Source of the DNA: Bacillales bacterium
GTDB lineage: Bacteria > Bacillota > Bacilli > Bacillales > DASSOY01
NCBI GenBank assembly: GCA_035700025.1
Contig: DASSOY010000048.1
Location: 136,484 to 200,483 of the forward strand
Direction: 5' to 3'
Length of the DNA stretch: 64,000 nt
The notes beneath the pieces are model-generated. The model was not told where the DNA came from, did not search any database, and was given only the letters and a program-made list of their open reading frames with translations. Below, one piece after another: positions 1 to 64,000 of the stretch. Each line of letters opens with the position of its first letter. Position 1 is the first letter of the stretch. Made by a program: the position numbers and the translations under genes.

Positions 1-656
1 AAACGTACGCCAAACGGCTCGGGATGCTCGGCCCCGTCGGTTGGAGAGGTACGGTCTACCGAGTCGAACACCTTCAACATTTCCCGAACGAAGTACCCGG
101 CCAAATTTGGGAAGACGAATCGTACAAACAAAATCCGAAGTCGGTCGCTCAGACGGCAATCGGTCAACTGAATGTGCGCATCTCTCCGCTGGCGGCGGCA
201 AACGCGGTGGCGACAATCGCTCGCGGGGGCGAGAAAGCCCAAGTGAGAGCGGCAACAGAAATTTTATATAAAAACGGCACACCGCTGGCACACTTTGAAT
301 ATCAATTGCTGCCTGGGGATACGATTTCTTCCTTTGCGGCGATGCGTTTGCAGAGCTTGATGAGGAAAGTCGTGACCGAAGGAACCGGCCATCGGTTGAG
401 CCGCTTGCCGTATACGGTCGCTGGGAAATCGGGTACTGCGCAAACGGGCGGTAAGAACAGTGACGTCAACAACCAATGGTTCGCCGGTTATTTTCCGGCG
501 GATAACCCAAGATATGTGCTTGTCGTAGTAGATTTGCATCGAACACCGGGTCAGGTTAAAACGTACGAGATTTATTCGCAAATCGTCAAGCAGCTTTTTT
601 TGTACGACCAGAAGAAGGTCGCAAAAACAATCGTTTCCCCGAACACTTTTAAATGA
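1..656 (+). CDS. pbpI: Penicillin-binding protein, C-terminal part (PbpI-like), cut by window edge
   Basis: This is the end of a class B penicillin-binding protein, a membrane-anchored D,D-transpeptidase that cross-links peptidoglycan outside the cell. The frame is open from base 3, so the N-terminus and the SxxK and SxN motifs lie outside the window; about 217 residues remain. The third active-site motif is seen as KSGTAQTG, followed by a WFAGYFP segment typical of the family. The gene symbol rests on position: in B. subtilis yrrR (pbpI) stands directly before yrrS and yrrT, as here. The family is certain, the paralogue less so. Confidence 0.9.
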   Translation, partial: TYAKRLGMLGPVGWRGTVYRVEHLQHFPNEVPGQIWEDESYKQNPKSVAQTAIGQLNVRISPLAAANAVATIARGGEKAQVRAATEILYKNGTPLAHFEYQLLPGDTISSFAAMRLQSLMRKVVTEGTGHRLSRLPYTVAGKSGTAQTGGKNSDVNNQWFAGYFPADNPRYVLVVVDLHRTPGQVKTYEIYSQIVKQLFLYDQKKVAKTIVSPNTFK

Positions 657-696
657 TACAATAATGAAAAATAGGCAGTGGGCGAGGAGGGGTGTC

Positions 697-1413
697 ATGC
701 GAGATTTTGAACCGGGACGATCGCGTCATTTGTCTCGAAGCCAAAAAAGAAAACAAAATCGGCTGCTCAACGCAATGATAGCCATTGTCGTCATTTTGAT
801 CGCGATTGTCGGTTATTCGATCTTTTTCGGAGGCGGACAGCCGGATCAACAACAGTCAGCTGCGTCCGGTGAGGCAACGAAGTCGTCGAATACGGACAAT
901 GGCGGACAAGACGAAAATACGGCGGCCGTCAACGACGATGACAATGAGCAAGACGATAACGAACGAAATGGCGACAGCGGAATAACGGACGAGACTGGGG
1001 ACGATTCGCAGAACGCTGGAAATGAAAATACGGAGGATGAATTGAGCGGGTCGGCAGAGGAAGGCGAAGCAGGCGAAGCGGGTCCGGAAGGACCGTGGGA
1101 GCCTGTTGGAACGGAGCAGAAAGGCGAACATCAAACGTCTTATGAACGCGGCTCCCAAGACTGGAATGAACAGTTACAAGCCGTATACTATGCGACCGGC
1201 CTATCGGAAGACGGTTCGACTTTATGGTGGATCGAACCGGACGGGGGACCGGGAAAGACGGTTGCTTACATAGCTTCAGAGAACGAGCCTCATAAGTTTT
1301 ACGTCGTCCACATCGAATGGGTCGACGAAAAAGGCTGGAAACCGACGAACGTAGAAACGATGAACGTCGAAAATCCGAAGGCTTGGTACGAGGAAAAGAA
1401 AAATTCTGATTGA
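697..1413 (+). CDS. yrrS: YrrS-like membrane-anchored protein (DUF1510)
   Basis: A 238-residue protein of unknown molecular function with one membrane helix near residues 24-45, a basic cytoplasmic N-terminus and a large outside part. Residues about 50-150 are a very acidic, low-complexity linker rich in D, E, N and G. A compact C-terminal domain follows, with W and Y residues (WWIEPDGG, FYVVHIEWVDEKGWKP) as in DUF1510. The start at 697 was chosen over an in-frame ATG at 664 because GAGGAGGGG lies just before it. It follows pbpI, as in B. subtilis, which suggests a cell-wall role; that is inference. Confidence 0.88.
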   Translation: MRDFEPGRSRHLSRSQKRKQNRLLNAMIAIVVILIAIVGYSIFFGGGQPDQQQSAASGEATKSSNTDNGGQDENTAAVNDDDNEQDDNERNGDSGITDETGDDSQNAGNENTEDELSGSAEEGEAGEAGPEGPWEPVGTEQKGEHQTSYERGSQDWNEQLQAVYYATGLSEDGSTLWWIEPDGGPGKTVAYIASENEPHKFYVVHIEWVDEKGWKPTNVETMNVENPKAWYEEKKNSD

Positions 1414-1417
1414 GCAG

Positions 1418-1456
1418 GCGGGAATTCCTTTGGGATCCCGCTTTTTCTTTTTTCTC
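1418..1456 (+). terminator. Rho-independent terminator after yrrS
   Basis: GCGGGA pairs with TCCCGC around a short inner TCC/GGA stem and is followed by a T-rich run. It separates pbpI-yrrS from the sulfur operon. Confidence 0.8.
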
Positions 1457-1474
1457 ACAGGTAAGTTTTATCGA

Positions 1475-1536
1475 TTGAAAAGACGATGCGTATGTGCTAC
1501 GTTTGGAACTACAATACCAATAAAACAGGGTAAAAT
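1475..1536 (+). promoter_or_regulatory. Probable promoter/operator region of the yrrT operon
   Basis: This short gap must hold the promoter of the yrrT-mccB operon. TAAAAT (1531-1536) could be a -10 box, but the nearest TTGG-type -35 (1503-1508) is 22 bases away, too far for a good fit. TTGG (1503-1506) and CCAA (1517-1520) form an inverted repeat with 10 bases between the arms, a candidate operator. In B. subtilis this operon is repressed by CymR; whether this is a CymR site is not shown. Confidence 0.35.
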
Positions 1537-1574
1537 AGTCGGAAATAAATCGACGATTGGGGTGGATTTTGCTT

Positions 1575-2213
1575 ATGGGGCGCGAGTTTGTCGAGTTGTT
1601 CGATGAGTGGGCAGAAAGCTATGATGAGACAGTGTCCAGTCGGGAAAATGAATATCACGAGGTGTTCGAGCACTATGATGAAATTTTGGCGGAGGTTGTG
1701 CGCTGCGCGGAAGGAACGGTGCTCGAATTCGGTGTCGGAACCGGGAATTTAACGGAAAAATTGCTTAAGGCAGGACACCGGGTCATCGGGATCGAGCCGT
1801 CCCCAATGATGAGGAAGAAAGCACAGAATCGGTTGCCGGGCTTGAAGCTTTTCGACGGGGACTTTCTTCATTATCCCGCACTGGATGAACCGATTGACAC
1901 GATCGTCAGCACGTATGCCTTTCATCATTTAACCGACAGCGAGAAACAGACGGCTGTCCGTCGTTATGGAAAGCAGTTGCCGAAAGGTGGTAAAATTGTA
2001 TTTGCGGATACGGTTTTCGATAACGAAAATGCGAAATTGGCGCTTTTTGAACGAGTGAAGCAACAAAACTACCTCCGCTTGCTGCACGATTTGCAAACGG
2101 AATATTATACGTTCCGTCAAGCTTTGGAGGAGATCTTTACGGCGAGCGGTTTTGCTGTGCAGTTCACTCGGTTGAACCGCTACGTTTCGTTAATGGAAGC
2201 CGAGAAAAAGTAA
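1575..2213 (+). CDS. yrrT: SAM-dependent methyltransferase YrrT
   Basis: A 212-residue class I methyltransferase. The SAM-binding motif I is seen as VLEFGVGTGNLTEKLL, with the acidic residue of motif II in GIEPSPMM and motif III in FADTVF. The start MGREF at 1575 follows a GGGGTGG sequence and matches the start I recall for B. subtilis YrrT; a TTG at 1557 would add six residues. The substrate is unknown. It is the first gene of the yrrT-mtnN-luxS-mccA-mccB unit, so it probably belongs to SAM recycling. Confidence 0.92.
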   Translation: MGREFVELFDEWAESYDETVSSRENEYHEVFEHYDEILAEVVRCAEGTVLEFGVGTGNLTEKLLKAGHRVIGIEPSPMMRKKAQNRLPGLKLFDGDFLHYPALDEPIDTIVSTYAFHHLTDSEKQTAVRRYGKQLPKGGKIVFADTVFDNENAKLALFERVKQQNYLRLLHDLQTEYYTFRQALEEIFTASGFAVQFTRLNRYVSLMEAEKK

Positions 2214-2239
2214 CGGGTGGATAAAGGGAGGACCTTCGG

Positions 2240-2944
2240 ATGACGATTGGCATCATTGGAGCGATGGACGAAGAAATCGAAGGCTTGAAAACAGCCATTG
2301 GCGATTATACGGAACAAACGGCTGGAGGTTGTTTATTTATAAAAGGAGAACTGCAAGGCAAACCGGTCGTCGTCGTCAAATCAGGCATCGGCAAGGTGAA
2401 CGCCGCGATCGCAACGACGATGCTCATTCAAAAATTTGAACCGCAGCTCCTTATTAACACGGGATCTGCTGGGGGCTTCCATGAAGAGTTAAAAGTCGGT
2501 GATATTGTGATTTCTACGGAAGTTCGTTACCATGATGTTGATGCGACTATTTTCGGCTATGAATACGGTCAAGTGCCGGGAATGACCGCTTCCTTCACAG
2601 CGGATCGCGAATTAATCGAAACAGCTGTGACGGCTGCTCAGAAAATTCCGAATGTCCGTGTCGAAAAAGGGCTGATCGTCTCCGGTGATTCATTCATGAA
2701 CGATCAGGCACGCGTCGATTTCGTCAACAGCAAGTTCAAGCGGTTGTTGGCCGCCGAGATGGAAGCGGCGGCGATTGCACATACGTGTTCGCGCTTTGAC
2801 GTGCCTTTCGTGGTCATTCGTTCCTTGTCCGATATTGCCGGAAAAGAATCGAACGTGTCTTTCGAACAATTTTTACCGACGGCTGCTCGTCATTCGAATG
2901 CGGTCATTCAAAACATGCTTAAGGAGTTGAAAGTTCATGCCTGA
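2240..2944 (+). CDS. mtnN: 5'-methylthioadenosine/S-adenosylhomocysteine nucleosidase
   Basis: A 234-residue nucleosidase that removes adenine from S-adenosylhomocysteine and methylthioadenosine. The family N-terminus ([17 protein letters not shown]), NTGSAGG phosphate-side loop, and the MEAAAIAH and RSLSDIAG motifs with catalytic Glu and Asp are present. It has a good GGGAGG ribosome binding site. Its last 8 bases overlap the start of luxS, so the two are translationally coupled. The product S-ribosylhomocysteine is the substrate of LuxS, the next gene. Confidence 0.97.
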
Positions 2945-3404
2945 AAAAATGAATGTTGAAAGTTTCAACCTCGATCATACGAAAGTAAAAGCTCCGTATG
3001 TAAGACTTGTCGGTGTAACTGAAGGTCACCACGGGGACAAAGTGTACAAATACGATATTCGTTTCTGCCAGCCGAACAAAGAACACATGGATATGCCGGG
3101 GCTGCATTCCATCGAACATTTAATGGCGGAAAACATTCGCAATCATATCGATAACGTTCTTGATATCGGCCCGATGGGTTGTCAAACGGGATTTTACTTT
3201 TCCATCCTCAACAATGACAATTACGAAGAAACGGTGGAAGCGATTGAAAAAACACTGAACGACGTGCTCAAAGCGGATGAGGTGCCGGCTTGCAACCCCG
3301 TGCAATGCGGTTGGGCGGAAAATCACAGTCTTGAAGGGGCTAAGGAGATTGCTAGAAAGATGCTTGCCAAAAAAGATGAGTGGCAAGAAGTCTTTGCCGA
3401 ATAA
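2937..3404 (+). CDS. luxS: S-ribosylhomocysteine lyase (autoinducer-2 synthase)
   Basis: A 155-residue metalloenzyme that splits S-ribosylhomocysteine into homocysteine and DPD, the precursor of autoinducer 2. The metal-binding HxxEH motif is HSIEH (residues 57-61), the conserved Cys is in GCQTGFY, and the third metal ligand is the Cys of QCGW near residue 128. Length is normal for LuxS. It overlaps mtnN by 8 bases and is followed by mccA after 18 bases. In B. subtilis luxS is at another locus; here it joins the two halves of the homocysteine-to-cysteine pathway. Confidence 0.98.
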
Positions 3405-3422
3405 AACAAAGAGGTCGAGAAC

Positions 3423-4346
3423 ATGGAATATTACCGGAACGTTCATGAATTGATCGGCAATACGCCGCTTTTGGAAATTTCGCAGTTTCCGATGCCGGAA
3501 GGCGTTCGCCTGTTCGCGAAGTTGGAGTCTTTCAATCCCGGCGGCAGTATCAAAGACCGTCTCGGGATGGAATTGTTGGAAGAAGCGCTTCGCACCGGCA
3601 AACTGCAAGAAGGCGGTACGATTGTTGAGCCTACGGCGGGAAACACCGGCATCGGTTTGGCGCTTGCGGCCGTCAACCGCGGATTTCGCGTCATTTTTTG
3701 CGTGCCCGAACAATTCAGTGTTGAAAAACAAATGTTAATGCAGGCGCTCGGTGCCGAAATTGTTCATACGCCGACCCAGGAAGGGATGCGCGGCGCGATT
3801 CGCAAGGCGAAGGCACTCGTTTCTGAGATTCCGGGTGCGTATTATCCAGAGCAATTCGGAAACCCGGCGAATCCTGAGACGTACTACAAGACGTTAGGTC
3901 CGGAAATCTGGCGGCAGACGGATGGGACCCTCGACGTTTTTGTTGCAGGAGCGGGAACGGGCGGCACGTTTATGGGTACGGCGAAATATTTGAAAGAGAA
4001 AAACCCGAAGGTGAAAACGGTCATTGTCGAGCCGGAAGGATCCGTCATTAAAGGCGGTGAGCCGGGACCTCACAAAACGGAAGGAATCGGCATGGAGTTT
4101 TTGCCTGACTATATGGACCGTTCGTATTTTGATGAAATTCATACGATCACGGACCAACGGGCCTTTCAACGAGTTCGCGAGTTGGCGGAACAAGTCGGCA
4201 TTCTTGCCGGGAGTTCGTCTGGAGCGGCATTGGAAGCATCGTTACTGGAAGCTTCTAAGGCGCGCGGAAAGACAACGATCGTAACCATTTTCGCCGATTC
4301 GAGCGAACGATATTTGAGCAAAAAGATTTACGAAGGAGTGGAGTGA
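3423..4346 (+). CDS. mccA: O-acetylserine-dependent cystathionine beta-synthase
   Basis: A 307-residue PLP enzyme of the CysK family. The PLP lysine is in PGGSIKDR (Lys44), TAGNTGIG binds the substrate carboxylate, and GTGGT binds the PLP phosphate. By order and family it is the B. subtilis YrhA/MccA type, which condenses O-acetylserine with homocysteine to cystathionine. The start ATG follows an AAAGAGG sequence. Its stop codon overlaps the GTG start of mccB, the enzyme that uses the product. Confidence 0.93.
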   Translation: MEYYRNVHELIGNTPLLEISQFPMPEGVRLFAKLESFNPGGSIKDRLGMELLEEALRTGKLQEGGTIVEPTAGNTGIGLALAAVNRGFRVIFCVPEQFSVEKQMLMQALGAEIVHTPTQEGMRGAIRKAKALVSEIPGAYYPEQFGNPANPETYYKTLGPEIWRQTDGTLDVFVAGAGTGGTFMGTAKYLKEKNPKVKTVIVEPEGSVIKGGEPGPHKTEGIGMEFLPDYMDRSYFDEIHTITDQRAFQRVRELAEQVGILAGSSSGAALEASLLEASKARGKTTIVTIFADSSERYLSKKIYEGVE

Positions 4347-5482
4347 GTTTGCGCAAAAAAACGCAAATGATTCACGGAGGGATCAATGGAGATGAACAGA
4401 CAGGCGCGGTGTCCGTCCCGATTTATCAAGTAAGCACGTTCGAAGAAGACGCTCCGGGGAAACATCGCGGTTACGAATATTCCCGCAGCGGAAATCCGAC
4501 GCGTCATGCGTTGGAAGAATTGATCAAGGATCTTGAACACGGCGAAGCAGGGTTGGCGTTCGCTTCCGGGATGGCGGCGATCACGGCGGTCATGACACTG
4601 TTTAACAGCGGGGATCACATCGTAATGACTGATGACGTGTATGGTGGAACGTATCGTGTGATGACGAAGGTGTTGAACCGCCTCGGCATTGATTCTGTGT
4701 TCGTTGATACGAGTCGGCCGGAAAACATTGAACAGGCGATTCAAGAAAATACAAAGGCTGTTTACGTCGAAACGCCGACGAATCCGTTGTTAAAGATCAC
4801 GGATTTGCGGAGAGCTTCCGAAATAGCGAAAGCTCACGATTTGTTGTTGATCGTCGATAACACTTTCAATACCCCGTATTGGCAAAATCCGATCAATCAC
4901 GGAGCTGACATCGTCATCCACAGCGCGACGAAGTATCTCGGCGGCCACAGCGATGTCGTAGCCGGTGCTGTTGTCGTCAATTCGAAGGAGCTTGCCGAAG
5001 AACTGTATTTTATACAAAATTCTACTGGCGGCGTCCTCGGACCGCAAGACTCGTGGCTGCTCATGAGAGGCATCAAGACGCTTGCGCTCCGCATGGAAGA
5101 GCATGAGAAAAATGCGGCGAAAATCGTTGATTTTCTTCTCCGGCATGAGCAAGTGGAGAAAATTTATTATCCCGGTCTTGAAACGCATCCGGGCCATGAC
5201 GTCGCGAAGCGGCAAGGGAGCGGCTTTGGCGCGATGATTTCCTTTGACGTCGGCAGCAAGGAGAAGGCTGCCGAAATCCTTTCGAAAGTGAACTATTTCA
5301 CGTTGGCTGAGAGTCTTGGTGCGGTGGAAAGCCTCATTTCCGTCCCCGCGCAAATGACACATGCCTCGATTCCGAAGGATCGCAGGGATGAGCTTGGCGT
5401 GACGGAAGGATTGATTCGCGTATCTGTCGGGCTTGAAGACGTCGAAGATTTATTGGAAGACTTGCAGCAGGCACTCGCTTAA
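4343..5482 (+). CDS. mccB: Cystathionine gamma-lyase / homocysteine gamma-lyase
   Basis: A 379-residue PLP enzyme of the Cys/Met metabolism family that cleaves cystathionine to cysteine, ammonia and 2-oxobutyrate. The PLP lysine is in HSATKYLGGHSD near residue 195, and the substrate-loop motif YEYSRSGNPT is near residue 45. It starts with GTG overlapping the mccA stop. It ends the reverse transsulfuration route from homocysteine made by LuxS. Confidence 0.95.
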   Translation: MSLRKKTQMIHGGINGDEQTGAVSVPIYQVSTFEEDAPGKHRGYEYSRSGNPTRHALEELIKDLEHGEAGLAFASGMAAITAVMTLFNSGDHIVMTDDVYGGTYRVMTKVLNRLGIDSVFVDTSRPENIEQAIQENTKAVYVETPTNPLLKITDLRRASEIAKAHDLLLIVDNTFNTPYWQNPINHGADIVIHSATKYLGGHSDVVAGAVVVNSKELAEELYFIQNSTGGVLGPQDSWLLMRGIKTLALRMEEHEKNAAKIVDFLLRHEQVEKIYYPGLETHPGHDVAKRQGSGFGAMISFDVGSKEKAAEILSKVNYFTLAESLGAVESLISVPAQMTHASIPKDRRDELGVTEGLIRVSVGLEDVEDLLEDLQQALA

Positions 5483-5492
5483 GTGCCGTTTG

Positions 5493-5530
5493 GAAAGCAA
5501 ATCCCGGCAGCGGCGCCGGGATTTGCTTTC
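5493..5530 (+). terminator. Strong hairpin after mccB
   Basis: A 16-bp perfect stem (GAAAGCAAATCCCGGC with its complement) around a six-base loop. The T-run after it is poor, so it could be a terminator or an mRNA-stabilising 3' hairpin. Confidence 0.75.
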
Positions 5531-5539
5531 GTTGACGTA

Positions 5540-5577
5540 AGTTACCATCTCGATGCTCGTTCCAATCATGGTAAACT
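5540..5577. repeat. Inverted repeat ahead of yrhC
   Basis: AGTTACCAT (5540-5548) and ATGGTAAACT (5568-5577) are inverted with one extra base in the right arm and a 19-base gap. No promoter was clear next to it. It could be an operator or a leader hairpin for yrhC. Confidence 0.35.
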
Positions 5578-5604
5578 GATAGGGAAGGAGAACGGAGGTG
5601 ACTT

Positions 5605-5844
5605 ATGGAGGATCAGAAAATCTCCAAGGTTCGTAATAAAATGACTGATTACACGCATTTTGCTTTCACGTTGTTGTTTTTGAGTGCTTTCATGGAGTTG
5701 GGGTCTGTCCTTCCTTTTCCGGGGAAAACCGGGCGCGACCAAATTCTGTTGAGTTTGGCGGCGTTCGCGTTTATTTTGGCAGGCTTGTGGTTTCATCGCA
5801 AAGTTTTGAAATTAAAGCATCAAATAGACAAAGAAACGATGTAG
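5605..5844 (+). CDS. yrhC: YrhC family small membrane protein
   Basis: A 79-residue protein with two predicted membrane helices (about residues 19-36 and 48-66) split by a short polar loop, and a basic C-terminus. ACGGAGGTGA gives a strong ribosome binding site. It sits downstream of mccB, as yrhC does in B. subtilis, but behind a hairpin, so it may be transcribed separately. Function unknown. Confidence 0.88.
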   Translation: MEDQKISKVRNKMTDYTHFAFTLLFLSAFMELGSVLPFPGKTGRDQILLSLAAFAFILAGLWFHRKVLKLKHQIDKETM

Positions 5845-5880
5845 CAGGCACTTTTGAGGTGCCTGTTTTGTTTATTTTTG
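5845..5880 (+). terminator. Terminator after yrhC
   Basis: CAGGCAC pairs with GTGCCTG and is followed by TTTTGTTTATTTTT. Confidence 0.85.
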
Positions 5881-5891
5881 AAAAAAAAGAA

Positions 5892-5920
5892 TTTACAAGA
5901 TCATGAATTCCACGTATAAT
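5892..5920 (+). promoter_or_regulatory. Sigma-A promoter of the small-ORF locus
   Basis: TTTACA, a 17-base spacer and a perfect TATAAT. It stands 41 bases before a 28-codon reading frame with a near-perfect ribosome binding site. Confidence 0.8.
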
Positions 5921-5960
5921 TCACAGTGTTCTTCAAAAAAATCAAAGGAGGTCGAGTGAA

Positions 5961-6047
5961 ATGAAAGCCCTTATTGATACATGGTTTGTTCCGAAATTTC
6001 ATAGTTGCATAACGGCTCGGCCTGAGGCGAAAGCATATCGTTCCTAA
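5961..6047 (+). CDS. 28-residue peptide, unknown (possible leader peptide)
   Basis: A short frame, MKALIDTWFV to EAKAYRS, with AAAGGAGG nine bases before ATG, a consensus promoter upstream and a terminator-like hairpin 26 bases after the stop. I recognise no homologue. No membrane segment is obvious. The set of signals argues that it is translated; it may be a leader peptide controlling read-through into the downstream short frames and yrzI, or a small protein in its own right. Confidence 0.55.
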   Translation: MKALIDTWFVPKFHSCITARPEAKAYRS

Positions 6048-6072
6048 TCGATTTTGTTTGACGTGATGACGT

Positions 6073-6104
6073 CCCTGGCCTGGTCGGCCTGGGGTATTTT
6101 TTTT
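6073..6104 (+). terminator. Terminator-like hairpin after the 28-codon frame
   Basis: CCCTGGCC and GGCCTGGG pair with one T-T mismatch; TATTTTTTTT follows. It lies between the promoter at 5892 and yrzI, so read-through or attenuation is possible. Confidence 0.65.
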
Positions 6105-6151
6105 ATCGAAACCGGCTTTTGAAGCCGTAACAAATTCATTGTTTAAAGATG

Positions 6152-6181
6152 CCGTAGGTGGATTCCACTTACGGTATTTTT
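6152..6181 (+). terminator. Second terminator hairpin in the yrzI leader
   Basis: CCGTAGGTGG and CCACTTACGG pair (one G-U) around ATT, followed by TATTTTT. A further small hairpin, CGGCTT/AAGCCG, lies just upstream at 6113-6127. Confidence 0.7.
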
Positions 6182-6216
6182 AATAAAACATTCAATAAGA
6201 AGGAGGTTTTCTAGAA

Positions 6217-6270
6217 ATGTATAAGAAAACGGTGCTTTTTTGGCTCAAAGTGGAGACAGGTTTGACGTGA
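6217..6270 (+). CDS. 17-residue peptide upstream of yrzI (possible S1025-type ORF)
   Basis: An 18-codon frame including stop (MYKKTVLFWLKVETGLT) with AAGAAGGAGG ten bases before ATG. It ends 31 bases before the YrzI start. From memory, the B. subtilis yrzI mRNA carries similar very short frames (S1024-S1027), one of which is cut by the ribosome-dependent RNase Rae1. That this peptide is the counterpart is inference from position, size and signals only. Confidence 0.5.
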   Translation: MYKKTVLFWLKVETGLT

Positions 6271-6301
6271 AAGGGTATCGAACGGAAAGGAGGCATCCGA
6301 A

Positions 6302-6460
6302 TTGTTAAAAATTCCGTTATTGTTTGTGACGTTGTCGGTTAGCGTACGGAAAAGGGAATTGAAAACCTCGCCGCAACAACGATACGAACAAAAAGAAACG
6401 ATTCGCCGCGTCTTGGACGAAGTGCGAAGCAAGCACGACCGAATGAATTTATTTTTGTAG
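6302..6460 (+). CDS. yrzI: YrzI family small protein
   Basis: A 52-residue protein with a hydrophobic beginning (LKIPLLFVTLSVSVRKRE) and a charged helical tail, the pattern I know for the Bacillus YrzI family. It uses a TTG start with AAAGGAGG nine bases upstream. Position between yrhC and sigK/yrh genes fits B. subtilis yrzI. Function is not settled; B. subtilis YrzI has been reported as toxic when overproduced (recalled). No separate promoter is evident. Confidence 0.7.
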   Translation: MLKIPLLFVTLSVSVRKRELKTSPQQRYEQKETIRRVLDEVRSKHDRMNLFL

Positions 6461-6527
6461 AAAAAAATAAAGGTACAGACACGACCGAGCTTCCGCCCAC
6501 ATAGGGATGATTAACGGAGGTGAGGTC

Positions 6528-7244
6528 GTGACTGGCATGATCACAGCCATCGCTTACTTTTTCAAAGAAGTGATGGTTTTTGTGTCTTACGTAAAAAACA
6601 ACGCATTTCCGCAGCCGCTTTCGAATGAGGAAGAGAAAAAGTATTTAAGAAGGTTGGAAGAAGGAGACGAGGAAGCGAGGAACATTTTAATCGAACATAA
6701 TTTGCGTTTGGTCGCTCACATCGTTAAGAAATTCGAGAATACGGGCGAAGATACGGAAGATCTCATATCCATCGGAACGATCGGCTTGATCAAAGGGATT
6801 GAAAGTTATTCACGCGGGAAAGGGACGAAATTGGCGACATATGCGGCCCGTTGTATCGAAAATGAGATTTTGATGCATTTGCGCGCGATGAAAAAGACGA
6901 AAAAAGACGTGTCGCTGCAAGACCCGATTGGTCAAGACAAAGAAGGCAATGAAATCACGTTGATTGACGTTTTAAAAGCGGATAACGACGACATCGTGGA
7001 ACTTATTCAACTGAACATGGAAAAGCGGAAAATTTACGAATTTATTCACATTCTCGACGAACGCGAGCGCCAAGTGGTCGTTGCTCGATTCGGCCTCGAC
7101 AGCCATAAAGAACGGACACAGCGGGAAATTGCAAAGGAATTGCAAATTTCGCGCAGTTACGTTTCTCGCATTGAAAAACGGGCATTGCTGAAGCTGTTCC
7201 ATGAGTTTTATAAAAATCGCGAGCCCAAGCGAAAGGCGGATTGA
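6528..7244 (+). CDS. sigK: RNA polymerase sporulation sigma factor, pro-sigma-K, uninterrupted
   Basis: Late mother-cell sigma factor, 238 residues. The N-terminal pro-sequence ([19 protein letters not shown]) ends at the [13 protein letters not shown] block where SpoIVFB cleaves in B. subtilis. Regions 2 ([33 protein letters not shown]) and 4 ([24 protein letters not shown]) are complete. The GTG start at 6528 is preferred because GGAGG lies seven bases upstream; an ATG at 6507 would add residues without such a site. The frame runs straight through the ENEI-LMHLR join where the skin element splits the B. subtilis gene, so no excision is needed. Confidence 0.96.
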
Positions 7245-7278
7245 CAGCAGCCGCGGGGGATTTTTTTTTGAAAATGGT

Positions 7279-7307
7279 TTGACAAAACGTCGCGTCTTGC
7301 CTATAAT
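7279..7307 (+). promoter_or_regulatory. Consensus sigma-A promoter ahead of the SAM riboswitch
   Basis: A perfect TTGACA, 17-base spacer and perfect TATAAT. Transcription would start near 7314, 25 bases before the aptamer. Confidence 0.92.
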
Positions 7308-7339
7308 CAAGAATAATTTACAACTTCAAATTGTTTGAA

Positions 7340-7492
7340 CTCTTATCACGAGCAGGTGGAGGGAATTGGCCCGATGAAGCCCGGCAACCGACCTATTAGG
7401 TACGGTGCTACATCCAACAGGCATGTTTTGCCTGAAAGATAAGAGGTGGAGATTCGATCTTTCAACCTCTTTCTTTCGAAAGAGGTTTTTTT
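7340..7492 (+). ncRNA. SAM-I (S-box) riboswitch with terminator
   Basis: The aptamer runs 7340-7445. P1 is CTCTTATC with GATAAGAG, and the hallmark S-box segments ATCACGAGCAGGTGGAGGGA and GATGAAGCCCGGCAACC are present. A terminator (AACCTCTTTC/GAAAGAGGTT then a T-run, 7464-7492) follows. The 3' strand of P1 (AAGAGGT) can instead pair with AACCTCTT of the terminator, which gives an antiterminator. High SAM should therefore switch the downstream molybdoenzyme gene off, as known for the class. Confidence 0.97.
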
Positions 7493-7524
7493 CATGTTGA
7501 GAAATTCGAAAGGAGCACCCATGC

Positions 7525-8196
7525 ATGTCAACAAAAGCTGAACGCATTAAAAGGGCAAAACTTCCTCCCCGCACTTCCGAACACGGGAACCGGCTCCCAC
7601 CCGGCCAAGTCTTGACGGAGAGATTTCCGATTCTTCACGTCGGCGACGTTCCTGTATATGATCCGATTGACAAGTGGGATTTACAAGTGTTTGGGGCGGT
7701 GGAACAACCTAGACGGTTTCGTTTCAACGATCTCTTGGCGATGCCGCAACGGAAAATCACTTGCGATATTCATTGCGTGACGCGGTGGTCCAAATTCGAC
7801 AACGTTTTTGAAGGCATTCCTTTCCGAACGTTTATGGAATCCTTTGCGGTTCGTCCCGAAGCTACGCATGTCATTGTGCATGGAGATTATGACTATGAAA
7901 CGAATGTGCCGCTTGAGGATTTGTTAAATGACAACGTATTGCTTGCTCATTCTTATAACGGCCATCCATTAACGGAAAAACACGGTTTTCCGCTCCGGTT
8001 AATCGTTCCGCATCTGTATTTTTGGAAAAGTGCCAAGTGGCTGCGCGGTTTTGAATTCGTGAACGAAGATCGTAACGGGTATTGGGAAAGAAACGGTTTT
8101 CATCATTATGGCGACCCGTTTCGGGAACAAAGATTTTCCGATGAAGAATTGGAGATGCCGGAAGACGGCTGGAAAGAAAAAGAGTATGACGAGTAA
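7525..8196 (+). CDS. Sulfite-oxidase-fold molybdopterin oxidoreductase (YuiH-like), SAM-riboswitch controlled
   Basis: A 223-residue cytoplasmic protein with the oxidoreductase molybdopterin-binding domain. The likely molybdenum ligand is the Cys in CDIHCVTRWSKFD (near residue 83), and GYTTN-like family features appear as HSYNGHPLTEKHGFPLRLIVPHLY and KWLRGFEF. There is no Tat signal, haem domain or membrane anchor, so the electron donor is unknown. The fold includes sulfite oxidase and the methionine-sulfoxide reductase catalytic subunit MsrP. Control by a SAM riboswitch suggests a role in sulfur or methionine supply, which is inference. ATG at 7525 has AAAGGAG nine bases upstream. Confidence 0.88.
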   Translation: MSTKAERIKRAKLPPRTSEHGNRLPPGQVLTERFPILHVGDVPVYDPIDKWDLQVFGAVEQPRRFRFNDLLAMPQRKITCDIHCVTRWSKFDNVFEGIPFRTFMESFAVRPEATHVIVHGDYDYETNVPLEDLLNDNVLLAHSYNGHPLTEKHGFPLRLIVPHLYFWKSAKWLRGFEFVNEDRNGYWERNGFHHYGDPFREQRFSDEELEMPEDGWKEKEYDE

Positions 8197-8230
8197 CCAT
8201 TCTTGGATGACTACGAAAGGATCGATGGCT

Positions 8231-9397
8231 ATGAGTCCGGTGATCGTAACGGGATGGCGAACGCCGTTTGGAAAATGGAAGGGGAATTTGGCCGATTTGT
8301 CGGCAAAGGAATTGGGAACGCATGTCGTCCAAGAATTGCTTAAATCCGTGCCGGAAGCAAAACAGGCGGACGGCGTCATTCTTGCGGAAGTGATCCAGGC
8401 CGGGCAAGGACAAAATCCGGCAAGACAGGTGGCGGCGGAAGCCGGCGTCTCCCTTTCGACGCCGGCGATCACGCTCAATAATGTTTGCCTCGGCGGGCTC
8501 GCTTCGGCAGCCGATGCGTCGAGACGCATTGTTACAGGGGAGGGCGAACTTTTCATTACCGGCGGGTTCGATTCGATGACGAATGCGCCTTACACGGCAC
8601 CATTCCGACATGAACTTGGCTTCGGAGCTGTCGAAATGACGGACACGCTCTTTCATGATGGTCTTCGCTGCGCTTTGACCAACGATTCAATGGGCGTATT
8701 GTCGGATCGTAAAAATCGTGAATTACGAATTGACCGTGAAGCGCAAGATGCTTACGCGCAACGATCGCAAGCAAGAGCATCGGAAGCCGAAAGGAACGGA
8801 AAGTTAAGCAAGGAGATTGCACCAATCCATCACGGCGCCCAACGGTTCACGAAAGATGAAGGGATCCGGCACGATAGTTCTTTAGGCAAGTTGGCCGGTT
8901 TACGTCCTGCTTTCTCAAAAGACGGGACGATCACAGCGGGAAACGCGTCGCAAATGAGCGATGGGGCGAGTGCCGGGATCATTGCCTCCGAAGTCACAGC
9001 ACATCGAATCGGCAAAGAGCCGCTAGCGCGCATTCTGGGTTGGGCGGAAGTTGCCGGTCCAGATGCGAGCCTGCATTTAAAACCGGCGCACGTGATCCGG
9101 AAATTGCTTGATTTAAAGCGGATGCGTATCGAGGACATTGATTTATTCGAAATCAATGAAGCTTTTGCGAGTGTCGTGATCGCCAGCATCCGTGAACTTG
9201 GTTTGCAAAACGACAAAGTCAATGTGAACGGCGGTGCGATCGCGATCGGTCATCCGCTCGCGGGGACCGGCTTCCGCTTGCTTCTGACGCTCGCTCACGA
9301 GTTGAAACGCAGGGGCGGGGGAAAAGGAATTGCCTCGTTATGCGGCGGAGGCGGGCAAGGAACGGCCGTATTGATCGAAGTGCCGTCCAACTGGTGA
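8231..9397 (+). CDS. Thiolase family protein (acetyl-CoA acyltransferase-like)
   Basis: A 388-residue thiolase. The nucleophile region is NNVCLGGLASA with Cys86, differing from the usual CxSG or CGSG; NEAFA, the His of IAIGHPLAGTG and the second Cys of SLCGGGGQG are all there. So the catalytic triad is intact but the loop after the nucleophile is unusual. The start at 8231 has AAAGGA nine bases upstream; ATG 8225 is also possible. It follows the molybdoenzyme gene by 34 bases and is probably in the same riboswitch-controlled transcript. The substrate is unknown. Confidence 0.9.
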   Translation: MSPVIVTGWRTPFGKWKGNLADLSAKELGTHVVQELLKSVPEAKQADGVILAEVIQAGQGQNPARQVAAEAGVSLSTPAITLNNVCLGGLASAADASRRIVTGEGELFITGGFDSMTNAPYTAPFRHELGFGAVEMTDTLFHDGLRCALTNDSMGVLSDRKNRELRIDREAQDAYAQRSQARASEAERNGKLSKEIAPIHHGAQRFTKDEGIRHDSSLGKLAGLRPAFSKDGTITAGNASQMSDGASAGIIASEVTAHRIGKEPLARILGWAEVAGPDASLHLKPAHVIRKLLDLKRMRIEDIDLFEINEAFASVVIASIRELGLQNDKVNVNGGAIAIGHPLAGTGFRLLLTLAHELKRRGGGKGIASLCGGGGQGTAVLIEVPSNW

Positions 9398-9401
9398 ATC
9401 G

Positions 9402-9436
9402 CTTGAGGAACTTTCGCTTTCGAAAGGATCTTCAAG
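9402..9436 (+). other. Hairpin between thiolase and symporter genes
   Basis: CTTGAGGA...TCTTCAAG with an inner CTTTCG/CGAAAG stem and CTTT loop gives a long imperfect hairpin. No T-run follows, so it may be an RNA-processing or stability element rather than a terminator. Confidence 0.5.
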
Positions 9437-9474
9437 TAGAAATAAATAGCTAAATTAAAGGAGTGGGAGAAACG

Positions 9475-9573
9475 ATGTTTGTTACTTATTTTGCATGTAT
9501 TGCCCTGTTTTGGATTTTCGGATTGATCTTATGGAACACCTTGTATCCGAGCGAAAAAGGAGGGCGAAGCTAA
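9475..9573 (+). CDS. 32-residue membrane peptide, symporter small accessory protein
   Basis: A single-helix membrane peptide (MFVTYFACIALFWIFGLILW at its start, then a short polar tail). AAAGGAGTGGGAG gives a ribosome binding site ten bases upstream. Its stop codon overlaps the start of the symporter gene (TAATG), so the two are coupled. Small single-helix partners encoded just before sodium:solute symporter genes are a known pattern; the exact role is not established here. Confidence 0.75.
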   Translation: MFVTYFACIALFWIFGLILWNTLYPSEKGGRS

Positions 9574-11078
9574 TGGAAGTTTTGTCAGGTACGGTTTTAT
9601 GGGTCATCGTATTTTTGCTCGTGGCTTACTTTTTGCTCGTCACGTGGATCGGGCGAAAAGGGGTTCGTTTCAGCAAATCGATGAACGGATTCGCAACCGC
9701 AAGGGGAAGCGTTCATCCGTGGATCGTAGGTGCCAGTTTCGCGGCAACGTACGCTAGTGCCAATTTGTTTATCGGAATCCCGGGACTTGCCTATCAATAC
9801 GGGACTTCGGTGCTTTGGTATACGTTAGGCTGTTTCGGCGTTTCATGGATCGGTTTGTTGTTATTCGCGAAAACGTTCTGGCGCTACGGAAAACAATTCG
9901 GACGCGTATCAACATTGCCCGAATGGCTCGGCAAAAGATACAACAGCAAAACTTTGCAAGTGCTCGTTTCGTTGCTCGTGTTGTTTAACGTTTATTATAT
10001 CGTCGGACAAAACGTTGGATTGGCCACGATCTTTGGCACGGTCATCGGCATTCCGTATGTTTGGGGAATCATCATTGCCGTGGTGATCACGATCCTCTAC
10101 ATCGGTTTGGGCGGCGCCTACGCACAATTGATTACCGACGGGTTGCAAGGGATCATGATGGCCGTCACTTCCGTTTTTATTTTGTTGTCCTTGTTGTGGA
10201 CGATCGGAGGCGGATTCCACGTATTCGGTACGTTGAACGACAAACTAGCGTCGATCGATCCCGGCTTAACCGCTCCGATTGCCTCCGTTGGTCCGTACAA
10301 CAGTGCTCTAGCAATTGCCGCCGTTCAATTTTTGCTGTTTGGATTCGTGCTCATGCCGCATTTGCTTAATAAAATTTTATCACTGGAAACGGAAGAACAA
10401 TTGCGCCCGTTCACGATTTCGTCCGGAGTATTTCTATGTTTGGTGTCCACGTTAACAGTTATCGGCGGTTTGGCTGCCCGCGTCGTTTTTCCGGCGTTGG
10501 AAAACGCGGACCAGGCGATTCCCGCCTATTTGTTTGAAGCATTCCCTCCGGTGGTTGCCGCATTTTTTATCGTCGGCATTATTTCGGCAGTCTTGTCGAG
10601 TACGGACAGTTTATATCTCGGTATCATATCCAGCATTGGCAACGATCTATACCGCACCATAGCTGCTTCGATTTCGAAGAGGGCATGGAATGATCCGGTT
10701 TATGACGACCGATCGGTGAAAGTCGCGAAAGGTTCTTTGTTCGTTGTCGGTTTTCTGACGTTGTATTTTTCACTGCAGCGACCTGAGTCGTTGTCGCTTT
10801 TAATTCAATTCAGCTTTTCGGCGATCATCAGCGGGATCTTCGCACCGATTACGTTAGGTTATTTATGGAACAGATCCAATTCCATTGGCGCGATCGCTTC
10901 AGTGATCACCGGAACGTCGTTATATGTTGGATTCACTTCCTCTGCGATCATCGACAACATTTATCTGGCCATGTTTGCAAGCTCTGCTGCAGGGTTTGCG
11001 GTGATGGTCGGTGCCGGGCTGCTATTTGCACAGGACGAAAGGCAAAAACAAATCTTTTTATTGAAAAAATCCGTCTAA
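9573..11078 (+). CDS. Sodium:solute symporter family transporter
   Basis: A 501-residue SSS-family permease with about 13 membrane helices. Family features include the GASFAATYASANLFIGIPGLAYQYG region in helices 1-2, GLGGAYAQLITDGLQG in helix 5-6 and SAVLSSTDSLYLG near residue 350, where the Na+ site serines lie. AAAGGAGGGCG precedes the ATG. The substrate cannot be read from the sequence. Its place in a SAM-riboswitch gene run suggests a sulfur compound or a precursor of methionine, which is inference. Confidence 0.92.
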   Translation: MEVLSGTVLWVIVFLLVAYFLLVTWIGRKGVRFSKSMNGFATARGSVHPWIVGASFAATYASANLFIGIPGLAYQYGTSVLWYTLGCFGVSWIGLLLFAKTFWRYGKQFGRVSTLPEWLGKRYNSKTLQVLVSLLVLFNVYYIVGQNVGLATIFGTVIGIPYVWGIIIAVVITILYIGLGGAYAQLITDGLQGIMMAVTSVFILLSLLWTIGGGFHVFGTLNDKLASIDPGLTAPIASVGPYNSALAIAAVQFLLFGFVLMPHLLNKILSLETEEQLRPFTISSGVFLCLVSTLTVIGGLAARVVFPALENADQAIPAYLFEAFPPVVAAFFIVGIISAVLSSTDSLYLGIISSIGNDLYRTIAASISKRAWNDPVYDDRSVKVAKGSLFVVGFLTLYFSLQRPESLSLLIQFSFSAIISGIFAPITLGYLWNRSNSIGAIASVITGTSLYVGFTSSAIIDNIYLAMFASSAAGFAVMVGAGLLFAQDERQKQIFLLKKSV

Positions 11079-11104
11079 CAGTCGGAACAGGAGGTGACCA
11101 AGTC

Positions 11105-12268
11105 ATGCCGAACTTGACGCAAACAATAGCTGAAAATTTAGGAAAATGGATGCAAAAGGCGGAACAATTGGCGGATTTGTTCGCCGAACGCTCGGCGGAC
11201 ATCGATCGGGAAGGTCGGTTTCCCTTTGATAATTTCTCCGATTTGAAAACGGCGGGTTTTTTGTCCTTAACGGTACCTGCGGAGTATGGGGGCGAAGGAT
11301 TAAACTTATACGAATTCGTCATGTTGCAAGAACAATTGGCGAAAGGTGACGCGGCGACGGCATTGTCTTTAGGTTGGCACTTGGGAAGTTTGTTGGAATT
11401 GTCGGAAAATCGTCCCTGGGATGAAAAAGTTTTTCGCTCATTGTGTCTGAAAGTCGTAGAAGAACAAGTCTTGATCAACCGAGCGGCGACGGAGCCGGCG
11501 ACGGGAAGCCCGACCAGAGGCGGCATGCCGCAAACGACCGCGGTGAGAAAAGGGGAACATTGGTTGGTATCGGGTCGAAAGTCATTCACTTCGATGGCAG
11601 AGGCGCTCGATTACAGCCTCGTCACGGCGAGAATCGAAAACACGTCCCGCAAAGGTATCTTTTTGATTGATCACAAGTTGCCGGGCGTAGAAATTGAAAA
11701 AAGCTGGGATACGATTTCGATGCGGGGGACGCGAAGCGATGACCTTGTCTTGAACGATGTCCGCGCAGAAACTTCCGCATTGGTAGAAGAGGAAGGCGAT
11801 CAAACGAATTATACTTACCCGAAGGCGTGGTTGCTGCATATTCCTGCTTGCTACTTGGGGATTGCCGCAGCAGCTCGTGATTATGCGGTCGCCTTTGCCA
11901 AACAATACCGACCGAACAGCCTTCCGGGGCCGATTAAAGAGGTTCCCGAGGTCCAACGAAAAACCGGTGAAATGGAACTGGAGTTGTATAAGGCAAGAGA
12001 GATTCTCCATGCTGCGGCAAGACGGTGGGTCGGTGAACGTGAGAAACGAAAAGAAATGGGTCCGGAACTCGGAGCGGTAAAGCATATCGTGACGAACTGC
12101 GCAAATCGCGTCGTCGACCTGGCGATGCGCATTACGGGAGCGAGAAGTTTAACACGAAGCAATCCATTGCAGCAATATTACCGCGACGTGAGAGCCGGGC
12201 TCCATAATCCGCCGATGGATGATTCGGTGGTCGCGGTTCTTGCCAAACGAGCCTTCGAACAGGAATAA
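11105..12268 (+). CDS. Acyl-CoA dehydrogenase-like flavoprotein
   Basis: A 387-residue protein of the acyl-CoA dehydrogenase fold, with N-terminal helical domain (YGGEGLNLYEFVMLQEQLAKGD), middle beta domain (NRAATEPATGSP, SGRKSFTSMA) and C-terminal helical domain (MRITGARSL). The C-terminal EGT motif that carries the catalytic Glu in most family members is replaced by YYRDVRAGLHNPPMDD. That resembles the flavin monooxygenase branch (SfnC/DszC-like) or a diverged YdbM type. ACAGGAGGTGACC precedes the ATG at 11105. It ends the SAM-riboswitch gene run, 26 bases behind the symporter. Confidence 0.85.
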   Translation: MPNLTQTIAENLGKWMQKAEQLADLFAERSADIDREGRFPFDNFSDLKTAGFLSLTVPAEYGGEGLNLYEFVMLQEQLAKGDAATALSLGWHLGSLLELSENRPWDEKVFRSLCLKVVEEQVLINRAATEPATGSPTRGGMPQTTAVRKGEHWLVSGRKSFTSMAEALDYSLVTARIENTSRKGIFLIDHKLPGVEIEKSWDTISMRGTRSDDLVLNDVRAETSALVEEEGDQTNYTYPKAWLLHIPACYLGIAAAARDYAVAFAKQYRPNSLPGPIKEVPEVQRKTGEMELELYKAREILHAAARRWVGEREKRKEMGPELGAVKHIVTNCANRVVDLAMRITGARSLTRSNPLQQYYRDVRAGLHNPPMDDSVVAVLAKRAFEQE

Positions 12269-12322
12269 AAAGCCGAAGTTCCATTTTAGGGGTGCAAAAT
12301 GAACAGATCAATTGTCAATGTA

Positions 12323-12357
12323 AAAAAACGCATAGGAATGGTTCCCATGCGTTTTTT
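12323..12357. terminator. Bidirectional terminator
   Basis: AAAAAACGCATAGGAA pairs with TTCCCATGCGTTTTTT. With A- and T-runs on both sides it can stop transcription of the plus-strand operon and of the minus-strand transporter gene. Confidence 0.85.
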
Positions 12358-12405
12358 CTTTTTATCGGCTGCTTGAAGGGTATAATCGGCGTAGACTTTG
12401 AATCT

Positions 12406-12436
12406 GCGAGGGAGACCGCCTGAGGTCTCTCCTCGC
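12406..12436 (-). terminator. Hairpin after the minus-strand transporter gene
   Basis: GCGAGGGAGACC and GGTCTCTCCTCGC pair with one bulged base six bases past the transporter stop. There is no T-run on the minus strand, so it is either a weak terminator or a 3' stabiliser in front of the terminator at 12323-12357. Confidence 0.5.
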
Positions 12437-12442
12437 TGTCTT

Positions 12443-13747
12443 TTACAGTAAATATCTGACGTAAATATATCCGCTTGATAGAACGAGGGCGACGAGTGTA
12501 AGCGGAGCGCCGATCTTAAGAAAATCGATGTAAGTAAATCCGTTGCCTTCTTTGGAAGCCATGCCGGCGACGACAACATTGGCGGAAGCACCGATTAACG
12601 TACCGTTGCCTCCGAGGCATGCGCCGAGTGCCAACGACCACCACATCACTTCGGCATTCGCCTGCGACAATCCCATCGAATGAACCATTTCTTGAATGAG
12701 CGGGATCATCGTTGCCACGTATGGAATGTTGTCGATCGTTGCCGAGGCAAAGCCGGAAACCCAAAGGATTAACATCGATGCGACTCCCAAATCTCCTCCG
12801 GTCAGCGCGAGGGCTTGTTCGGCAAGGAAACCAATGATTCCAACATCAACAAGCGCGCCGACGAGTGTGAACAAGCCGGCAAAAAAGAAAATCGTTCCCC
12901 ATTCCACGTCGTAAAAGATTTCTTCGAAATCCTCGTCTTTTACGCCGATCAACATTAATGCGGTAGCGCCGCTCATGGCGACGACAGCAGGTTCCATGCC
13001 GGTTACCGAATGAAGGAGAAAACCGAGAATCGTAAGCCCGAGCACGGTCAACGACTTGATCATCAACGAGCGGTTTTTGATGTAGTCTTTTTCGTTTAAG
13101 CTCATCAGTTCTTGCTTTTGTGCGTCATCGACGACCATTTGGTTTTTATAAATGAAATAAAGAATGGCAACAGTCACAATCGCGATGACGATAATGATCG
13201 GCGTTAAATTCACAAGAAAGTCGTTGAATGATAAATTCGTGGCCGAGCCGATCATGATGTTCGGAGGATCGCCGATCAATGTCGCTGTCCCTCCGATATT
13301 GGAAAACAACACTTCGGATATGAGAAATGGAACGGGATTGACTCCGAGAATGCGGGTGATCGAAAACGTAACCGGAACGATGAGCAGTACGGTTGTGACG
13401 TTGTCGAGAAAGGCCGAGCCGACTGCCGTCAGCAACGACATGATGATCAAGATGCGCATCGGATCGCCTTTCACCGATTTTGCGGCTTTTACGGCTGCAA
13501 ATTGAAATACACCGGTTTTGCTCGTAATGCCGACGAGGATCATCATGCCGATAAGCAAAGTGATCGTTCCCCATTGCATATGTTCAGTGAACACGCTGTG
13601 AAGTTCGACAGAACCTAAATACAACATGATGGCGGCACCGGCTAGCGCGATGATCGTGCGGTTGATTTTTTCGGAAATAATGATCGCGTAGGCAACCACG
13701 AAAACGACGACCGTGGCTGTGATTTGAAACACTGTCGCGTCGTGCAT
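12443..13747 (-). CDS. ArsB/NhaD family ion transporter
   Basis: A 434-residue membrane protein with 11-12 helices in two repeats. Signature stretches are SAFLDNVTTVLLIVPVTF, SNIGGTATLIGDPPNIMIGS in the first repeat and ATIDNIPYVATMIPLI, GGNGTLIGASANVV in the second. These mark the ion-transporter superfamily that holds ArsB, NhaD and the P protein. Arsenite, Na+/H+ exchange and dicarboxylate transport are all possible; no arsR or arsC is nearby, which argues against an ars operon. It follows the zinc-ribbon gene by 41 bases. Confidence 0.9.
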   Translation of the reverse strand: MHDATVFQITATVVVFVVAYAIIISEKINRTIIALAGAAIMLYLGSVELHSVFTEHMQWGTITLLIGMMILVGITSKTGVFQFAAVKAAKSVKGDPMRILIIMSLLTAVGSAFLDNVTTVLLIVPVTFSITRILGVNPVPFLISEVLFSNIGGTATLIGDPPNIMIGSATNLSFNDFLVNLTPIIIVIAIVTVAILYFIYKNQMVVDDAQKQELMSLNEKDYIKNRSLMIKSLTVLGLTILGFLLHSVTGMEPAVVAMSGATALMLIGVKDEDFEEIFYDVEWGTIFFFAGLFTLVGALVDVGIIGFLAEQALALTGGDLGVASMLILWVSGFASATIDNIPYVATMIPLIQEMVHSMGLSQANAEVMWWSLALGACLGGNGTLIGASANVVVAGMASKEGNGFTYIDFLKIGAPLTLVALVLSSGYIYVRYLL

Positions 13748-13788
13748 GAACGTTCATCCTCTCCTGTTTCCGTCGATGAACGGCGGCG

Positions 13789-14244
13789 TTAATTTTTATT
13801 TATTCGTTTTTGTCTAATGCTTTTCACGACTTCTCCTCCGTCTTTCGGGCAGTGGAGTTCGTTGAGGTCCGCATCCAAATCTTCAATAAAAAATTCAAAT
13901 CCGCATTGCTCGCATTTTAATTGCTGCATACGATCGATGAAGATGTCTGCCGAATTGTTCTCAGCGGAAGTGTCGATCAATTCAATATGGATGTTCGGAT
14001 CCGAATCGTCTTCGGCGATCATTTTTCCTTGTGCTTCTTTTTCCGATCGCCATTCGGACTCAAGCATATAATGTTCAAGTTCGCTGTGCGAGGCACGGCT
14101 CAAAATGGATTTGGCGAAATCCATCAGTTGTTGTTCCGTCAATGAGTCGTAAGCGAGGTCTTCTCCAAGGCTTTTCCACTTGCTTTTCATTTGCCCTTCC
14201 GTGAATACATATTTGACAATTTTATTAATGACTACGTTTTTCAT
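13789..14244 (-). CDS. Hypothetical protein with C-terminal zinc ribbon
   Basis: A 151-residue soluble protein I do not recognise. The N-terminal 90 residues look helical and charged. Near residue 110 comes CEQCGFEFF, then about 17 residues on HCPKDGG, a half-typical zinc ribbon with CxxC and a single later Cys plus His. The start at 14244 has GGAAAGGGG upstream; a TTG at 14262 is less likely. It probably shares a transcript with the ArsB/NhaD-type transporter behind it. Confidence 0.7.
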   Translation of the reverse strand: MKNVVINKIVKYVFTEGQMKSKWKSLGEDLAYDSLTEQQLMDFAKSILSRASHSELEHYMLESEWRSEKEAQGKMIAEDDSDPNIHIELIDTSAENNSADIFIDRMQQLKCEQCGFEFFIEDLDADLNELHCPKDGGEVVKSIRQKRINKN

Positions 14245-14310
14245 TGTGACGCCCCTTTCCAATGGTTTCGCGTTGGTTTAATTGTACCGGCTCGCCGGCC
14301 GGGAATCAAA

Positions 14311-14348
14311 CAAAAAAAAGACGCGCGGCCGCATGCAGCACGCACGTC
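14311..14348 (-). terminator. Terminator of sda
   Basis: On the minus strand GACGTGCG pairs with CGCGCGTC (one G-U) and a run of eight T follows. The stop codon of sda falls within the first arm. Confidence 0.8.
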
Positions 14349-14484
14349 ACGAGCATTTCAACTTCTCGTCGAGGGAACGCCGGTTGATTTCTTTTTTTAT
14401 AAGAGCAATAAAGTCGCGACTGAGACTCAATTCTTGTGCTTTAAAGAAAGATTCGATTAACAGCTCGTCCGATAAATTCTCCAT
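14347..14484 (-). CDS. sda: Sporulation checkpoint inhibitor Sda
   Basis: A 45-residue antikinase that blocks KinA-type sporulation kinases when DNA replication is disturbed. [20 protein letters not shown] and the following [15 protein letters not shown] stretch match the Sda helical hairpin I recall from B. subtilis. The ATG has no ribosome binding site directly before it: GGAGG is at 14513-14517, with a hairpin in between (see separate entry). DnaA boxes upstream and position before yqeG fit B. subtilis. Confidence 0.93.
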
Positions 14485-14490
14485 GATATT

Positions 14491-14517
14491 CGCCAGTACA
14501 TTCTGGCGCGCACCTCC
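14491..14517 (-). promoter_or_regulatory. Hairpin in the sda leader between ribosome binding site and start codon
   Basis: CGCCAG and CTGGCG (14491-14496 and 14503-14508) form a perfect 6-bp stem between GGAGG (14513-14517) and the sda ATG (14484). If folded, it would bring a ribosome binding site 28 bases away to a usable distance. An ATG sits in the hairpin loop and opens a 14-residue frame (14457-14501) that overlaps sda out of frame. Confidence 0.6.
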
Positions 14518-14520
14518 TTA

Positions 14521-14795
14521 AGCGGTTATTCATACCTGTATGGAGTCATGCATAAACTGATAAGTCAACGTTTAATCGCAAATAAAGATTAGCATAAATC
14601 GAGAAACAGAACAATCGTTCTTGTTGTCCACAAGAGATGGTGGATAACTTGTTGGTAAATTGTCTATAAGTACGATGAGTCCAGTGAGGACGTTGTGAAA
14701 AATGTGTATGGATTTATCCACAAAATCGCAAGCAATCGTTTTTTGTCGAAAATCTTCTCGAAATTAGGACGAATGTCTGCTGGAAGGTGATTGTT
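14521..14795. other. Intergenic region between sda and yqeG
   Basis: A divergent gap without a gene. It holds the DnaA boxes listed separately and A/T-rich sequence. A promoter for sda could not be placed with confidence; TTGACT on the minus strand (14562-14567) has no good -10 at the right distance. Confidence 0.6.
14624..14722. promoter_or_regulatory. DnaA box cluster upstream of sda
   Basis: TTATCCACA at 14714-14722 is a perfect DnaA box; TTGTCCACA at 14624-14632 has one mismatch; GGTGGATAA at 14639-14647 is TTATCCACC on the other strand. In B. subtilis DnaA controls sda through such boxes, linking replication state to sporulation. Confidence 0.8.
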
Positions 14796-14825
14796 TTGTT
14801 CGCTTTTGCGACGATATGGTATGAT
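14796..14825 (+). promoter_or_regulatory. Likely promoter of the yqeG operon
   Basis: TATGAT (14820-14825) is preceded by TG one base away, an extended -10. The -35 (TTGTTC, 18 bases upstream) is weak. Confidence 0.5.
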
Positions 14826-14872
14826 GACATCAGAACAAGAGAAAACTTACAGCGCGTCGAGGTGTAAAACAT

Positions 14873-15388
14873 TTGTTTAAAAAGTTTCTACCAAACGAAC
14901 ATGTGGAATCGATATTTGAGATTGATCCGGAGAAGTTGAAATCCCGTGGGATAAAAGGCGTCATCACGGATCTCGACAATACGCTCGTCGGTTGGAACCG
15001 TCCGGATGCGACGCCGAAATTGATCAAATGGTTTCAATTCATGCGCGAGAGCGGCATTTTTATTACGGTCGTATCTAATAATACGAAAGAACGTGTGAGA
15101 CGGTTTTCCGATCCTGTGGAACTGCCGTTTATTTATAGAGCGCGAAAACCGATGACGAAGGCTTTCAAAACGGCGATGAACGACATGAACTTGAAAAGGG
15201 ATGAAATCGTCATTGTCGGCGATCAACTTTTTACCGACGTTTTAGGCGGCAATCGGCTTGGAGTGCACACGATTCTCGTCGTTCCGATTGCAAAGAATGA
15301 CGGATGGCTTACAAAGTTCAACCGAAAAATGGAATATTATTTGTTGCAGTGGATGAAAAGAAAAGGAATGATCTTTTGGGAGGACTAG
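14873..15388 (+). CDS. yqeG: HAD-superfamily phosphatase YqeG
   Basis: A 171-residue HAD-type phosphatase. Motif I is TDLDNTLVGW with the nucleophile Asp, motif II VVSNN, motif III Lys in RKPMTKA and motif IV VGDQLFTDVLGG. The TTG start has GAGGTG upstream. It is the first gene of a tightly packed run up to rsfS; yqeH starts one base after its stop. Confidence 0.95.
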   Translation: MFKKFLPNEHVESIFEIDPEKLKSRGIKGVITDLDNTLVGWNRPDATPKLIKWFQFMRESGIFITVVSNNTKERVRRFSDPVELPFIYRARKPMTKAFKTAMNDMNLKRDEIVIVGDQLFTDVLGGNRLGVHTILVVPIAKNDGWLTKFNRKMEYYLLQWMKRKGMIFWED

Positions 15389-15389
15389 C

Positions 15390-16499
15390 ATGGCGAAAGA
15401 CAAGATGATTTGTCTCGGATGCGGGGCAGCGGTGCAATCGGAAGATCCGAACGGAATCGGTTTCGTCCCGGTCTCTGCATTGAATCGAGAAGCGGTCCTT
15501 TGCAAACGTTGTTTTCGATTGAAGCATTACGGCGAAGTGGCGCACGTTCCGCTCGGGGACGACGATTATTTAAAAATCATCCAAGACATTGCCGATACGG
15601 ATGCTCTTATCGTCAATATCGTGGATATTTTTGATTTCACAGGCAGTTGGCTGCCTGGATTACGAAGGTTGACCGGCGGCAATAAGGTTTTACTCGTCGG
15701 CAACAAAATCGATTTGCTGCCGAAATCGACAAACGCAACGAAGCTGAAGCATTGGTTGTATCGTTCTTCGAAAGAACTCGGACGGAAGGTCGAAGATGTG
15801 TTTTTGATCAGCGCGCAAACGGGAGAGGGCATGGACGAGCTCGCGGAAGCGATAGAACGGTACCGCTCCGGCAAAGATGTGTATGTTGTCGGTTGCACGA
15901 ACGTTGGGAAGTCTACTTTCATTAATCGTTTGCTTCGGCAATTTGCCGGGATTCAAAGCGACGTCATCACTACCTCACTGCATCCCGGAACGACTTTGAA
16001 CTTGATTGATTTTGAATTGGACGGGCAATCGGCATTATATGATACGCCAGGCGTGGTTAACCGCCGACAAATGGCTCATTTGCTCACGACGAATGAGTTG
16101 AAGCAAACGATGCCGAAAACGGAGATTAAGCCGAAGGTTTACCAGCTCTCAGATCGCCAAACGCTTTTTTTTGCGGGACTCGGGCGGCTCGATTTCGTGA
16201 ACGGGGAGGCGCGTTCTTTCGTCTGTTATTTTTCCAATGAGCTTTATGTACATCGGACGAAATTGGAGAAGGCGGATGAAGTGTATGAGCGTAACGTTGG
16301 TGAAATGCTCAGACCGCCGGAGAAGGAGCGAAAAGACCGTTTGCCGGCGTTCAAGAAACACGATTTTACTGTAAAAAACAAAAAAGTGGACGTCGTGTTT
16401 TCCGGCCTCGGATGGGTAACGGTACAGCCCGGAACGGCGCAGCTTTCCGCTTATGCGCCGGAGGGTGTCGGTGTTTCGATCCGGGAATCATTGATTTAG
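15390..16499 (+). CDS. yqeH: Circularly permuted GTPase YqeH, ribosome biogenesis
   Basis: A 369-residue GTPase for 30S subunit assembly. An N-terminal zinc finger (CLGCG and CKRC) precedes a permuted G domain: NKIDLLP (G4) comes before GCTNVGKSTFIN (G1), and DTPG (G3) follows. A C-terminal domain of about 130 residues binds RNA in the family. Confidence 0.97.
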   Translation: MAKDKMICLGCGAAVQSEDPNGIGFVPVSALNREAVLCKRCFRLKHYGEVAHVPLGDDDYLKIIQDIADTDALIVNIVDIFDFTGSWLPGLRRLTGGNKVLLVGNKIDLLPKSTNATKLKHWLYRSSKELGRKVEDVFLISAQTGEGMDELAEAIERYRSGKDVYVVGCTNVGKSTFINRLLRQFAGIQSDVITTSLHPGTTLNLIDFELDGQSALYDTPGVVNRRQMAHLLTTNELKQTMPKTEIKPKVYQLSDRQTLFFAGLGRLDFVNGEARSFVCYFSNELYVHRTKLEKADEVYERNVGEMLRPPEKERKDRLPAFKKHDFTVKNKKVDVVFSGLGWVTVQPGTAQLSAYAPEGVGVSIRESLI

Positions 16500-16509
16500 A
16501 GGGGGAACT

Positions 16510-17352
16510 ATGGAAAAAACATTTGCGTTAATCGGCCATCCTGTGGCGCATTCCCTTTCTCCGATCATGCACAATGCGGCTTTCAAAAGCCTCGAGTTGC
16601 CGCACATATACGTCAAATTCGACGTTCAACCGCAACGATTGAAAGATGCAGTCATCGGTATGAAAGCATTAGGGATTGGCGGCTTTAATGTAACCGTCCC
16701 GCACAAAGTGGCTATTCTGCCTTATTTGGACGAAGTCGATGAACAGGCTTCAGTGATCGGGGCCGTGAACACCGTCGTTAACGAAAACGGTCGTTGGATC
16801 GGCACGAACACCGACGGCCGCGGTTTCTTGCTGTCCCTTCAGGACGTTGCCGGCGACCGCTTGCCGGACTGCCGGGTTCTGATGATCGGAGCTGGGGGTG
16901 CAGCCAGGGCGGCGGCAGCGGCTTTGGATGAGGAGGGCGTAAAGCGGTTGGACGTCGCGAATCGCACGCTGGAGAAAGCGCATGGAATCAAGACGGGGCC
17001 CGCTCATCGAACCGACGGGACCGTCGTGAGTTTAGCGGAGGCGGAAGAATGTGTCGGCGAATATGATATTATCATCAATACAACTTCGGTTGGTTTACAT
17101 CCAAACGCCGAAGCCATGCCGATTTCGCTTTCTCGGTTGCGAGAGCGAACGATTGTTGCCGATTTGATATACAATCCATTGAAAACGAAATGGCTTCGCG
17201 TCGCCGAAGAAAAAGGTGCGGTTGTCATGAACGGCGTCGGGATGTTTGTCGCACAAGGGGCGCTCGCCTTTGAACGATGGACCGGTTATGCGCCCGACCG
17301 GCGTTTGATGAGGCGCATCGTTTTGGACGAATTGGGCGGCGAAAGATCATGA
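16510..17352 (+). CDS. aroE: Shikimate dehydrogenase
   Basis: A 280-residue enzyme that reduces 3-dehydroshikimate with NADPH in aromatic amino-acid synthesis. HPVAHSLSPIMHNAAF and NVTVPHK bind the substrate, and GAGGAARAA is the nucleotide loop. Its stop codon overlaps the start of nadD (ATGA); the small RNA-binding gene yhbY that lies between the two in B. subtilis is absent. Confidence 0.97.
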   Translation: MEKTFALIGHPVAHSLSPIMHNAAFKSLELPHIYVKFDVQPQRLKDAVIGMKALGIGGFNVTVPHKVAILPYLDEVDEQASVIGAVNTVVNENGRWIGTNTDGRGFLLSLQDVAGDRLPDCRVLMIGAGGAARAAAAALDEEGVKRLDVANRTLEKAHGIKTGPAHRTDGTVVSLAEAEECVGEYDIIINTTSVGLHPNAEAMPISLSRLRERTIVADLIYNPLKTKWLRVAEEKGAVVMNGVGMFVAQGALAFERWTGYAPDRRLMRRIVLDELGGERS

Positions 17353-17918
17353 AAATTGCCGTTTTCGGCGGGACGTTCGACCCGCCGCATCTCGGTCATT
17401 TGATCATTGCGGCGGAAACGGTGCGATCCTGCGAATTGGATGAGGTTTGGTTCATGCCGAGTCCGCGTCCTCCCCATAAGTCGGCAGCGGCTGTAACTGA
17501 TGCTGCTCACCGCATAGAGATGGTGAAAAGAGCCGTCGAAGGCAACAAGCAATTCAAGCTTTCGCTGTTTGAATTTCAAAGGGACGGATTGTCTTATACG
17601 TATGAGACGATGAAAGCCTTAACCGCGCGTTACCCGGAGCATGAATGGTATTTTTTGATCGGGGCAGACATGGTTGAGGATTTGCCGAACTGGCACAATA
17701 TTAATGAGCTCACCGATTTCGTCACATTTATCGCGGCCGGACGCCCAGGGTTTTCGTTACAATCGCCGTTCGGCCATGCGATCAGGTTCGTCGAGGTTCC
17801 GCAAATCGCCATTTCGTCGTCGCTTTTGCGGAAAAAATTTGCAAACCAAGGAAATACGAAATACTTGTTGCCTGACAACGTGCGCGACTATATCATGAAG
17901 GAAGGGTTGTATGGATAG
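17349..17918 (+). CDS. nadD: Nicotinate-nucleotide adenylyltransferase
   Basis: A 189-residue enzyme of NAD synthesis. GGTFDPPHLGH is the nucleotidyltransferase motif, and ISSSLLRKKF is the C-terminal ISSTxxR-type motif. The start at 17349 overlaps the aroE stop; the end overlaps yqeK by 8 bases. Confidence 0.97.
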   Translation: MKIAVFGGTFDPPHLGHLIIAAETVRSCELDEVWFMPSPRPPHKSAAAVTDAAHRIEMVKRAVEGNKQFKLSLFEFQRDGLSYTYETMKALTARYPEHEWYFLIGADMVEDLPNWHNINELTDFVTFIAAGRPGFSLQSPFGHAIRFVEVPQIAISSSLLRKKFANQGNTKYLLPDNVRDYIMKEGLYG

Positions 17919-18462
17919 GGAAAGAGCATTGGCTGTCGTCAGAAAACAGTTGACCGAACAGCGATATGAACACACCGTACGCGTCACTGATACCGCTGTT
18001 GCTTTGGCAGTGAAATACGGTGTCAATCGCGAAAAGGCCGAACTCGCAGGTATCTTTCACGATTATGCGAAAAATCGGCCGCTGCACGAAATGAATCAAA
18101 TCATTACCGAAGAAGACATCCCTTCGGATTTGGCGAACTATCCGCAACAATTATGGCATGCTCACGTTGGTGCGTTTCTCGTTCAACGCGAAGCAGGGAT
18201 TTCAGATGAAGATGTGTTGGCTGCAATTGCTTACCATACGACGGGCAGGGCAGGCATGTCTTCGTTGGAAAAGGTCGTTTTTTTAGCTGATTATATCGAA
18301 CCGGGCCGGAATTTTCCGGGTGTCGAGCATGTGCGCCATTTGGCGGAAAGTGAATTGAACACGGCCGTTGTACAGGCATTAGCGAACACGATCTCATTTT
18401 TACTAAAAGCGAAGGTGAAGATTCATCCGGATACGCTTGCGGCTTACAATGATTTGCTTTAA
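17911..18462 (+). CDS. yqeK: Symmetrical Ap4A hydrolase, HD domain (YqeK)
   Basis: A 183-residue HD-domain phosphohydrolase that splits diadenosine tetraphosphate to two ADP in the YqeK family. Metal-binding residues are seen in RYEHTVRV, AGIFHDYAKN, HAHVGA and FLADYIEPGR. The start lies inside the end of nadD. Confidence 0.95.
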   Translation: MDRERALAVVRKQLTEQRYEHTVRVTDTAVALAVKYGVNREKAELAGIFHDYAKNRPLHEMNQIITEEDIPSDLANYPQQLWHAHVGAFLVQREAGISDEDVLAAIAYHTTGRAGMSSLEKVVFLADYIEPGRNFPGVEHVRHLAESELNTAVVQALANTISFLLKAKVKIHPDTLAAYNDLL

Positions 18463-18492
18463 TCTAGAAGGGAATTGGAGGGTCTTGCATTC

Positions 18493-18846
18493 ATGACGGA
18501 AGAAGATCTTGCGTTGCTCGCCGCGAAAACCGCAGACGATAAGCGGGCTGAAAACATCATCGTCCTCGACATGGAGGAAATATCTTTAATCGCCGATTAT
18601 TTCATGATTTGTCATGGCAATTCCGAGAAGCAAGTGCAGGCGATTGCCAGAGCGATGAAAGATGCCGCTGAAGAAAACGGCATTTCGGTGAAACGAATGG
18701 AAGGATTTGACGGCGGACGCTGGGTGCTCGTCGATCTCGGAAGTGTCGTGGCCCATGTTTTTCATAAAGAGGAACGGGACCATTATCAACTCGAGAAATT
18801 GTGGGGAGATGCGCGTACCTTGAATTTAGAAAAAGAATTTTTATAA
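18493..18846 (+). CDS. rsfS: Ribosomal silencing factor RsfS
   Basis: A 117-residue factor that binds ribosomal protein L14 and blocks subunit joining in starvation. NIIVLDMEEISLIADYFMICHG and GGRWVLVDLGSVVAHVFHKEERDHYQLEKLW segments are the family core. The start at 18493 has GGAGGG ten bases before it; TTG 18475 is rejected. The methyltransferase gene yqeM that follows in B. subtilis is absent. Confidence 0.96.
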   Translation: MTEEDLALLAAKTADDKRAENIIVLDMEEISLIADYFMICHGNSEKQVQAIARAMKDAAEENGISVKRMEGFDGGRWVLVDLGSVVAHVFHKEERDHYQLEKLWGDARTLNLEKEFL

Positions 18847-18881
18847 AAAAAAAGGAAATTCGATGACTGGCGGCGAAATAA

Positions 18882-18918
18882 ACAGGCAACCGGACCGTTG
18901 ATCCAATTGCCTGTTTTA
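18882..18918. terminator. Bidirectional terminator between rsfS and comER
   Basis: ACAGGCAA and TTGCCTGT pair across 17 bases; TTTTA follows on the plus strand and TTTATT on the minus strand. It sits between two convergent genes. Confidence 0.75.
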
Positions 18919-18930
18919 TGTTGCCCCGGC

Positions 18931-19752
18931 TTACATACGAAATTGCTTTTTCACCTTTTCACGATCTTCAACGTATTTTGCGTGCGTTTTTTGAATCAAA
19001 TGATTGAACATGTCCCCGACATCTTCTTCGAGCGCCGACAAGCCCTCGCCGGTTACGCCCCCTTTTACCGTCACTTTCTTCCTTAACTCCGGCAGCGTGT
19101 AAACCTGTTGTTCCAACAACCTTCCAATCCCAATTAACATTTCCGTACAAAATGCGGTTGCCTGCTCGTACGTGACATCTGTCTCCTGAACCGCCGATTG
19201 AATGAACCGTTCAGTTAAGTACGTATAAAAAGCCGGCCCGCAACTGACGATGTCCGAAGCAATCCGCGTGATCGATTCTTCGATTTCCAACGGCTTCGAA
19301 ACGTGCCTCATCAGTTCCAGCAATCGTTCTTTATGTCTCTCCTCGCAAGACATGCCAAACGTAATTAACGAAACTCCTGCCAAGACGCGATTCGTAATGC
19401 TCGGAATCGCTCGCGCCACTCCACAATCGACAACCGATTCCAATTCTTTTACCGTCACGGGGCTGGTGATGGAAACGAGCAGTTTGTCGCGCGAAAGTTT
19501 CGGCCGAAGTGTCTCGAGCAATGGCTGGATGTCGAGCGGTTTTACGCAAACGAATACGATGTCCGCGGTTTCGGCGACTTCTTCTGGAGTCTCTGCCAGT
19601 TGTACGTCCGGATACTGATTTTTCAATTCTTGCGCCTTGCGTAAAGTGCGATTGGTGATAAAAAGATGTCCCGGGTCCACGGCGGATGATTTCATGAAGG
19701 CGTGAATGAGCACGCTCCCCATGTTTCCGGTGCCGATCATTCCGATGTTCAT
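18931..19752 (-). CDS. comER: ComER, pyrroline-5-carboxylate reductase-like protein
   Basis: A 273-residue member of the P5C reductase family with Rossmann motif GMIGTGNMGSVL at the N-terminus, VFVCVKP, and the C-terminal AGVTGEG-type helix (KGGVTGEGLSAL). In B. subtilis comER is divergent to comEA, as here. An AAAGGGGGAACG site precedes the start at 19752. Whether it makes proline or serves competence/sporulation is not decided by the sequence. Confidence 0.92.
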   Translation of the reverse strand: MNIGMIGTGNMGSVLIHAFMKSSAVDPGHLFITNRTLRKAQELKNQYPDVQLAETPEEVAETADIVFVCVKPLDIQPLLETLRPKLSRDKLLVSITSPVTVKELESVVDCGVARAIPSITNRVLAGVSLITFGMSCEERHKERLLELMRHVSKPLEIEESITRIASDIVSCGPAFYTYLTERFIQSAVQETDVTYEQATAFCTEMLIGIGRLLEQQVYTLPELRKKVTVKGGVTGEGLSALEEDVGDMFNHLIQKTHAKYVEDREKVKKQFRM

Positions 19753-19833
19753 CCATCGTTCCCCCTTTCGTAAAGCGTATTGATAATTTCTATGACGCAC
19801 CCGCAGCCATTATGTTAGAGAAAGGAATGATTC

Positions 19834-20463
19834 ATGGTGAATTTCACAAACTGGACGAAACGCGAACAGTGGCTGGCCGGCTTGGCGTTGTTCTTTTTGC
19901 TCGGTTGGGCGGCCACCGTTGTTTACATGAAGACGGAGGCGTCCGCTTCCTCGGATTCTGTGCAGTGGCTGCATAAGGAGACGGGAGAAGCCCCAATGAT
20001 GACGAAGCGGAAAAAAGACCCAAAAAACGCCAAAACACCGATGGCGGTCGTCATTGACGTAAAGGGTGCGGTGGTGACTCCCGGAGTGTATGAAATGAAA
20101 GAAGGTGAGCGGGTGATCGACGTCATTCGGGAAGCGGGGGGTTTTCGGAAGGAGGCCGACCGGAAACGGATCAACTTGGCCGAACGGTTAAAAGATCAAA
20201 TGGTCGTCTATGTGCCGGAAAAGGGAGAGAAGGGTGCGCAGGCGGAATTTATGCCGTCGCAAGACGATGGGAAAGTGAACGTGAACAGTGCGAGCGTTTC
20301 GGATTTGGAAAAATTGCCGGGAGTCGGCGAGGTGACAGCCGAGGCGATCGTCGCATTCCGCAAGCAACATGGACCGTTCAAACAATTGTCTGATTTGTTG
20401 GCGGTAAAAGGAATTGGCGAAAAAACGCTTGACACGTTAAGGGAAAAGATCGCTTTGCATTGA
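19834..20463 (+). CDS. comEA: Competence DNA receptor ComEA
   Basis: A 209-residue membrane-anchored DNA-binding protein for transformation. One helix near residues 14-33 anchors it, a SLBB domain runs about 68-125 (IDVKGAVVTPGVYEM), and a C-terminal helix-hairpin-helix domain binds DNA (VNSASVSDLEKLPGVGEV, KGIGEKT). A variable linker lies between. First gene of comEA-comEB-comEC. Confidence 0.96.
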   Translation: MVNFTNWTKREQWLAGLALFFLLGWAATVVYMKTEASASSDSVQWLHKETGEAPMMTKRKKDPKNAKTPMAVVIDVKGAVVTPGVYEMKEGERVIDVIREAGGFRKEADRKRINLAERLKDQMVVYVPEKGEKGAQAEFMPSQDDGKVNVNSASVSDLEKLPGVGEVTAEAIVAFRKQHGPFKQLSDLLAVKGIGEKTLDTLREKIALH

Positions 20464-20513
20464 ATTGACGGAGCGGGACGGGCTTGGCTACAATAAAAGG
20501 AGGAGTTGATGAC

Positions 20514-21083
20514 ATGCAACGGATTGAATGGGATCAATATTTCATGGCGCAAAGCCATTTGCTGGCAACGAGAAGTACGTGCACGCGTCTCGCAGTAGGG
20601 GCGACGATCGTGCGCGACAAGAGAATCATTGCCGGCGGGTACAATGGTTCGATTTCAGGCAGCGTCCATTGCATTGACGAAGGGTGTTACGTAATCGACG
20701 GACATTGCGTGCGCACGATTCACGCGGAAATGAACGCCTTGTTGCAATGTGCAAAATTCGGGGTTTCCACAGCCGGCGCCGAAATCTATGTCACACATTT
20801 TCCGTGCCTGCCCTGTTGCAAATCGATCATTCAAAGCGGCATTAAATACGTGTATTATGCAGCCGACTATAAAAATCATCCGTATGCAGTGGATTTGTAT
20901 AAATCGGCGGGCGTCGTCACGAAAAAAGTACCGTTGGAACACGTCGTGCTCGACACAAATGGGGAAGAAAAGAGAGATCTGACGAACCGTTTGCTGCATT
21001 TGCTTGAAAAAAGCGGTGTGAACGAAGAAGAAATGAGTGAGTTGCGGTCCGAGGCGAGCCGCCTTTACGAGGATGCACAGTAA
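20514..21083 (+). CDS. comEB: dCMP deaminase (ComEB)
   Basis: A 189-residue zinc-dependent deaminase. The HAE motif is in TIHAEMNALLQC and the second zinc-ligand pair is PCLPCC. AAAGGAGG precedes the ATG at 20514; an upstream in-frame codon at 20484 lacks such a site. It supplies dUMP for thymidylate synthesis. Confidence 0.96.
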   Translation: MQRIEWDQYFMAQSHLLATRSTCTRLAVGATIVRDKRIIAGGYNGSISGSVHCIDEGCYVIDGHCVRTIHAEMNALLQCAKFGVSTAGAEIYVTHFPCLPCCKSIIQSGIKYVYYAADYKNHPYAVDLYKSAGVVTKKVPLEHVVLDTNGEEKRDLTNRLLHLLEKSGVNEEEMSELRSEASRLYEDAQ

Positions 21084-21095
21084 GGCGGCGATGTG

Positions 21096-23402
21096 ATGAA
21101 TGGCAAATGGCATCTCGCCGCGGCTGCGGCCGTCGCAGCTGTCCTCCTTGTCCGATTTTCCGTTGTCGCGCTTTGGTTTGCCGTCCTGTTCGCGGCAATC
21201 ATCCTCTTTGCCGCCGTCGCTTCAAGACGTTCTGTCCCCGCCGTGTGCAGCGCCATTTTTATCCTCACGAGCGCTGTAACCGTTGCGACCAACCACTTCA
21301 ATCGCACCGAACTTTCCCCCGATGCTTCGCATTTTCGCGGAACGATCGCCTCTCTTCCCGTCCTCGACGGCAATCAATGGTCTTTTCGCCTCAAACTGAA
21401 CCGCGGAGAAACGCTGCGCGTGGTCGCTTATCTCGATCACCGCGCACAAATTCCGATCGTTTCACGTTTCCGTTACGGTATGGAATGCCGGTTGACGGGA
21501 AAACTGAAGAAACCCGAGCCGCCGAGCAACTTTTATTCGTTCGATTACCGGAAATACTTGTACCGCCGCCATATTCACTGGATTTTGACACCGCAGGCGG
21601 TCAGCCCGCATATGTGCCGCAATACCGGCTACTCCTTGTTCGACCGTCTCCATCAATGGCGCGGGGCCGGCATTCGCTTCATCGATCATCACTTTCCTCC
21701 TTCGATTCAAGGCATATCCGAGGCTCTCTTGTTTGGCTGGAAACAAAACATTCCGCCGCCGATCCTGACCGCTTACCGCAATCTCGGCCTCATCCACCTG
21801 CTCGCCGTTTCCGGCTTGCACGTCGGCATGGTCATTGCCGCCTTATTCGCTTTGCTTCTTCGTCTCGGCCTCACGAAAGAACGCAGCCTCGAACTGCTCC
21901 TCGTGCTTTTGCCTATCTACCCCTTCATGACCGGCGCTTCTCCTTCCGTCGTTCGCGCCTGTTTCATGGCGATGATCATCCTCATCGCAATGCGCTTTCG
22001 CCTCCGTTTCCACGCCCTCGACGCCATCAGCTGGGCCGCCATCGCGATGCTTCTCTTTCATCCATCCCACGTTTACCAAACCGGCTTCCAACTTTCGTTT
22101 CTCATCAGTTTCACGCTCATCGTCTCCGCTCCGGCGATCATGAAGCGCTACGAAAGTCGATTCGCCCGCATGCTCGCCGTTTCCGTGATCGCGCAATTCG
22201 CTTCCTTGCCGATTTTGCTCAGCCAATTTTATCAAATTTCCTTGCTCAGTTTGCCGCTCAACCTTGTCTTCATTCCCTTTATCACCCTGTTTGTGATGCC
22301 GCTTGCTTGCGTTTCGTTCTTCGCCTATTTGCTGGTGCCCCCGCTCGGCGAGTGGCTTGCGAACGGCTTGAAGTTCCCGCTGGATGCCGCACATGCGTTG
22401 TTGCGGATGCTCGATTCGCATGGCTGGGGACTGCTCGTTTTTGGAAAACCGTCGATCGTCGTTGTTCTTCTCATGTACGGAGTGATCGCATACGGGTTGT
22501 TAAAATGGGAAGATCGCGGAGGAACGATGCGGATGGCGGTTCCTTTCGTACTGTTCGCTGCGCTCGGTTTATACCAATGGAATGCCGGCGTTTTGTCAGA
22601 GACCGGCACAGTGACGATGTTGGATGTCGGGCAAGGAGACAGCTTTTTGATCGAATTGCCGCACCGAAGAGCGGTTTATTTAATCGACACCGGGGGAACG
22701 GTTTCATTTGAACCGCAGTGGAAACAGCAGAAAAAAACGTTTAAAGTCGGCCGTGATGTCGTATTGCCGGAATTGAAAGCTCGAGGCATTCGTCGGCTCG
22801 ATGCGCTGATCTTGACGCATAAAGACATGGATCACCTCGGCGGGGCGAAGTCATTGCTGAAGCACATGGCGATTAGGCAAATTATGTATGGCGCGGGAAC
22901 GGTTACCGCGGCAGCACCGAAAGAGGTATTTCGAGCAGCGAAGGCTGAGAACGTTCCTATTGTGCGCGTCGAAGGCGGAGACTCGTGGCACGTCAACCAA
23001 TCACTGTTTTTCGTTCTCAATCCTGTCGCGGGAGAAAGGGAAGGGAACAATCGCTCGATTGTCATTCGGGCGCGTATCGGCGGCCTTTGGTGGCTGTTTA
23101 CGGGCGATCTGGAGAAGGAAGGGGAACAAGCCTTGCTCCGGTCAGGACAGACGCTTCATGCCGATGTGTTGAAAGTCGCCCATCACGGGAGCGATACGTC
23201 GACAAACGAACCTTTTTTGAAAAAAGTGGACCCGGCGGTCGCCTGGATCTCGGTCGGGGAACACAATCGTTACGGTCATCCGTCCGCACAAGTGATCCAC
23301 CGGCTCGAATCGCATGGCGTGCTTGTTTTCAGAACCGATCAAAGAGGCGCGGTACGCTATAGGTTCGGGGCAGGCGATGACGGGTTTGGCTGGATGCATT
23401 AA
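21096..23402 (+). CDS. comEC: DNA internalization channel protein ComEC
   Basis: A 768-residue membrane protein for uptake of single-stranded DNA. Parts in order: two N-terminal helices, a soluble OB-like domain (about 60-175), the competence domain with many helices (about 200-490, with HLLAVSGLHVGMV) and a C-terminal metallo-beta-lactamase-like nuclease domain (LDVGQGDSFLIELP, LTHKDMDHLGG, VAHHGSDTSTNE). GTG 21093 is a possible alternative start. The first 1.2 kb has a marked C excess on the coding strand that neighbours lack. Confidence 0.96.
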   Translation: MNGKWHLAAAAAVAAVLLVRFSVVALWFAVLFAAIILFAAVASRRSVPAVCSAIFILTSAVTVATNHFNRTELSPDASHFRGTIASLPVLDGNQWSFRLKLNRGETLRVVAYLDHRAQIPIVSRFRYGMECRLTGKLKKPEPPSNFYSFDYRKYLYRRHIHWILTPQAVSPHMCRNTGYSLFDRLHQWRGAGIRFIDHHFPPSIQGISEALLFGWKQNIPPPILTAYRNLGLIHLLAVSGLHVGMVIAALFALLLRLGLTKERSLELLLVLLPIYPFMTGASPSVVRACFMAMIILIAMRFRLRFHALDAISWAAIAMLLFHPSHVYQTGFQLSFLISFTLIVSAPAIMKRYESRFARMLAVSVIAQFASLPILLSQFYQISLLSLPLNLVFIPFITLFVMPLACVSFFAYLLVPPLGEWLANGLKFPLDAAHALLRMLDSHGWGLLVFGKPSIVVVLLMYGVIAYGLLKWEDRGGTMRMAVPFVLFAALGLYQWNAGVLSETGTVTMLDVGQGDSFLIELPHRRAVYLIDTGGTVSFEPQWKQQKKTFKVGRDVVLPELKARGIRRLDALILTHKDMDHLGGAKSLLKHMAIRQIMYGAGTVTAAAPKEVFRAAKAENVPIVRVEGGDSWHVNQSLFFVLNPVAGEREGNNRSIVIRARIGGLWWLFTGDLEKEGEQALLRSGQTLHADVLKVAHHGSDTSTNEPFLKKVDPAVAWISVGEHNRYGHPSAQVIHRLESHGVLVFRTDQRGAVRYRFGAGDDGFGWMH

Positions 23403-23440
23403 AAAAAGCCCGGAACACTCGAGGGTCCCGGGCTTTTTTT
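23401..23440 (+). terminator. Terminator after comEC
   Basis: AAAAAAAGCCCGG pairs with CCGGGCTTTTTTT. It has A-runs and T-runs on both sides and can also serve yqzM on the minus strand. Confidence 0.9.
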
Positions 23441-23454
23441 ATGTACGTCAGTAC

Positions 23455-23607
23455 TTATCGCGCAAGCAAACTAATGACGACGCCAATCGCGAAAATGACC
23501 GTGAAGAACAAAAAGGAATAAATGAATCCGTTCGTGGCATGGACAAAGTCGTTTCCTTTGTCCTGTACGTCTTTCTCAAATTCATTTCCAATGCGATTTT
23601 CCGCCAT
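23455..23607 (-). CDS. yqzM: YqzM family small membrane protein
   Basis: A 50-residue protein starting MAENRIGNEFEKDVQDKGND, with one membrane helix at about residues 28-48. NEFEKDVQ matches the B. subtilis YqzM start that I recall, and the position between comEC and holA is the same. GGAGGG lies nine bases before the ATG. Function unknown. Confidence 0.88.
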   Translation of the reverse strand: MAENRIGNEFEKDVQDKGNDFVHATNGFIYSFLFFTVIFAIGVVISLLAR

Positions 23608-23940
23608 GAGGAAACCCTCCATTCTCAAGAGAAACTCAGTGCACCGTCGATGAACCGCGCAGGTGCAGGATCATTGTCCTTTTTAGTATAAGCGAAAGCC
23701 GCGAAAAAATCCAACTGCGGCAAACGCGGAGTTCTTGTCGCACATGCCATTAGTTGTCACCCATACTTGCCTCCGGCATAGGATATCCTAAACAGGAACG
23801 AACATCGTCAAAAGCCGGATACCTAGGGTTCAGGCTTTTGACGTTCACTATAAATGGGGGATGCCTGTTGGAGGCCATCCTCCTTTTCCTGCTTGTCACC
23901 GGCCGCCGAAAAAGCTACGATGGTGGAAGAGGTGATTGTG
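23608..23940. other. Structured intergenic region between yqzM and holA
   Basis: No gene is recognised. It holds a chain of inverted repeats: TGCCtccGGCA directly joined to the palindrome TAGGATATCCTA (23768-23790); CGTCAAAAGCC (23806-23816) with its exact complement (23833-23843); and GGAGGccatCCTCC followed by TTTT (23870-23887). This could be a leader or a small RNA upstream of holA. Confidence 0.5.
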
Positions 23941-24960
23941 TTGCAAGTGGCATCCGTCCGAAACGAAATTCGTCAAAAAAAATTTTCCCCATTATACGTA
24001 TTATATGGAACGGAACCGTATTTAATCGAGGAATTTCAGCGAACGATCATTGACCATGCGGTAGACAAAGAGGCTTTCGAATTCAATTTTGCGCAATATG
24101 ACATGGAGGAAACGCCGGTACAGCAAGTCATCGAGGACGCTCAGACACTGCCGTTCCTCGGCGAATACCGGGTGATTGTCGTGAAAAATCCGTTTTTCTT
24201 GACAGGAAAACAAGAAAAGAAATCGGTCGAACACGATCTTGACCGTCTGGAACGATACGTCGAAGCCCCTTCGCCCCATGCGATCGTGATCTTCAGCGGT
24301 TCGTACGAAAAACTTGATCAACGAAAAAAAATCGTCAAACGGCTGAAGAAAAACGGAGAACTGCTCTCCTTTTCAACGGAAAATGAAAAAGTCATCTTCG
24401 AGCTGTTGCGGGAGCGCGCGGAAACCTACGGCGCCGTGTTGACGCAGCAAGCGAACGAACGGCTGCTTCAGTTGGTCGGTCCGCATTTATCGCGATTGAT
24501 CGGCGAAATCGATAAGATGGCTTTGTATGCCGGCGATGGCGGCGAAATTACGGCGGATGTCGTGGACTTGTTATGCGCGAAAACGTTGGAGAGCAACGTG
24601 TTTGCTCTAGTCGACCGCGTCGTGCGAAGAAATTTGCCCGAGGCGTTTGTGATCTTGAATGATCTTATTAAACAAAAAGAGGATCCGATCCGATTGCTGG
24701 CGTTGCTTGTTCGCCAGTTCCGCATCATTTTTCAAGTGAAACAGTTGAAGGAAAGCGGCTATACCCAAGGGCAAATGGCGAAGCGGCTGTCTTTGCATCC
24801 TTATGCGGTCAAAGTGGCGGCGCAGCAAGGCAAGGGATTTGAGAAAGAGCGGTTGCTTCAATGGCTGAGCGAAATGACGGAAACGGATTTCGCGATGAAA
24901 ACGGGGAAGATGGACAAGCGGTTGGCGCTTGAATTGATATTGACCAAGTTGGCAAGGTAA
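23941..24960 (+). CDS. holA: DNA polymerase III delta subunit
   Basis: The clamp-loader delta subunit, about 339 residues. Family segments are SPLYVLYGTEPYLIEEF at the start, YRVIVVKNPFFLTG, and NLVEN-like KTLESNVFALVDRVVRRN and LLALLVRQFRIIFQVK later. The start is uncertain: TTG 23941 has GAGGTG six bases upstream and gives a length close to B. subtilis HolA; GTG 23938 and ATG 23920 are alternatives. Confidence 0.92.
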   Translation: MQVASVRNEIRQKKFSPLYVLYGTEPYLIEEFQRTIIDHAVDKEAFEFNFAQYDMEETPVQQVIEDAQTLPFLGEYRVIVVKNPFFLTGKQEKKSVEHDLDRLERYVEAPSPHAIVIFSGSYEKLDQRKKIVKRLKKNGELLSFSTENEKVIFELLRERAETYGAVLTQQANERLLQLVGPHLSRLIGEIDKMALYAGDGGEITADVVDLLCAKTLESNVFALVDRVVRRNLPEAFVILNDLIKQKEDPIRLLALLVRQFRIIFQVKQLKESGYTQGQMAKRLSLHPYAVKVAAQQGKGFEKERLLQWLSEMTETDFAMKTGKMDKRLALELILTKLAR

Positions 24961-24963
24961 CCA

Positions 24964-24994
24964 AAAAACGGCCGGATCGATCCGGCCGTTTTCG
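24964..24994. terminator. Bidirectional terminator between holA and rpsT
   Basis: AAAACGGCCGGATCGATCCG and the rest of a perfect palindrome flanked by A- and T-runs. It serves two convergent genes. Confidence 0.9.
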
Positions 24995-25002
24995 TCATTT
25001 CC

Positions 25003-25269
25003 TTATTTGGACATAGCGTTTAATTTGCGGGCAAACTTCGATTTGAAGCGGGCAGCTTTGTTTGTATGGATAATGTTCTTGCGAGCCGCTTTATCCAACT
25101 TACGAGCGGCAACCGCATACGCTTTCTTCGCTTCTTCCAAATTATTTTCTTTGGCTTTCGCTTCGAATGTTTTGATTGCTTCACGCATTTCCACTTTAAT
25201 GGCCATGTTATGTTGGCGACCTTTTTCGTTCGTTTTCACGCGTTTGATCGCTGATTGAATGACAGGCAT
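25003..25269 (-). CDS. rpsT: 30S ribosomal protein S20
   Basis: An 88-residue basic helical protein. KRVKTNEKGRQHNMAIKVEM and HTNKAARFKSKFARKL are S20 segments. GGGAGGTGAAGAC gives the ribosome binding site for the ATG at 25269. Same orientation and position as in B. subtilis. Confidence 0.97.
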   Translation of the reverse strand: MPVIQSAIKRVKTNEKGRQHNMAIKVEMREAIKTFEAKAKENNLEEAKKAYAVAARKLDKAARKNIIHTNKAARFKSKFARKLNAMSK

Positions 25270-25357
25270 GTCTTCACCTCCCGACAAAGTCTTTCCGGCT
25301 GTTTCATATTCAAACAAAATCAATTCTAACAGAGCGGACAACGAAAATCAATTGGAA

Positions 25358-25387
25358 TGAAAACATTTCCGATCGGCCACGATAGAA
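25358..25387 (+). promoter_or_regulatory. Possible sigma-G/sigma-F promoter of gpr
   Basis: TGAAAA, 16 bases and CGATAGAA resemble forespore promoters. gpr is forespore-expressed in B. subtilis, which makes the match plausible but the sequence fit is only fair. Confidence 0.35.
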
Positions 25388-25419
25388 ATAACATTCGTTA
25401 ATTAAAGGAGAGACGTATC

Positions 25420-26517
25420 GTGGGAGACTTGGATCTCAGCAAGTATCAAGTACGGACCGACTTGGCCCTTGAAGCCCATGAATTGAAAAAAGAGCAAGAC
25501 GCTGCCACGGGTGTTGAAGGCGTCGTCGTCAAAGACGAAAATGTGAAAGGCATCAAATTGACGACGGTCGACATTTCCGCCGAGGGAGCTGCAAAGATCG
25601 GCAAAAAAGCAGGCCATTACTTAACGTTCGAAATGCAAGGAATCCGCAAGCGCGATTCCGATCTGCAAGAGAAAGTGGAAGAGATATTCTCCGAACAGTT
25701 TGCAAAATTTCTCGATACTCACGGCATTTCCAAAGACGCGCATTGCCTCGTCGTCGGGTTGGGCAACTGGAACGTGACCCCCGATGCTCTCGGACCCGTG
25801 GCTGTCGAGAAAATTTTAGTTACGAAACATTTGTTTGATCTTGCTCCGGAAAACGTCGGGGAAGGTTTTCGCCCAGTCAGCGCGATCTCTCCCGGGGTCA
25901 TGGGTGTCACAGGCATTGAGACAAGCGATATTATTCTTGGCGTTATCGAAAAAGCAAAACCCGATTTCGTCATCGCTATCGATGCACTCGCGGCTCGTTC
26001 AATTGAACGGGTGAACACGACGATTCAAGTGTCCGATTCCGGCATTCATCCTGGTTCCGGCGTCGGCAACAAGCGAAAGGAACTGAGCGAAGAAACGCTC
26101 GGAATTCCCGTATTTGCCATCGGCGTGCCGACAGTTGTCGACGCCGTCACGATTACGAGCGACACAATCGATTACTTGATGAAACATTTCGGTCGTGAAA
26201 TGAAAGAAAAAGATAAGCCGGCAAAATCACTCGTTCCGTCGGGAATGACTTTCGGGGAAAGGAAAACGTTGACGGAAGCCGATTTGCCGGACGAATCAAG
26301 CCGCAAAGCCTTCATGGGCATCGTCGGGAGCTTGAATGACGAGGAAAAACGAAGGTTGATTCACGAAGTACTCGCCCCGCTCGGACATAACTTGATGGTG
26401 ACGCCGAAAGAAGTCGACGAATACATCGAAGATATGGCAAACGTGCTTTCCGGAGGCTTGAATGCCGCGTTGCACGGGGAGGTCGACCAACAAAATTTGT
26501 CGGCTTATACGCATTAA
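25420..26517 (+). CDS. gpr: Spore germination protease Gpr
   Basis: A 365-residue aspartic-type protease that degrades small acid-soluble spore proteins when spores germinate. It is made as a zymogen; the short propeptide ends within the first 20 residues, before [35 protein letters not shown] and the [12 protein letters not shown] segment are family hallmarks. GTG start with AAAGGAGAG. Followed by spoIIP, as in B. subtilis. Confidence 0.97.
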
Positions 26518-26587
26518 TTCGAAAAGACGTTCTGTTTACCGGATCGTCCGCATACATTGGAGGTAGATTGTCGGAAAGGGTGAGACG

Positions 26588-27757
26588 ATGATCTCCAGCG
26601 GACCTTTGTCGGTCAACGGGACAAGCTTGAGAACGTTCCTATGCTTTATGGCCGCGGCAGTTGCGGCGATTTTTCTTCTTGCGGCGGCATTGACTGTTCT
26701 CGAACATAACAATCGTTTCGCATCGTCGAACGTTGAAGCATTGACGTCCAATGTTTCAAGCGAAACGCTTCTCCATTTTATCGGATTCGAAAATCCGTAT
26801 TTCACGCAAGTTTTGCCAGAAAACAGCGAGTTTCCGCCGCTTGCATCGCTCGGTTTCGAATTCGTCACAAGCATCAAACCGGGAGACATTCGAAGTTTGC
26901 TCGGCAGCGAACTTCCCGGCTTCGAAATTTATGATTCAGATATCATCGTTGCCGGTACGGGAACCGATTATACGAATCTTGTCGTCGAATCCGCGCCTCC
27001 CGTCAAAGTGATGATGGAAGCCCGAGAAGAGGCCGAACAAAGCTTGAAACAAAATGACGATCAAAAAGACGTCGTGAAGCCGCCGGTCAAAACGACAAAC
27101 GGCAAAGACGTCGTTCTGCTATACGCAACGCATACGACCGAATCTTATTTGCCCGCATTGAAAGGAGACGCCTCGCCGGACGAAGCTTACAGCTGGGAAC
27201 TGAATGTGTCCGATGTTGCGAAACAATTGAAAGAAGAGCTCGAAAAACGCGGGATCGGCGCTGAAGTACCTGATGTGAACATCCAGAAAATAAGGGCGTC
27301 CGAAGGACTCAGCTACAGCCAATCCTACAAAGCCTCGCGGCAAGTGGTTGCCTCGATTTTGCATGAAGATCCGAGCATCCAGATGATTTTTGACATCCAT
27401 CGGGATTCGCGAAGGAAAAAAGACACGACGGTAACGATCAATGGGAAAAAATATGCGCGAACGAGTTTCGTTATCGGCGAAGGCAACCCGCATTACAAGA
27501 AAAACCGGTTAATGGCCGTGAACTTACACCATTTGCTCGAGAAAGAGTATCCGGGTTTAAGCCGGGCGGTAATTGGAAAAAGCTTGGATGAAGGCAACGG
27601 TATTTACAATCAAGATCTTTCCGACCATGCGGTTTTGATCGAAATCGGCGGCGTTGACAATACAATGGATGAAGTGAATCGCACCGTGGAAGCATTGGCT
27701 GACGTAATCAGCGAATATTATTGGAAGCTGCACAAAGCTCAAAAAGTGAACGGATAA
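26588..27757 (+). CDS. spoIIP: Stage II sporulation protein P, peptidoglycan hydrolase
   Basis: A 389-residue mother-cell membrane protein that acts with SpoIID and SpoIIM in engulfment. An N-terminal helix (residues about 18-38) anchors it; the amidase/endopeptidase domain (about 180-380) holds YATHTTESYLP, FDIHRDS and LIEIGGVDNTMDE, with metal-binding His and Glu. CATACATT at 26551-26558 resembles a sigma-E -10 box, but no clear -35 accompanies it. Confidence 0.96.
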   Translation: MISSGPLSVNGTSLRTFLCFMAAAVAAIFLLAAALTVLEHNNRFASSNVEALTSNVSSETLLHFIGFENPYFTQVLPENSEFPPLASLGFEFVTSIKPGDIRSLLGSELPGFEIYDSDIIVAGTGTDYTNLVVESAPPVKVMMEAREEAEQSLKQNDDQKDVVKPPVKTTNGKDVVLLYATHTTESYLPALKGDASPDEAYSWELNVSDVAKQLKEELEKRGIGAEVPDVNIQKIRASEGLSYSQSYKASRQVVASILHEDPSIQMIFDIHRDSRRKKDTTVTINGKKYARTSFVIGEGNPHYKKNRLMAVNLHHLLEKEYPGLSRAVIGKSLDEGNGIYNQDLSDHAVLIEIGGVDNTMDEVNRTVEALADVISEYYWKLHKAQKVNG

Positions 27758-27773
27758 GCGAGCGTGATGCGTA

Positions 27774-28100
27774 ATGGCAAAATTCACAATTAAATGCTTA
27801 CTGGCCGCATCTTTATTTTTCGCGGGCGTTTTGTTCGGCATGCAGCAAGCGAACGAAGGCATTAAAGAGGTGAAAGGACTCGACCAGCTGCAACGTGCCG
27901 AACAGGCGTTGCAGACGGACAACGTCGGGGACGGAGCGCAAGCGGCGAGCACCGTTGCGGAGAAAAGGAAAAGACTCGAAGACATCAAGACGTTCAACGT
28001 ATATTCCGCGGTCGGCCGTGCCGCTTCGTCCGGCATCACAAGCTTGTTTCAATCCGGAATGAAAGCGGCGGGTGCGTTATTGGAAGAGTTTCTTGGGTAA
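27774..28100 (+). CDS. yqxA: YqxA family protein (DUF3679)
   Basis: A 108-residue protein with an N-terminal hydrophobic stretch (residues 7-23) ending in FGMQQANEGI, and a helical charged remainder. It follows spoIIP by 16 bases, as in B. subtilis. Function unknown; the neighbourhood suggests sporulation. The ribosome binding site is weak. Confidence 0.85.
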   Translation: MAKFTIKCLLAASLFFAGVLFGMQQANEGIKEVKGLDQLQRAEQALQTDNVGDGAQAASTVAEKRKRLEDIKTFNVYSAVGRAASSGITSLFQSGMKAAGALLEEFLG

Positions 28101-28103
28101 ACA

Positions 28104-28140
28104 ACCTTCTTGCTCATTAGGGCAAGGAGGCTTTTCTTTT
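28104..28140 (+). terminator. Terminator after yqxA
   Basis: CCTTCTTGC and GCAAGGAGG pair with one G-U, followed by CTTTTCTTTT. Confidence 0.75.
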
Positions 28141-28169
28141 GTATGAGCGGGTTCGGCCGACCCATTGGT

Positions 28170-28292
28170 GCGGATGCTTCCGGTTGATCTAACGTCGTCT
28201 ACTCGACGACAAGGGGGCAAGGGTACGACCAACCCGCGGCAAGTTCGAAGAAGCGGATGCTTCCGGTTGATCTAACGTCGTCTACTCGACGA
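28170..28292. repeat. Two perfect 40-bp direct repeats upstream of lepA
   Basis: The same 40 bases (starting GCGGATGCTTCCGGTTGATC) stand at 28170-28209 and 28253-28292, 83 bases apart from start to start. Each ends in a small hairpin, CGTCG-TCTACT-CGACG. The second copy ends on the likely -35 box of lepA. Confidence 0.9.
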
Positions 28293-28314
28293 AGCGATGG
28301 CTGAGTGCTATAAT
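28286..28314 (+). promoter_or_regulatory. Likely promoter of lepA
   Basis: TCGACG (28286-28291), 17 bases and a perfect TATAAT (28309-28314). The -35 box lies in the last bases of the second 40-bp repeat. Confidence 0.6.
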
Positions 28315-28350
28315 CAACCCTAGTGTCGAAGTACGGGAGTGAATGAAATC

Positions 28351-30165
28351 ATGGCGAAAAAGGACAGACAGTCGAGAATTCGCAACTTCTCGATCATCGC
28401 GCACATCGACCATGGGAAATCGACGCTCGCGGACCGAATTTTGGAGAAGACGAGCGCGCTTTCGAAACGGGAAATGAAAGAGCAAATGCTCGATGCGATG
28501 GACCTGGAAAGAGAACGCGGCATCACGATAAAATTGAATTCCGTCCAGCTGACGTATAAAGCGAAAGACGGTGAAGACTATATTTTTCATTTGATCGACA
28601 CGCCGGGGCATGTCGATTTTACGTATGAAGTTTCACGCAGCCTTGCGGCTTGCGAGGGGGCGCTGCTCATCGTCGACGCCGCTCAAGGCGTGGAAGCGCA
28701 GACGCTTGCCAACGTGTACTTGGCACTCGAAAACGACTTGGAAATCATTCCGGTCATTAATAAAATTGACTTGCCGAGCGCGGACCCTGAGCGCGTACGC
28801 CAGGAGATCGAAGACGTGATCGGCATCGATGCCTCCGATGTCGTGCTGGCCTCAGCGAAAGCGGGAATCGGTATTGATGAGATCCTTGAGCAAATCGTGG
28901 AAAGAATCCCTGCGCCGGAAGGGGACCCTGCGGCACCGTTAAAGGCATTGATTTTTGATTCGCTGTACGATCCGTACCGCGGAGTCATCGCCTACATTCG
29001 TGTGGCGGAAGGCACGGTTCGCGTCGGTGAAAAAATCAAGATGATGGCAACCGGAAAAACGTTTGAAGTAACGGAAATCGGCGTGTTCACGCCTAAACCC
29101 GTACCGAAAGATGAGCTGACCGTGGGCGATGTCGGCTATTTAACGGCTTCGATCAAACAGGTCGGCGACTCGCGCGTGGGCGATACGATTACTTCAGCAG
29201 AACAACCGGCGACGGAACCGTTGCCAGGCTACCGCAGAATGAAGCCGATGGTATTTTGCGGTTTGTATCCGGTAGACGCAAGTCAGTACAATGATTTAAG
29301 AGAGGCGCTCGAACGGTTGGAATTGAACGACTCTGCTTTGCAGTATGAAGCGGAAACGTCGCAAGCCCTCGGTTTTGGTTTTCGTTGCGGTTTTCTCGGC
29401 TTGTTGCATATGGAAATTATTCAAGAGCGAATCGAGCGAGAATTTGACATCGATCTCATTACGACCGCTCCGAGCGTTATCTATGAAGTGCAATTGACGA
29501 ACGGTGAGAACATGAGCGTCGATAATCCTTCCAACATGCCGGAAGCGAATCAAATCGACGAGGTGCGTGAACCGTACGTGAAGGCGACGATCATGGCCCC
29601 GAATGATTATGTCGGCGCCGTCATGGAATTGTGCCAATCGAAACGCGGCGATTTTCTAGACATGCAATATCTTGATGAAAATCGCGTCAACATTGTTTAC
29701 GATATTCCGTTGTCCGAAATTGTTTACGACTTTTTCGACCAGTTGAAATCCGGCACGAAAGGATACGCTTCGCTCGATTACGAACCGATCGGCTACAAAG
29801 CTTCAAAGCTCGTCAAAATGGATATTTTATTGAACGGCGAAAAAATTGATGCCTTGTCGGTCATCGTTCACCGCGATTTTGCTTATGATCGAGGCAAAGC
29901 GATCGTTGAAAAATTGAAAACGTTAATCCCGAGACAGCAATTCGAAATTCCGATTCAAGCTGCGATCGGTCACAAAATCATCTCGCGGTCCAACATTAAG
30001 GCTTTGCGCAAAAATGTGTTGTCGAAATGTTACGGCGGCGACATTACAAGGAAGAGAAAACTGCTTGAGAAACAAAAAGAAGGCAAGAAGCGAATGAAGA
30101 CGGTCGGCAAAGTGGACGTTCCGCAAGAAGCGTTCATGGCGGTGCTGAAAATGGACGAAGATTAA
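28351..30165 (+). CDS. lepA: Elongation factor 4 (LepA), translation GTPase
   Basis: A 604-residue ribosomal GTPase. [10 protein letters not shown] (G1), DTPGHVDF (G3) and NKIDLPSA (G4) form the G domain; EF-G-like domains follow and the LepA C-terminal domain ends the protein ([15 protein letters not shown]). ATG 28351 with GGGAG upstream was taken; GTG 28339 would add four residues. Confidence 0.97.
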
Positions 30166-30185
30166 AACGGAAAGCGTGAGGATTC

Positions 30186-31319
30186 GTGGCACGAGCCGCA
30201 TATGTGCATATCCCTTTTTGTGAGCACATTTGTCATTACTGTGACTTCAACAAATATTTCTTAAACGGTCAGCCCGTTGACGATTATTTAACATCTCTCG
30301 CGATTGAAATGACAAATGCCTTGCGGCGGTATCCGAGCGAAGGCATCGAGACGGTGTACATCGGCGGGGGGACGCCGACCGCTCTTAACGAAGTTCAATT
30401 TTCGCGGCTTTTGCACGGCATCCGTGAGCGTCTTGCGCCGTCTCGGGGCATTTCTGAGTTTACGGTCGAGGCGAATCCGGAAAATTTGACAAAAACGAAA
30501 TTGACGACGATGAAAGAAGCCGGCGTCAACCGGATCAGCCTCGGGGTGCAATCGTTTGAAGATTCATTGCTGGCGGCGGTCGGCCGGCCCCATACCGAAA
30601 AGCATGTGCACGATGCGATCGAACTCATCTCGGAGGCCGGCTTTGACAACGTCTCCATCGATCTGATGTTTCGTCTTCCCGGCCAAACGCGGGAACAGCT
30701 TGCTTCCACGCTTGAAACGGCTTTATCGTATGGAACGAAGCACATTTCCATCTATTCTTTGCAAGTGGAACCGAGGACGGTGTTTTACAACCGATTGAAA
30801 AAAGGGCGTTTGCCGTTGCCGGATGAAGATGCGGAGGCGGAAATGTATGAACAAATCATCGAAACGCTTGGATCCCGCGGTCTCCGGCAGTATGAAATCA
30901 GCAATTTCGCTGTTCCCGGTTATGAAAGCCGCCATAACACGATGTATTGGCAAAATGAAGATTACTACGGGTTCGGGGCCGGCGCTCATGGTTATTTGAA
31001 AAACGTGCGCCGTGTGAACGCGGGTTGGACGAAGAAGTACATCCGCCTGATCAAGGAAAAAGGCGACGCGTTTGTTGAGGAATCCCGAGTCAGCTTGCGT
31101 GAACAGATGGGCGATCATCTGTTTCTTGGACTGCGGATGGCAGACGGCGTCTCGAGAACCGGCTTTTTCCGGAGGTTCGGCGTACGAGCGGAAGAGGTTT
31201 TCGGCGGCGAGCTTGAAACGCTTGCTGGGCGAAAATGGATTGAAGTCGCGGATGACCGGATCTTTTTAACTAAAAAAGGCTTATTTCTCGGAAATGAAGT
31301 GTTCCAAGCGTTTGTTTGA
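30186..31319 (+). CDS. hemW: Radical SAM heme chaperone HemW
   Basis: A 377-residue radical SAM protein, formerly called an oxygen-independent coproporphyrinogen oxidase. The cluster motif is CEHICHYCDF, and YIGGGTPTALN, NRISLGVQSF and QYEISNFA are family blocks. The HemW branch is chosen over HemN by this short N-terminus and by position after lepA. GTG start. Confidence 0.94.
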   Translation: MARAAYVHIPFCEHICHYCDFNKYFLNGQPVDDYLTSLAIEMTNALRRYPSEGIETVYIGGGTPTALNEVQFSRLLHGIRERLAPSRGISEFTVEANPENLTKTKLTTMKEAGVNRISLGVQSFEDSLLAAVGRPHTEKHVHDAIELISEAGFDNVSIDLMFRLPGQTREQLASTLETALSYGTKHISIYSLQVEPRTVFYNRLKKGRLPLPDEDAEAEMYEQIIETLGSRGLRQYEISNFAVPGYESRHNTMYWQNEDYYGFGAGAHGYLKNVRRVNAGWTKKYIRLIKEKGDAFVEESRVSLREQMGDHLFLGLRMADGVSRTGFFRRFGVRAEEVFGGELETLAGRKWIEVADDRIFLTKKGLFLGNEVFQAFV

Positions 31320-31347
31320 AGTTTTTTGACGAATCGCGGTGAAGTCG

Positions 31348-31376
31348 TTGACACTCCAGCTTCGATTTGGTACATT
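31348..31376 (+). promoter_or_regulatory. Sigma-A promoter of the hrcA-dnaK operon
   Basis: TTGACA, 17 bases, TACATT. The CIRCE operator begins 11 bases after the -10 box, over the likely start of transcription. Confidence 0.85.
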
Positions 31377-31386
31377 TTTATTAGAT

Positions 31387-31413
31387 TTAGCACTCGACCT
31401 TACGGAGTGCTAA
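31387..31413 (+). promoter_or_regulatory. CIRCE operator (HrcA binding site)
   Basis: TTAGCACTC, nine bases and GAGTGCTAA: a perfect consensus CIRCE element, 16 bases before hrcA. HrcA bound here represses the chaperone operon until heat stress. Confidence 0.98.
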
Positions 31414-31429
31414 CAGGGGTGATGCAACC

Positions 31430-32461
31430 ATGTTGACTGATCGTCAATTATTTGTGCTCCGTGTGCTAATCGATGATTACATCCGAACGGCGGAACCTGT
31501 CGGTTCCCGATCGATATCTAAACGAGATGACGTGACGTTCAGCCCGGCGACGATTCGAAACGAATTGTCGGATCTTGAAGACATGGGATTTTTGGAAAAA
31601 CCGCATAGTTCTTCGGGAAGAATCCCTTCTGAAAAAGGGTACCGGTTTTACGTCGACCATTTGTTGTCACCTGCTATGTTGAGCAAAGAGGAAATCCATA
31701 ACATACGGTCCGTTTTCGCCAAAAAAATCGTTCAACTCGAAGATCTCGCTCAGGAAACGGCAGGCGTTTTGTCGGATTTCACGAAGTATACGTCGATCGT
31801 CCTCGGGCCGGAAATCTTCGAAGCCAAATTAAAACATATTCAAATCATTCCGTTGACTGATGCCACGGCGGTTGCGATTTTTGTCACGAACAGCGGCCAT
31901 GTTGAAAATCGGACCATCTCGATTCCCTCGGGCGTTCACCGCAGCGATATCGAGAAGTTCGTCAATATTTTGAACATGAGGTTGGGCGGTCGAGCGCTCG
32001 TCCATTTGAAGCACAAGCTGTTTGTTGAGGTGGCGGAAGTTCTCAAAGAAAACATCGAGCCTTACGAAGGCATTATGGAAATGCTGAACCACACGTTTGC
32101 GCAAAACGGGTTGGAAAAGGTGTATTACGGTGGAAAAACGAATATTCTTGCTCAGCCCGAGTTTCATGACATTGAGAAAGTGCGTACATTGCTGAACGCG
32201 ATCGAGCAGCAGGAAATCATTCACCAATTGCTGCGGTCGAAATCCGACGGCATTCATATAAAAATCGGTCATGAAAACGACATCCAGGAAATTTCCGACT
32301 GCAGCGTGATTACGGCGGATTATTCCCTTGGAGATCGTCATATGGGCACGATAGCGATTATCGGACCGACACGGATGGAATATCCGCGTGTCGTCAGCTT
32401 GCTTGATGTCGTTTCGAAACATTTTGCAGGCGTGTTGAAAAGCCGTTATGAAAACGAATGA
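31430..32461 (+). CDS. hrcA: Heat-inducible transcription repressor HrcA
   Basis: A 343-residue repressor. The N-terminal winged helix holds TAEPVGSRSISKR and the SPATIRNELSDLEDMGFLEKP recognition region; a GAF-like domain follows. It binds the CIRCE element just upstream and so represses its own operon. Confidence 0.98.
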   Translation: MLTDRQLFVLRVLIDDYIRTAEPVGSRSISKRDDVTFSPATIRNELSDLEDMGFLEKPHSSSGRIPSEKGYRFYVDHLLSPAMLSKEEIHNIRSVFAKKIVQLEDLAQETAGVLSDFTKYTSIVLGPEIFEAKLKHIQIIPLTDATAVAIFVTNSGHVENRTISIPSGVHRSDIEKFVNILNMRLGGRALVHLKHKLFVEVAEVLKENIEPYEGIMEMLNHTFAQNGLEKVYYGGKTNILAQPEFHDIEKVRTLLNAIEQQEIIHQLLRSKSDGIHIKIGHENDIQEISDCSVITADYSLGDRHMGTIAIIGPTRMEYPRVVSLLDVVSKHFAGVLKSRYENE

Positions 32462-32489
32462 CCGAATTCAATAGGCTCATAAATCCGAG

Positions 32490-32508
32490 TGGAAGAATCA
32501 TTCTTCCA
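32490..32508 (+). repeat. Perfect inverted repeat between hrcA and grpE
   Basis: TGGAAGAAT and its exact complement with one base between. A T-rich but broken stretch follows. It may be a processing or stability hairpin that sets different hrcA and grpE mRNA levels. Confidence 0.5.
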
Positions 32509-32540
32509 TTCTTTCATGTGTAACTTTGGAGGTGAAGTTG

Positions 32541-33158
32541 GTGGCAGAGAACGAGCAAAAAAAGCAGCAACAAGAGGAAGCGGCGGAAGCAACAGAAAAC
32601 GCAACGGATCAAGCTGAACCTGAAGATCGGAAAGAAGCGGATCCGCCGCCTGCCGACGAATCGGAGTCCGGAGGTCGTCCGGATGCGGAGGTGTCAACGG
32701 AAGCGTTGATGAAACAAATTGAACAGTTGGAAAAGGAGAAAGAAGAACTTCGCAACAAATACTTGCGCACCCAGGCGGATTACGATAATTTCCGGCGCCG
32801 GACACGAGAAGAGAAGGCTGCGGACGCGAAGTACCGCTCGCAAAAGCTGGCGGAAAAACTGCTTCCGGTTATCGATAATTTCGACCGCGCGTTGAATGTG
32901 CAAGCCGAGACGGAAGATGCGAAATCGCTGAAGCAAGGCATGGAGATCGTTCACCGTCAATTGAATGATGTATTGGGGCAAGAAAACATTCAGGAAATCG
33001 AAGCGGAAGGAAAACCTTTCGACCCGCAGTATCATCAAGCGGTCATGCAAGTGGAAGATGAAAATCACGAACCAAATACTGTTGTTGAAGTGATGCAAAA
33101 AGGGTACGTCTTGAACGACCGTGTCCTTCGCCCGGCAATGGTGAAAGTGACGCAGTAA
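32541..33158 (+). CDS. grpE: Nucleotide exchange factor GrpE
   Basis: A 205-residue DnaK cochaperone. An acidic, low-complexity first 50 residues leads to a long coiled coil (QIEQLEKEKEELRNKYLRTQ) and the C-terminal beta wing (EGKPFDPQYHQAV). GTG 32541 has GGAGGTG six bases upstream; the in-frame TTG codons before it are less likely. Confidence 0.97.
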   Translation: MAENEQKKQQQEEAAEATENATDQAEPEDRKEADPPPADESESGGRPDAEVSTEALMKQIEQLEKEKEELRNKYLRTQADYDNFRRRTREEKAADAKYRSQKLAEKLLPVIDNFDRALNVQAETEDAKSLKQGMEIVHRQLNDVLGQENIQEIEAEGKPFDPQYHQAVMQVEDENHEPNTVVEVMQKGYVLNDRVLRPAMVKVTQ

Positions 33159-33177
33159 TAACGAGATGTACGTATGA

Positions 33178-35034
<1,857 letters not shown>

Positions 35035-35044
35035 TGTGCGAGAG

Positions 35045-35084
35045 AAAGTCAAAGTCAGGCATGCCTCGGCTTTGACTTTTTTTC
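35045..35084 (+). terminator. Terminator between dnaK and dnaJ
   Basis: AAAGTCAAAG and CTTTGACTTT pair, followed by TTTTTCTC. It probably reduces read-through from dnaK into dnaJ. Confidence 0.85.
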
Positions 35085-35204
35085 TCATGGAAGATAAACA
35101 GCGCCGGCAGAAACGTTTCATGGCGGAACGGCCAAAGATTGCAGAGGTCGAGTCTTAGATGATAACATTAGGCGTATGTGAAGGGAAATCGGGAGTGGTA
35201 AATC

Positions 35205-36338
35205 ATGAGCAAGCGAGATTACTATGAAGTGCTCGGTGTTGACAAAAACGCATCCCAGGATGAGATCAAGAAAGCCTACCGGAAATTGGCGAGAAAATAC
35301 CATCCGGATGTGAATCCTGGCGAAGACGCCGCGGAAAAGTTCAAAGAAGCAAAGGAAGCCTATGAAACGCTAAGCAATGATCAAAAGCGAGCGCAATACG
35401 ATCAATTTGGACACAGCGGACCAAATCAAGGGTTCGGCGGAGCTCAAGGGTTCAACGGCGGAGATTTCGGCGGGTTCGGCGATATTTTTGATATGTTTTT
35501 CGGCGGCGGCGGCCGCCGCAACGATCCGAACGCTCCGAGGCAAGGGGCCGATTTGCAATTTACGATGACTCTTGAATTCGAAGAAGCGGCGTTTGGGAAG
35601 GAAACGGACATTAAGATTCCGCGCGAGGAAGAATGCTCGACTTGTTTCGGTTCCGGCGCGAAACCGGGAACGAAACCGCAAACGTGTTCACATTGCAAAG
35701 GCAGCGGCCAGCTGAACATTGAACAAAATACACCGTTCGGACGGATTGTTAACCGGCGCGTCTGCAGCTATTGCAACGGAACCGGCAAAATCGTGAAGGA
35801 TAAGTGCGCAACATGCCGTGGCAAGGGTACGGTACGGAAACAAAACAAAATTCATGTCAAAATTCCCGCCGGCGTTGACGACGGCCAGCAAATCCGGGTA
35901 TCCGGAAAAGGAGAACCGGGTGTAAACGGAGGACCTCCGGGCGATTTGTTCGTCGTCTTTCGTGTGAATCCGCACGAATTTTACGAACGTGAAGGCGATG
36001 ACGTCTATGTTGACATACCGGTCACGTTCCCGCAGGTGGCGCTCGGAGACGAAATCGAGGTGCCTACGCTGTACGGGCGTGTGAAGCTGAAGATTCCGGC
36101 AGGGACGCAGTCGGGAACGAGTTTCCGTCTTCGCGGAAAAGGAATTCGGAACGTGAAAGGGTATGGCCAAGGCGATCAACATGTGAAAATCCGCGTCGTT
36201 ACGCCGAAAAGGATCAGCGACGAACAGCGGGAACTCTTGAAGCGATTGGCTGAAATCAGCGGAGATGAAGTGGCGGAAGGACAACACGACACGATTTTTT
36301 CAAAAATGAAGCGCGCGTTTAAAGGTGATTCATTTTAA
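35205..36338 (+). CDS. dnaJ: Chaperone DnaJ (Hsp40)
   Basis: A 377-residue DnaK partner. The J domain has HPD in [10 protein letters not shown]; a Gly/Phe-rich stretch (about 70-110) follows; four zinc-binding repeats are [24 protein letters not shown] and CATCRGKG; then the substrate-binding domains. It is 120 bases behind a terminator, so it may have a promoter of its own; TTGCAG at 35139 with TAACAT at 35163 is a weak candidate. Confidence 0.98.
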
Positions 36339-36362
36339 TTCGGATCAAAGGAGTGTTCGGAC

Positions 36363-37301
36363 GTGAACTGGTCCGAAATTTGCATTCATTCCACACAGGA
36401 AGCGGTAGAACCGATCTCGAACATATTGCACGAAGCTGGGGCGAGCGGCGTCGTCATCGAAGATCCCGAGGATTTGGTGAAACAGTGGGATACGATCTAT
36501 GGGATGGCGTATGAATTAAACCCGGACGATTATCCCGACGACGGTGTGCTCATCAAGGCTTATTTGCCGATGAACAGTTTCTTGGGAGAAACGGTTGAGG
36601 AAATTAAACAAGCGATCAATCATTTAATGTTGTTTGATATCGATCTCGGCCGCAACACGGTAACGATCAGCGAGGTGCATGAAGAAGAGTGGGCTACCGC
36701 GTGGAAGAAATATTACAAACCGGTAAAAATTACCGAGCGGATCACGATCATTCCGACTTGGGAAACGTATGAAGCCGCCGAAAACGAAATTCTCGTCGAA
36801 CTTGATCCGGGCATGGCTTTTGGTACCGGGACGCATCCGACGACGAAGTTGTGCGTTCAAGCGATCGAAAAGGTGCTTCGTCCAGGGGATCGGATGATCG
36901 ACGTCGGTACCGGATCAGGAGTTTTGAGCATCGCCGCCGCCAAACTCGGCGCGTCCGAAGTCGCGGCGTTTGATCTTGACGATGTCGCTGTAAAAAGCGC
37001 GCGCCTTAATGTAAAATTAAACAAGGTTCAATCCATCGTTTCAGTGAAACAAAACAATTTGCTCGACGGTGTTGTGCAGCAGGCGGACGTGATCACCGCC
37101 AATTTGCTCGCCGACATCATCTTACGTTTCCCAGCCGATGCTGCGAAGACGACAAAACCGGGAGGTTATTTCATTGCTTCCGGCATCATCAAGGCGAAAG
37201 GCGCGGAAGTGGAAGAAGCGTTGCGCCAGCACGGCTTTGCGATTGTGGAGCGTTTGCAAAGCGAAGACTGGATCGCCTTGATTGCAAGAAACGGCGGGTG
37301 A
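36363..37301 (+). CDS. prmA: Ribosomal protein L11 methyltransferase
   Basis: A 312-residue SAM-dependent enzyme that methylates L11. [37 protein letters not shown] and [10 protein letters not shown] (NxL active-site type) are the family motifs. GTG start with AAAGGAGTG. rsmE begins 4 bases after its stop. Confidence 0.97.
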
Positions 37302-37305
37302 CGGG

Positions 37306-38055
37306 ATGCAGCGTTATTTTTTAGAGCATTCGCTGGGCAGCGAACAGCTGGAAATCACCGGAGATGATGCGAAACATATCAGCCGGGTAATGAGAATGCG
37401 GCCGGGGGATGCGATCATTTGTTGCGGCAACGACGGACGATGCGCGAAATGCTCGCTGCAAGAAGTGACGAATGACCGCGTCGTCGCCGTTGTGGAACAA
37501 ATGGTCGATGACACGAGCGAAATGCCGGTTCGCGTGACGATCGCACAAGGACTCCCGAAAGCGGACAAGCTTGATCTCGTCGTCCAAAAAGCGACGGAAC
37601 TTGGCGTACATCGCGTCATGCCTTTCCTTGCAGAACGATCCGTCGTGAAGTGGGACGACAAGAAGAAAGCAAAAAGATCGGAGCGGTTGCGGAAAATCGC
37701 GAAAGAAGCGGCTGAACAATCGCACCGGTGCCGCATCCCGGAAATTTTATATCCGCGCACTTTTGACGAATTGCTTACCGAGAGCGAGTCATACGATGTG
37801 AAACTCGTCGCATTCGAAGAAGAGGCGAAAGCCGGGGAACAGTCGAATTTCGCAGGCTTGGTCCAGTCAATCTCCCTCGGGCAGTCGCTGTTGGCGGTCG
37901 TTGGACCTGAAGGCGGCTTATCGACAGAGGAAGTCCGCTTGCTGCAGCAAAAAGGGTTTGTCTCCTGCGGCCTCGGCCCGCGAATTTTACGCACCGAAAC
38001 CGTCGCGTTATATATGCTTTCGGCGATTTCTTACCATTTTGAGTTAATGAGGTGA
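37306..38055 (+). CDS. rsmE: 16S rRNA m3U1498 methyltransferase RsmE
   Basis: A 249-residue SPOUT-fold methyltransferase. GLPKADKLDLVVQKATELGV, VGPEGGLS and LGPRILRTETVALY form the knot and SAM site. The ATG at 37306 was taken; an upstream in-frame start would overlap prmA. mtaB follows directly. Confidence 0.97.
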   Translation: MQRYFLEHSLGSEQLEITGDDAKHISRVMRMRPGDAIICCGNDGRCAKCSLQEVTNDRVVAVVEQMVDDTSEMPVRVTIAQGLPKADKLDLVVQKATELGVHRVMPFLAERSVVKWDDKKKAKRSERLRKIAKEAAEQSHRCRIPEILYPRTFDELLTESESYDVKLVAFEEEAKAGEQSNFAGLVQSISLGQSLLAVVGPEGGLSTEEVRLLQQKGFVSCGLGPRILRTETVALYMLSAISYHFELMR

Positions 38056-38060
38056 ACATC

Positions 38061-39410
38061 ATGCCTACAGTGGCTTTTCACACTTTAGGTTGCAAGGTCA
38101 ATCATTACGAGACTGAGGCGATTTGGAACGTGTTCAAGAAACACGGTTACGAACGAAAAGATTTTCATGAACGCTCCGAGGTGTACGTCATTAATACGTG
38201 CACCGTTACAAATACTGGCGATAAAAAAAGCCGTCAGACGATTCGCCGGGCGATCCGCAAAAATCCAGATGCGGTCATCTGTGTGACGGGTTGCTACGCG
38301 CAAACATCTTCAAAAGAAGTGATGGACATTCCGGGTGTCGACGTTGTTGTAGGCACTCAGGACCGCGAAAAAATGATCGCGTACATTGAACAGTTCAAAA
38401 AGGAACGTGAGCCGATCAACGGGGTCGGCAACATCATGAAAACGCGGGTTTACGAAGAACTGGAAGTTCCGACGTTCACCGACCGGACGCGTGCGTCGCT
38501 GAAAATTCAAGAAGGCTGCAACAATTTTTGCACGTTCTGCATCATTCCGTGGGCCCGAGGTTTGCTGCGTTCCCGGGAACCGCAAGCGGTAATGAAACAA
38601 GCGCAGCAGCTCGTGAATGCCGGCTATAAAGAAATTGTGCTTACGGGGATTCATACGGCCGGATACGGCGAGGACATGAAAGATTATAACTTTGCCCAGC
38701 TTTTGCGTGATCTTGAAGCGAAAGTCGAGGGTTTGAAACGCATTCGCATTTCTTCCATTGAAGCGAGCCAAGTGACCGACGAAGTCATCGATGTTTTAAA
38801 CCATTCGGAGAAAATCGTGCGCCATTTGCATATTCCGCTGCAATCCGGTTCGAATACCGTTTTAAAACGGATGCGCCGCAAGTATACGGCTGAATTTTTT
38901 GCTGAAAAATTGGCTTTGCTGCGTCAAGCCTTACCGGACTTTGCCTTGACGTCTGACGTAATCGTCGGTTTCCCCGGGGAAACGGAAGAAGAGTTTCAGG
39001 AAACGGTTGATTTCATTACGGATAACCGATTTGCGGAATTGCACGTATTCCCGTATTCGATTCGTACAGGGACGCCTGCCGCTCGAATGAAAGACCAAGT
39101 TCCGGAAGACGTGAAGCACGAACGGGTGCGGAGATTGATCGATTTGTCGAATCAGTTGGCGAAGGAATACGCTTCGCGGTATGAAGGCGAAGTGCTTGAA
39201 GTCATTCCGGAAGAACCGTTCAAAAAAAATGCGTCCGACGGATTGTACGTCGGTTACAGCGACAATTATTTGCGCGTCAAGTTTCCGGCCTCCGCAGAGA
39301 TGGTCGGCAGCATCGTGAAAGTGAAGATCACGAAAGCCGGCTATCCGTATAATGAAGGAGAGTTTGTGCGCGTCATGGATGACGACGTTCGTCCTTCGAT
39401 CGCGCAATAA
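38061..39410 (+). CDS. mtaB: tRNA t6A37 methylthiotransferase MtaB
   Basis: A 449-residue radical SAM enzyme that converts t6A to ms2t6A in tRNA. The N-terminal methylthiotransferase domain holds [21 protein letters not shown] and VTGCYAQ cysteines; the radical SAM motif is [12 protein letters not shown]; a TRAM domain ends the protein. ATG 38061 has AGGTGA upstream. B. subtilis YqeV is its counterpart. Confidence 0.97.
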
Positions 39411-39438
39411 CCGAAGAGAAGAAAGGAAAGCAGCATTC

Positions 39439-40095
39439 ATGACACAACGATTAGCTCCATTGATTGATCATACGGCATTAAAACCGGAGACGACGAAACA
39501 ACAAATTGAAACGTTATGCAAGGAAGCTGCCGCATACGGTTTTGCCTCTGTATGCGTAAATCCGACATGGGTGAAGGCCGCTTCGGCATTGCTGAAAGAT
39601 TCAGAAGTAAAAGTTTGTACCGTCATCGGTTTTCCGCTCGGGGCTTCGACGACGCATACGAAGGTGTTTGAGACCCGAGAAGCGATCCGTGACGGAGCGA
39701 CCGAAGTGGACATGGTCATCAACATCGGCGCTCTGAAAAGCGGGGACGACACACTCGTTGAACAGGACATTCGCGGCGTTGTCGAAGCTGCCGGCGACGC
39801 GGCGATCACGAAAGTGATCATTGAGACGGCGCTGTTGTCGAGAGAAGAAAAGGTGCGCGCGTGCCGGCTGGCAGTGCGCGCTGGCGCTGAATTCGTCAAA
39901 ACGTCGACGGGCTTTGCCGGAGGCGGAGCGACTGTTGAGGACGTCGCATTGATGAGGGAGACGGTCGGTGCCGATGTGGGCGTAAAGGCGTCGGGCGGGG
40001 TACGCGACCGCCGGACGGCAGAGGCGATGGTCCGTGCCGGGGCAACGCGGATCGGTGCCAGCGCCGGCGTGGCGATTGTCAGCGGCGAGTGTTGA
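39439..40095 (+). CDS. deoC: Deoxyribose-phosphate aldolase
   Basis: A 218-residue class I aldolase that splits 2-deoxyribose 5-phosphate. [33 protein letters not shown] and the Schiff-base lysine of GVKASGGVR are seen, with FVKTSTGF. Its last 17 bases overlap the end of the convergent Na/Pi cotransporter gene. In B. subtilis deoC is in a nucleoside operon elsewhere. Confidence 0.97.
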
Positions 40096-41011
40096 AAGAT
40101 TCGAGCCGTGACGCGAGCGGCCCGGCAAACGGGAGTATCGCGAGGGAACAAACGCTGTTGAACAGCACGCTGGCGTGTGCGAGCTGGGTTCCCGGTACGC
40201 TCGTGAACCATGCGGCCCATGTGCCTAACAATGGGACGAAAGGGAGAAAAACAACGACACCGGCTGCATTGATCGCGATATGGGTGTAAGCGGCGAGTTT
40301 GGCCGCTTTGTTAGCCCTGATGGCGGCGATCCATGCGGTGACACAAGTGCCGATGTTAGCGCCGAGCATAAATGCGATTCCGGCATTAAGGGTCAATTGG
40401 CCTTCGTTGATGAACGTCATCGCAATGCCGGTAGCAGCGGTGCTGGATTGAATGATCGCGGTAAAGAACGCGCCGACGGCTGCGCTTGTGATCACGTCGT
40501 GATTCGTCATGATCAACAGGCGATGGATCGTTTTCAATTGTGCCAGCGGGCCGGCCAATTCTCCGAGACTGCTCATCGCCGTAAAGACGGCACCAAGGCC
40601 GAAAAGGACGCAGCCAGTGGAGAAAAGTCGTTGCCGGCGCGAGAAAAGAAGTGCGGCGCCGCAAATGAGTAACGGTATGACGGCATCGGTGACGTGAAAT
40701 GTAAACAACTCTAAGGTGAACGTCGTGCCGATGTTCGTGCCGAGAACGATACCGATCGTTTGCTTGTAGCGGATCATTCCCGCGGCAAGCAAACCGACGG
40801 TAAGAACCATGACGGCCGAACTGCTCTGAACGACTGCCGTGGCTGCCACCCCGACGAGAAAACTCTTCCAGGGCGTGTTGGTCATTTTTAACAGTGCCGT
40901 TCGCATATGTTTTTCAGAAATGGATTGCAACCCGATTCTCATCACGGTCATGCCGAACAAAAAGACACTTATGAGAACGGCGAATAAACTGAGCCATTGA
41001 TTCACCTGCAT
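40079..41011 (-). CDS. Na+/phosphate cotransporter family protein (YqeW-like)
   Basis: A 310-residue membrane protein with about 8 helices and the two inverted QSSS motifs of the family, [11 protein letters not shown] and [11 protein letters not shown], plus GTNIGTT and GANIGTC. It has the position of B. subtilis yqeW. There is no C-terminal PhoU-like domain. The ribosome binding site is weak; GTG 41014 is an alternative start. Substrate probably phosphate, by family only. Confidence 0.88.
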
Positions 41012-41047
41012 CACCTATTGTCATTCTATGGACGAGGATGCACAAGC

Positions 41048-41980
41048 ATGATTGCTTTGTTTGCGTCGAAAGGAATGCATGACTTGGAAACACATATTCG
41101 CAGATTATCCGTTAATGATTACGAAGCGTTGCAGCAGTTGCAATCAGGCATTGCCGATGATTATGTTTTAAGAATTTTCCGGGAATCCGTTCGGCGAGAA
41201 GCGACTTACGGCGTTTTTTCTGCAGGACGATTGCTCGCGATGGCTGCCTATTCGTTGTATGCTGGTCGTTATGCCGTCCTCGGCCGGGTTCGAACGGACG
41301 CGCGCTATCGCGGCCATGGATTGGCGACGAAACTGCTTTCATTGATCTGCGGCGAAATCGAACGGCAAGAAACAGCGGATTGGATCGGGCTTTCTACGGA
41401 ATGGTCAAACGGCGCGATGCGTCATGTTGCCGAAAAACTTAAGCTGGATTGTTTGTCGGTGTATGAATCTTGTGTGCTTGCCTTTGAGCGGCTGTCGGAA
41501 TGGCGCACGCAGCTTCCGTTTCCGGAAGATTCCTGGGAGCCGGTGGAAGACGTCTCCGAAAAACGCGAACGGCTGATTTCGGCCGTGCAGACGATGGATC
41601 GTCCTCTAACGGTGTTTCCGTATGCGTGTTATTACCCTCTTCCTTTCGAAGCGGACTTGTTCAGCGCCGATTATGTCGCAAACGGACGGATGTATGAATC
41701 CGGCGGCCAGTTTTTCCTTCTCATGAATGACACAAAAGGGAAAGATTATTTGCATTTGAAAATTTTTGATACGTCCGTGATCGACGATCCGGGTTTGTGG
41801 CACACGGCAGCCAGGGAAGCGGAGAAGGCCGGCCGTGACCTTTGGGTCGACTTGCCGCCCGACGCGGTTGCTTCGCGCGATTGGCTGCGTTCTTTTCATT
41901 GCACGAGATGGACGTGTTACGGGCGAAAGACTTTGCCTTCGGTTGACCGGAGTCACCGCGTATATTATAATGGCAAGTGA
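41048..41980 (+). CDS. GNAT family N-acetyltransferase
   Basis: A 310-residue protein. The N-terminal 150 residues form a GNAT domain with the acetyl-CoA loop in [17 protein letters not shown]; the C-terminal half is a separate domain I do not recognise. GAGGATG stands upstream of ATG 41048. It diverges from the cotransporter gene with only 36 bases between them. I do not know it from this place in B. subtilis. Substrate unknown. Confidence 0.8.
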
Positions 41981-42066
41981 TCGTCTCCATTTACCTTACA
42001 GAATCAGTAAATTCGCCCCGCGAATCGGGACGAACTTGCTTCAAGTTTGCGGAGGGAGGGAAATTC

Positions 42067-42246
42067 ATGGCTGATACAAGAGTTCGCAAAAATGAATCCA
42101 TTGATGATGCTTTGCGCCGCTTCAAGCGTTCTGTTTCGAAAGACGGTACGTTGAAGGAGTTGAAGAAGCGCAGACATTATGAAAAACCAAGCGTGCGCCG
42201 AAAAAAGAAATCCGAGGCTGCCCGGAAGAAAAATCGCAAGTTTTAG
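42067..42246 (+). CDS. rpsU: 30S ribosomal protein S21
   Basis: A 59-residue very basic protein ([20 protein letters not shown], then [16 protein letters not shown]). GGAGGGAGGG precedes the ATG at 42067. Followed by yqeY after 15 bases. Confidence 0.97.
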
Positions 42247-42261
42247 AAAGGAAGTACTCCG

Positions 42262-42708
42262 ATGAGCTTGAAAGATCGACTCACTGAAGATTTGAAACAA
42301 GCGATGAAGGCGAAAGAAAAGAAGAAATTGTCCACGCTTCGGATGATTCGGTCCTCGTTGCAAAACGAGCAAATCAAACTCGGTAGAGCGCTTTCAGAAG
42401 ATGAGGAAATTACGGTGTTGAGCCGCGAATTGAAACAGCGCAAAGACTCCCTCCAAGAGTACGAAAAAGCCGGACGCGAGGATCTCGCGGAAGGCGAGCG
42501 TGCTGATATCGCGGTAATCCAAGCCTACTTGCCCGAACCTTTGTCTGAAGAAGATCTTGAACGGATCGTAGACGAAGCGATTGCCGAAACCGGCGCGGAA
42601 GAAAAAGGCGACATGGGCAAGGTGATGTCCGTCGTCATGCCTCGCGTCAAAGGGAAAGCGGACGGTTCGCATGTGAATCGCTTGGTCCAGCAAAAGTTAT
42701 CGAAATAA
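42262..42708 (+). CDS. yqeY: GatB/YqeY domain protein
   Basis: A 148-residue helical protein sharing the tRNA-binding C-terminal domain of GatB (RLTEDLKQAMKAKEKKKLST, AYLPEPLSEEDLERIV, GDMGKVMSVVMPRVKGKADG). Role unknown beyond a probable tRNA link. Co-transcribed with rpsU. Confidence 0.94.
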   Translation: MSLKDRLTEDLKQAMKAKEKKKLSTLRMIRSSLQNEQIKLGRALSEDEEITVLSRELKQRKDSLQEYEKAGREDLAEGERADIAVIQAYLPEPLSEEDLERIVDEAIAETGAEEKGDMGKVMSVVMPRVKGKADGSHVNRLVQQKLSK

Positions 42709-42732
42709 AGCACGTCTCGTTTCGGGACGTTC

Positions 42733-42772
42733 AAAGTGCGGAGAAACCATTGACTTTCTCCGCACTTTTCTT
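42733..42772 (+). terminator. Terminator after yqeY
   Basis: AAAGTGCGGAGAAA and TTTCTCCGCACTTT form a 14-bp perfect stem, followed by TCTTG. Confidence 0.9.
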
Positions 42773-42828
42773 GTTCGAAAAAGCTTCGCATGCACCTTCA
42801 AAAATGCCGAAGCGCTTTCGACAGCATG

Positions 42829-42854
42829 AACATCCTTGCTCGGGATGTTTTTTT
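42829..42854 (+). terminator. Second terminator before floA
   Basis: AACATCC and GGATGTT pair and seven T follow. Two terminators in a row isolate rpsU-yqeY from floA. Confidence 0.75.
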
Positions 42855-42931
42855 AGTCCATTGAAACTTTTTTCCTTTCTGCTCGTATGTTATTACAAGA
42901 TTCACAATTCATTCAATTAGGGGGTAAACCG

Positions 42932-43921
42932 ATGGGTCTGGACATGGGAACCATCTATTTATTGATTGTCGTCGCCATCGTCATAATCATTTTAAGCATT
43001 TTGTTTTCGTTCGTGCCGGTGATGCTTTGGATTTCCGCTTTAGCTGCCGGTGTGCACATTTCGATTTTTACATTGATCGGTATGCGTTTGCGAAGGGTCG
43101 TCCCGAAGAAAGTCATTAATCCATTGATCAAAGCGGTGAAAGCCGGCCTTGATTTAAAAATCAACCAGTTGGAAAGTCATTACTTGGCCGGCGGTGATGT
43201 CGACCATGTCGTTAATGCGTTAATTGCCGCACATCGGGCGAATATCGAGATTAATTTTGCCCGGGCTGCAGCGATTGATTTAGCCGGCCGCAACGTGTTG
43301 CAGGCTGTCCAGATGAGCGTGAATCCGAAGGTAATCGAAACTCCATTTATTTCCGGCGTGGCTGGAAATGGAATTGAAGTGAAAGCGAAGGCGAGAATCA
43401 CCGTAAGGGCGAACATCGACCGCCTTGTCGGCGGTGCAGGCGAAGAAACGGTCATTGCTCGAGTCGGTGAAGGGATCGTATCGACGATCGGCAGTTCTGA
43501 CACGCACAGCAAAGTGTTGGAAAGTCCGGAATTGATCTCACAGACGGTGCTGAAAAAAGGACTCGATGCCGGAACGGCGTTCGAGATTCTATCGATTGAT
43601 ATCGGTGATGTCGATATTGGAAAAAACATCGGCGCCGGATTGCAGACGGAACAGGCGGAAGCCGACAAAAATATCGCACAAGCGCAGGCAGAGAAACGTC
43701 GAGCGATGGCCGTTGCCCAAGAGCAGGAAATGCGAGCGAAAGTGCAGGAAATGCACGCGAAAGTCGTGGAAGCCGAAGCACAAGTGCCGCTTGCGATGGC
43801 GGAGGCGTTGAGAAAAGGCAACATGGGTGTAATGGATTATATGAATTACAATAACATTAAAGCGGATACGGATATGCGCTCCGCGATAGGGAAACCGTCC
43901 GACGAAGGTGATACGAAGTAA
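42932..43921 (+). CDS. floA: Flotillin-like protein FloA
   Basis: A 329-residue membrane scaffold protein. A membrane hairpin at residues about 8-50 is followed by the PHB-like domain and a C-terminal Ala/Glu-rich coiled coil ([20 protein letters not shown]). The start at 42932 has AGGGGGT upstream. The nfeD-like gene yqeZ, next to floA in B. subtilis, is missing. Confidence 0.95.
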
Positions 43922-43939
43922 GAAGAAGGAGGGGATCGC

Positions 43940-44359
43940 ATGCCCGAATTCACATGGATCATCGTGCTGGTTATTATCGGTCTTGTCGCCTCTTATGCAA
44001 AGAATTTGATTTCGGCCGAGACCAAGAGGGAATTTTCGCCGACGCCGGTTTCGCCGGAAGGCGCGCGCGAGCGTTTGGGGGAAGAGAAACCGCAGCTTGA
44101 CCAAACGGAGATTCTCGTCAGCAATGATTTCTCGGAGCCGGGGAAGGAAGCTGGAGATCGCAGGATCGAAAGCGAGGAGCATTCGACTATACGTTCGCAA
44201 GAGAAAATCCGGCCGCATGAAACGACGGATTACCGTCATTTATCGAAGCGGCAACTTCGTGACGGGTTCATTATAGGGGAATTGTTGAACGAAAAACCGA
44301 GAGCTAAGGAACCGCACCCAGCGATTATCCGTTATACGAACGAACAACGGCGAGGTTGA
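43940..44359 (+). CDS. Hypothetical single-helix membrane protein at the yqfB position
   Basis: A 139-residue protein with an N-terminal helix (TWIIVLVIIGLVASYAKNLI) and a polar tail that is probably disordered up to a short basic stretch, LSKRQLRDGFIIGELLNEKP, near residues 102-121. I do not recognise it. AGAAGGAGGGG precedes the ATG and it follows floA by 18 bases, so it is probably co-transcribed with floA. Confidence 0.7.
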   Translation: MPEFTWIIVLVIIGLVASYAKNLISAETKREFSPTPVSPEGARERLGEEKPQLDQTEILVSNDFSEPGKEAGDRRIESEEHSTIRSQEKIRPHETTDYRHLSKRQLRDGFIIGELLNEKPRAKEPHPAIIRYTNEQRRG

Positions 44360-44383
44360 CGGACATAAACTTGCCAACTTGTG

Positions 44384-44437
44384 AACTGCATGCCGATTGT
44401 TGGAGATGAACCGACAATTGCAGGCAGTTTTTTTTTA
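44384..44437 (+). terminator. Terminator before yqfC
   Basis: AACTGC/GCAGTT with an imperfect inner stem ATTGT/ACAAT, followed by nine or more T. Confidence 0.7.
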
Positions 44438-44492
44438 TGTAAATTATTGCTTTCCCCGTGTTCCTCGTTCTGCCAACTTTTCTTTTTACCAA

Positions 44493-44523
44493 GTGATAGC
44501 CGAGCCATGTCGTTCATAAAGAT
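44493..44523 (+). promoter_or_regulatory. Possible sigma-E promoter of yqfC-yqfD
   Basis: GTGATAG, 15 bases and CATAAAGAT are near the mother-cell sigma-E pattern. yqfC and yqfD are sigma-E genes in B. subtilis, which supports the assignment. Confidence 0.4.
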
Positions 44524-44549
44524 GAAAAAGAGGGGGGTTCGAATCGATC

Positions 44550-44831
44550 ATGGGTAAATGGAGGAATAAACTGAACCAATGGCTTGTCAACAATGTTGAA
44601 CTTCCCGCAGACGTTGTCATGGATTTGCCGAGGATTACGATGATCGGACAACTCCACATTTACATAGAAAACCATAAAGGTGTACTCGCTTTTTCCCATA
44701 AAGAACTGCGGTTAATGCTCAACCAAGGACAACTGCTGATTAAAGGGAAAGGATTCGTGTTAAAAGCGATATTACCCGAGGAAATTTTGCTGGAAGGAAC
44801 GATTGACGAAGTGAAGTTTTTGAATGTTTGA
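44550..44831 (+). CDS. yqfC: Sporulation protein YqfC
   Basis: A 93-residue beta-rich protein of the YabP/YqfC family (DVVMDLPRITMIGQLHIYIENHKG has the core pattern). It is made in the mother cell in B. subtilis and its partner gene yqfD follows after 15 bases. AGAGGGGGG precedes the ATG. Confidence 0.92.
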   Translation: MGKWRNKLNQWLVNNVELPADVVMDLPRITMIGQLHIYIENHKGVLAFSHKELRLMLNQGQLLIKGKGFVLKAILPEEILLEGTIDEVKFLNV

Positions 44832-44846
44832 GGGGGGAAGCATACG

Positions 44847-46043
44847 TTGGACAAACATTGGATGGACAAGGCTTTCGGTCAAGTGCGCATCATCGTTCGC
44901 GGCCGGCGGACAGAGCAGTTTATGAATCGCTGTCTTGAACACAACATTACCCTTTCCAATATTGTGAGTCGAGATGCGTCCACGATCGAATGCACGCTGC
45001 CTGCTGGCCAAATCAAGGAGATTCGCCCGCTGCTCAAACATAGCGATTGCCGGTTTCATATTGTGGAACGGCGCGGGATTCCATTTTTTATAAGAAGATT
45101 GTCTTTCAAAAAGGGCTTTGTCGTCGGCATGATTGTTTTTGCTGCTGTTTTGTTCGTGTTGTCAAACATGTTATGGCGCGTGGAGATTCAAGGAGCTGAT
45201 CCGCAAACGGAACAAGAGATTTCCGAAGTGCTGCAAAAGCTCGGTGTACAACCGGGAAAATTTATATTTTCACTGCCGCCGGAGGAAGACATTCAGCAAG
45301 AAATTGCTGCGAGCGTTGAAAAAGTGTCATGGGTCAGCTTGAAAATAAAAGGAACGACGTATCAATTCGACGTTGTTGAGAAGGAACTCCCGAAGAAAGA
45401 AAAAGCGTTGACACCGAGAAATCTTGTTGCTGAAAAAGAAGCGATTATTCACGACATTTACGCAGAAAAGGGGAAGCCTGTCGTCGAACCCGAAGATTAT
45501 GTTCAAAAAGGGGACGTGCTCATTTCCGGCGTCATCGGCGGAGAGGAAAGGAATAAACGGGTGGCGGCGAAGGGGAAAGTATGGGGGGAAACATGGTACG
45601 AATCTAAGGTGACCCTCCCGCTAACGACCGAGTTGAAAACACACACGGGCAACAGCTATGTGAAGCGGTCGTTGGAATTATTTGGATTTCGTCTCCCGTA
45701 TTGGGGGTTTGCCGGTCCGGATTTCAGGCATTACGACACACGTACAAAAACGACGCCATTGAAATTTTTGCAATGGGAACTTCCCATACGATTCGTGAAG
45801 GAAACGTTATATGAAACAAAACGAACGAAACGTACGTATTCTAAGAAACAAGCCGTCGCTAAAGCGAGGAGCGTCGGGAAACACGACGTGCTGCAAAAGA
45901 TCGGTCCCGGCGGTAAGATTCTCTCGGAAAAGGTTTTGCGCGAAACGGTCGAGAATGGTAAAGTAAAGGTATTCCTGTACTATACAGTCATTGAAAACAT
46001 TGCAACAGAACAACCTTTGATCGACAATAAGGAGACTGAGTAG
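44847..46043 (+). CDS. yqfD: Sporulation protein YqfD
   Basis: A 398-residue membrane protein with one central helix (residues about 92-112, VVGMIVFAAVLFVLSNML) after a soluble N-terminal part and a large outside C-terminal part. TTG start with AGGGGGG upstream; ATG 44862 is an alternative. Family is known as sporulation protein YqfD. Confidence 0.92.
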   Translation: MDKHWMDKAFGQVRIIVRGRRTEQFMNRCLEHNITLSNIVSRDASTIECTLPAGQIKEIRPLLKHSDCRFHIVERRGIPFFIRRLSFKKGFVVGMIVFAAVLFVLSNMLWRVEIQGADPQTEQEISEVLQKLGVQPGKFIFSLPPEEDIQQEIAASVEKVSWVSLKIKGTTYQFDVVEKELPKKEKALTPRNLVAEKEAIIHDIYAEKGKPVVEPEDYVQKGDVLISGVIGGEERNKRVAAKGKVWGETWYESKVTLPLTTELKTHTGNSYVKRSLELFGFRLPYWGFAGPDFRHYDTRTKTTPLKFLQWELPIRFVKETLYETKRTKRTYSKKQAVAKARSVGKHDVLQKIGPGGKILSEKVLRETVENGKVKVFLYYTVIENIATEQPLIDNKETE

Positions 46044-46044
46044 A

Positions 46045-47007
46045 TTGCCCGATGATTTGAAATGGATCGATCTCCATATCGAAAATCAAAATGAGGCTCA
46101 ACAGTTGTTTGGCCCGAACGATACGCATTTGAAAGCGATCGAGAAACTGCTGAACGTCTCGATCACCACGCGCGGCGAGGGGATTTCTGTAACAGGCGAA
46201 GCCCGCAAGCGCGAACGAGTGGAAAATGTGTTGAAAACATTGTTGACGTTAATCAGAAGAGGGACGAAGATTTCCGAACGCGATGTTATTTATGCAGTGA
46301 ATTTAAGCGAACAGGAACTGCTCGACGAACTGCTCGAGCTGTACCATGAGGAAATCACTGTGAACGCGAAAGGAAAGCCGATCCGGGTCAAGACGCTCGG
46401 CCAACGGCACTATGTCTCAGCGATGAAGAAGAACGATCTTATTTTCGGAATCGGTCCGGCCGGAACCGGGAAAACGTATTTAGCGGTCGTCATGGCCGTT
46501 GCCGCCTTAAAACGGAATCAACAAAAAAAAATCATCCTGACACGGCCTGCGGTCGAAGCCGGAGAACGTCTCGGATTTTTGCCGGGTGATTTAAAAGAAA
46601 AGGTCGACCCTTATTTGCGTCCGCTGTATGATGCTCTGCATGACGTGCTCGGCGCCGAGCAAACGGCAAGGCTCGTGGAACGCGGTTCGATCGAGATCGC
46701 TCCGCTTGCGTATATGAGGGGAAGGACCCTCGACGATTGTTATGTTATTTTAGACGAAGCTCAAAATACGACCCCGGAACAAATGAAGATGTTTCTTACC
46801 CGGCTCGGATTCGGCTCGAAGATGGTCATTACCGGCGATGTCACTCAGGTCGACTTGCCTAAAGGCCACAAGTCCGGATTGAAAATGGCCGAACAAATTT
46901 TGGCACCGGTGAAAGACGTGTCTTTCGTTTATTTGCAACAATCGGACGTCGTTCGTCATCCTCTCGTACAACAAATCATTGAAGCGTACGCGACGGCTGG
47001 TCATTAG
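46045..47007 (+). CDS. phoH: PhoH-like ATPase
   Basis: A 320-residue P-loop ATPase. Walker A is GIGPAGTGKTYLA, Walker B CYVILDEAQN, with TGDVTQVDLP behind it. PhoH, PgpH, YbeY and Era genes are grouped in many Firmicutes, linked with rRNA maturation. It starts with TTG two bases after yqfD, with AAGGAGA upstream. Confidence 0.95.
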   Translation: MPDDLKWIDLHIENQNEAQQLFGPNDTHLKAIEKLLNVSITTRGEGISVTGEARKRERVENVLKTLLTLIRRGTKISERDVIYAVNLSEQELLDELLELYHEEITVNAKGKPIRVKTLGQRHYVSAMKKNDLIFGIGPAGTGKTYLAVVMAVAALKRNQQKKIILTRPAVEAGERLGFLPGDLKEKVDPYLRPLYDALHDVLGAEQTARLVERGSIEIAPLAYMRGRTLDDCYVILDEAQNTTPEQMKMFLTRLGFGSKMVITGDVTQVDLPKGHKSGLKMAEQILAPVKDVSFVYLQQSDVVRHPLVQQIIEAYATAGH

Positions 47008-47043
47008 TACGCAGTAAGGCGCTGTCGCGAGGAGGCTACAAAA

Positions 47044-49221
47044 GTGAAAGAACGTATTTTCGGTTGGCGTGAAATGAAAGATCATCGTTCCGTGAGAACG
47101 ATCATTTACATTGTTCTCGGCTTTGTCATGTATTTGGCAATGGTCGACAATGTCATGCCGGAAAAGCTGGACATCCGGCCGTTTTCGATCGCGCCCGAAG
47201 ATATTCTTTCCCCTGTGACGACCGTCGACGGTGAAGCAACGAAAGAAAAACAAAACGAAGCGGCCGCAGCTGTCGCTCCGAAATATACGTTCAAACAAAC
47301 AACAGCGCTCGTGCAAATCGAAAAAGCGAACGCCATATACGATACCGCAATCAAAATCGCCCAACAAAAAAAGGCGATCACGTCTTCCACGGATGCGAAC
47401 GGTGGACAGGCCGATACCACGAACGAAACGGAAAAGGTGTCAACAGAAGAAAAAATCAGTCTGCTGAAAAGCAACCTTTCGCAAAACATTGTCGAAGAAT
47501 TGCCGAAGACGACGTTGAAATCGCTTGTAACGACACAACCGTCTGACTTGACGATCGCCAAAGAGATCACCGGAACGACCCTTAACGCCGTCATGGCGAA
47601 ACAAATTAAATGGGGTGAACTTGCCAAAGCGAAACGGTCGGTCAACGAAGTGTTTCCTGAGTCTTCCCTTCCCCCGTCGCTGAAAAAAGCGGCCGAGGCG
47701 ATCACGAAACAACTGATCGTTCCGAACTACGTCTTGAATGCGAAGAAAACGAAACAGGCACGACAGGAAGCGATCGAATCCGTCGATCCTGTCCTGATCC
47801 AGGAAGGACAAATCCTGGCTAAAAAAGGGCAGGTCATCAACCATCAAATGTACCACCAAATCGAGGTTGCCGGATTGTTGGACGACAGCTTTAATCCATA
47901 TCCTTATCTAGGCCTCGGAATTCTTGTATTCTTGCTGATGGCGTTCGTCAGCTATGAAACGAGCGGTCTCGAATCGAAAGTCAGGAGCGGCAACACCTAC
48001 GTTTTGATGTACGGGTTGGTCATGTTCGTCACTTTCTTGTTGATGAAAATCACGAGCCTGTTGTCGGAATTCCATGTTCATGGTTTGATTTTTCTCGTTC
48101 CCGCCGCGGTCGGAACGATGCTCATCCGGCTGCTGATCAGCGAACGGCTGGCGATCACCACCAGTTTCGTGCTTGCGGTATGTGCGTCCATTTTATTCAA
48201 TGAATCGACGCTTGCCATCATGAATTTCACATTCGGGATTTACGTGCTTTTCAGCTGCTTGGCGGGAGCGGTGTTAATCGGAAAAAGAAATGCTCGTCCG
48301 CGCATCTTGAAAACCGGATTGATGGTGTCGCTCGTCAATATTCTCGTTGTGTTGATATTCCTCTTCCTGAAAACGAGTCAGCTTGCCGTATTCGATGTCG
48401 TTTTGAGTCTCGGATTCGCTTTTTTGGCGGGATTTTTGTCATCGGTTTTGACACTCGGCTTCATGCCGTTCTTTGAAGTTGCCTTTGGTATTTTGTCGAC
48501 GATGCGGTTGATCGAATTGTCCAACCCAAACCACCCGCTGCTCCGCAAAATTTTAACAGAGGCCCCCGGGACGTATCATCATAGCGTCATGGTGGCGAAT
48601 TTGGCGGAGGCGGCATGCGAAGCGATTGGTGCCAACGGACTGTTGGCCAGAGTGGCGGCATACTATCATGACATCGGGAAAACGAAACGACCGCGATTTT
48701 TTATCGAGAATCAAATGGGAATGGAAAACCCGCACGATAAGATTTCGCCGCAGCTGAGCCGAACGGTCATCTTGTCTCATCCTTACGACGGCGCGATCAT
48801 GCTGAGGGAACACCGGTTGCCGAAAGAAATCGTCGATATCGCTGAGCAGCATCACGGAACGACGCTTTTATCGTTCTTTTACAATAAGGCGCTGCAATCA
48901 GGAGCAGCCGACGTCAGCGAATCGGAGTTTCGTTATCCGGGTCCGAAGGTGCAAACGAAAGAAGCCGCCGTCATCGAAATTGCCGACAGCGTCGAAGCGG
49001 CAACACGATCGTTGAGCAAACCGAAACCGGAAAAAATTGAATCGCTCGTTCGCAAAATTATTACGGCACGCCTTGAAGACGGGCAATTTGACGAATGTCA
49101 ATTGACGTTGAAGGAACTCGATACGGTAGCACAGTCGATATGCGAAACGTTGAAAGGCATTTTCCATTCGCGGATCGAATATCCAGAGGTGGATTGGAAG
49201 AAAAAAGTGGGGCATGCTTAA
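47044..49221 (+). CDS. pgpH: Cyclic di-AMP phosphodiesterase PgpH (7TM-HD)
   Basis: A 725-residue membrane enzyme that hydrolyses c-di-AMP. One N-terminal helix, a large extracellular 7TMR-HDED domain (about 50-275), seven helices (about 280-480) and a cytoplasmic HD domain with HHSVMVANLAEAA, YYHDIGK and SHPYDGA. GTG start with GAGGAGG. Confidence 0.96.
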   Translation: MKERIFGWREMKDHRSVRTIIYIVLGFVMYLAMVDNVMPEKLDIRPFSIAPEDILSPVTTVDGEATKEKQNEAAAAVAPKYTFKQTTALVQIEKANAIYDTAIKIAQQKKAITSSTDANGGQADTTNETEKVSTEEKISLLKSNLSQNIVEELPKTTLKSLVTTQPSDLTIAKEITGTTLNAVMAKQIKWGELAKAKRSVNEVFPESSLPPSLKKAAEAITKQLIVPNYVLNAKKTKQARQEAIESVDPVLIQEGQILAKKGQVINHQMYHQIEVAGLLDDSFNPYPYLGLGILVFLLMAFVSYETSGLESKVRSGNTYVLMYGLVMFVTFLLMKITSLLSEFHVHGLIFLVPAAVGTMLIRLLISERLAITTSFVLAVCASILFNESTLAIMNFTFGIYVLFSCLAGAVLIGKRNARPRILKTGLMVSLVNILVVLIFLFLKTSQLAVFDVVLSLGFAFLAGFLSSVLTLGFMPFFEVAFGILSTMRLIELSNPNHPLLRKILTEAPGTYHHSVMVANLAEAACEAIGANGLLARVAAYYHDIGKTKRPRFFIENQMGMENPHDKISPQLSRTVILSHPYDGAIMLREHRLPKEIVDIAEQHHGTTLLSFFYNKALQSGAADVSESEFRYPGPKVQTKEAAVIEIADSVEAATRSLSKPKPEKIESLVRKIITARLEDGQFDECQLTLKELDTVAQSICETLKGIFHSRIEYPEVDWKKKVGHA

Positions 49222-49222
49222 T

Positions 49223-49687
49223 ATGATTATTGATATTCAAGATGAAACGGGCACATTGCACGACGAGCATTTTGAAGTCGTACGCGGTTTGCTTGAAGCC
49301 GCTGCGGCTGCGGAAAACATTGATTCAGACACCGAAGTTTCAGTCATCTTCTTGAACGATGAAAGCCTTCACGAATTAAATCGAACGTATCGCGGCGTCG
49401 ATCGTCCGACAGACGTATTGTCTTTTGCATTAGAAGAGGAAGGCGAGGACGAGCCGGCGATCGTTGGTGATCGTTTTCCGCAAGCTTTAGGAGACATTGC
49501 CATCTCCGTTGAGACGGCGGAACGGCAGGCGAACGACTATGGACATTCGTTCATGCGCGAGATTGGATTTTTAGCGGTGCACGGCTTCCTGCATCTATGC
49601 GGGTACGATCACGGCACGGTTGAACAAGAAAAACGGATGTTCGAAAAGCAAAAGGGATTATTGACGGCCTATGGACTTGAAAAGTAA
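49223..49687 (+). CDS. ybeY: Endoribonuclease / rRNA maturation factor YbeY
   Basis: A 154-residue zinc protein for 16S rRNA maturation. The zinc motif HGFLHLCGYDH is near the C-terminus, with YRGVDRPTDVLSFAL and LGDIAIS before it. ATG 49223 has GTGGGG at a fair distance; ATG 49214 overlaps pgpH and lacks a spaced site. The end overlaps dgkA by 17 bases. Confidence 0.96.
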   Translation: MIIDIQDETGTLHDEHFEVVRGLLEAAAAAENIDSDTEVSVIFLNDESLHELNRTYRGVDRPTDVLSFALEEEGEDEPAIVGDRFPQALGDIAISVETAERQANDYGHSFMREIGFLAVHGFLHLCGYDHGTVEQEKRMFEKQKGLLTAYGLEK

Positions 49688-50045
49688 CCGAAACCGCCGT
49701 TCAAGACTGTTTATTTGTTTCAAGTGGGCGTTTGAAGGATTGATGTACGCGTTGCAGACGGAACGAAACGTCCGCATTCATTTTACGGCAGCTATTGTTG
49801 TGCTTGGTGCCGCTTTTGCGTTCAACTTTAGTTATTACGAACGGTTGCTCTTGTTTGGGGTCATCGGCTTCGTCATCGGAATGGAGTTGGTCAACACGGC
49901 AATCGAACGGTTGGTCGACCTGGTTTCCCCCGGCGAGCATCCGCTTGCGAAAAGGGCGAAAGATGTCGGCGCAGCCGCCGTATTGACGGCGGTATGCGTC
50001 GCGGTAGCCGTAGCCATGACGATATTTTTCCATCACTTCATGTAA
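49671..50045 (+). CDS. dgkA: Undecaprenol / diacylglycerol kinase
   Basis: A 124-residue membrane kinase of the DgkA family with three helices. FKWAFEGLMYALQTERNVRIH and GMELVNTAIERLVDLVSP hold the active-site residues. In Bacillus this protein phosphorylates undecaprenol. It starts within ybeY. Confidence 0.95.
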   Translation: MDLKSNRNRRSRLFICFKWAFEGLMYALQTERNVRIHFTAAIVVLGAAFAFNFSYYERLLLFGVIGFVIGMELVNTAIERLVDLVSPGEHPLAKRAKDVGAAAVLTAVCVAVAVAMTIFFHHFM

Positions 50046-51354
<1,309 letters not shown>

Positions 51355-51433
51355 CAAAAATTCCATCACATGATTTCACCATGGCCGACCAACCTAAGGA
51401 AGAGAACGCACAACAAGAAGGGTGGAATTGTTC

Positions 51434-51601
51434 ATGTTGGATTTAACGTGGAAGGTGTTTTGCATGACGGGAGACGTCAATACGTACTTGTTATTAAAAC
51501 AGCTTGAACAAGCCCCGAACGATCAAGAGGCCCATGGATCCGTTTACGCGGACTCGGCCATAGACGAAGTATCTGCCAGCTCCGTTCAGGCGATCGAATA
51601 G
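51434..51601 (+). CDS. yqzL: YqzL family small protein
   Basis: A 55-residue protein starting MLDLTWKVFCMTGDVNTYLL, the YqzL family pattern, located between era and recO as in B. subtilis. The Ser/Ala-rich tail makes it somewhat longer than the homologue I recall. AGAAGGGTGG precedes the ATG. Function unknown. Confidence 0.88.
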   Translation: MLDLTWKVFCMTGDVNTYLLLKQLEQAPNDQEAHGSVYADSAIDEVSASSVQAIE

Positions 51602-51638
51602 TATTATGTACCTTGCATTATAGTTCATATTCGCAAAA

Positions 51639-51671
51639 GGTGTGACGAAACCGTTAGTCACACCGTTTTCT
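51639..51671 (+). terminator. Terminator between yqzL and recO
   Basis: GGTGTGAC and GTCACACC pair across ten bases; GTTTTCTTT follows. It ends only about 20 bases before the recO start. Confidence 0.8.
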
Positions 51672-51691
51672 TTCGATCGGTGGTGGAAAGA

Positions 51692-52447
51692 TTGTTGACG
51701 AAAGACGAAGGCATAGTTATCCGTACGGTCGACTACGGGGAAACGAACAAAATCGTTACGCTTTTCACAAGAGCGGGCGGAAAAGTAGCCGTCTTTGGCC
51801 GCGGTGCAAAAAAGACGAGAAGCACCTTGGCGTCGGTTACCCAGTTGTTTACGTACGGTTCGTATTTATTTTTTCTCGGAAGCGGGCTCGGAACGATGCG
51901 GCAAGGGGAGATGATTGATTCATTCCGCCGGTTGCGGGAAGATCTTTATCGAACCGCCTATGCTTCCTATATCGTTGAATTGCTCGATAAGGTAACGGAA
52001 GACCAATCACCCGATCCGTTTTTATTCGAATTGCTTTACCAATGTCTCCATTACATCGACGAAGAACGGGATCCTGAAGTTATCATGTTTATTTTTCAAA
52101 CGAAAATGCTGCACGTTGCAGGCATCCGTCCGGAACTCAATGGCTGTTCACGCTGCGGGCATCGAGACGGACCCTTTTTGTTTTCCATTGTTGAGGGCGG
52201 ATTGCTTTGTGAACGATGTCAACGCGTGGATCCGCGCGCATGGCCGGTTGCGGATGTCGTCGTTAAGTTGCTTCGGCTCTTTTCCTCCTTTGCTATGAAT
52301 CGGCTTGGCCAAATTTCACTGAAACCGGAAACGAAGAAAGCGTTGAAAACAATTTTGGACAATTATTATGAAGAATATTCGGGACTTCGCATGAAATCGA
52401 AAAGGTTCCTTGACCAGCTTGAGCGAATGGATCCGGGTACGAGTTGA
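51692..52447 (+). CDS. recO: DNA repair protein RecO
   Basis: A 251-residue recombination mediator that loads RecA with RecR. The N-terminal OB fold begins LTKDEGIVIRTVDYGETNKI; a zinc site CSRCG/CERC lies in the C-terminal half. TTG 51692 aligns with the B. subtilis start that I recall; two GTG codons upstream (51680, 51683) are alternatives. Confidence 0.95.
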   Translation: MLTKDEGIVIRTVDYGETNKIVTLFTRAGGKVAVFGRGAKKTRSTLASVTQLFTYGSYLFFLGSGLGTMRQGEMIDSFRRLREDLYRTAYASYIVELLDKVTEDQSPDPFLFELLYQCLHYIDEERDPEVIMFIFQTKMLHVAGIRPELNGCSRCGHRDGPFLFSIVEGGLLCERCQRVDPRAWPVADVVVKLLRLFSSFAMNRLGQISLKPETKKALKTILDNYYEEYSGLRMKSKRFLDQLERMDPGTS

Positions 52448-52472
52448 CACGAATCGGAAAATTGAGTATGAT
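52444..52472 (+). promoter_or_regulatory. Sigma-A promoter of glyQS
   Basis: TTGACA, 17 bases, TATGAT. The -35 box overlaps the recO stop codon; the T-box leader starts just after. Confidence 0.9.
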
Positions 52473-52478
52473 AACGAC

Positions 52479-52710
52479 ACAACAAATGCATAACGATCAT
52501 GCCGTGAAGGAAAACAGTATTTGCAGTTAAGGTATCAAAGCGAATCCCGGTCGGTGAAAGCGGGGTATACAAACTGTGAAGAAGGCATTCCGAAGCATGT
52601 TGCGATTGAAAGTGATCTCTTCTTCTCAAAATGAAGAGGTAATTAGGGTGGAACCGCGGGTACAACTCTCGTCCCTACGCTGCAAGAGCCGGCGTGGACG
52701 GGGTTTTTTT
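52479..52710 (+). ncRNA. T-box riboswitch for glycyl-tRNA
   Basis: The T-box antiterminator sequence TTAGGGTGGAACCGCGGG is at 52643-52660. The terminator CGTCCCTACGC/GCGTGGACGG with a T-run is at 52670-52710. Stem I carries GGTGAA, and the specifier is most likely GGC (Gly) at 52584-52586. Uncharged tRNA-Gly should allow read-through into glyQS. Confidence 0.95.
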
Positions 52711-52732
52711 TATGGATGGAGGGAAAAACACG

Positions 52733-53620
52733 ATGAATGTACAAGAAATGATGCTTACGCTGCAAAATTTCTGGGCGGAACAAGGTTGTTTAATCATGCA
52801 GGCGTATGATGTCGAGAAAGGGGCGGGCACGATGAATCCGATGACTTTTTTGCGCAGCATCGGACCGGAACCGTGGAAAGTCGCTTATGTCGAACCGTCC
52901 CGGCGCCCTGCCGATGCGCGTTACGGGGAAAACCCGAATCGCGTTTACCAACATCATCAATTTCAAGTAATCATGAAACCGTCGCCGGACAATATTCAAG
53001 AATTGTACTTGCAAAGTTTGGATCAATTAGGAATCGATCCGTTGGAACATGACATCCGATTCGTTGAAGACAACTGGGAGGATCCGACGCTCGGCGCTTC
53101 CGGACTCGGTTGGGAAGTTTGGCTAGACGGCATGGAAATTACGCAGTTTACGTATTTTCAACAAGTGGGCGGCTTGGAAGCGAAGCCGGTTTCCGCGGAA
53201 TTGACGTACGGATTGGAGCGGCTTGCTACGTACATCCAGGACACGAGTTCCGTGCACGAACTGGAATGGAGCAAAGATTTTTCGTGGAAGGACATTTACT
53301 TGCAGCCTGAATACGAACACTCGAAATATACGTTCGAAGTGTCCGACGTTGAAGGGTTGTTCAAGCGTTTTTCTATGTATGAAGAAGAGGCCCGCCGTGC
53401 TCTTGAAGAAAATCTCGTCTTTCCCGCTTATGATTATGTGCTGAAATGCTCGCATACCTTTAATTTGCTCGAAGCCCGCGGCGCGATTTCCGTTACTGAA
53501 CGTACAGGTTATATTGCCCGGGCGCGGAAATTGGCGAGACGATGTGCGCAAACGTATTACGAAGAACGGAAGCGGCTCGGATTTCCAATGTTGCAAGAAC
53601 AATCGCACAGTGACGGTTAA
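52733..53620 (+). CDS. glyQ: Glycyl-tRNA synthetase alpha subunit
   Basis: A 295-residue class II synthetase catalytic subunit. [36 protein letters not shown] and FTYFQQVGG are family blocks. ATG 52733 has GGAGGG upstream. glyS follows. Confidence 0.98.
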
Positions 53621-53655
53621 GTGACGGATGACACGGATGAAAGGAAGGGATCCAG

Positions 53656-55749
53656 TTGAGTGAACGACAACCTTTTTTGCTTGAAATCGGGCTGGAAGAG
53701 ATGCCGGCACCGTTTGTGCCTGATGCGATCGACCAATTGAAAAATAAATGCGCCGCATGGTTTGAGGAAAACGAATTAGCGTATGGAGAAATTCGAACGT
53801 TCTCAACCCCCCGGCGTCTGACGATTCTCGTCACAGAGGTTCCGTTAAAACAACCCGACAGAGAAATAGAAGCGAGAGGTCCGGCCAAACAAATTGCGAT
53901 GGACGAGGACGGGGAATGGTCGAAGCCGGCGATCGGCTTCGCTCGCGGGCAAGGGGTCGACGTGAACGATTTGTACGTACAAGAGGTAAAAGGCAAAGCG
54001 TACGTATTTGCGAAAAAATATATTAAAGGAGAAAGAACGGAAGCGCTGCTGCCGGGAATGAAAACGGTCATTCAAACGCTGTCCTTCCCGCGAAGCATGC
54101 GATGGGGCACGCACGACTTTCGCTTTATCCGGCCGATCCGCTGGATGGTGGCGTTGTTCGGGGAGCAGGTCGTCCCCATTTCGATGACTGGGGTGGAATC
54201 GGGGCGCCGTACCCGGGGACACCGTTTTCTCGGCGAAGAAATCGAATTGCATCAACCTGCCGACTATGAGCATGCGTTGCTCGGCCAATATGTCATTGCT
54301 GACGCTGACCAACGAAAGCAAGCGATTCGCGAGCAATTGGAAACATTGATGCTTGAGGAAAGTTGGCATATACCGATCGATGAGTCATTGTTAGACGAAA
54401 TTACCAATCTCGTCGAATATCCGACGGTGTTGTATGGAACCTTCGACAAAACTTTTTTGAAATTGCCGAAGGAGGTATTGTTGACTTCGATGCGCGAACA
54501 TCAGCGGTATTTTCCGGTCGAAGGCGAAAACGGCGAATTGCTGCCGTATTTCGTTACCGTTCGCAACGGGGACCATCGCCATCTCGATCAAGTTGCCAAA
54601 GGCAATGAAAAAGTTTTGCGGGCCCGGTTGAGTGACGCGGTATTTTTCTATGAAGAAGATCAAAAAACGACGATCGACGAGGCGTTGAAACGACTCAGCC
54701 ATATTGTGTTTCAAGAAAAGCTCGGAACTATGGCGGATAAGACGGCGAGGGTTCGCCGGCTCGCGAACCAAATCGCCGAACAATTGAAAATAGCGCCGGA
54801 AACCCAACGATTTGTGGATCGAGCGGCCGAAATTTGCAAATTTGACCTCGTGACGCATATGGTCGATGAATTTTCTGAATTGCAAGGAGTCATAGGTGAA
54901 CAATACGCGCGTTTGTTTGGCGAACCTGAACTTGTGGCCGTTGCGGTGCGGGAACATTATCAACCGAGGTTCAAAGACGATGCACTTCCCGCGACCGATT
55001 GCGGAGCGATCGTGGCCATCGCCGACAAACTTGATACAATTACCGGCTGTTTTTTGGCCGGGCTGATTCCGACCGGTTCACAGGACCCTTACGCTTTGCG
55101 CCGTCATGCGCTCGGCATCGTGCAAATTTTATTGGAGCGCAAGTTCGCTTTGTCTGTCGAGAATTTGTTTCGGTTAGCGCTGGACGTGTATGCGGAAACA
55201 GGGTTGTTCAATCGGAAACGTTCGGAAGCGTCGCAACAATTGCGTGAATTTTTCACAACGAGAATTCGCACATTGCTGCAAGAAAGAACCATACCGTACG
55301 ATGTGGTCGATGCAGTGCTGGCGGGAGAGATCAATCAAGTTGCCGATTTGGCCGCCAAAGCGGAATTGCTCACGAAAAAAAGAACGACCGATGCTTTTAA
55401 ACCGCTCGTCGAAGCTTTGAGCCGTGTAACGAACATCGCAGCGAAAGCGGATATTGCGGATTCAGACGAAGCACGTGCCAACCCTGAACTGTTTGCGGCG
55501 GAACAGGAAAAAGCCTTGTACGAGGCGGCAAACAAGGTTGATGAACAATTATTGGAAGCGGCAAATAACGACGATCCGCAGCAAGCTTATGAGGCGTTGA
55601 TCGAACTGCAGCCGGTCATTCATGAGTATTTCGACAACATTATGGTGATGGCGGAAGATCATCAACTACGTGAAAACCGGTTGAAACAAATGGTGGCATT
55701 GTCGCGGTCGATTCGTTCCTTTGCTGATTTTGGCGCCATTGTCCTTTAA
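53656..55749 (+). CDS. glyS: Glycyl-tRNA synthetase beta subunit
   Basis: A 697-residue tRNA-binding subunit. LLEIGLEEMPAPFV opens the protein; HDFRFIRPIRWM and VREHYQPRFKDDALP lie in the core, and an anticodon-binding (DALR-like) domain ends it. TTG start with GAAAGGAAGG upstream. Confidence 0.98.
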   Translation: MSERQPFLLEIGLEEMPAPFVPDAIDQLKNKCAAWFEENELAYGEIRTFSTPRRLTILVTEVPLKQPDREIEARGPAKQIAMDEDGEWSKPAIGFARGQGVDVNDLYVQEVKGKAYVFAKKYIKGERTEALLPGMKTVIQTLSFPRSMRWGTHDFRFIRPIRWMVALFGEQVVPISMTGVESGRRTRGHRFLGEEIELHQPADYEHALLGQYVIADADQRKQAIREQLETLMLEESWHIPIDESLLDEITNLVEYPTVLYGTFDKTFLKLPKEVLLTSMREHQRYFPVEGENGELLPYFVTVRNGDHRHLDQVAKGNEKVLRARLSDAVFFYEEDQKTTIDEALKRLSHIVFQEKLGTMADKTARVRRLANQIAEQLKIAPETQRFVDRAAEICKFDLVTHMVDEFSELQGVIGEQYARLFGEPELVAVAVREHYQPRFKDDALPATDCGAIVAIADKLDTITGCFLAGLIPTGSQDPYALRRHALGIVQILLERKFALSVENLFRLALDVYAETGLFNRKRSEASQQLREFFTTRIRTLLQERTIPYDVVDAVLAGEINQVADLAAKAELLTKKRTTDAFKPLVEALSRVTNIAAKADIADSDEARANPELFAAEQEKALYEAANKVDEQLLEAANNDDPQQAYEALIELQPVIHEYFDNIMVMAEDHQLRENRLKQMVALSRSIRSFADFGAIVL

Positions 55750-55777
55750 GGGAAACCGTCAAAAAGGGTGGTGAAAC

Positions 55778-56416
55778 ATCATCGAACTGAGCGAGAGGCA
55801 ACAACATATATTGCAAATCGTCAAAGATGACGGACCCATTACTGGGGAACAGATCGCCGACAGGCTCGGCTTGACGAGGGCGACTTTGCGTCCGGACCTC
55901 GCCATTTTGACAATGGCCGGCTTTCTTGACGCGAGACCGCGTGTCGGATACTTTTATTCTGGAAAAACAGGCTCCCAATTGTTAACCGACAAAATCCGAA
56001 AGATGAAAGTGAAGGAATACCAGTCGATTCCGGTCGTCGTCGAACAATCCGCTTCCGTTTATGATGCGATCACGACGATGTTTCTCGAAGATGTCGGCAC
56101 CTTGTTCGTCGTCGACGAAAATGCCCATCTGGCCGGTGTTCTTTCCCGCAAAGATTTGCTTAGAGCCAGCCTCGGCAACCAAGACTTGGCGAAAATTCCG
56201 GTAAACATCATCATGACGCGCATGCCGAACATCACGATGTGTACGAAAGACGACCTCGTTATCGAAGTGGCGAAATTGTTGATCGAAAAACAAATCGACG
56301 GGTTGCCGGTCGTTAGACCGGGGAAATCGCCGGGTCATTTTGAAGTGATCGGCAGAATTACGAAGACAAACGTAACGAAAGCGCTCGTTGAAATCGCCTC
56401 GAATGAACCGGTTTAG
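55778..56416 (+). CDS. ccpN: Catabolite repressor CcpN, with no standard start codon at the expected place
   Basis: A repressor of gluconeogenic genes: winged helix (QIADRLGLTRATLRPDLAIL) then two CBS domains (DVGTLFVVDENAHLAGVLSRK and QIDGLPVVRP). The match to the B. subtilis protein, as I recall it, begins at IELSERQQHILQIV, upstream of the first standard in-frame start, TTG 55811. In that stretch there is no ATG, GTG or TTG; a TGA stops the frame at 55772. ATC 55778 lies six bases after GGTGG and would give MIELSERQ, 212 residues. Either ATC starts translation, TTG 55811 starts a shorter protein, or a one-base change has removed the start. Confidence 0.85.
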   Translation: MIELSERQQHILQIVKDDGPITGEQIADRLGLTRATLRPDLAILTMAGFLDARPRVGYFYSGKTGSQLLTDKIRKMKVKEYQSIPVVVEQSASVYDAITTMFLEDVGTLFVVDENAHLAGVLSRKDLLRASLGNQDLAKIPVNIIMTRMPNITMCTKDDLVIEVAKLLIEKQIDGLPVVRPGKSPGHFEVIGRITKTNVTKALVEIASNEPV

Positions 56417-56490
56417 TCGACGAGGCGGATGAGAGCTTTCGAATCCTTCGCTAGGGATAGAAGGGAACAAGCGAGTTTAAGGAGGATGTC

Positions 56491-57324
56491 ATGAATAGTC
56501 ACAAGAAAAATCGCGTCGTTTACGTTGTATCCGATTCCGTCGGAGAAACGGCGGAGCTTGTCGTGAAAGCGGCAGCGAGCCAATTCCGCGACCGGTCGAT
56601 CGATATTCGCCGTACTCCGTACGTGGAAGACAAACCAACCGTCGACGAAATCGTGACTTCGGCGAAAAATGACGAAGCACTTATCGCGTTCACGCTCGTA
56701 ATTCCTGAAATCAAACAACATTTGGTCGATGCCGCAACCGAACAAGCGGTGCCCGTCGTCGATATCCTTGGTCCGATGATGACGGGGATGGAACGACATT
56801 TTCAGCAAAAGCCGCGCTATGAACCCGGTCTTGTTCATACGTTGGATGAAAATTATTTCCGTCGCGTTGAAGCTGTCGAGTTCGCTGTTAAATACGACGA
56901 CGGGCGCGATCCAAGAGGGATAGAACGAGCCGACATCGTATTGATTGGTGTTTCCCGTACTTCAAAAACACCGCTTTCGCAATACTTGGCGAATAAACGT
57001 ATAAAGGTGGCCAACGTGCCGATTGTCCCTGAAGTTGAACCACCGGAAGAGTTATTTAAAGTATCAAAGCATAAATGCTTTGGTTTGCGTGCCGACGCAA
57101 GAAAACTGAATGATATACGCCGTGAACGGCTGATCGCACTCGGTCTCGATTCGTCTGCGAATTACGCAAACTTAAAACGAATCGAAGAAGAACTTTCGTT
57201 TTTCGACAGCGTTGTAAAACGCATCGGCTGCGAAGTAATCGATGTTTCCAACAAAGCGGTCGAAGAAACGGCGAACTTGATTTTAAATCAATATCGAAAT
57301 CGTCTCGAAGGCAAAAAACGTTGA
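56491..57324 (+). CDS. ppsR: Pyruvate, phosphate dikinase regulatory protein-like (PpsR/YqfL)
   Basis: A 277-residue kinase/pyrophosphorylase of the DUF299 family. [14 protein letters not shown] opens it and [16 protein letters not shown] is the P-loop. It follows ccpN, as yqfL does in B. subtilis. The partner enzyme (PPDK or PEP synthase) is not in the window. Confidence 0.95.
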
Positions 57325-57350
57325 ATCGTTTCGAAATTCAACGTTTTTTT
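57313..57350 (+). terminator. Terminator after ppsR
   Basis: AAAAAACGTTGAAT and ATTCAACGTTTTTTT. The ppsR stop codon lies in the left arm. Confidence 0.9.
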
Positions 57351-57370
57351 GCGTAAAATGGGCAGAATGG

Positions 57371-57400
57371 TTGCCTAAACCGAATTCAATGTATTATAAT
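57371..57400 (+). promoter_or_regulatory. Likely promoter of the YaiI/dnaG/sigA unit
   Basis: TTGCCT, 18 bases and a perfect TATAAT, about 110 bases ahead of the gene. Confidence 0.6.
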
Positions 57401-57510
57401 TTGTTTTCGTGATTAAAATAACTATTAGTTAATAAAACATAGCAGTATTCTAAATTTTAAAACTAAATTTCAAAGGGAGGATTCCCCTCAAGGAATGTAG
57501 AATAAGAAAT

Positions 57511-57966
57511 ATGACGAAAGATCTTATGATTTATGTGGATGCGGATGCGTGTCCCGTGAAAGAGGAAATTTCAGAAATAGCGGCTCGGTTCAACGTTGAA
57601 GTTCGTTTTGTTGCTTCTTTCGATCACGTTTCTCATTCGGCGGATCGCAGTTGGATATTTGTCGATTCGGGACGGGAATCGGTCGACTTGCACATCGTTA
57701 ATCACGCGAACAGAGATGATGTTGTGATCACTCAAGATCACGGTTTGGCCGGCCTGTTGTCTGTCCGAGGCATTCACGTCATTTCCCCGAGAGGAAGACA
57801 TTTCGATGAAAATGACATGAATCACACGTTGTTTCAGCGATATTTGTCGGCAAAACAGCGGCGTGCTGGTTTGAGAGTGAAAGGACCTGGGAAAATGACC
57901 GTGCAAGACCGCGTTCGATTTCGGCAAACGTTGACAAATTTCTTGTCAATGGTGGAAGGAAAATGA
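57511..57966 (+). CDS. YaiI/YqxD family protein (DUF188)
   Basis: A 151-residue PIN-like domain protein: IYVDADACPVK, FVDSGRESVDLHIVN and VVITQDHGLA are the family blocks with acidic residues expected for a metal-dependent nuclease. It stands before dnaG, as yqxD in B. subtilis. The start is uncertain: a good AAAGGGAGG is 30 bases from ATG 57511, a poorer AAGGA is nearer, and ATG 57526 matches the shorter homologues. Confidence 0.88.
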   Translation: MTKDLMIYVDADACPVKEEISEIAARFNVEVRFVASFDHVSHSADRSWIFVDSGRESVDLHIVNHANRDDVVITQDHGLAGLLSVRGIHVISPRGRHFDENDMNHTLFQRYLSAKQRRAGLRVKGPGKMTVQDRVRFRQTLTNFLSMVEGK

Positions 57967-58024
57967 GCAGGTCATCTTGAATACGATAAACTAGGCACTT
58001 GCGACGAAAACGGTGGTGCGCCAA

Positions 58025-59842
58025 ATGGCGAACAAGATTCCTGAAGAAACGATTGAGCAAATCCGAAATTCCGTTGACATTGTGGACGTCGTAGGTGAAT
58101 ATGTTCATTTAAAGAAGCAAGGACGAAACTTCATGGGGCTTTGTCCGTTCCATGACGAAAGAACGCCTTCTTTTTCCGTTTCCCCGGACAAACAAATTTA
58201 CCATTGTTTCGGGTGCGGGAATGGCGGGAACGTATTCACGTTTTTGATGGAAATCGACGGGCTCGGTTTTGTCGAAGCGGTTAAAAAGTTAGCCGATCAA
58301 GCGAATATTGGTCTTCCGAACGTCACCGTCGATGACGGTCGACAGATTGCTTCGAGTGATCGCCGAAAACTCGCGGAAATTCACGAGTGGTTGGTGAAAT
58401 TTTATCAGTCTTGTTTGCTGAGAACCCAATCTGGGGAGAAGGCGAGACACTATTTGCAGCAACGGGGCTTTTCCGATGAGACGATCGAACGTTTTCAAAT
58501 CGGCTATGCACCGGAAGAATGGGAATTGGCGGCTCATTTTTTGGAGAAGCGTCATTTTTCTCCGGAAATTCTTGAGAAGTCGGGCCTGTTTTCTAAGCGG
58601 GCATTTGACGGAAAGATTTTCGATCGTTTTCGCGATCGTATCATGTTTCCGATTTGGGATTCGCGCGGTCAGGCCATTGCTTTCGGCGGCCGGGTCATCA
58701 CGGATGCACAACCGAAATATTTAAACAGCCCGGAAACGGAAGTGTTCCGCAAAGGGAAAACGTTGTATGCTTTTCATTTGGCAAAGCGATCGATTCGCGA
58801 AGCGAAACAAGCCGTCGTAATGGAAGGTTACGTGGATGTCGTCAGCGCTCATCAAGCGGGCGTCACGCAGGCGGTTGCTTCACTCGGAACTTCTTTTACC
58901 AACGAACAGGCACATTTGTTGAAGCGGCATGCCGATTCCGTCGTGATTTGTTATGACGCCGACCGTGCTGGCATTGACGGGGCGCTGCGAGCCGCCGAAT
59001 TATTGCAGCAGTCCGGTTTATACGTTAAGATCGCGTCCATTCCGGGAGGACTTGACCCTGACGATTACATTCGTAAATTTGGCGGCAGCCGCTTTCAAAC
59101 GGAAGTGATCGGGGCGAGCCAAACGGTTACCGCTTTCAAAATTCATCATATGCGAAAAGGAAAAAACTTAAATGATGAAGGAGATCAGCTCCGTTATATC
59201 GAAGAAGTATTGCGGGTTATTGCTGCGCTGCCGAAAGCGGTCGAGCGGGATCACTATTTGCGTCAACTGTCCGAGGAATTTTCTCTTTCTCTTGATGCGT
59301 TGAAACAACAGCAATATGCCATATACAGGCAGTTGAAGAAAAGCGGAATGAAAGCCGAGGCGAATCGCAATGTTAATATGAGAGGACATGTGCGTAAACA
59401 AACGTTGCTGCCTGCCCCGCTGAAGGCCGAGCGAATGCTGCTTGCTTATATGATCCAGGATGAAGAAATCGCGCAACGGGTGCAGGAGGAACTTGCCGGT
59501 GCCTTTCACGTAGAAGAACACGAAGCGGTTGCCGCACATTTGTTTGCTTATTACGCGGATGGGAATCCGCCCGATATCGGAGCCTTCATCGATCAATTGG
59601 GGAATGAGAAGCTCGTCCGCATGGTTACGGAATTAGCAGTTACCCCTTTGAACGAACCGGCGAACGAGCAGGAAATCAACGATTACATCCAACAGGTAAG
59701 AACTTATCCGAAGCGGCTTGAGATCGAAGAAATGAAAAGGCAAAGAAAGGCGGCGGAAAGCGCTGGAGATTCTGATGAAGCCGCACGAATCGCGATGAAG
59801 ATCCTTCATATAAAGAGAGAAATAAAAGGTATGTATTTGTAA
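58025..59842 (+). CDS. dnaG: DNA primase
   Basis: A 605-residue primase. The N-terminal zinc domain has [13 protein letters not shown] and CFGCGNGG; the TOPRIM core has [15 protein letters not shown] and ICYDADRAG; the C-terminal domain binds the helicase. ATG 58025 is taken; CGGTGGTG stands upstream. sigA follows. Confidence 0.98.
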
Positions 59843-59864
59843 ATCAATGGAAGGAGGGGATCGA

Positions 59865-60968
59865 ATGGCTGAAAAACCGAACCGTCAAGAGGCGCAAGGT
59901 GAACTGACCATCGATCAAGTCAAAGAACAACTCGTCGAAATCGGCAAGAAAAGGGGGGCGCTAACTTACGCGGAAATCGCGGACCGGCTCGCACCTTTCG
60001 AACAAGATTCCGATCAGATGGACCAGTTTTTTGACTACCTGGACGATCAAGGCATCGAGGTGCTAGATGAGTCGGACGCTCCAGAAGCAGCAAAAGAGGA
60101 AGAATTCGATCTGAATGATCTGAGCGTTCCACCGGGCGTCAAAATCAACGATCCGGTCAGGATGTACTTGAAAGAGATCGGACGGGTCGACTTGCTCTCG
60201 GCCGATGAAGAAATTGAATTGGCCAAGCGCATTGAAGAAGGCGATGAAGAAGCGGAGCGCCGGCTGGCTGAAGCGAATTTGCGTCTCGTAGTAAGTATCG
60301 CCAAGCGTTACGTTGGCCGCGGGATGTTGTTTCTCGATCTCATTCAGGAAGGCAACATGGGTTTGATTAAAGCCGTGGAAAAGTTTGATTATCGGAAAGG
60401 CTACAAGTTCAGCACATACGCGACTTGGTGGATTCGTCAAGCGATCACGCGCGCCATTGCCGATCAAGCGCGAACGATCCGGATCCCGGTTCACATGGTG
60501 GAAACGATCAACAAACTCATTCGTGTTCAACGTCAACTGCTGCAAGATCTCGGACGTGAACCAACGCCGGAGGAAATTTCGAAAGAAATGGATTTAACGC
60601 CGGACAAGGTGCGGGAAATCTTGAAAATTGCGCAAGAACCCGTTTCGTTGGAAACGCCGATAGGCGAAGAGGATGACTCTCATCTCGGCGACTTCATTGA
60701 AGACCAAGATGCACAAGCCCCTTCTGATGCTGCCGCTTATGAGTTGCTGAAAGAGCAATTGGAAGATGTGCTCGACACGTTAACCGACCGGGAAGAAAAC
60801 GTGTTGCGTTTGCGTTTTGGCCTCGACGACGGAAGAACGAGGACGCTCGAGGAAGTTGGAAAAGTGTTTGGCGTCACTCGTGAAAGGATCCGTCAAATCG
60901 AGGCGAAGGCATTAAGAAAATTGCGTCATCCGAGCCGAAGCAAACGGTTAAAAGACTTTTTGGAATAA
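59865..60968 (+). CDS. sigA: Primary sigma factor sigma-A
   Basis: A 367-residue housekeeping sigma factor. Region 1.1 is short; region 2 holds [19 protein letters not shown] and [14 protein letters not shown], region 3 TPEEISKEM, and region 4 [24 protein letters not shown] 59865 has AAGGAGGGG six bases before it. Confidence 0.99.
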
Positions 60969-61002
60969 AGTTTACTTCTCCAAGGGAAGTAAACTTTTTT
61001 TT
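60967..61002 (+). terminator. Terminator after sigA
   Basis: AAAGTTTACTTC and GAAGTAAACTTT form a 12-bp perfect stem followed by T. Confidence 0.9.
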
Positions 61003-61091
61003 GTGCGTCAATTTCTTATTTTTTATTGTACTGATTTTCCATATCAGTTTCAAGGGGGCTTCAGACTTATTCGAAAGATCTTTTGAAAAAG

Positions 61092-61121
61092 TTGAAACGC
61101 TTACATTGTTAATTTTATAAT
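61092..61121 (+). promoter_or_regulatory. Promoter of the acyl-CoA dehydrogenase operon
   Basis: TTGAAA, 18 bases and TATAAT. A cre-like TGAAACGCTTACA overlaps the -35, but is one base shorter than a proper cre site. Confidence 0.65.
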
Positions 61122-61162
61122 ATAACTGGAAGTCGGAAGATACAGAACTGGAGGAGAACGAT

Positions 61163-62302
61163 TTGAATTTTGATTTAACGGAAGAACAGAAGCTGATTCT
61201 AAAGACGATCCGTGATTTCAGCAACGAAGAGGTAGCCCCTTTCGCTGAACGGTGGGACAAGGAAAAAAGATTTCCTAAAGAAGTGTTTGAAAAACTCGGG
61301 GAGCTTGGCATTATGGGACTTCCTTTTCCAGAGGAATACGGCGGTTCCGGGGGAGATACGATCAGTTTCGCCATCGTCGTCGAAGAATTGAGCCGGGCAT
61401 GCGGCTCAACGGGCATCACCTATTCGGCGCACGTTTCTCTTGGCGGAGCACCGTTGCATTTGTTCGGCACCCGCGAGCAAAAAGAAAAGTACCTGGTTCC
61501 GATTTGTAAGGGAGAAGCGTTGGGAGCGTTTGGTTTAACGGAACCGAATGCTGGTTCGGATGCTGGCGGTACTCGGACAGAAGCGAAGGAAGATGACGGC
61601 GATTGGGTCATTAATGGAAACAAATGTTTCATTACCAATGCGTCTTACGCACAAGTCGTTCCGATGACCGCGATTACCGGCAGAACGAACGGCGAAAAAG
61701 AAATTACCGCCATTATTGTTCCGACCGACGCAAAGGGATTCGAGGTCATTGATAACTATGAAAAAATGGGGCTTCATGCGTCCAATACGACTGAGCTCGT
61801 ACTTGAAGATGTGCGCGTGCCGCGGGAAAATGTTCTTGGTGAGCGAGGAAAAGGGTTTCAACAGTTCCTGATTACGTTGGACGGCGGACGCATCGGAATC
61901 GGCGCGATGGCTGTCGGCATTGCCCAAGCCGCGTATGACAAGGCATTAAGCTATGCGAAAGAAAGAGAACAATTCGGGCGGCCGATAGCCAAATTTCAAG
62001 TGAACCAATTTAAATTGGCGGATATGGCCATGAAATTGGAATTGGCGCGTACAATGGTTTATAAGGCAGCATGGCTGAAAGACAACGGAAGAAAATTCAG
62101 CAAGGAAGCTTCCATGTGCAAATTGTACGCATCGGAAATTTGTATGGAAATTTGCCGCGAAGCGGTGCAAATTCACGGCGGATACGGGTACATGAGGGAT
62201 TATCATGTCGAACGATACTTTCGAGACGCCAAGCTTCTGGAAATTGGTGAAGGTACTTCGGAAGTGCAGCGAACGGTCATTGCCCGCGAAATTGGATGTT
62301 AG
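61163..62302 (+). CDS. Acyl-CoA dehydrogenase
   Basis: A 379-residue FAD enzyme for the first step of acyl-CoA oxidation. [36 protein letters not shown] and the C-terminal [11 protein letters not shown] are present; the usual catalytic Glu is in [11 protein letters not shown]. It could serve short-chain or branched (isovaleryl) acyl-CoA; the order with the next gene recalls yngJ-yngI of B. subtilis. TTG start with GGAGGAG. Confidence 0.95.
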
Positions 62303-62358
62303 AAAATGAAAAAGGGGATCGCCTTCGTTCTTGAACCCAATCGGAAAAGGAGGCACAT

Positions 62359-63981
62359 ATGACAAGGCTCTTGAGTCGAACCGTCGGCGGATTATTGAGG
62401 GAAAAGGCGAATGAGTTGCCGGACCATGAGGCCATTGTGTATCCCGAACACGGCATTCGTTATACGTATAAGGAATTTTACGAATTGTCGGGTAAAGTCG
62501 CAAAAAGCTTAATGGCGTTAGGGATCGAGAAAGGTGATCATGTCGCGGTTTGGGCAACGAATGTACCCGAGTGGCTGCTACTCCAGTTTGGAACGGCGCG
62601 TGCGGGCGCGGTTTTGGTCACCGTCAACACGAGCTATCAGGCGAAAGAACTCGATTACTTGTTGAGACAATCGGACAGCAAAGTGCTCTTTCTCGTTGAA
62701 GGCTATAAAGACAATTCCTACGTGAAAATGGCGGAAGCGATCATACAGGAGGGAAAAGAAGCGTTTCCTTCACTCGAACATTTCGTGTTTTTGGACGGCG
62801 GGAAGGTGCATCCGCCTAGGGGGATGATCGGATGGACGGAATTCTTGACTTCAGCTAAGAAGATTTCGGACGAAGCTTTGCATGACCGTGAATCGGAACT
62901 CCACGAACACGATGTAATTAACATGCAGTACACGTCTGGAACGACTGGGTTTCCGAAAGGCGTCATGTTAACGCATTTCAATATTGTCAACAATGCTTAT
63001 TCAATCGCGCAGGCGATGCGACTCGGACTGGAAGACCGCATGTGCATTCCGGTTCCATTTTTTCATTGCTTCGGATGTGTGCTCGGTACATTGGCCGCGG
63101 TATCCGTCGGGGCAACAATGGTTCCTGTCGTTGAATTTTCCCCGAAAGACGTACTGGCCACTGTCGAAGCAGAAAAATGTACTGCGCTTCACGGGGTTCC
63201 GACAATGTTCATCGCGGAGCTGAATACCGAGGGATTCGCGAATTACGATTTATCCTCGCTGCGGACCGGTATTATGGCTGGATCTCCTTGCCCGATCGAG
63301 GTGATGAAGAAAGTGATCAACGAAATTGGAATGGCAGAAATTACGATTGCATACGGGCAAACCGAGTCATCTCCCGTCATTACGCAAACGCGTACCGATG
63401 ATCCGATTGATCGGAGGGTGAATACGGTCGGGAGGGCATTGCCGGGAATTGAAGTGAAAATCATTGATCCGGTATCAGGAGAGGAAGCAGCGCCGGGAGA
63501 GCAAGGAGAGTTGTGCACGCGCGGCTATCACGTAATGAAAGGGTATTACAAAATGGAGGAAGAAACGAGACGCGCGATTGATGAAGGTGGATGGCTGCAC
63601 ACCGGCGACATGGCAGCGATGGATGAATCGGGCTATGTGAGGATCACCGGAAGACTAAAAGACATGATCATCCGCGGAGGGGAAAATATTTATCCGCGTG
63701 AAATCGAGGAATTTTTATATGAGCATCCGGACGTTCTTGACGTTCAAGTGGTTGGGACACCCGATGAAAAATATGGAGAAAAAGTGGTTGCCTGTGTTAG
63801 AAAACGGCCAAACAGCAAGGTGACAGAAGAGGAGATTCGTAATTTTTGCCAAGGTAAGATCTCTCGTTTTAAGATCCCGGAATACATTATGTTTGTCGAC
63901 GAGTATCCAATGACCGCTTCGGGAAAAATTCAAAAATTCAAATTGCGCGAGCAAGTGAAATCAATGCTTGCTGACCATTGA
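62359..63981 (+). CDS. AMP-forming acyl-CoA synthetase (YngI-like)
   Basis: A 540-residue adenylating enzyme that activates a carboxylic acid to its CoA ester. The AMP motif is YTSGTTGFPKGVM, with AYGQTESSP, GWLHTGDMA and a C-terminal GENIYPREIEEF and TASGKIQKFKL (catalytic Lys). AAAGGAGG precedes the ATG. It lies 56 bases behind the dehydrogenase. The substrate is not certain. The operon may run on beyond the window. Confidence 0.95.
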   Translation: MTRLLSRTVGGLLREKANELPDHEAIVYPEHGIRYTYKEFYELSGKVAKSLMALGIEKGDHVAVWATNVPEWLLLQFGTARAGAVLVTVNTSYQAKELDYLLRQSDSKVLFLVEGYKDNSYVKMAEAIIQEGKEAFPSLEHFVFLDGGKVHPPRGMIGWTEFLTSAKKISDEALHDRESELHEHDVINMQYTSGTTGFPKGVMLTHFNIVNNAYSIAQAMRLGLEDRMCIPVPFFHCFGCVLGTLAAVSVGATMVPVVEFSPKDVLATVEAEKCTALHGVPTMFIAELNTEGFANYDLSSLRTGIMAGSPCPIEVMKKVINEIGMAEITIAYGQTESSPVITQTRTDDPIDRRVNTVGRALPGIEVKIIDPVSGEEAAPGEQGELCTRGYHVMKGYYKMEEETRRAIDEGGWLHTGDMAAMDESGYVRITGRLKDMIIRGGENIYPREIEEFLYEHPDVLDVQVVGTPDEKYGEKVVACVRKRPNSKVTEEEIRNFCQGKISRFKIPEYIMFVDEYPMTASGKIQKFKLREQVKSMLADH

Positions 63982-64000
63982 GCCGTTTCTCCATCGAGAC

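Follow-up and report, generated by a model that had tools for sequence, protein, structure and literature searches.

A sodium symporter operon behind a SAM-I riboswitch in Bacilli, with a conserved small membrane peptide, exchanged enzyme sets and a possible role in organosulfur-acid scavenging

With regard to regulation, the closest described system is the S-box (SAM-I) regulon of Bacillales, with which the operon reported here shares a SAM-I leader plus terminator and to which the metNIQ-type and metY/metX genes of its own genome also belong, but none of its five protein families figures among the listed enzymes for methionine or cysteine; the original prediction had said that no classical methionine enzyme was among them, and the family assignments agree. 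According to a general statement in the literature, Bacillales genes of unknown role under SAM-I control probably serve cysteine or methionine metabolism or transport (PMC3766115), and double SAM-I riboswitches form a known class (PMC9481103). With regard to chemistry, the demethiolation of DMSP by DmdB-DmdC-DmdD follows a logic that the operon may share, namely import of an acid, CoA-type chemistry, a flavoprotein and delivery of reduced sulfur to MetY (PMC7157515, PMC5069961), and a SAM-riboswitch-controlled MetY fed by methanethiol has its precedent in Ca. Pelagibacter (PMC5069961). In contrast to DmdBCD, however, the present operon holds no crotonase-type hydratase (no DmdD/AcuH-type domain was found by Pfam in its five genes) and no acyl-CoA ligase, and adds a thiolase and a molybdoenzyme; furthermore, Pelagibacter DmdABC is not SAM-regulated, whereas in the present operon SAM control is predicted to cover both uptake and breakdown. 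No description of the operon was found in the open-access papers searched, and an earlier mention, for instance in the main S-box survey (Rodionov 2004), is possible; the single gene families are known and the combined unit is apparently undescribed.

The window is the whole 64,000-nt stretch of DNA that was analysed. The genome it belongs to is a draft and shares its order with Halobacillus. The following features make up the operon:

7279..7307, plus strand: sigma-70-type promoter, TTGACA-17-TATAAT, matching the consensus at 12 of 12 positions
7340..7445, plus strand: SAM-I (S-box) riboswitch aptamer (RF00162, 87.2 bits, model positions 1-108 complete)
7464..7492, plus strand: intrinsic terminator of the riboswitch (expression platform), a 10-pair stem and then a T run
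7525..8196, plus strand: MOLY, cytoplasmic sulfite-oxidase-fold molybdoenzyme, 223 aa (Oxidored_molyb PF00174, 147 bits)
about 8225..9397, plus strand: THIO, thiolase, 390 aa (Thiolase_N/C; start inferred from a ribosome-binding-like site)
9475..9573, plus strand: 32-residue membrane peptide, probable accessory subunit of the symporter that it precedes
9573..11078, plus strand: SSS, sodium:solute symporter, 501 aa (SSF PF00474, 171 bits)
11105..12268, plus strand: ACD1, acyl-CoA-dehydrogenase-fold flavoprotein, 387 aa, with a monooxygenase-like C-terminus (Pfam)
12323..12362, plus strand: hairpin and T run 3' of the last gene, likely operon terminator, read by eye

The perfect promoter and the full SAM-I element that had been proposed ahead of the genes both stand: the former is the sole perfect consensus promoter that a promoter scan found in the region, and the latter lies well above the gathering score of 44.4 bits, reaching 86 bits also with a second model built from the riboswitches of this operon. 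The leader folds better than its shuffles (z -2.7) and, with its terminator, is predicted to bring about SAM-dependent termination. Behind it the five genes follow on the plus strand at gaps of 28, 77, -1 and 26 nt, as short as had been claimed. The hairpin at 12323-12362 has no entry in the consensus terminator scan.

Among 397 genomes of the order, the symporter (E <= 1e-120) occurs in 19, and a SAM-I element stands before the operon in every one of them. When 84,980 species genomes were scanned, 55 loci emerged, 53 of them of this symporter family, all from Bacilli and many from halophiles; the carriers include Halobacillus, Gracilibacillus, Lentibacillus, Aquibacillus, Sediminibacillus, Oceanobacillus, Salinicoccus, Fictibacillus, Thalassobacillus, Salimicrobium, Ammoniphilus and Planococcus. 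SAM-I was present, in one or two copies, in 51 of the 53 symporter loci (as a tandem pair in 25), the two exceptions being a locus at a contig end (L143) and that of Oceanobacillus rekensis (L128), where an Rfam search likewise gave no SAM-I. The window's genome has only three SAM-I elements in 2.84 Mb, yet the element accompanies nearly all of these symporters, which confirms a pairing beyond chance. No match to the operon was found on plasmids.

The gene order MOLY-THIO-peptide-SSS-ACD1, which we call type (a), is shared by the window and Halobacillus hunanensis (L097), and two further loci (L096, L138) have it with an extra acyl-CoA synthetase, so that the proposal of one SAM-controlled unit, which absence of this order from all relatives would have refuted, is upheld; the five-gene set as such, however, is not the conserved unit. 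These relatives also bear on the reading that the riboswitch governs the first genes only, the symporter and flavoprotein being a separate unit placed there by accident. A 77-nt gap and a weak hairpin 5' of the small peptide would suit it, but that hairpin (9402-9436), named beforehand as a place where transcription might end, has no T run and is absent from the terminator-like sites of the scan, and the gap as a whole holds no such site. Moreover, SAM-I lies directly 5' of the symporter in four loci (L132, L135, L136, L137) and between MOLY and the symporter in another (L095), and the order is the same in H. hunanensis; we regard an accidental neighbourhood as very improbable.

Beyond type (a), the enzymes around the symporter vary widely. 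MOLY and SSS occur as the only pair in L095 and in Ammoniphilus (L114), and orthologs of MOLY were found in L095, L096, L097 and L138. Type (b), THIO-synthetase-SSS-ACD1, belongs to Fictibacillus (L118, L121, L123), whose symporters group with that of the window (support 99/96), the window's own branch being long. The acyl-CoA ligase absent from the window's operon is thus present in L096, L138 and L118; a SAM-controlled acyl-CoA synthetase elsewhere in the window's genome was considered and rejected, the only candidate being a 45% homolog beside an HMG-CoA-lyase-like gene. Type (c) is the commonest, with 36 of 54 tree rows: here SSS stands among THIO, an acetoacetate-CoA-ligase-type enzyme (705 bits, cut-off 521) and, usually, two further proteins, and there is no oxidase. 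The two further proteins were at one time taken for a dehydrogenase and a hydratase; by sequence and Pfam matches, one is thiolase-like and of the SCP2 type, and the other is a ChsH2/DUF35 protein with an OB fold. Type (d) (L132, L135, L136, L146) pairs SSS with an FMN monooxygenase closest to LadA and dimethyl-sulfide monooxygenase (DmoA). In L130 this monooxygenase is divergent from SSS, and 3' of SSS lies a methylmalonate-semialdehyde dehydrogenase of the CoA-acylating kind (607 bits, cut-off 448.5), an activity that suits malonate-semialdehyde-like leftovers of a 3-thiopropionate. Since such varied enzyme sets stand beside a constant trio, the conserved core is the SAM-I riboswitch, the small peptide and the symporter, around which the enzyme sets are exchanged.

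A beta-keto acid, and not a plain thioether acid, is what the acetoacetate-ligase/thiolase sets would suit, which counts against the scavenging of an organosulfur acid; therefore, substrates may differ between lineages. Taken further, the same sets invite the explanation that the substrate is a sulfur-free beta-keto or short-chain acid, its acetyl-CoA feeding homoserine acetylation by MetX, with SAM tuning the carbon side of methionine. The ligase of the commonest variant does exceed the acetoacetate-CoA ligase cut-off, a thiolase is found in nearly all CoA-type variants and MetX is SAM-I-controlled in the window's genome, but variants whose only enzyme is a DmoA/LadA-like monooxygenase or a molybdoenzyme yield no acetyl-CoA, and acetyl-CoA is not expected to limit methionine, and so we hold this explanation to be unlikely.

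Symporters of the SSS family with small accessory subunits are familiar from PanF-YhdT and ActP-YjcH, in both of which, as here, a small hydrophobic protein is encoded directly 5' of the symporter. The peptide of the window has a single hydrophobic stretch, and its stop codon shares a nucleotide with the start codon of the symporter (TAATG); a small peptide takes this position in 51 of 53 loci, with alignment scores of 34-113 against a 95th percentile of 28 at random positions. It departs from the two known cases in being only about 27-36 residues long across the loci, and neither Pfam nor NCBIfam gave a match to the window's copy. For SSS, the best specific model is the pantothenate symporter PanF, at 163 bits, half of its cut-off of 328.

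Assignment of function through family models was dropped, for none of the enzymes scores high enough for a model tied to a particular substrate: with Pfam and NCBIfam, the five genes gave nothing specific beyond the SSF domain and a thiolase subfamily of general scope. THIO exceeds the cut-off of the acetyl-CoA C-acyltransferase subfamily (TIGR01930, 402 bits against 240.6) and has intact catalytic Cys-His-Cys motifs (NNVC, GHP, CGGGG). The fold of ACD1 recurs in sulfur-acquisition settings, in DszC, SfnB, methanesulfinate monooxygenase and the YdbM-like proteins of B. subtilis, where ydbM belongs to the CymR regulon (PMC2743287), but ACD1 lies far under the cut-offs of SfnB (93.7 against 430.9 bits) and DszC (68.4 against 850 bits). 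Its closest solved chains are 5gj7/5z8t, followed by nitrososynthases mixed with dehydrogenases; open-access literature on 5GJ7/5Z8T and on yuiH offered nothing useful. In the C-terminal catalytic-base segment, ACD1 can be aligned with butyryl-CoA and medium-chain dehydrogenases only as far as residue 363, but with nitrososynthases, DszC and methanesulfinate monooxygenase up to 370-372, across the motif HNPP, which suggests that ACD1 may be a flavin-dependent monooxygenase rather than a dehydrogenase. Equating ACD1 with YdbM by neighbourhood was given up, the examined loci not showing the expected ydb region.

MOLY admits of several roles. Its Cys84 aligns with the Cys region of plant sulfite oxidase, no signal peptide was seen in it, and it is a distant match to the MsrP equivalog (57.1 bits against a cut-off of 207) and to the sulfite dehydrogenases SoxC, SorA and SorT (58, 42 and 32 bits against 420, 600 and 570). 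If the substrate were a sulfonate or sulfinate, desulfonation would release sulfite, and MOLY would oxidise the surplus to sulfate; the sulfite-oxidase fold with its conserved Cys, the alignment of ACD1 through its C-terminal motif with methanesulfinate monooxygenase and DszC, and SsuA-type ABC genes in two loci (L093, L114) all agree with this, but sulfite oxidation wastes sulfur precisely when SAM is low, MOLY stays far under the sulfite dehydrogenase cut-offs and most variants have no molybdoenzyme, which together make it quite unlikely. To a similar degree we doubt a salvage of methionine sulfoxide, in which the symporter would import methionine sulfoxide or a keto analogue for reduction by MOLY, the thiolase and flavoprotein serving another acid: it draws on the MsrP resemblance and on the MOLY-SSS pair standing alone in L095, but has to contend with the distance from the MsrP cut-off, with the want of a visible signal peptide and with CoA enzymes and a monooxygenase as the other partners of the transporter. 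Because sulfite oxidation during sulfur shortage would be wasteful, our guess is that the most likely role of MOLY is the reduction of a substrate that arrives as an S-oxide.

Ties to methionine metabolism recur in the related loci. Thiolase-synthetase-ACD1 operons behind SAM-I end in a MetQ-type lipoprotein gene (L043, L044); a SAM-I-ACD1 unit faces away from a second row made up of SAM-I, monooxygenase and metNIQ-type genes (L050, L051); SAM-I, monooxygenase, MetQ-type gene and ACD1 succeed one another on one strand (L052); and in Ammoniphilus (L114) SAM-I-MetY adjoins SAM-I-MOLY-SSS. In the window's genome, the second SAM-I lies ahead of a metN-type transporter gene, and the third ahead of an operon of MetY, SsuA-like/permease/ATPase genes, MetX and homoserine dehydrogenase (hom), the MetY carrying a C-terminal CoA-binding domain. 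Family searches of this genome, 97.7% complete, gave no match to MetE (PF01717) or to MetH/BhmT/MmuM (PF02574), with control families matched, and MetY with methanethiol would be one possible methionine route there besides import. Several other carriers possess one or the other enzyme, MetE or MetH. With the cut-offs applied first, both MetE and MetH/S-methyltransferase were lacking in 7 of 19 carriers and in 81 of 378 other genomes (Fisher P = 0.15), and a driving role of methionine synthase loss was rejected as not significant; a stricter cut, picked after the E-values had been seen, gave 10/19 against 86/378 (P = 0.006) and is not relied on. The association between carrier status and lack of methionine synthase is therefore unproven, because that cut is post hoc and the genomes are related.

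Taking these observations together, we consider it fairly probable, with due reservation, that the operon serves SAM-I-controlled scavenging of organosulfur acids. At low SAM, the leader would escape termination and read-through would express the operon; the sodium symporter, aided by the 32-residue peptide as its accessory subunit, would import a sulfur-containing carboxylate, the candidate class being exemplified by 3-methylthiopropionate or its S-oxide, which MOLY might reduce. The operon's enzymes would then oxidise the substrate, by oxygenation and/or CoA-dependent cleavage, cutting the carbon chain and the C-S bond, and the sulfur would leave in reduced form, most economically as methanethiol, to be made into methionine by MetY, the O-acetylhomoserine sulfhydrylase whose SAM-I-controlled gene lies elsewhere in the genome. 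MetY, MetQ/MetNIQ types and a DmoA-like monooxygenase as neighbours in related loci fit such scavenging, and likewise the proposal in the original prediction that a sulfur compound is taken up and then oxidised or reduced; the family models, none substrate-specific, the window's operon with no ligase of its own, the carriers that have MetE or MetH and the non-significant association speak against scavenging. The methanethiol-MetY step taken alone is conceivable, although we would rather lean against it. More doubtful again is the reading in its fullest form, a SAM-gated pathway of mostly halophilic Bacilli that turns an imported methylthio or methylsulfinyl carboxylate into methanethiol, replaces methionine synthase in a genome from which MetE and MetH are both absent, and employs a new symporter subunit of about 32 residues with interchangeable enzyme sets.

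If organosulfur-acid scavenging is true, SAM riboswitches would govern, beyond the synthesis and uptake of methionine, a dedicated operon for organosulfur-acid breakdown that is common to many halophilic Bacilli. Three components would thereby obtain their first function, namely a cytoplasmic molybdoenzyme of the sulfite-oxidase fold, a new small subunit of a symporter and a flavoprotein family that is so far an orphan, and a methionine route would be suggested for an organism without methionine synthase.

Two SAM-I riboswitches (S-box, RF00162) are carried by the related locus of Aquibacillus rhizosphaerae (L095), the first lying 5' of the sulfite-oxidase-fold molybdoenzyme gene and the second between this gene and the symporter gene:

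L095:8606-8711, first SAM-I riboswitch
L095:9484-9600, second SAM-I riboswitch

In Oceanobacillus rekensis (L128), the operon keeps the same arrangement as in its relatives (thiolase, sodium:solute symporter, acetoacetate-CoA-ligase-type enzyme, SCP2 thiolase-like protein and DUF35 OB-fold protein), and neither SAM-I nor any other Rfam element was found upstream of 8593. The symporter is immediately preceded by a membrane peptide of 27-36 residues in 51 of the 53 loci (L095-L147; 9475-9573 in the window), the window's copy of which matched nothing in Pfam or NCBIfam.

Shortly before sigK and the operon, the window holds what reads from the sequence as a yrrT-mtnN-mccA-mccB-type block (1557-5482), in which a luxS-type gene separates mtnN from mccA. 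The sigK gene itself (6507-7244) is uninterrupted, and its 3' end lies 34 nt upstream of the operon promoter. Elsewhere, a T-box leader (52495-52679; 93.6 bits, barely above the gathering score) is followed by apparent glyQ and glyS genes.

SAM-I also precedes, in the window's genome and in Ammoniphilus, a gene fusing O-acetylhomoserine sulfhydrylase (MetY) to a C-terminal CoA_binding_2 domain:

L093:6259-8052, MetY-CoA_binding_2 fusion, window's genome (contig C24)
L114:7010-8809, MetY-CoA_binding_2 fusion, Ammoniphilus

At L093, SsuACB-like ABC genes, metX and hom follow the fusion gene. Neither MetE (PF01717) nor MetH/S-methyltransferase (PF02574) was matched anywhere in the window's whole genome (97.7% complete), which nevertheless encodes both MetY and MetX.
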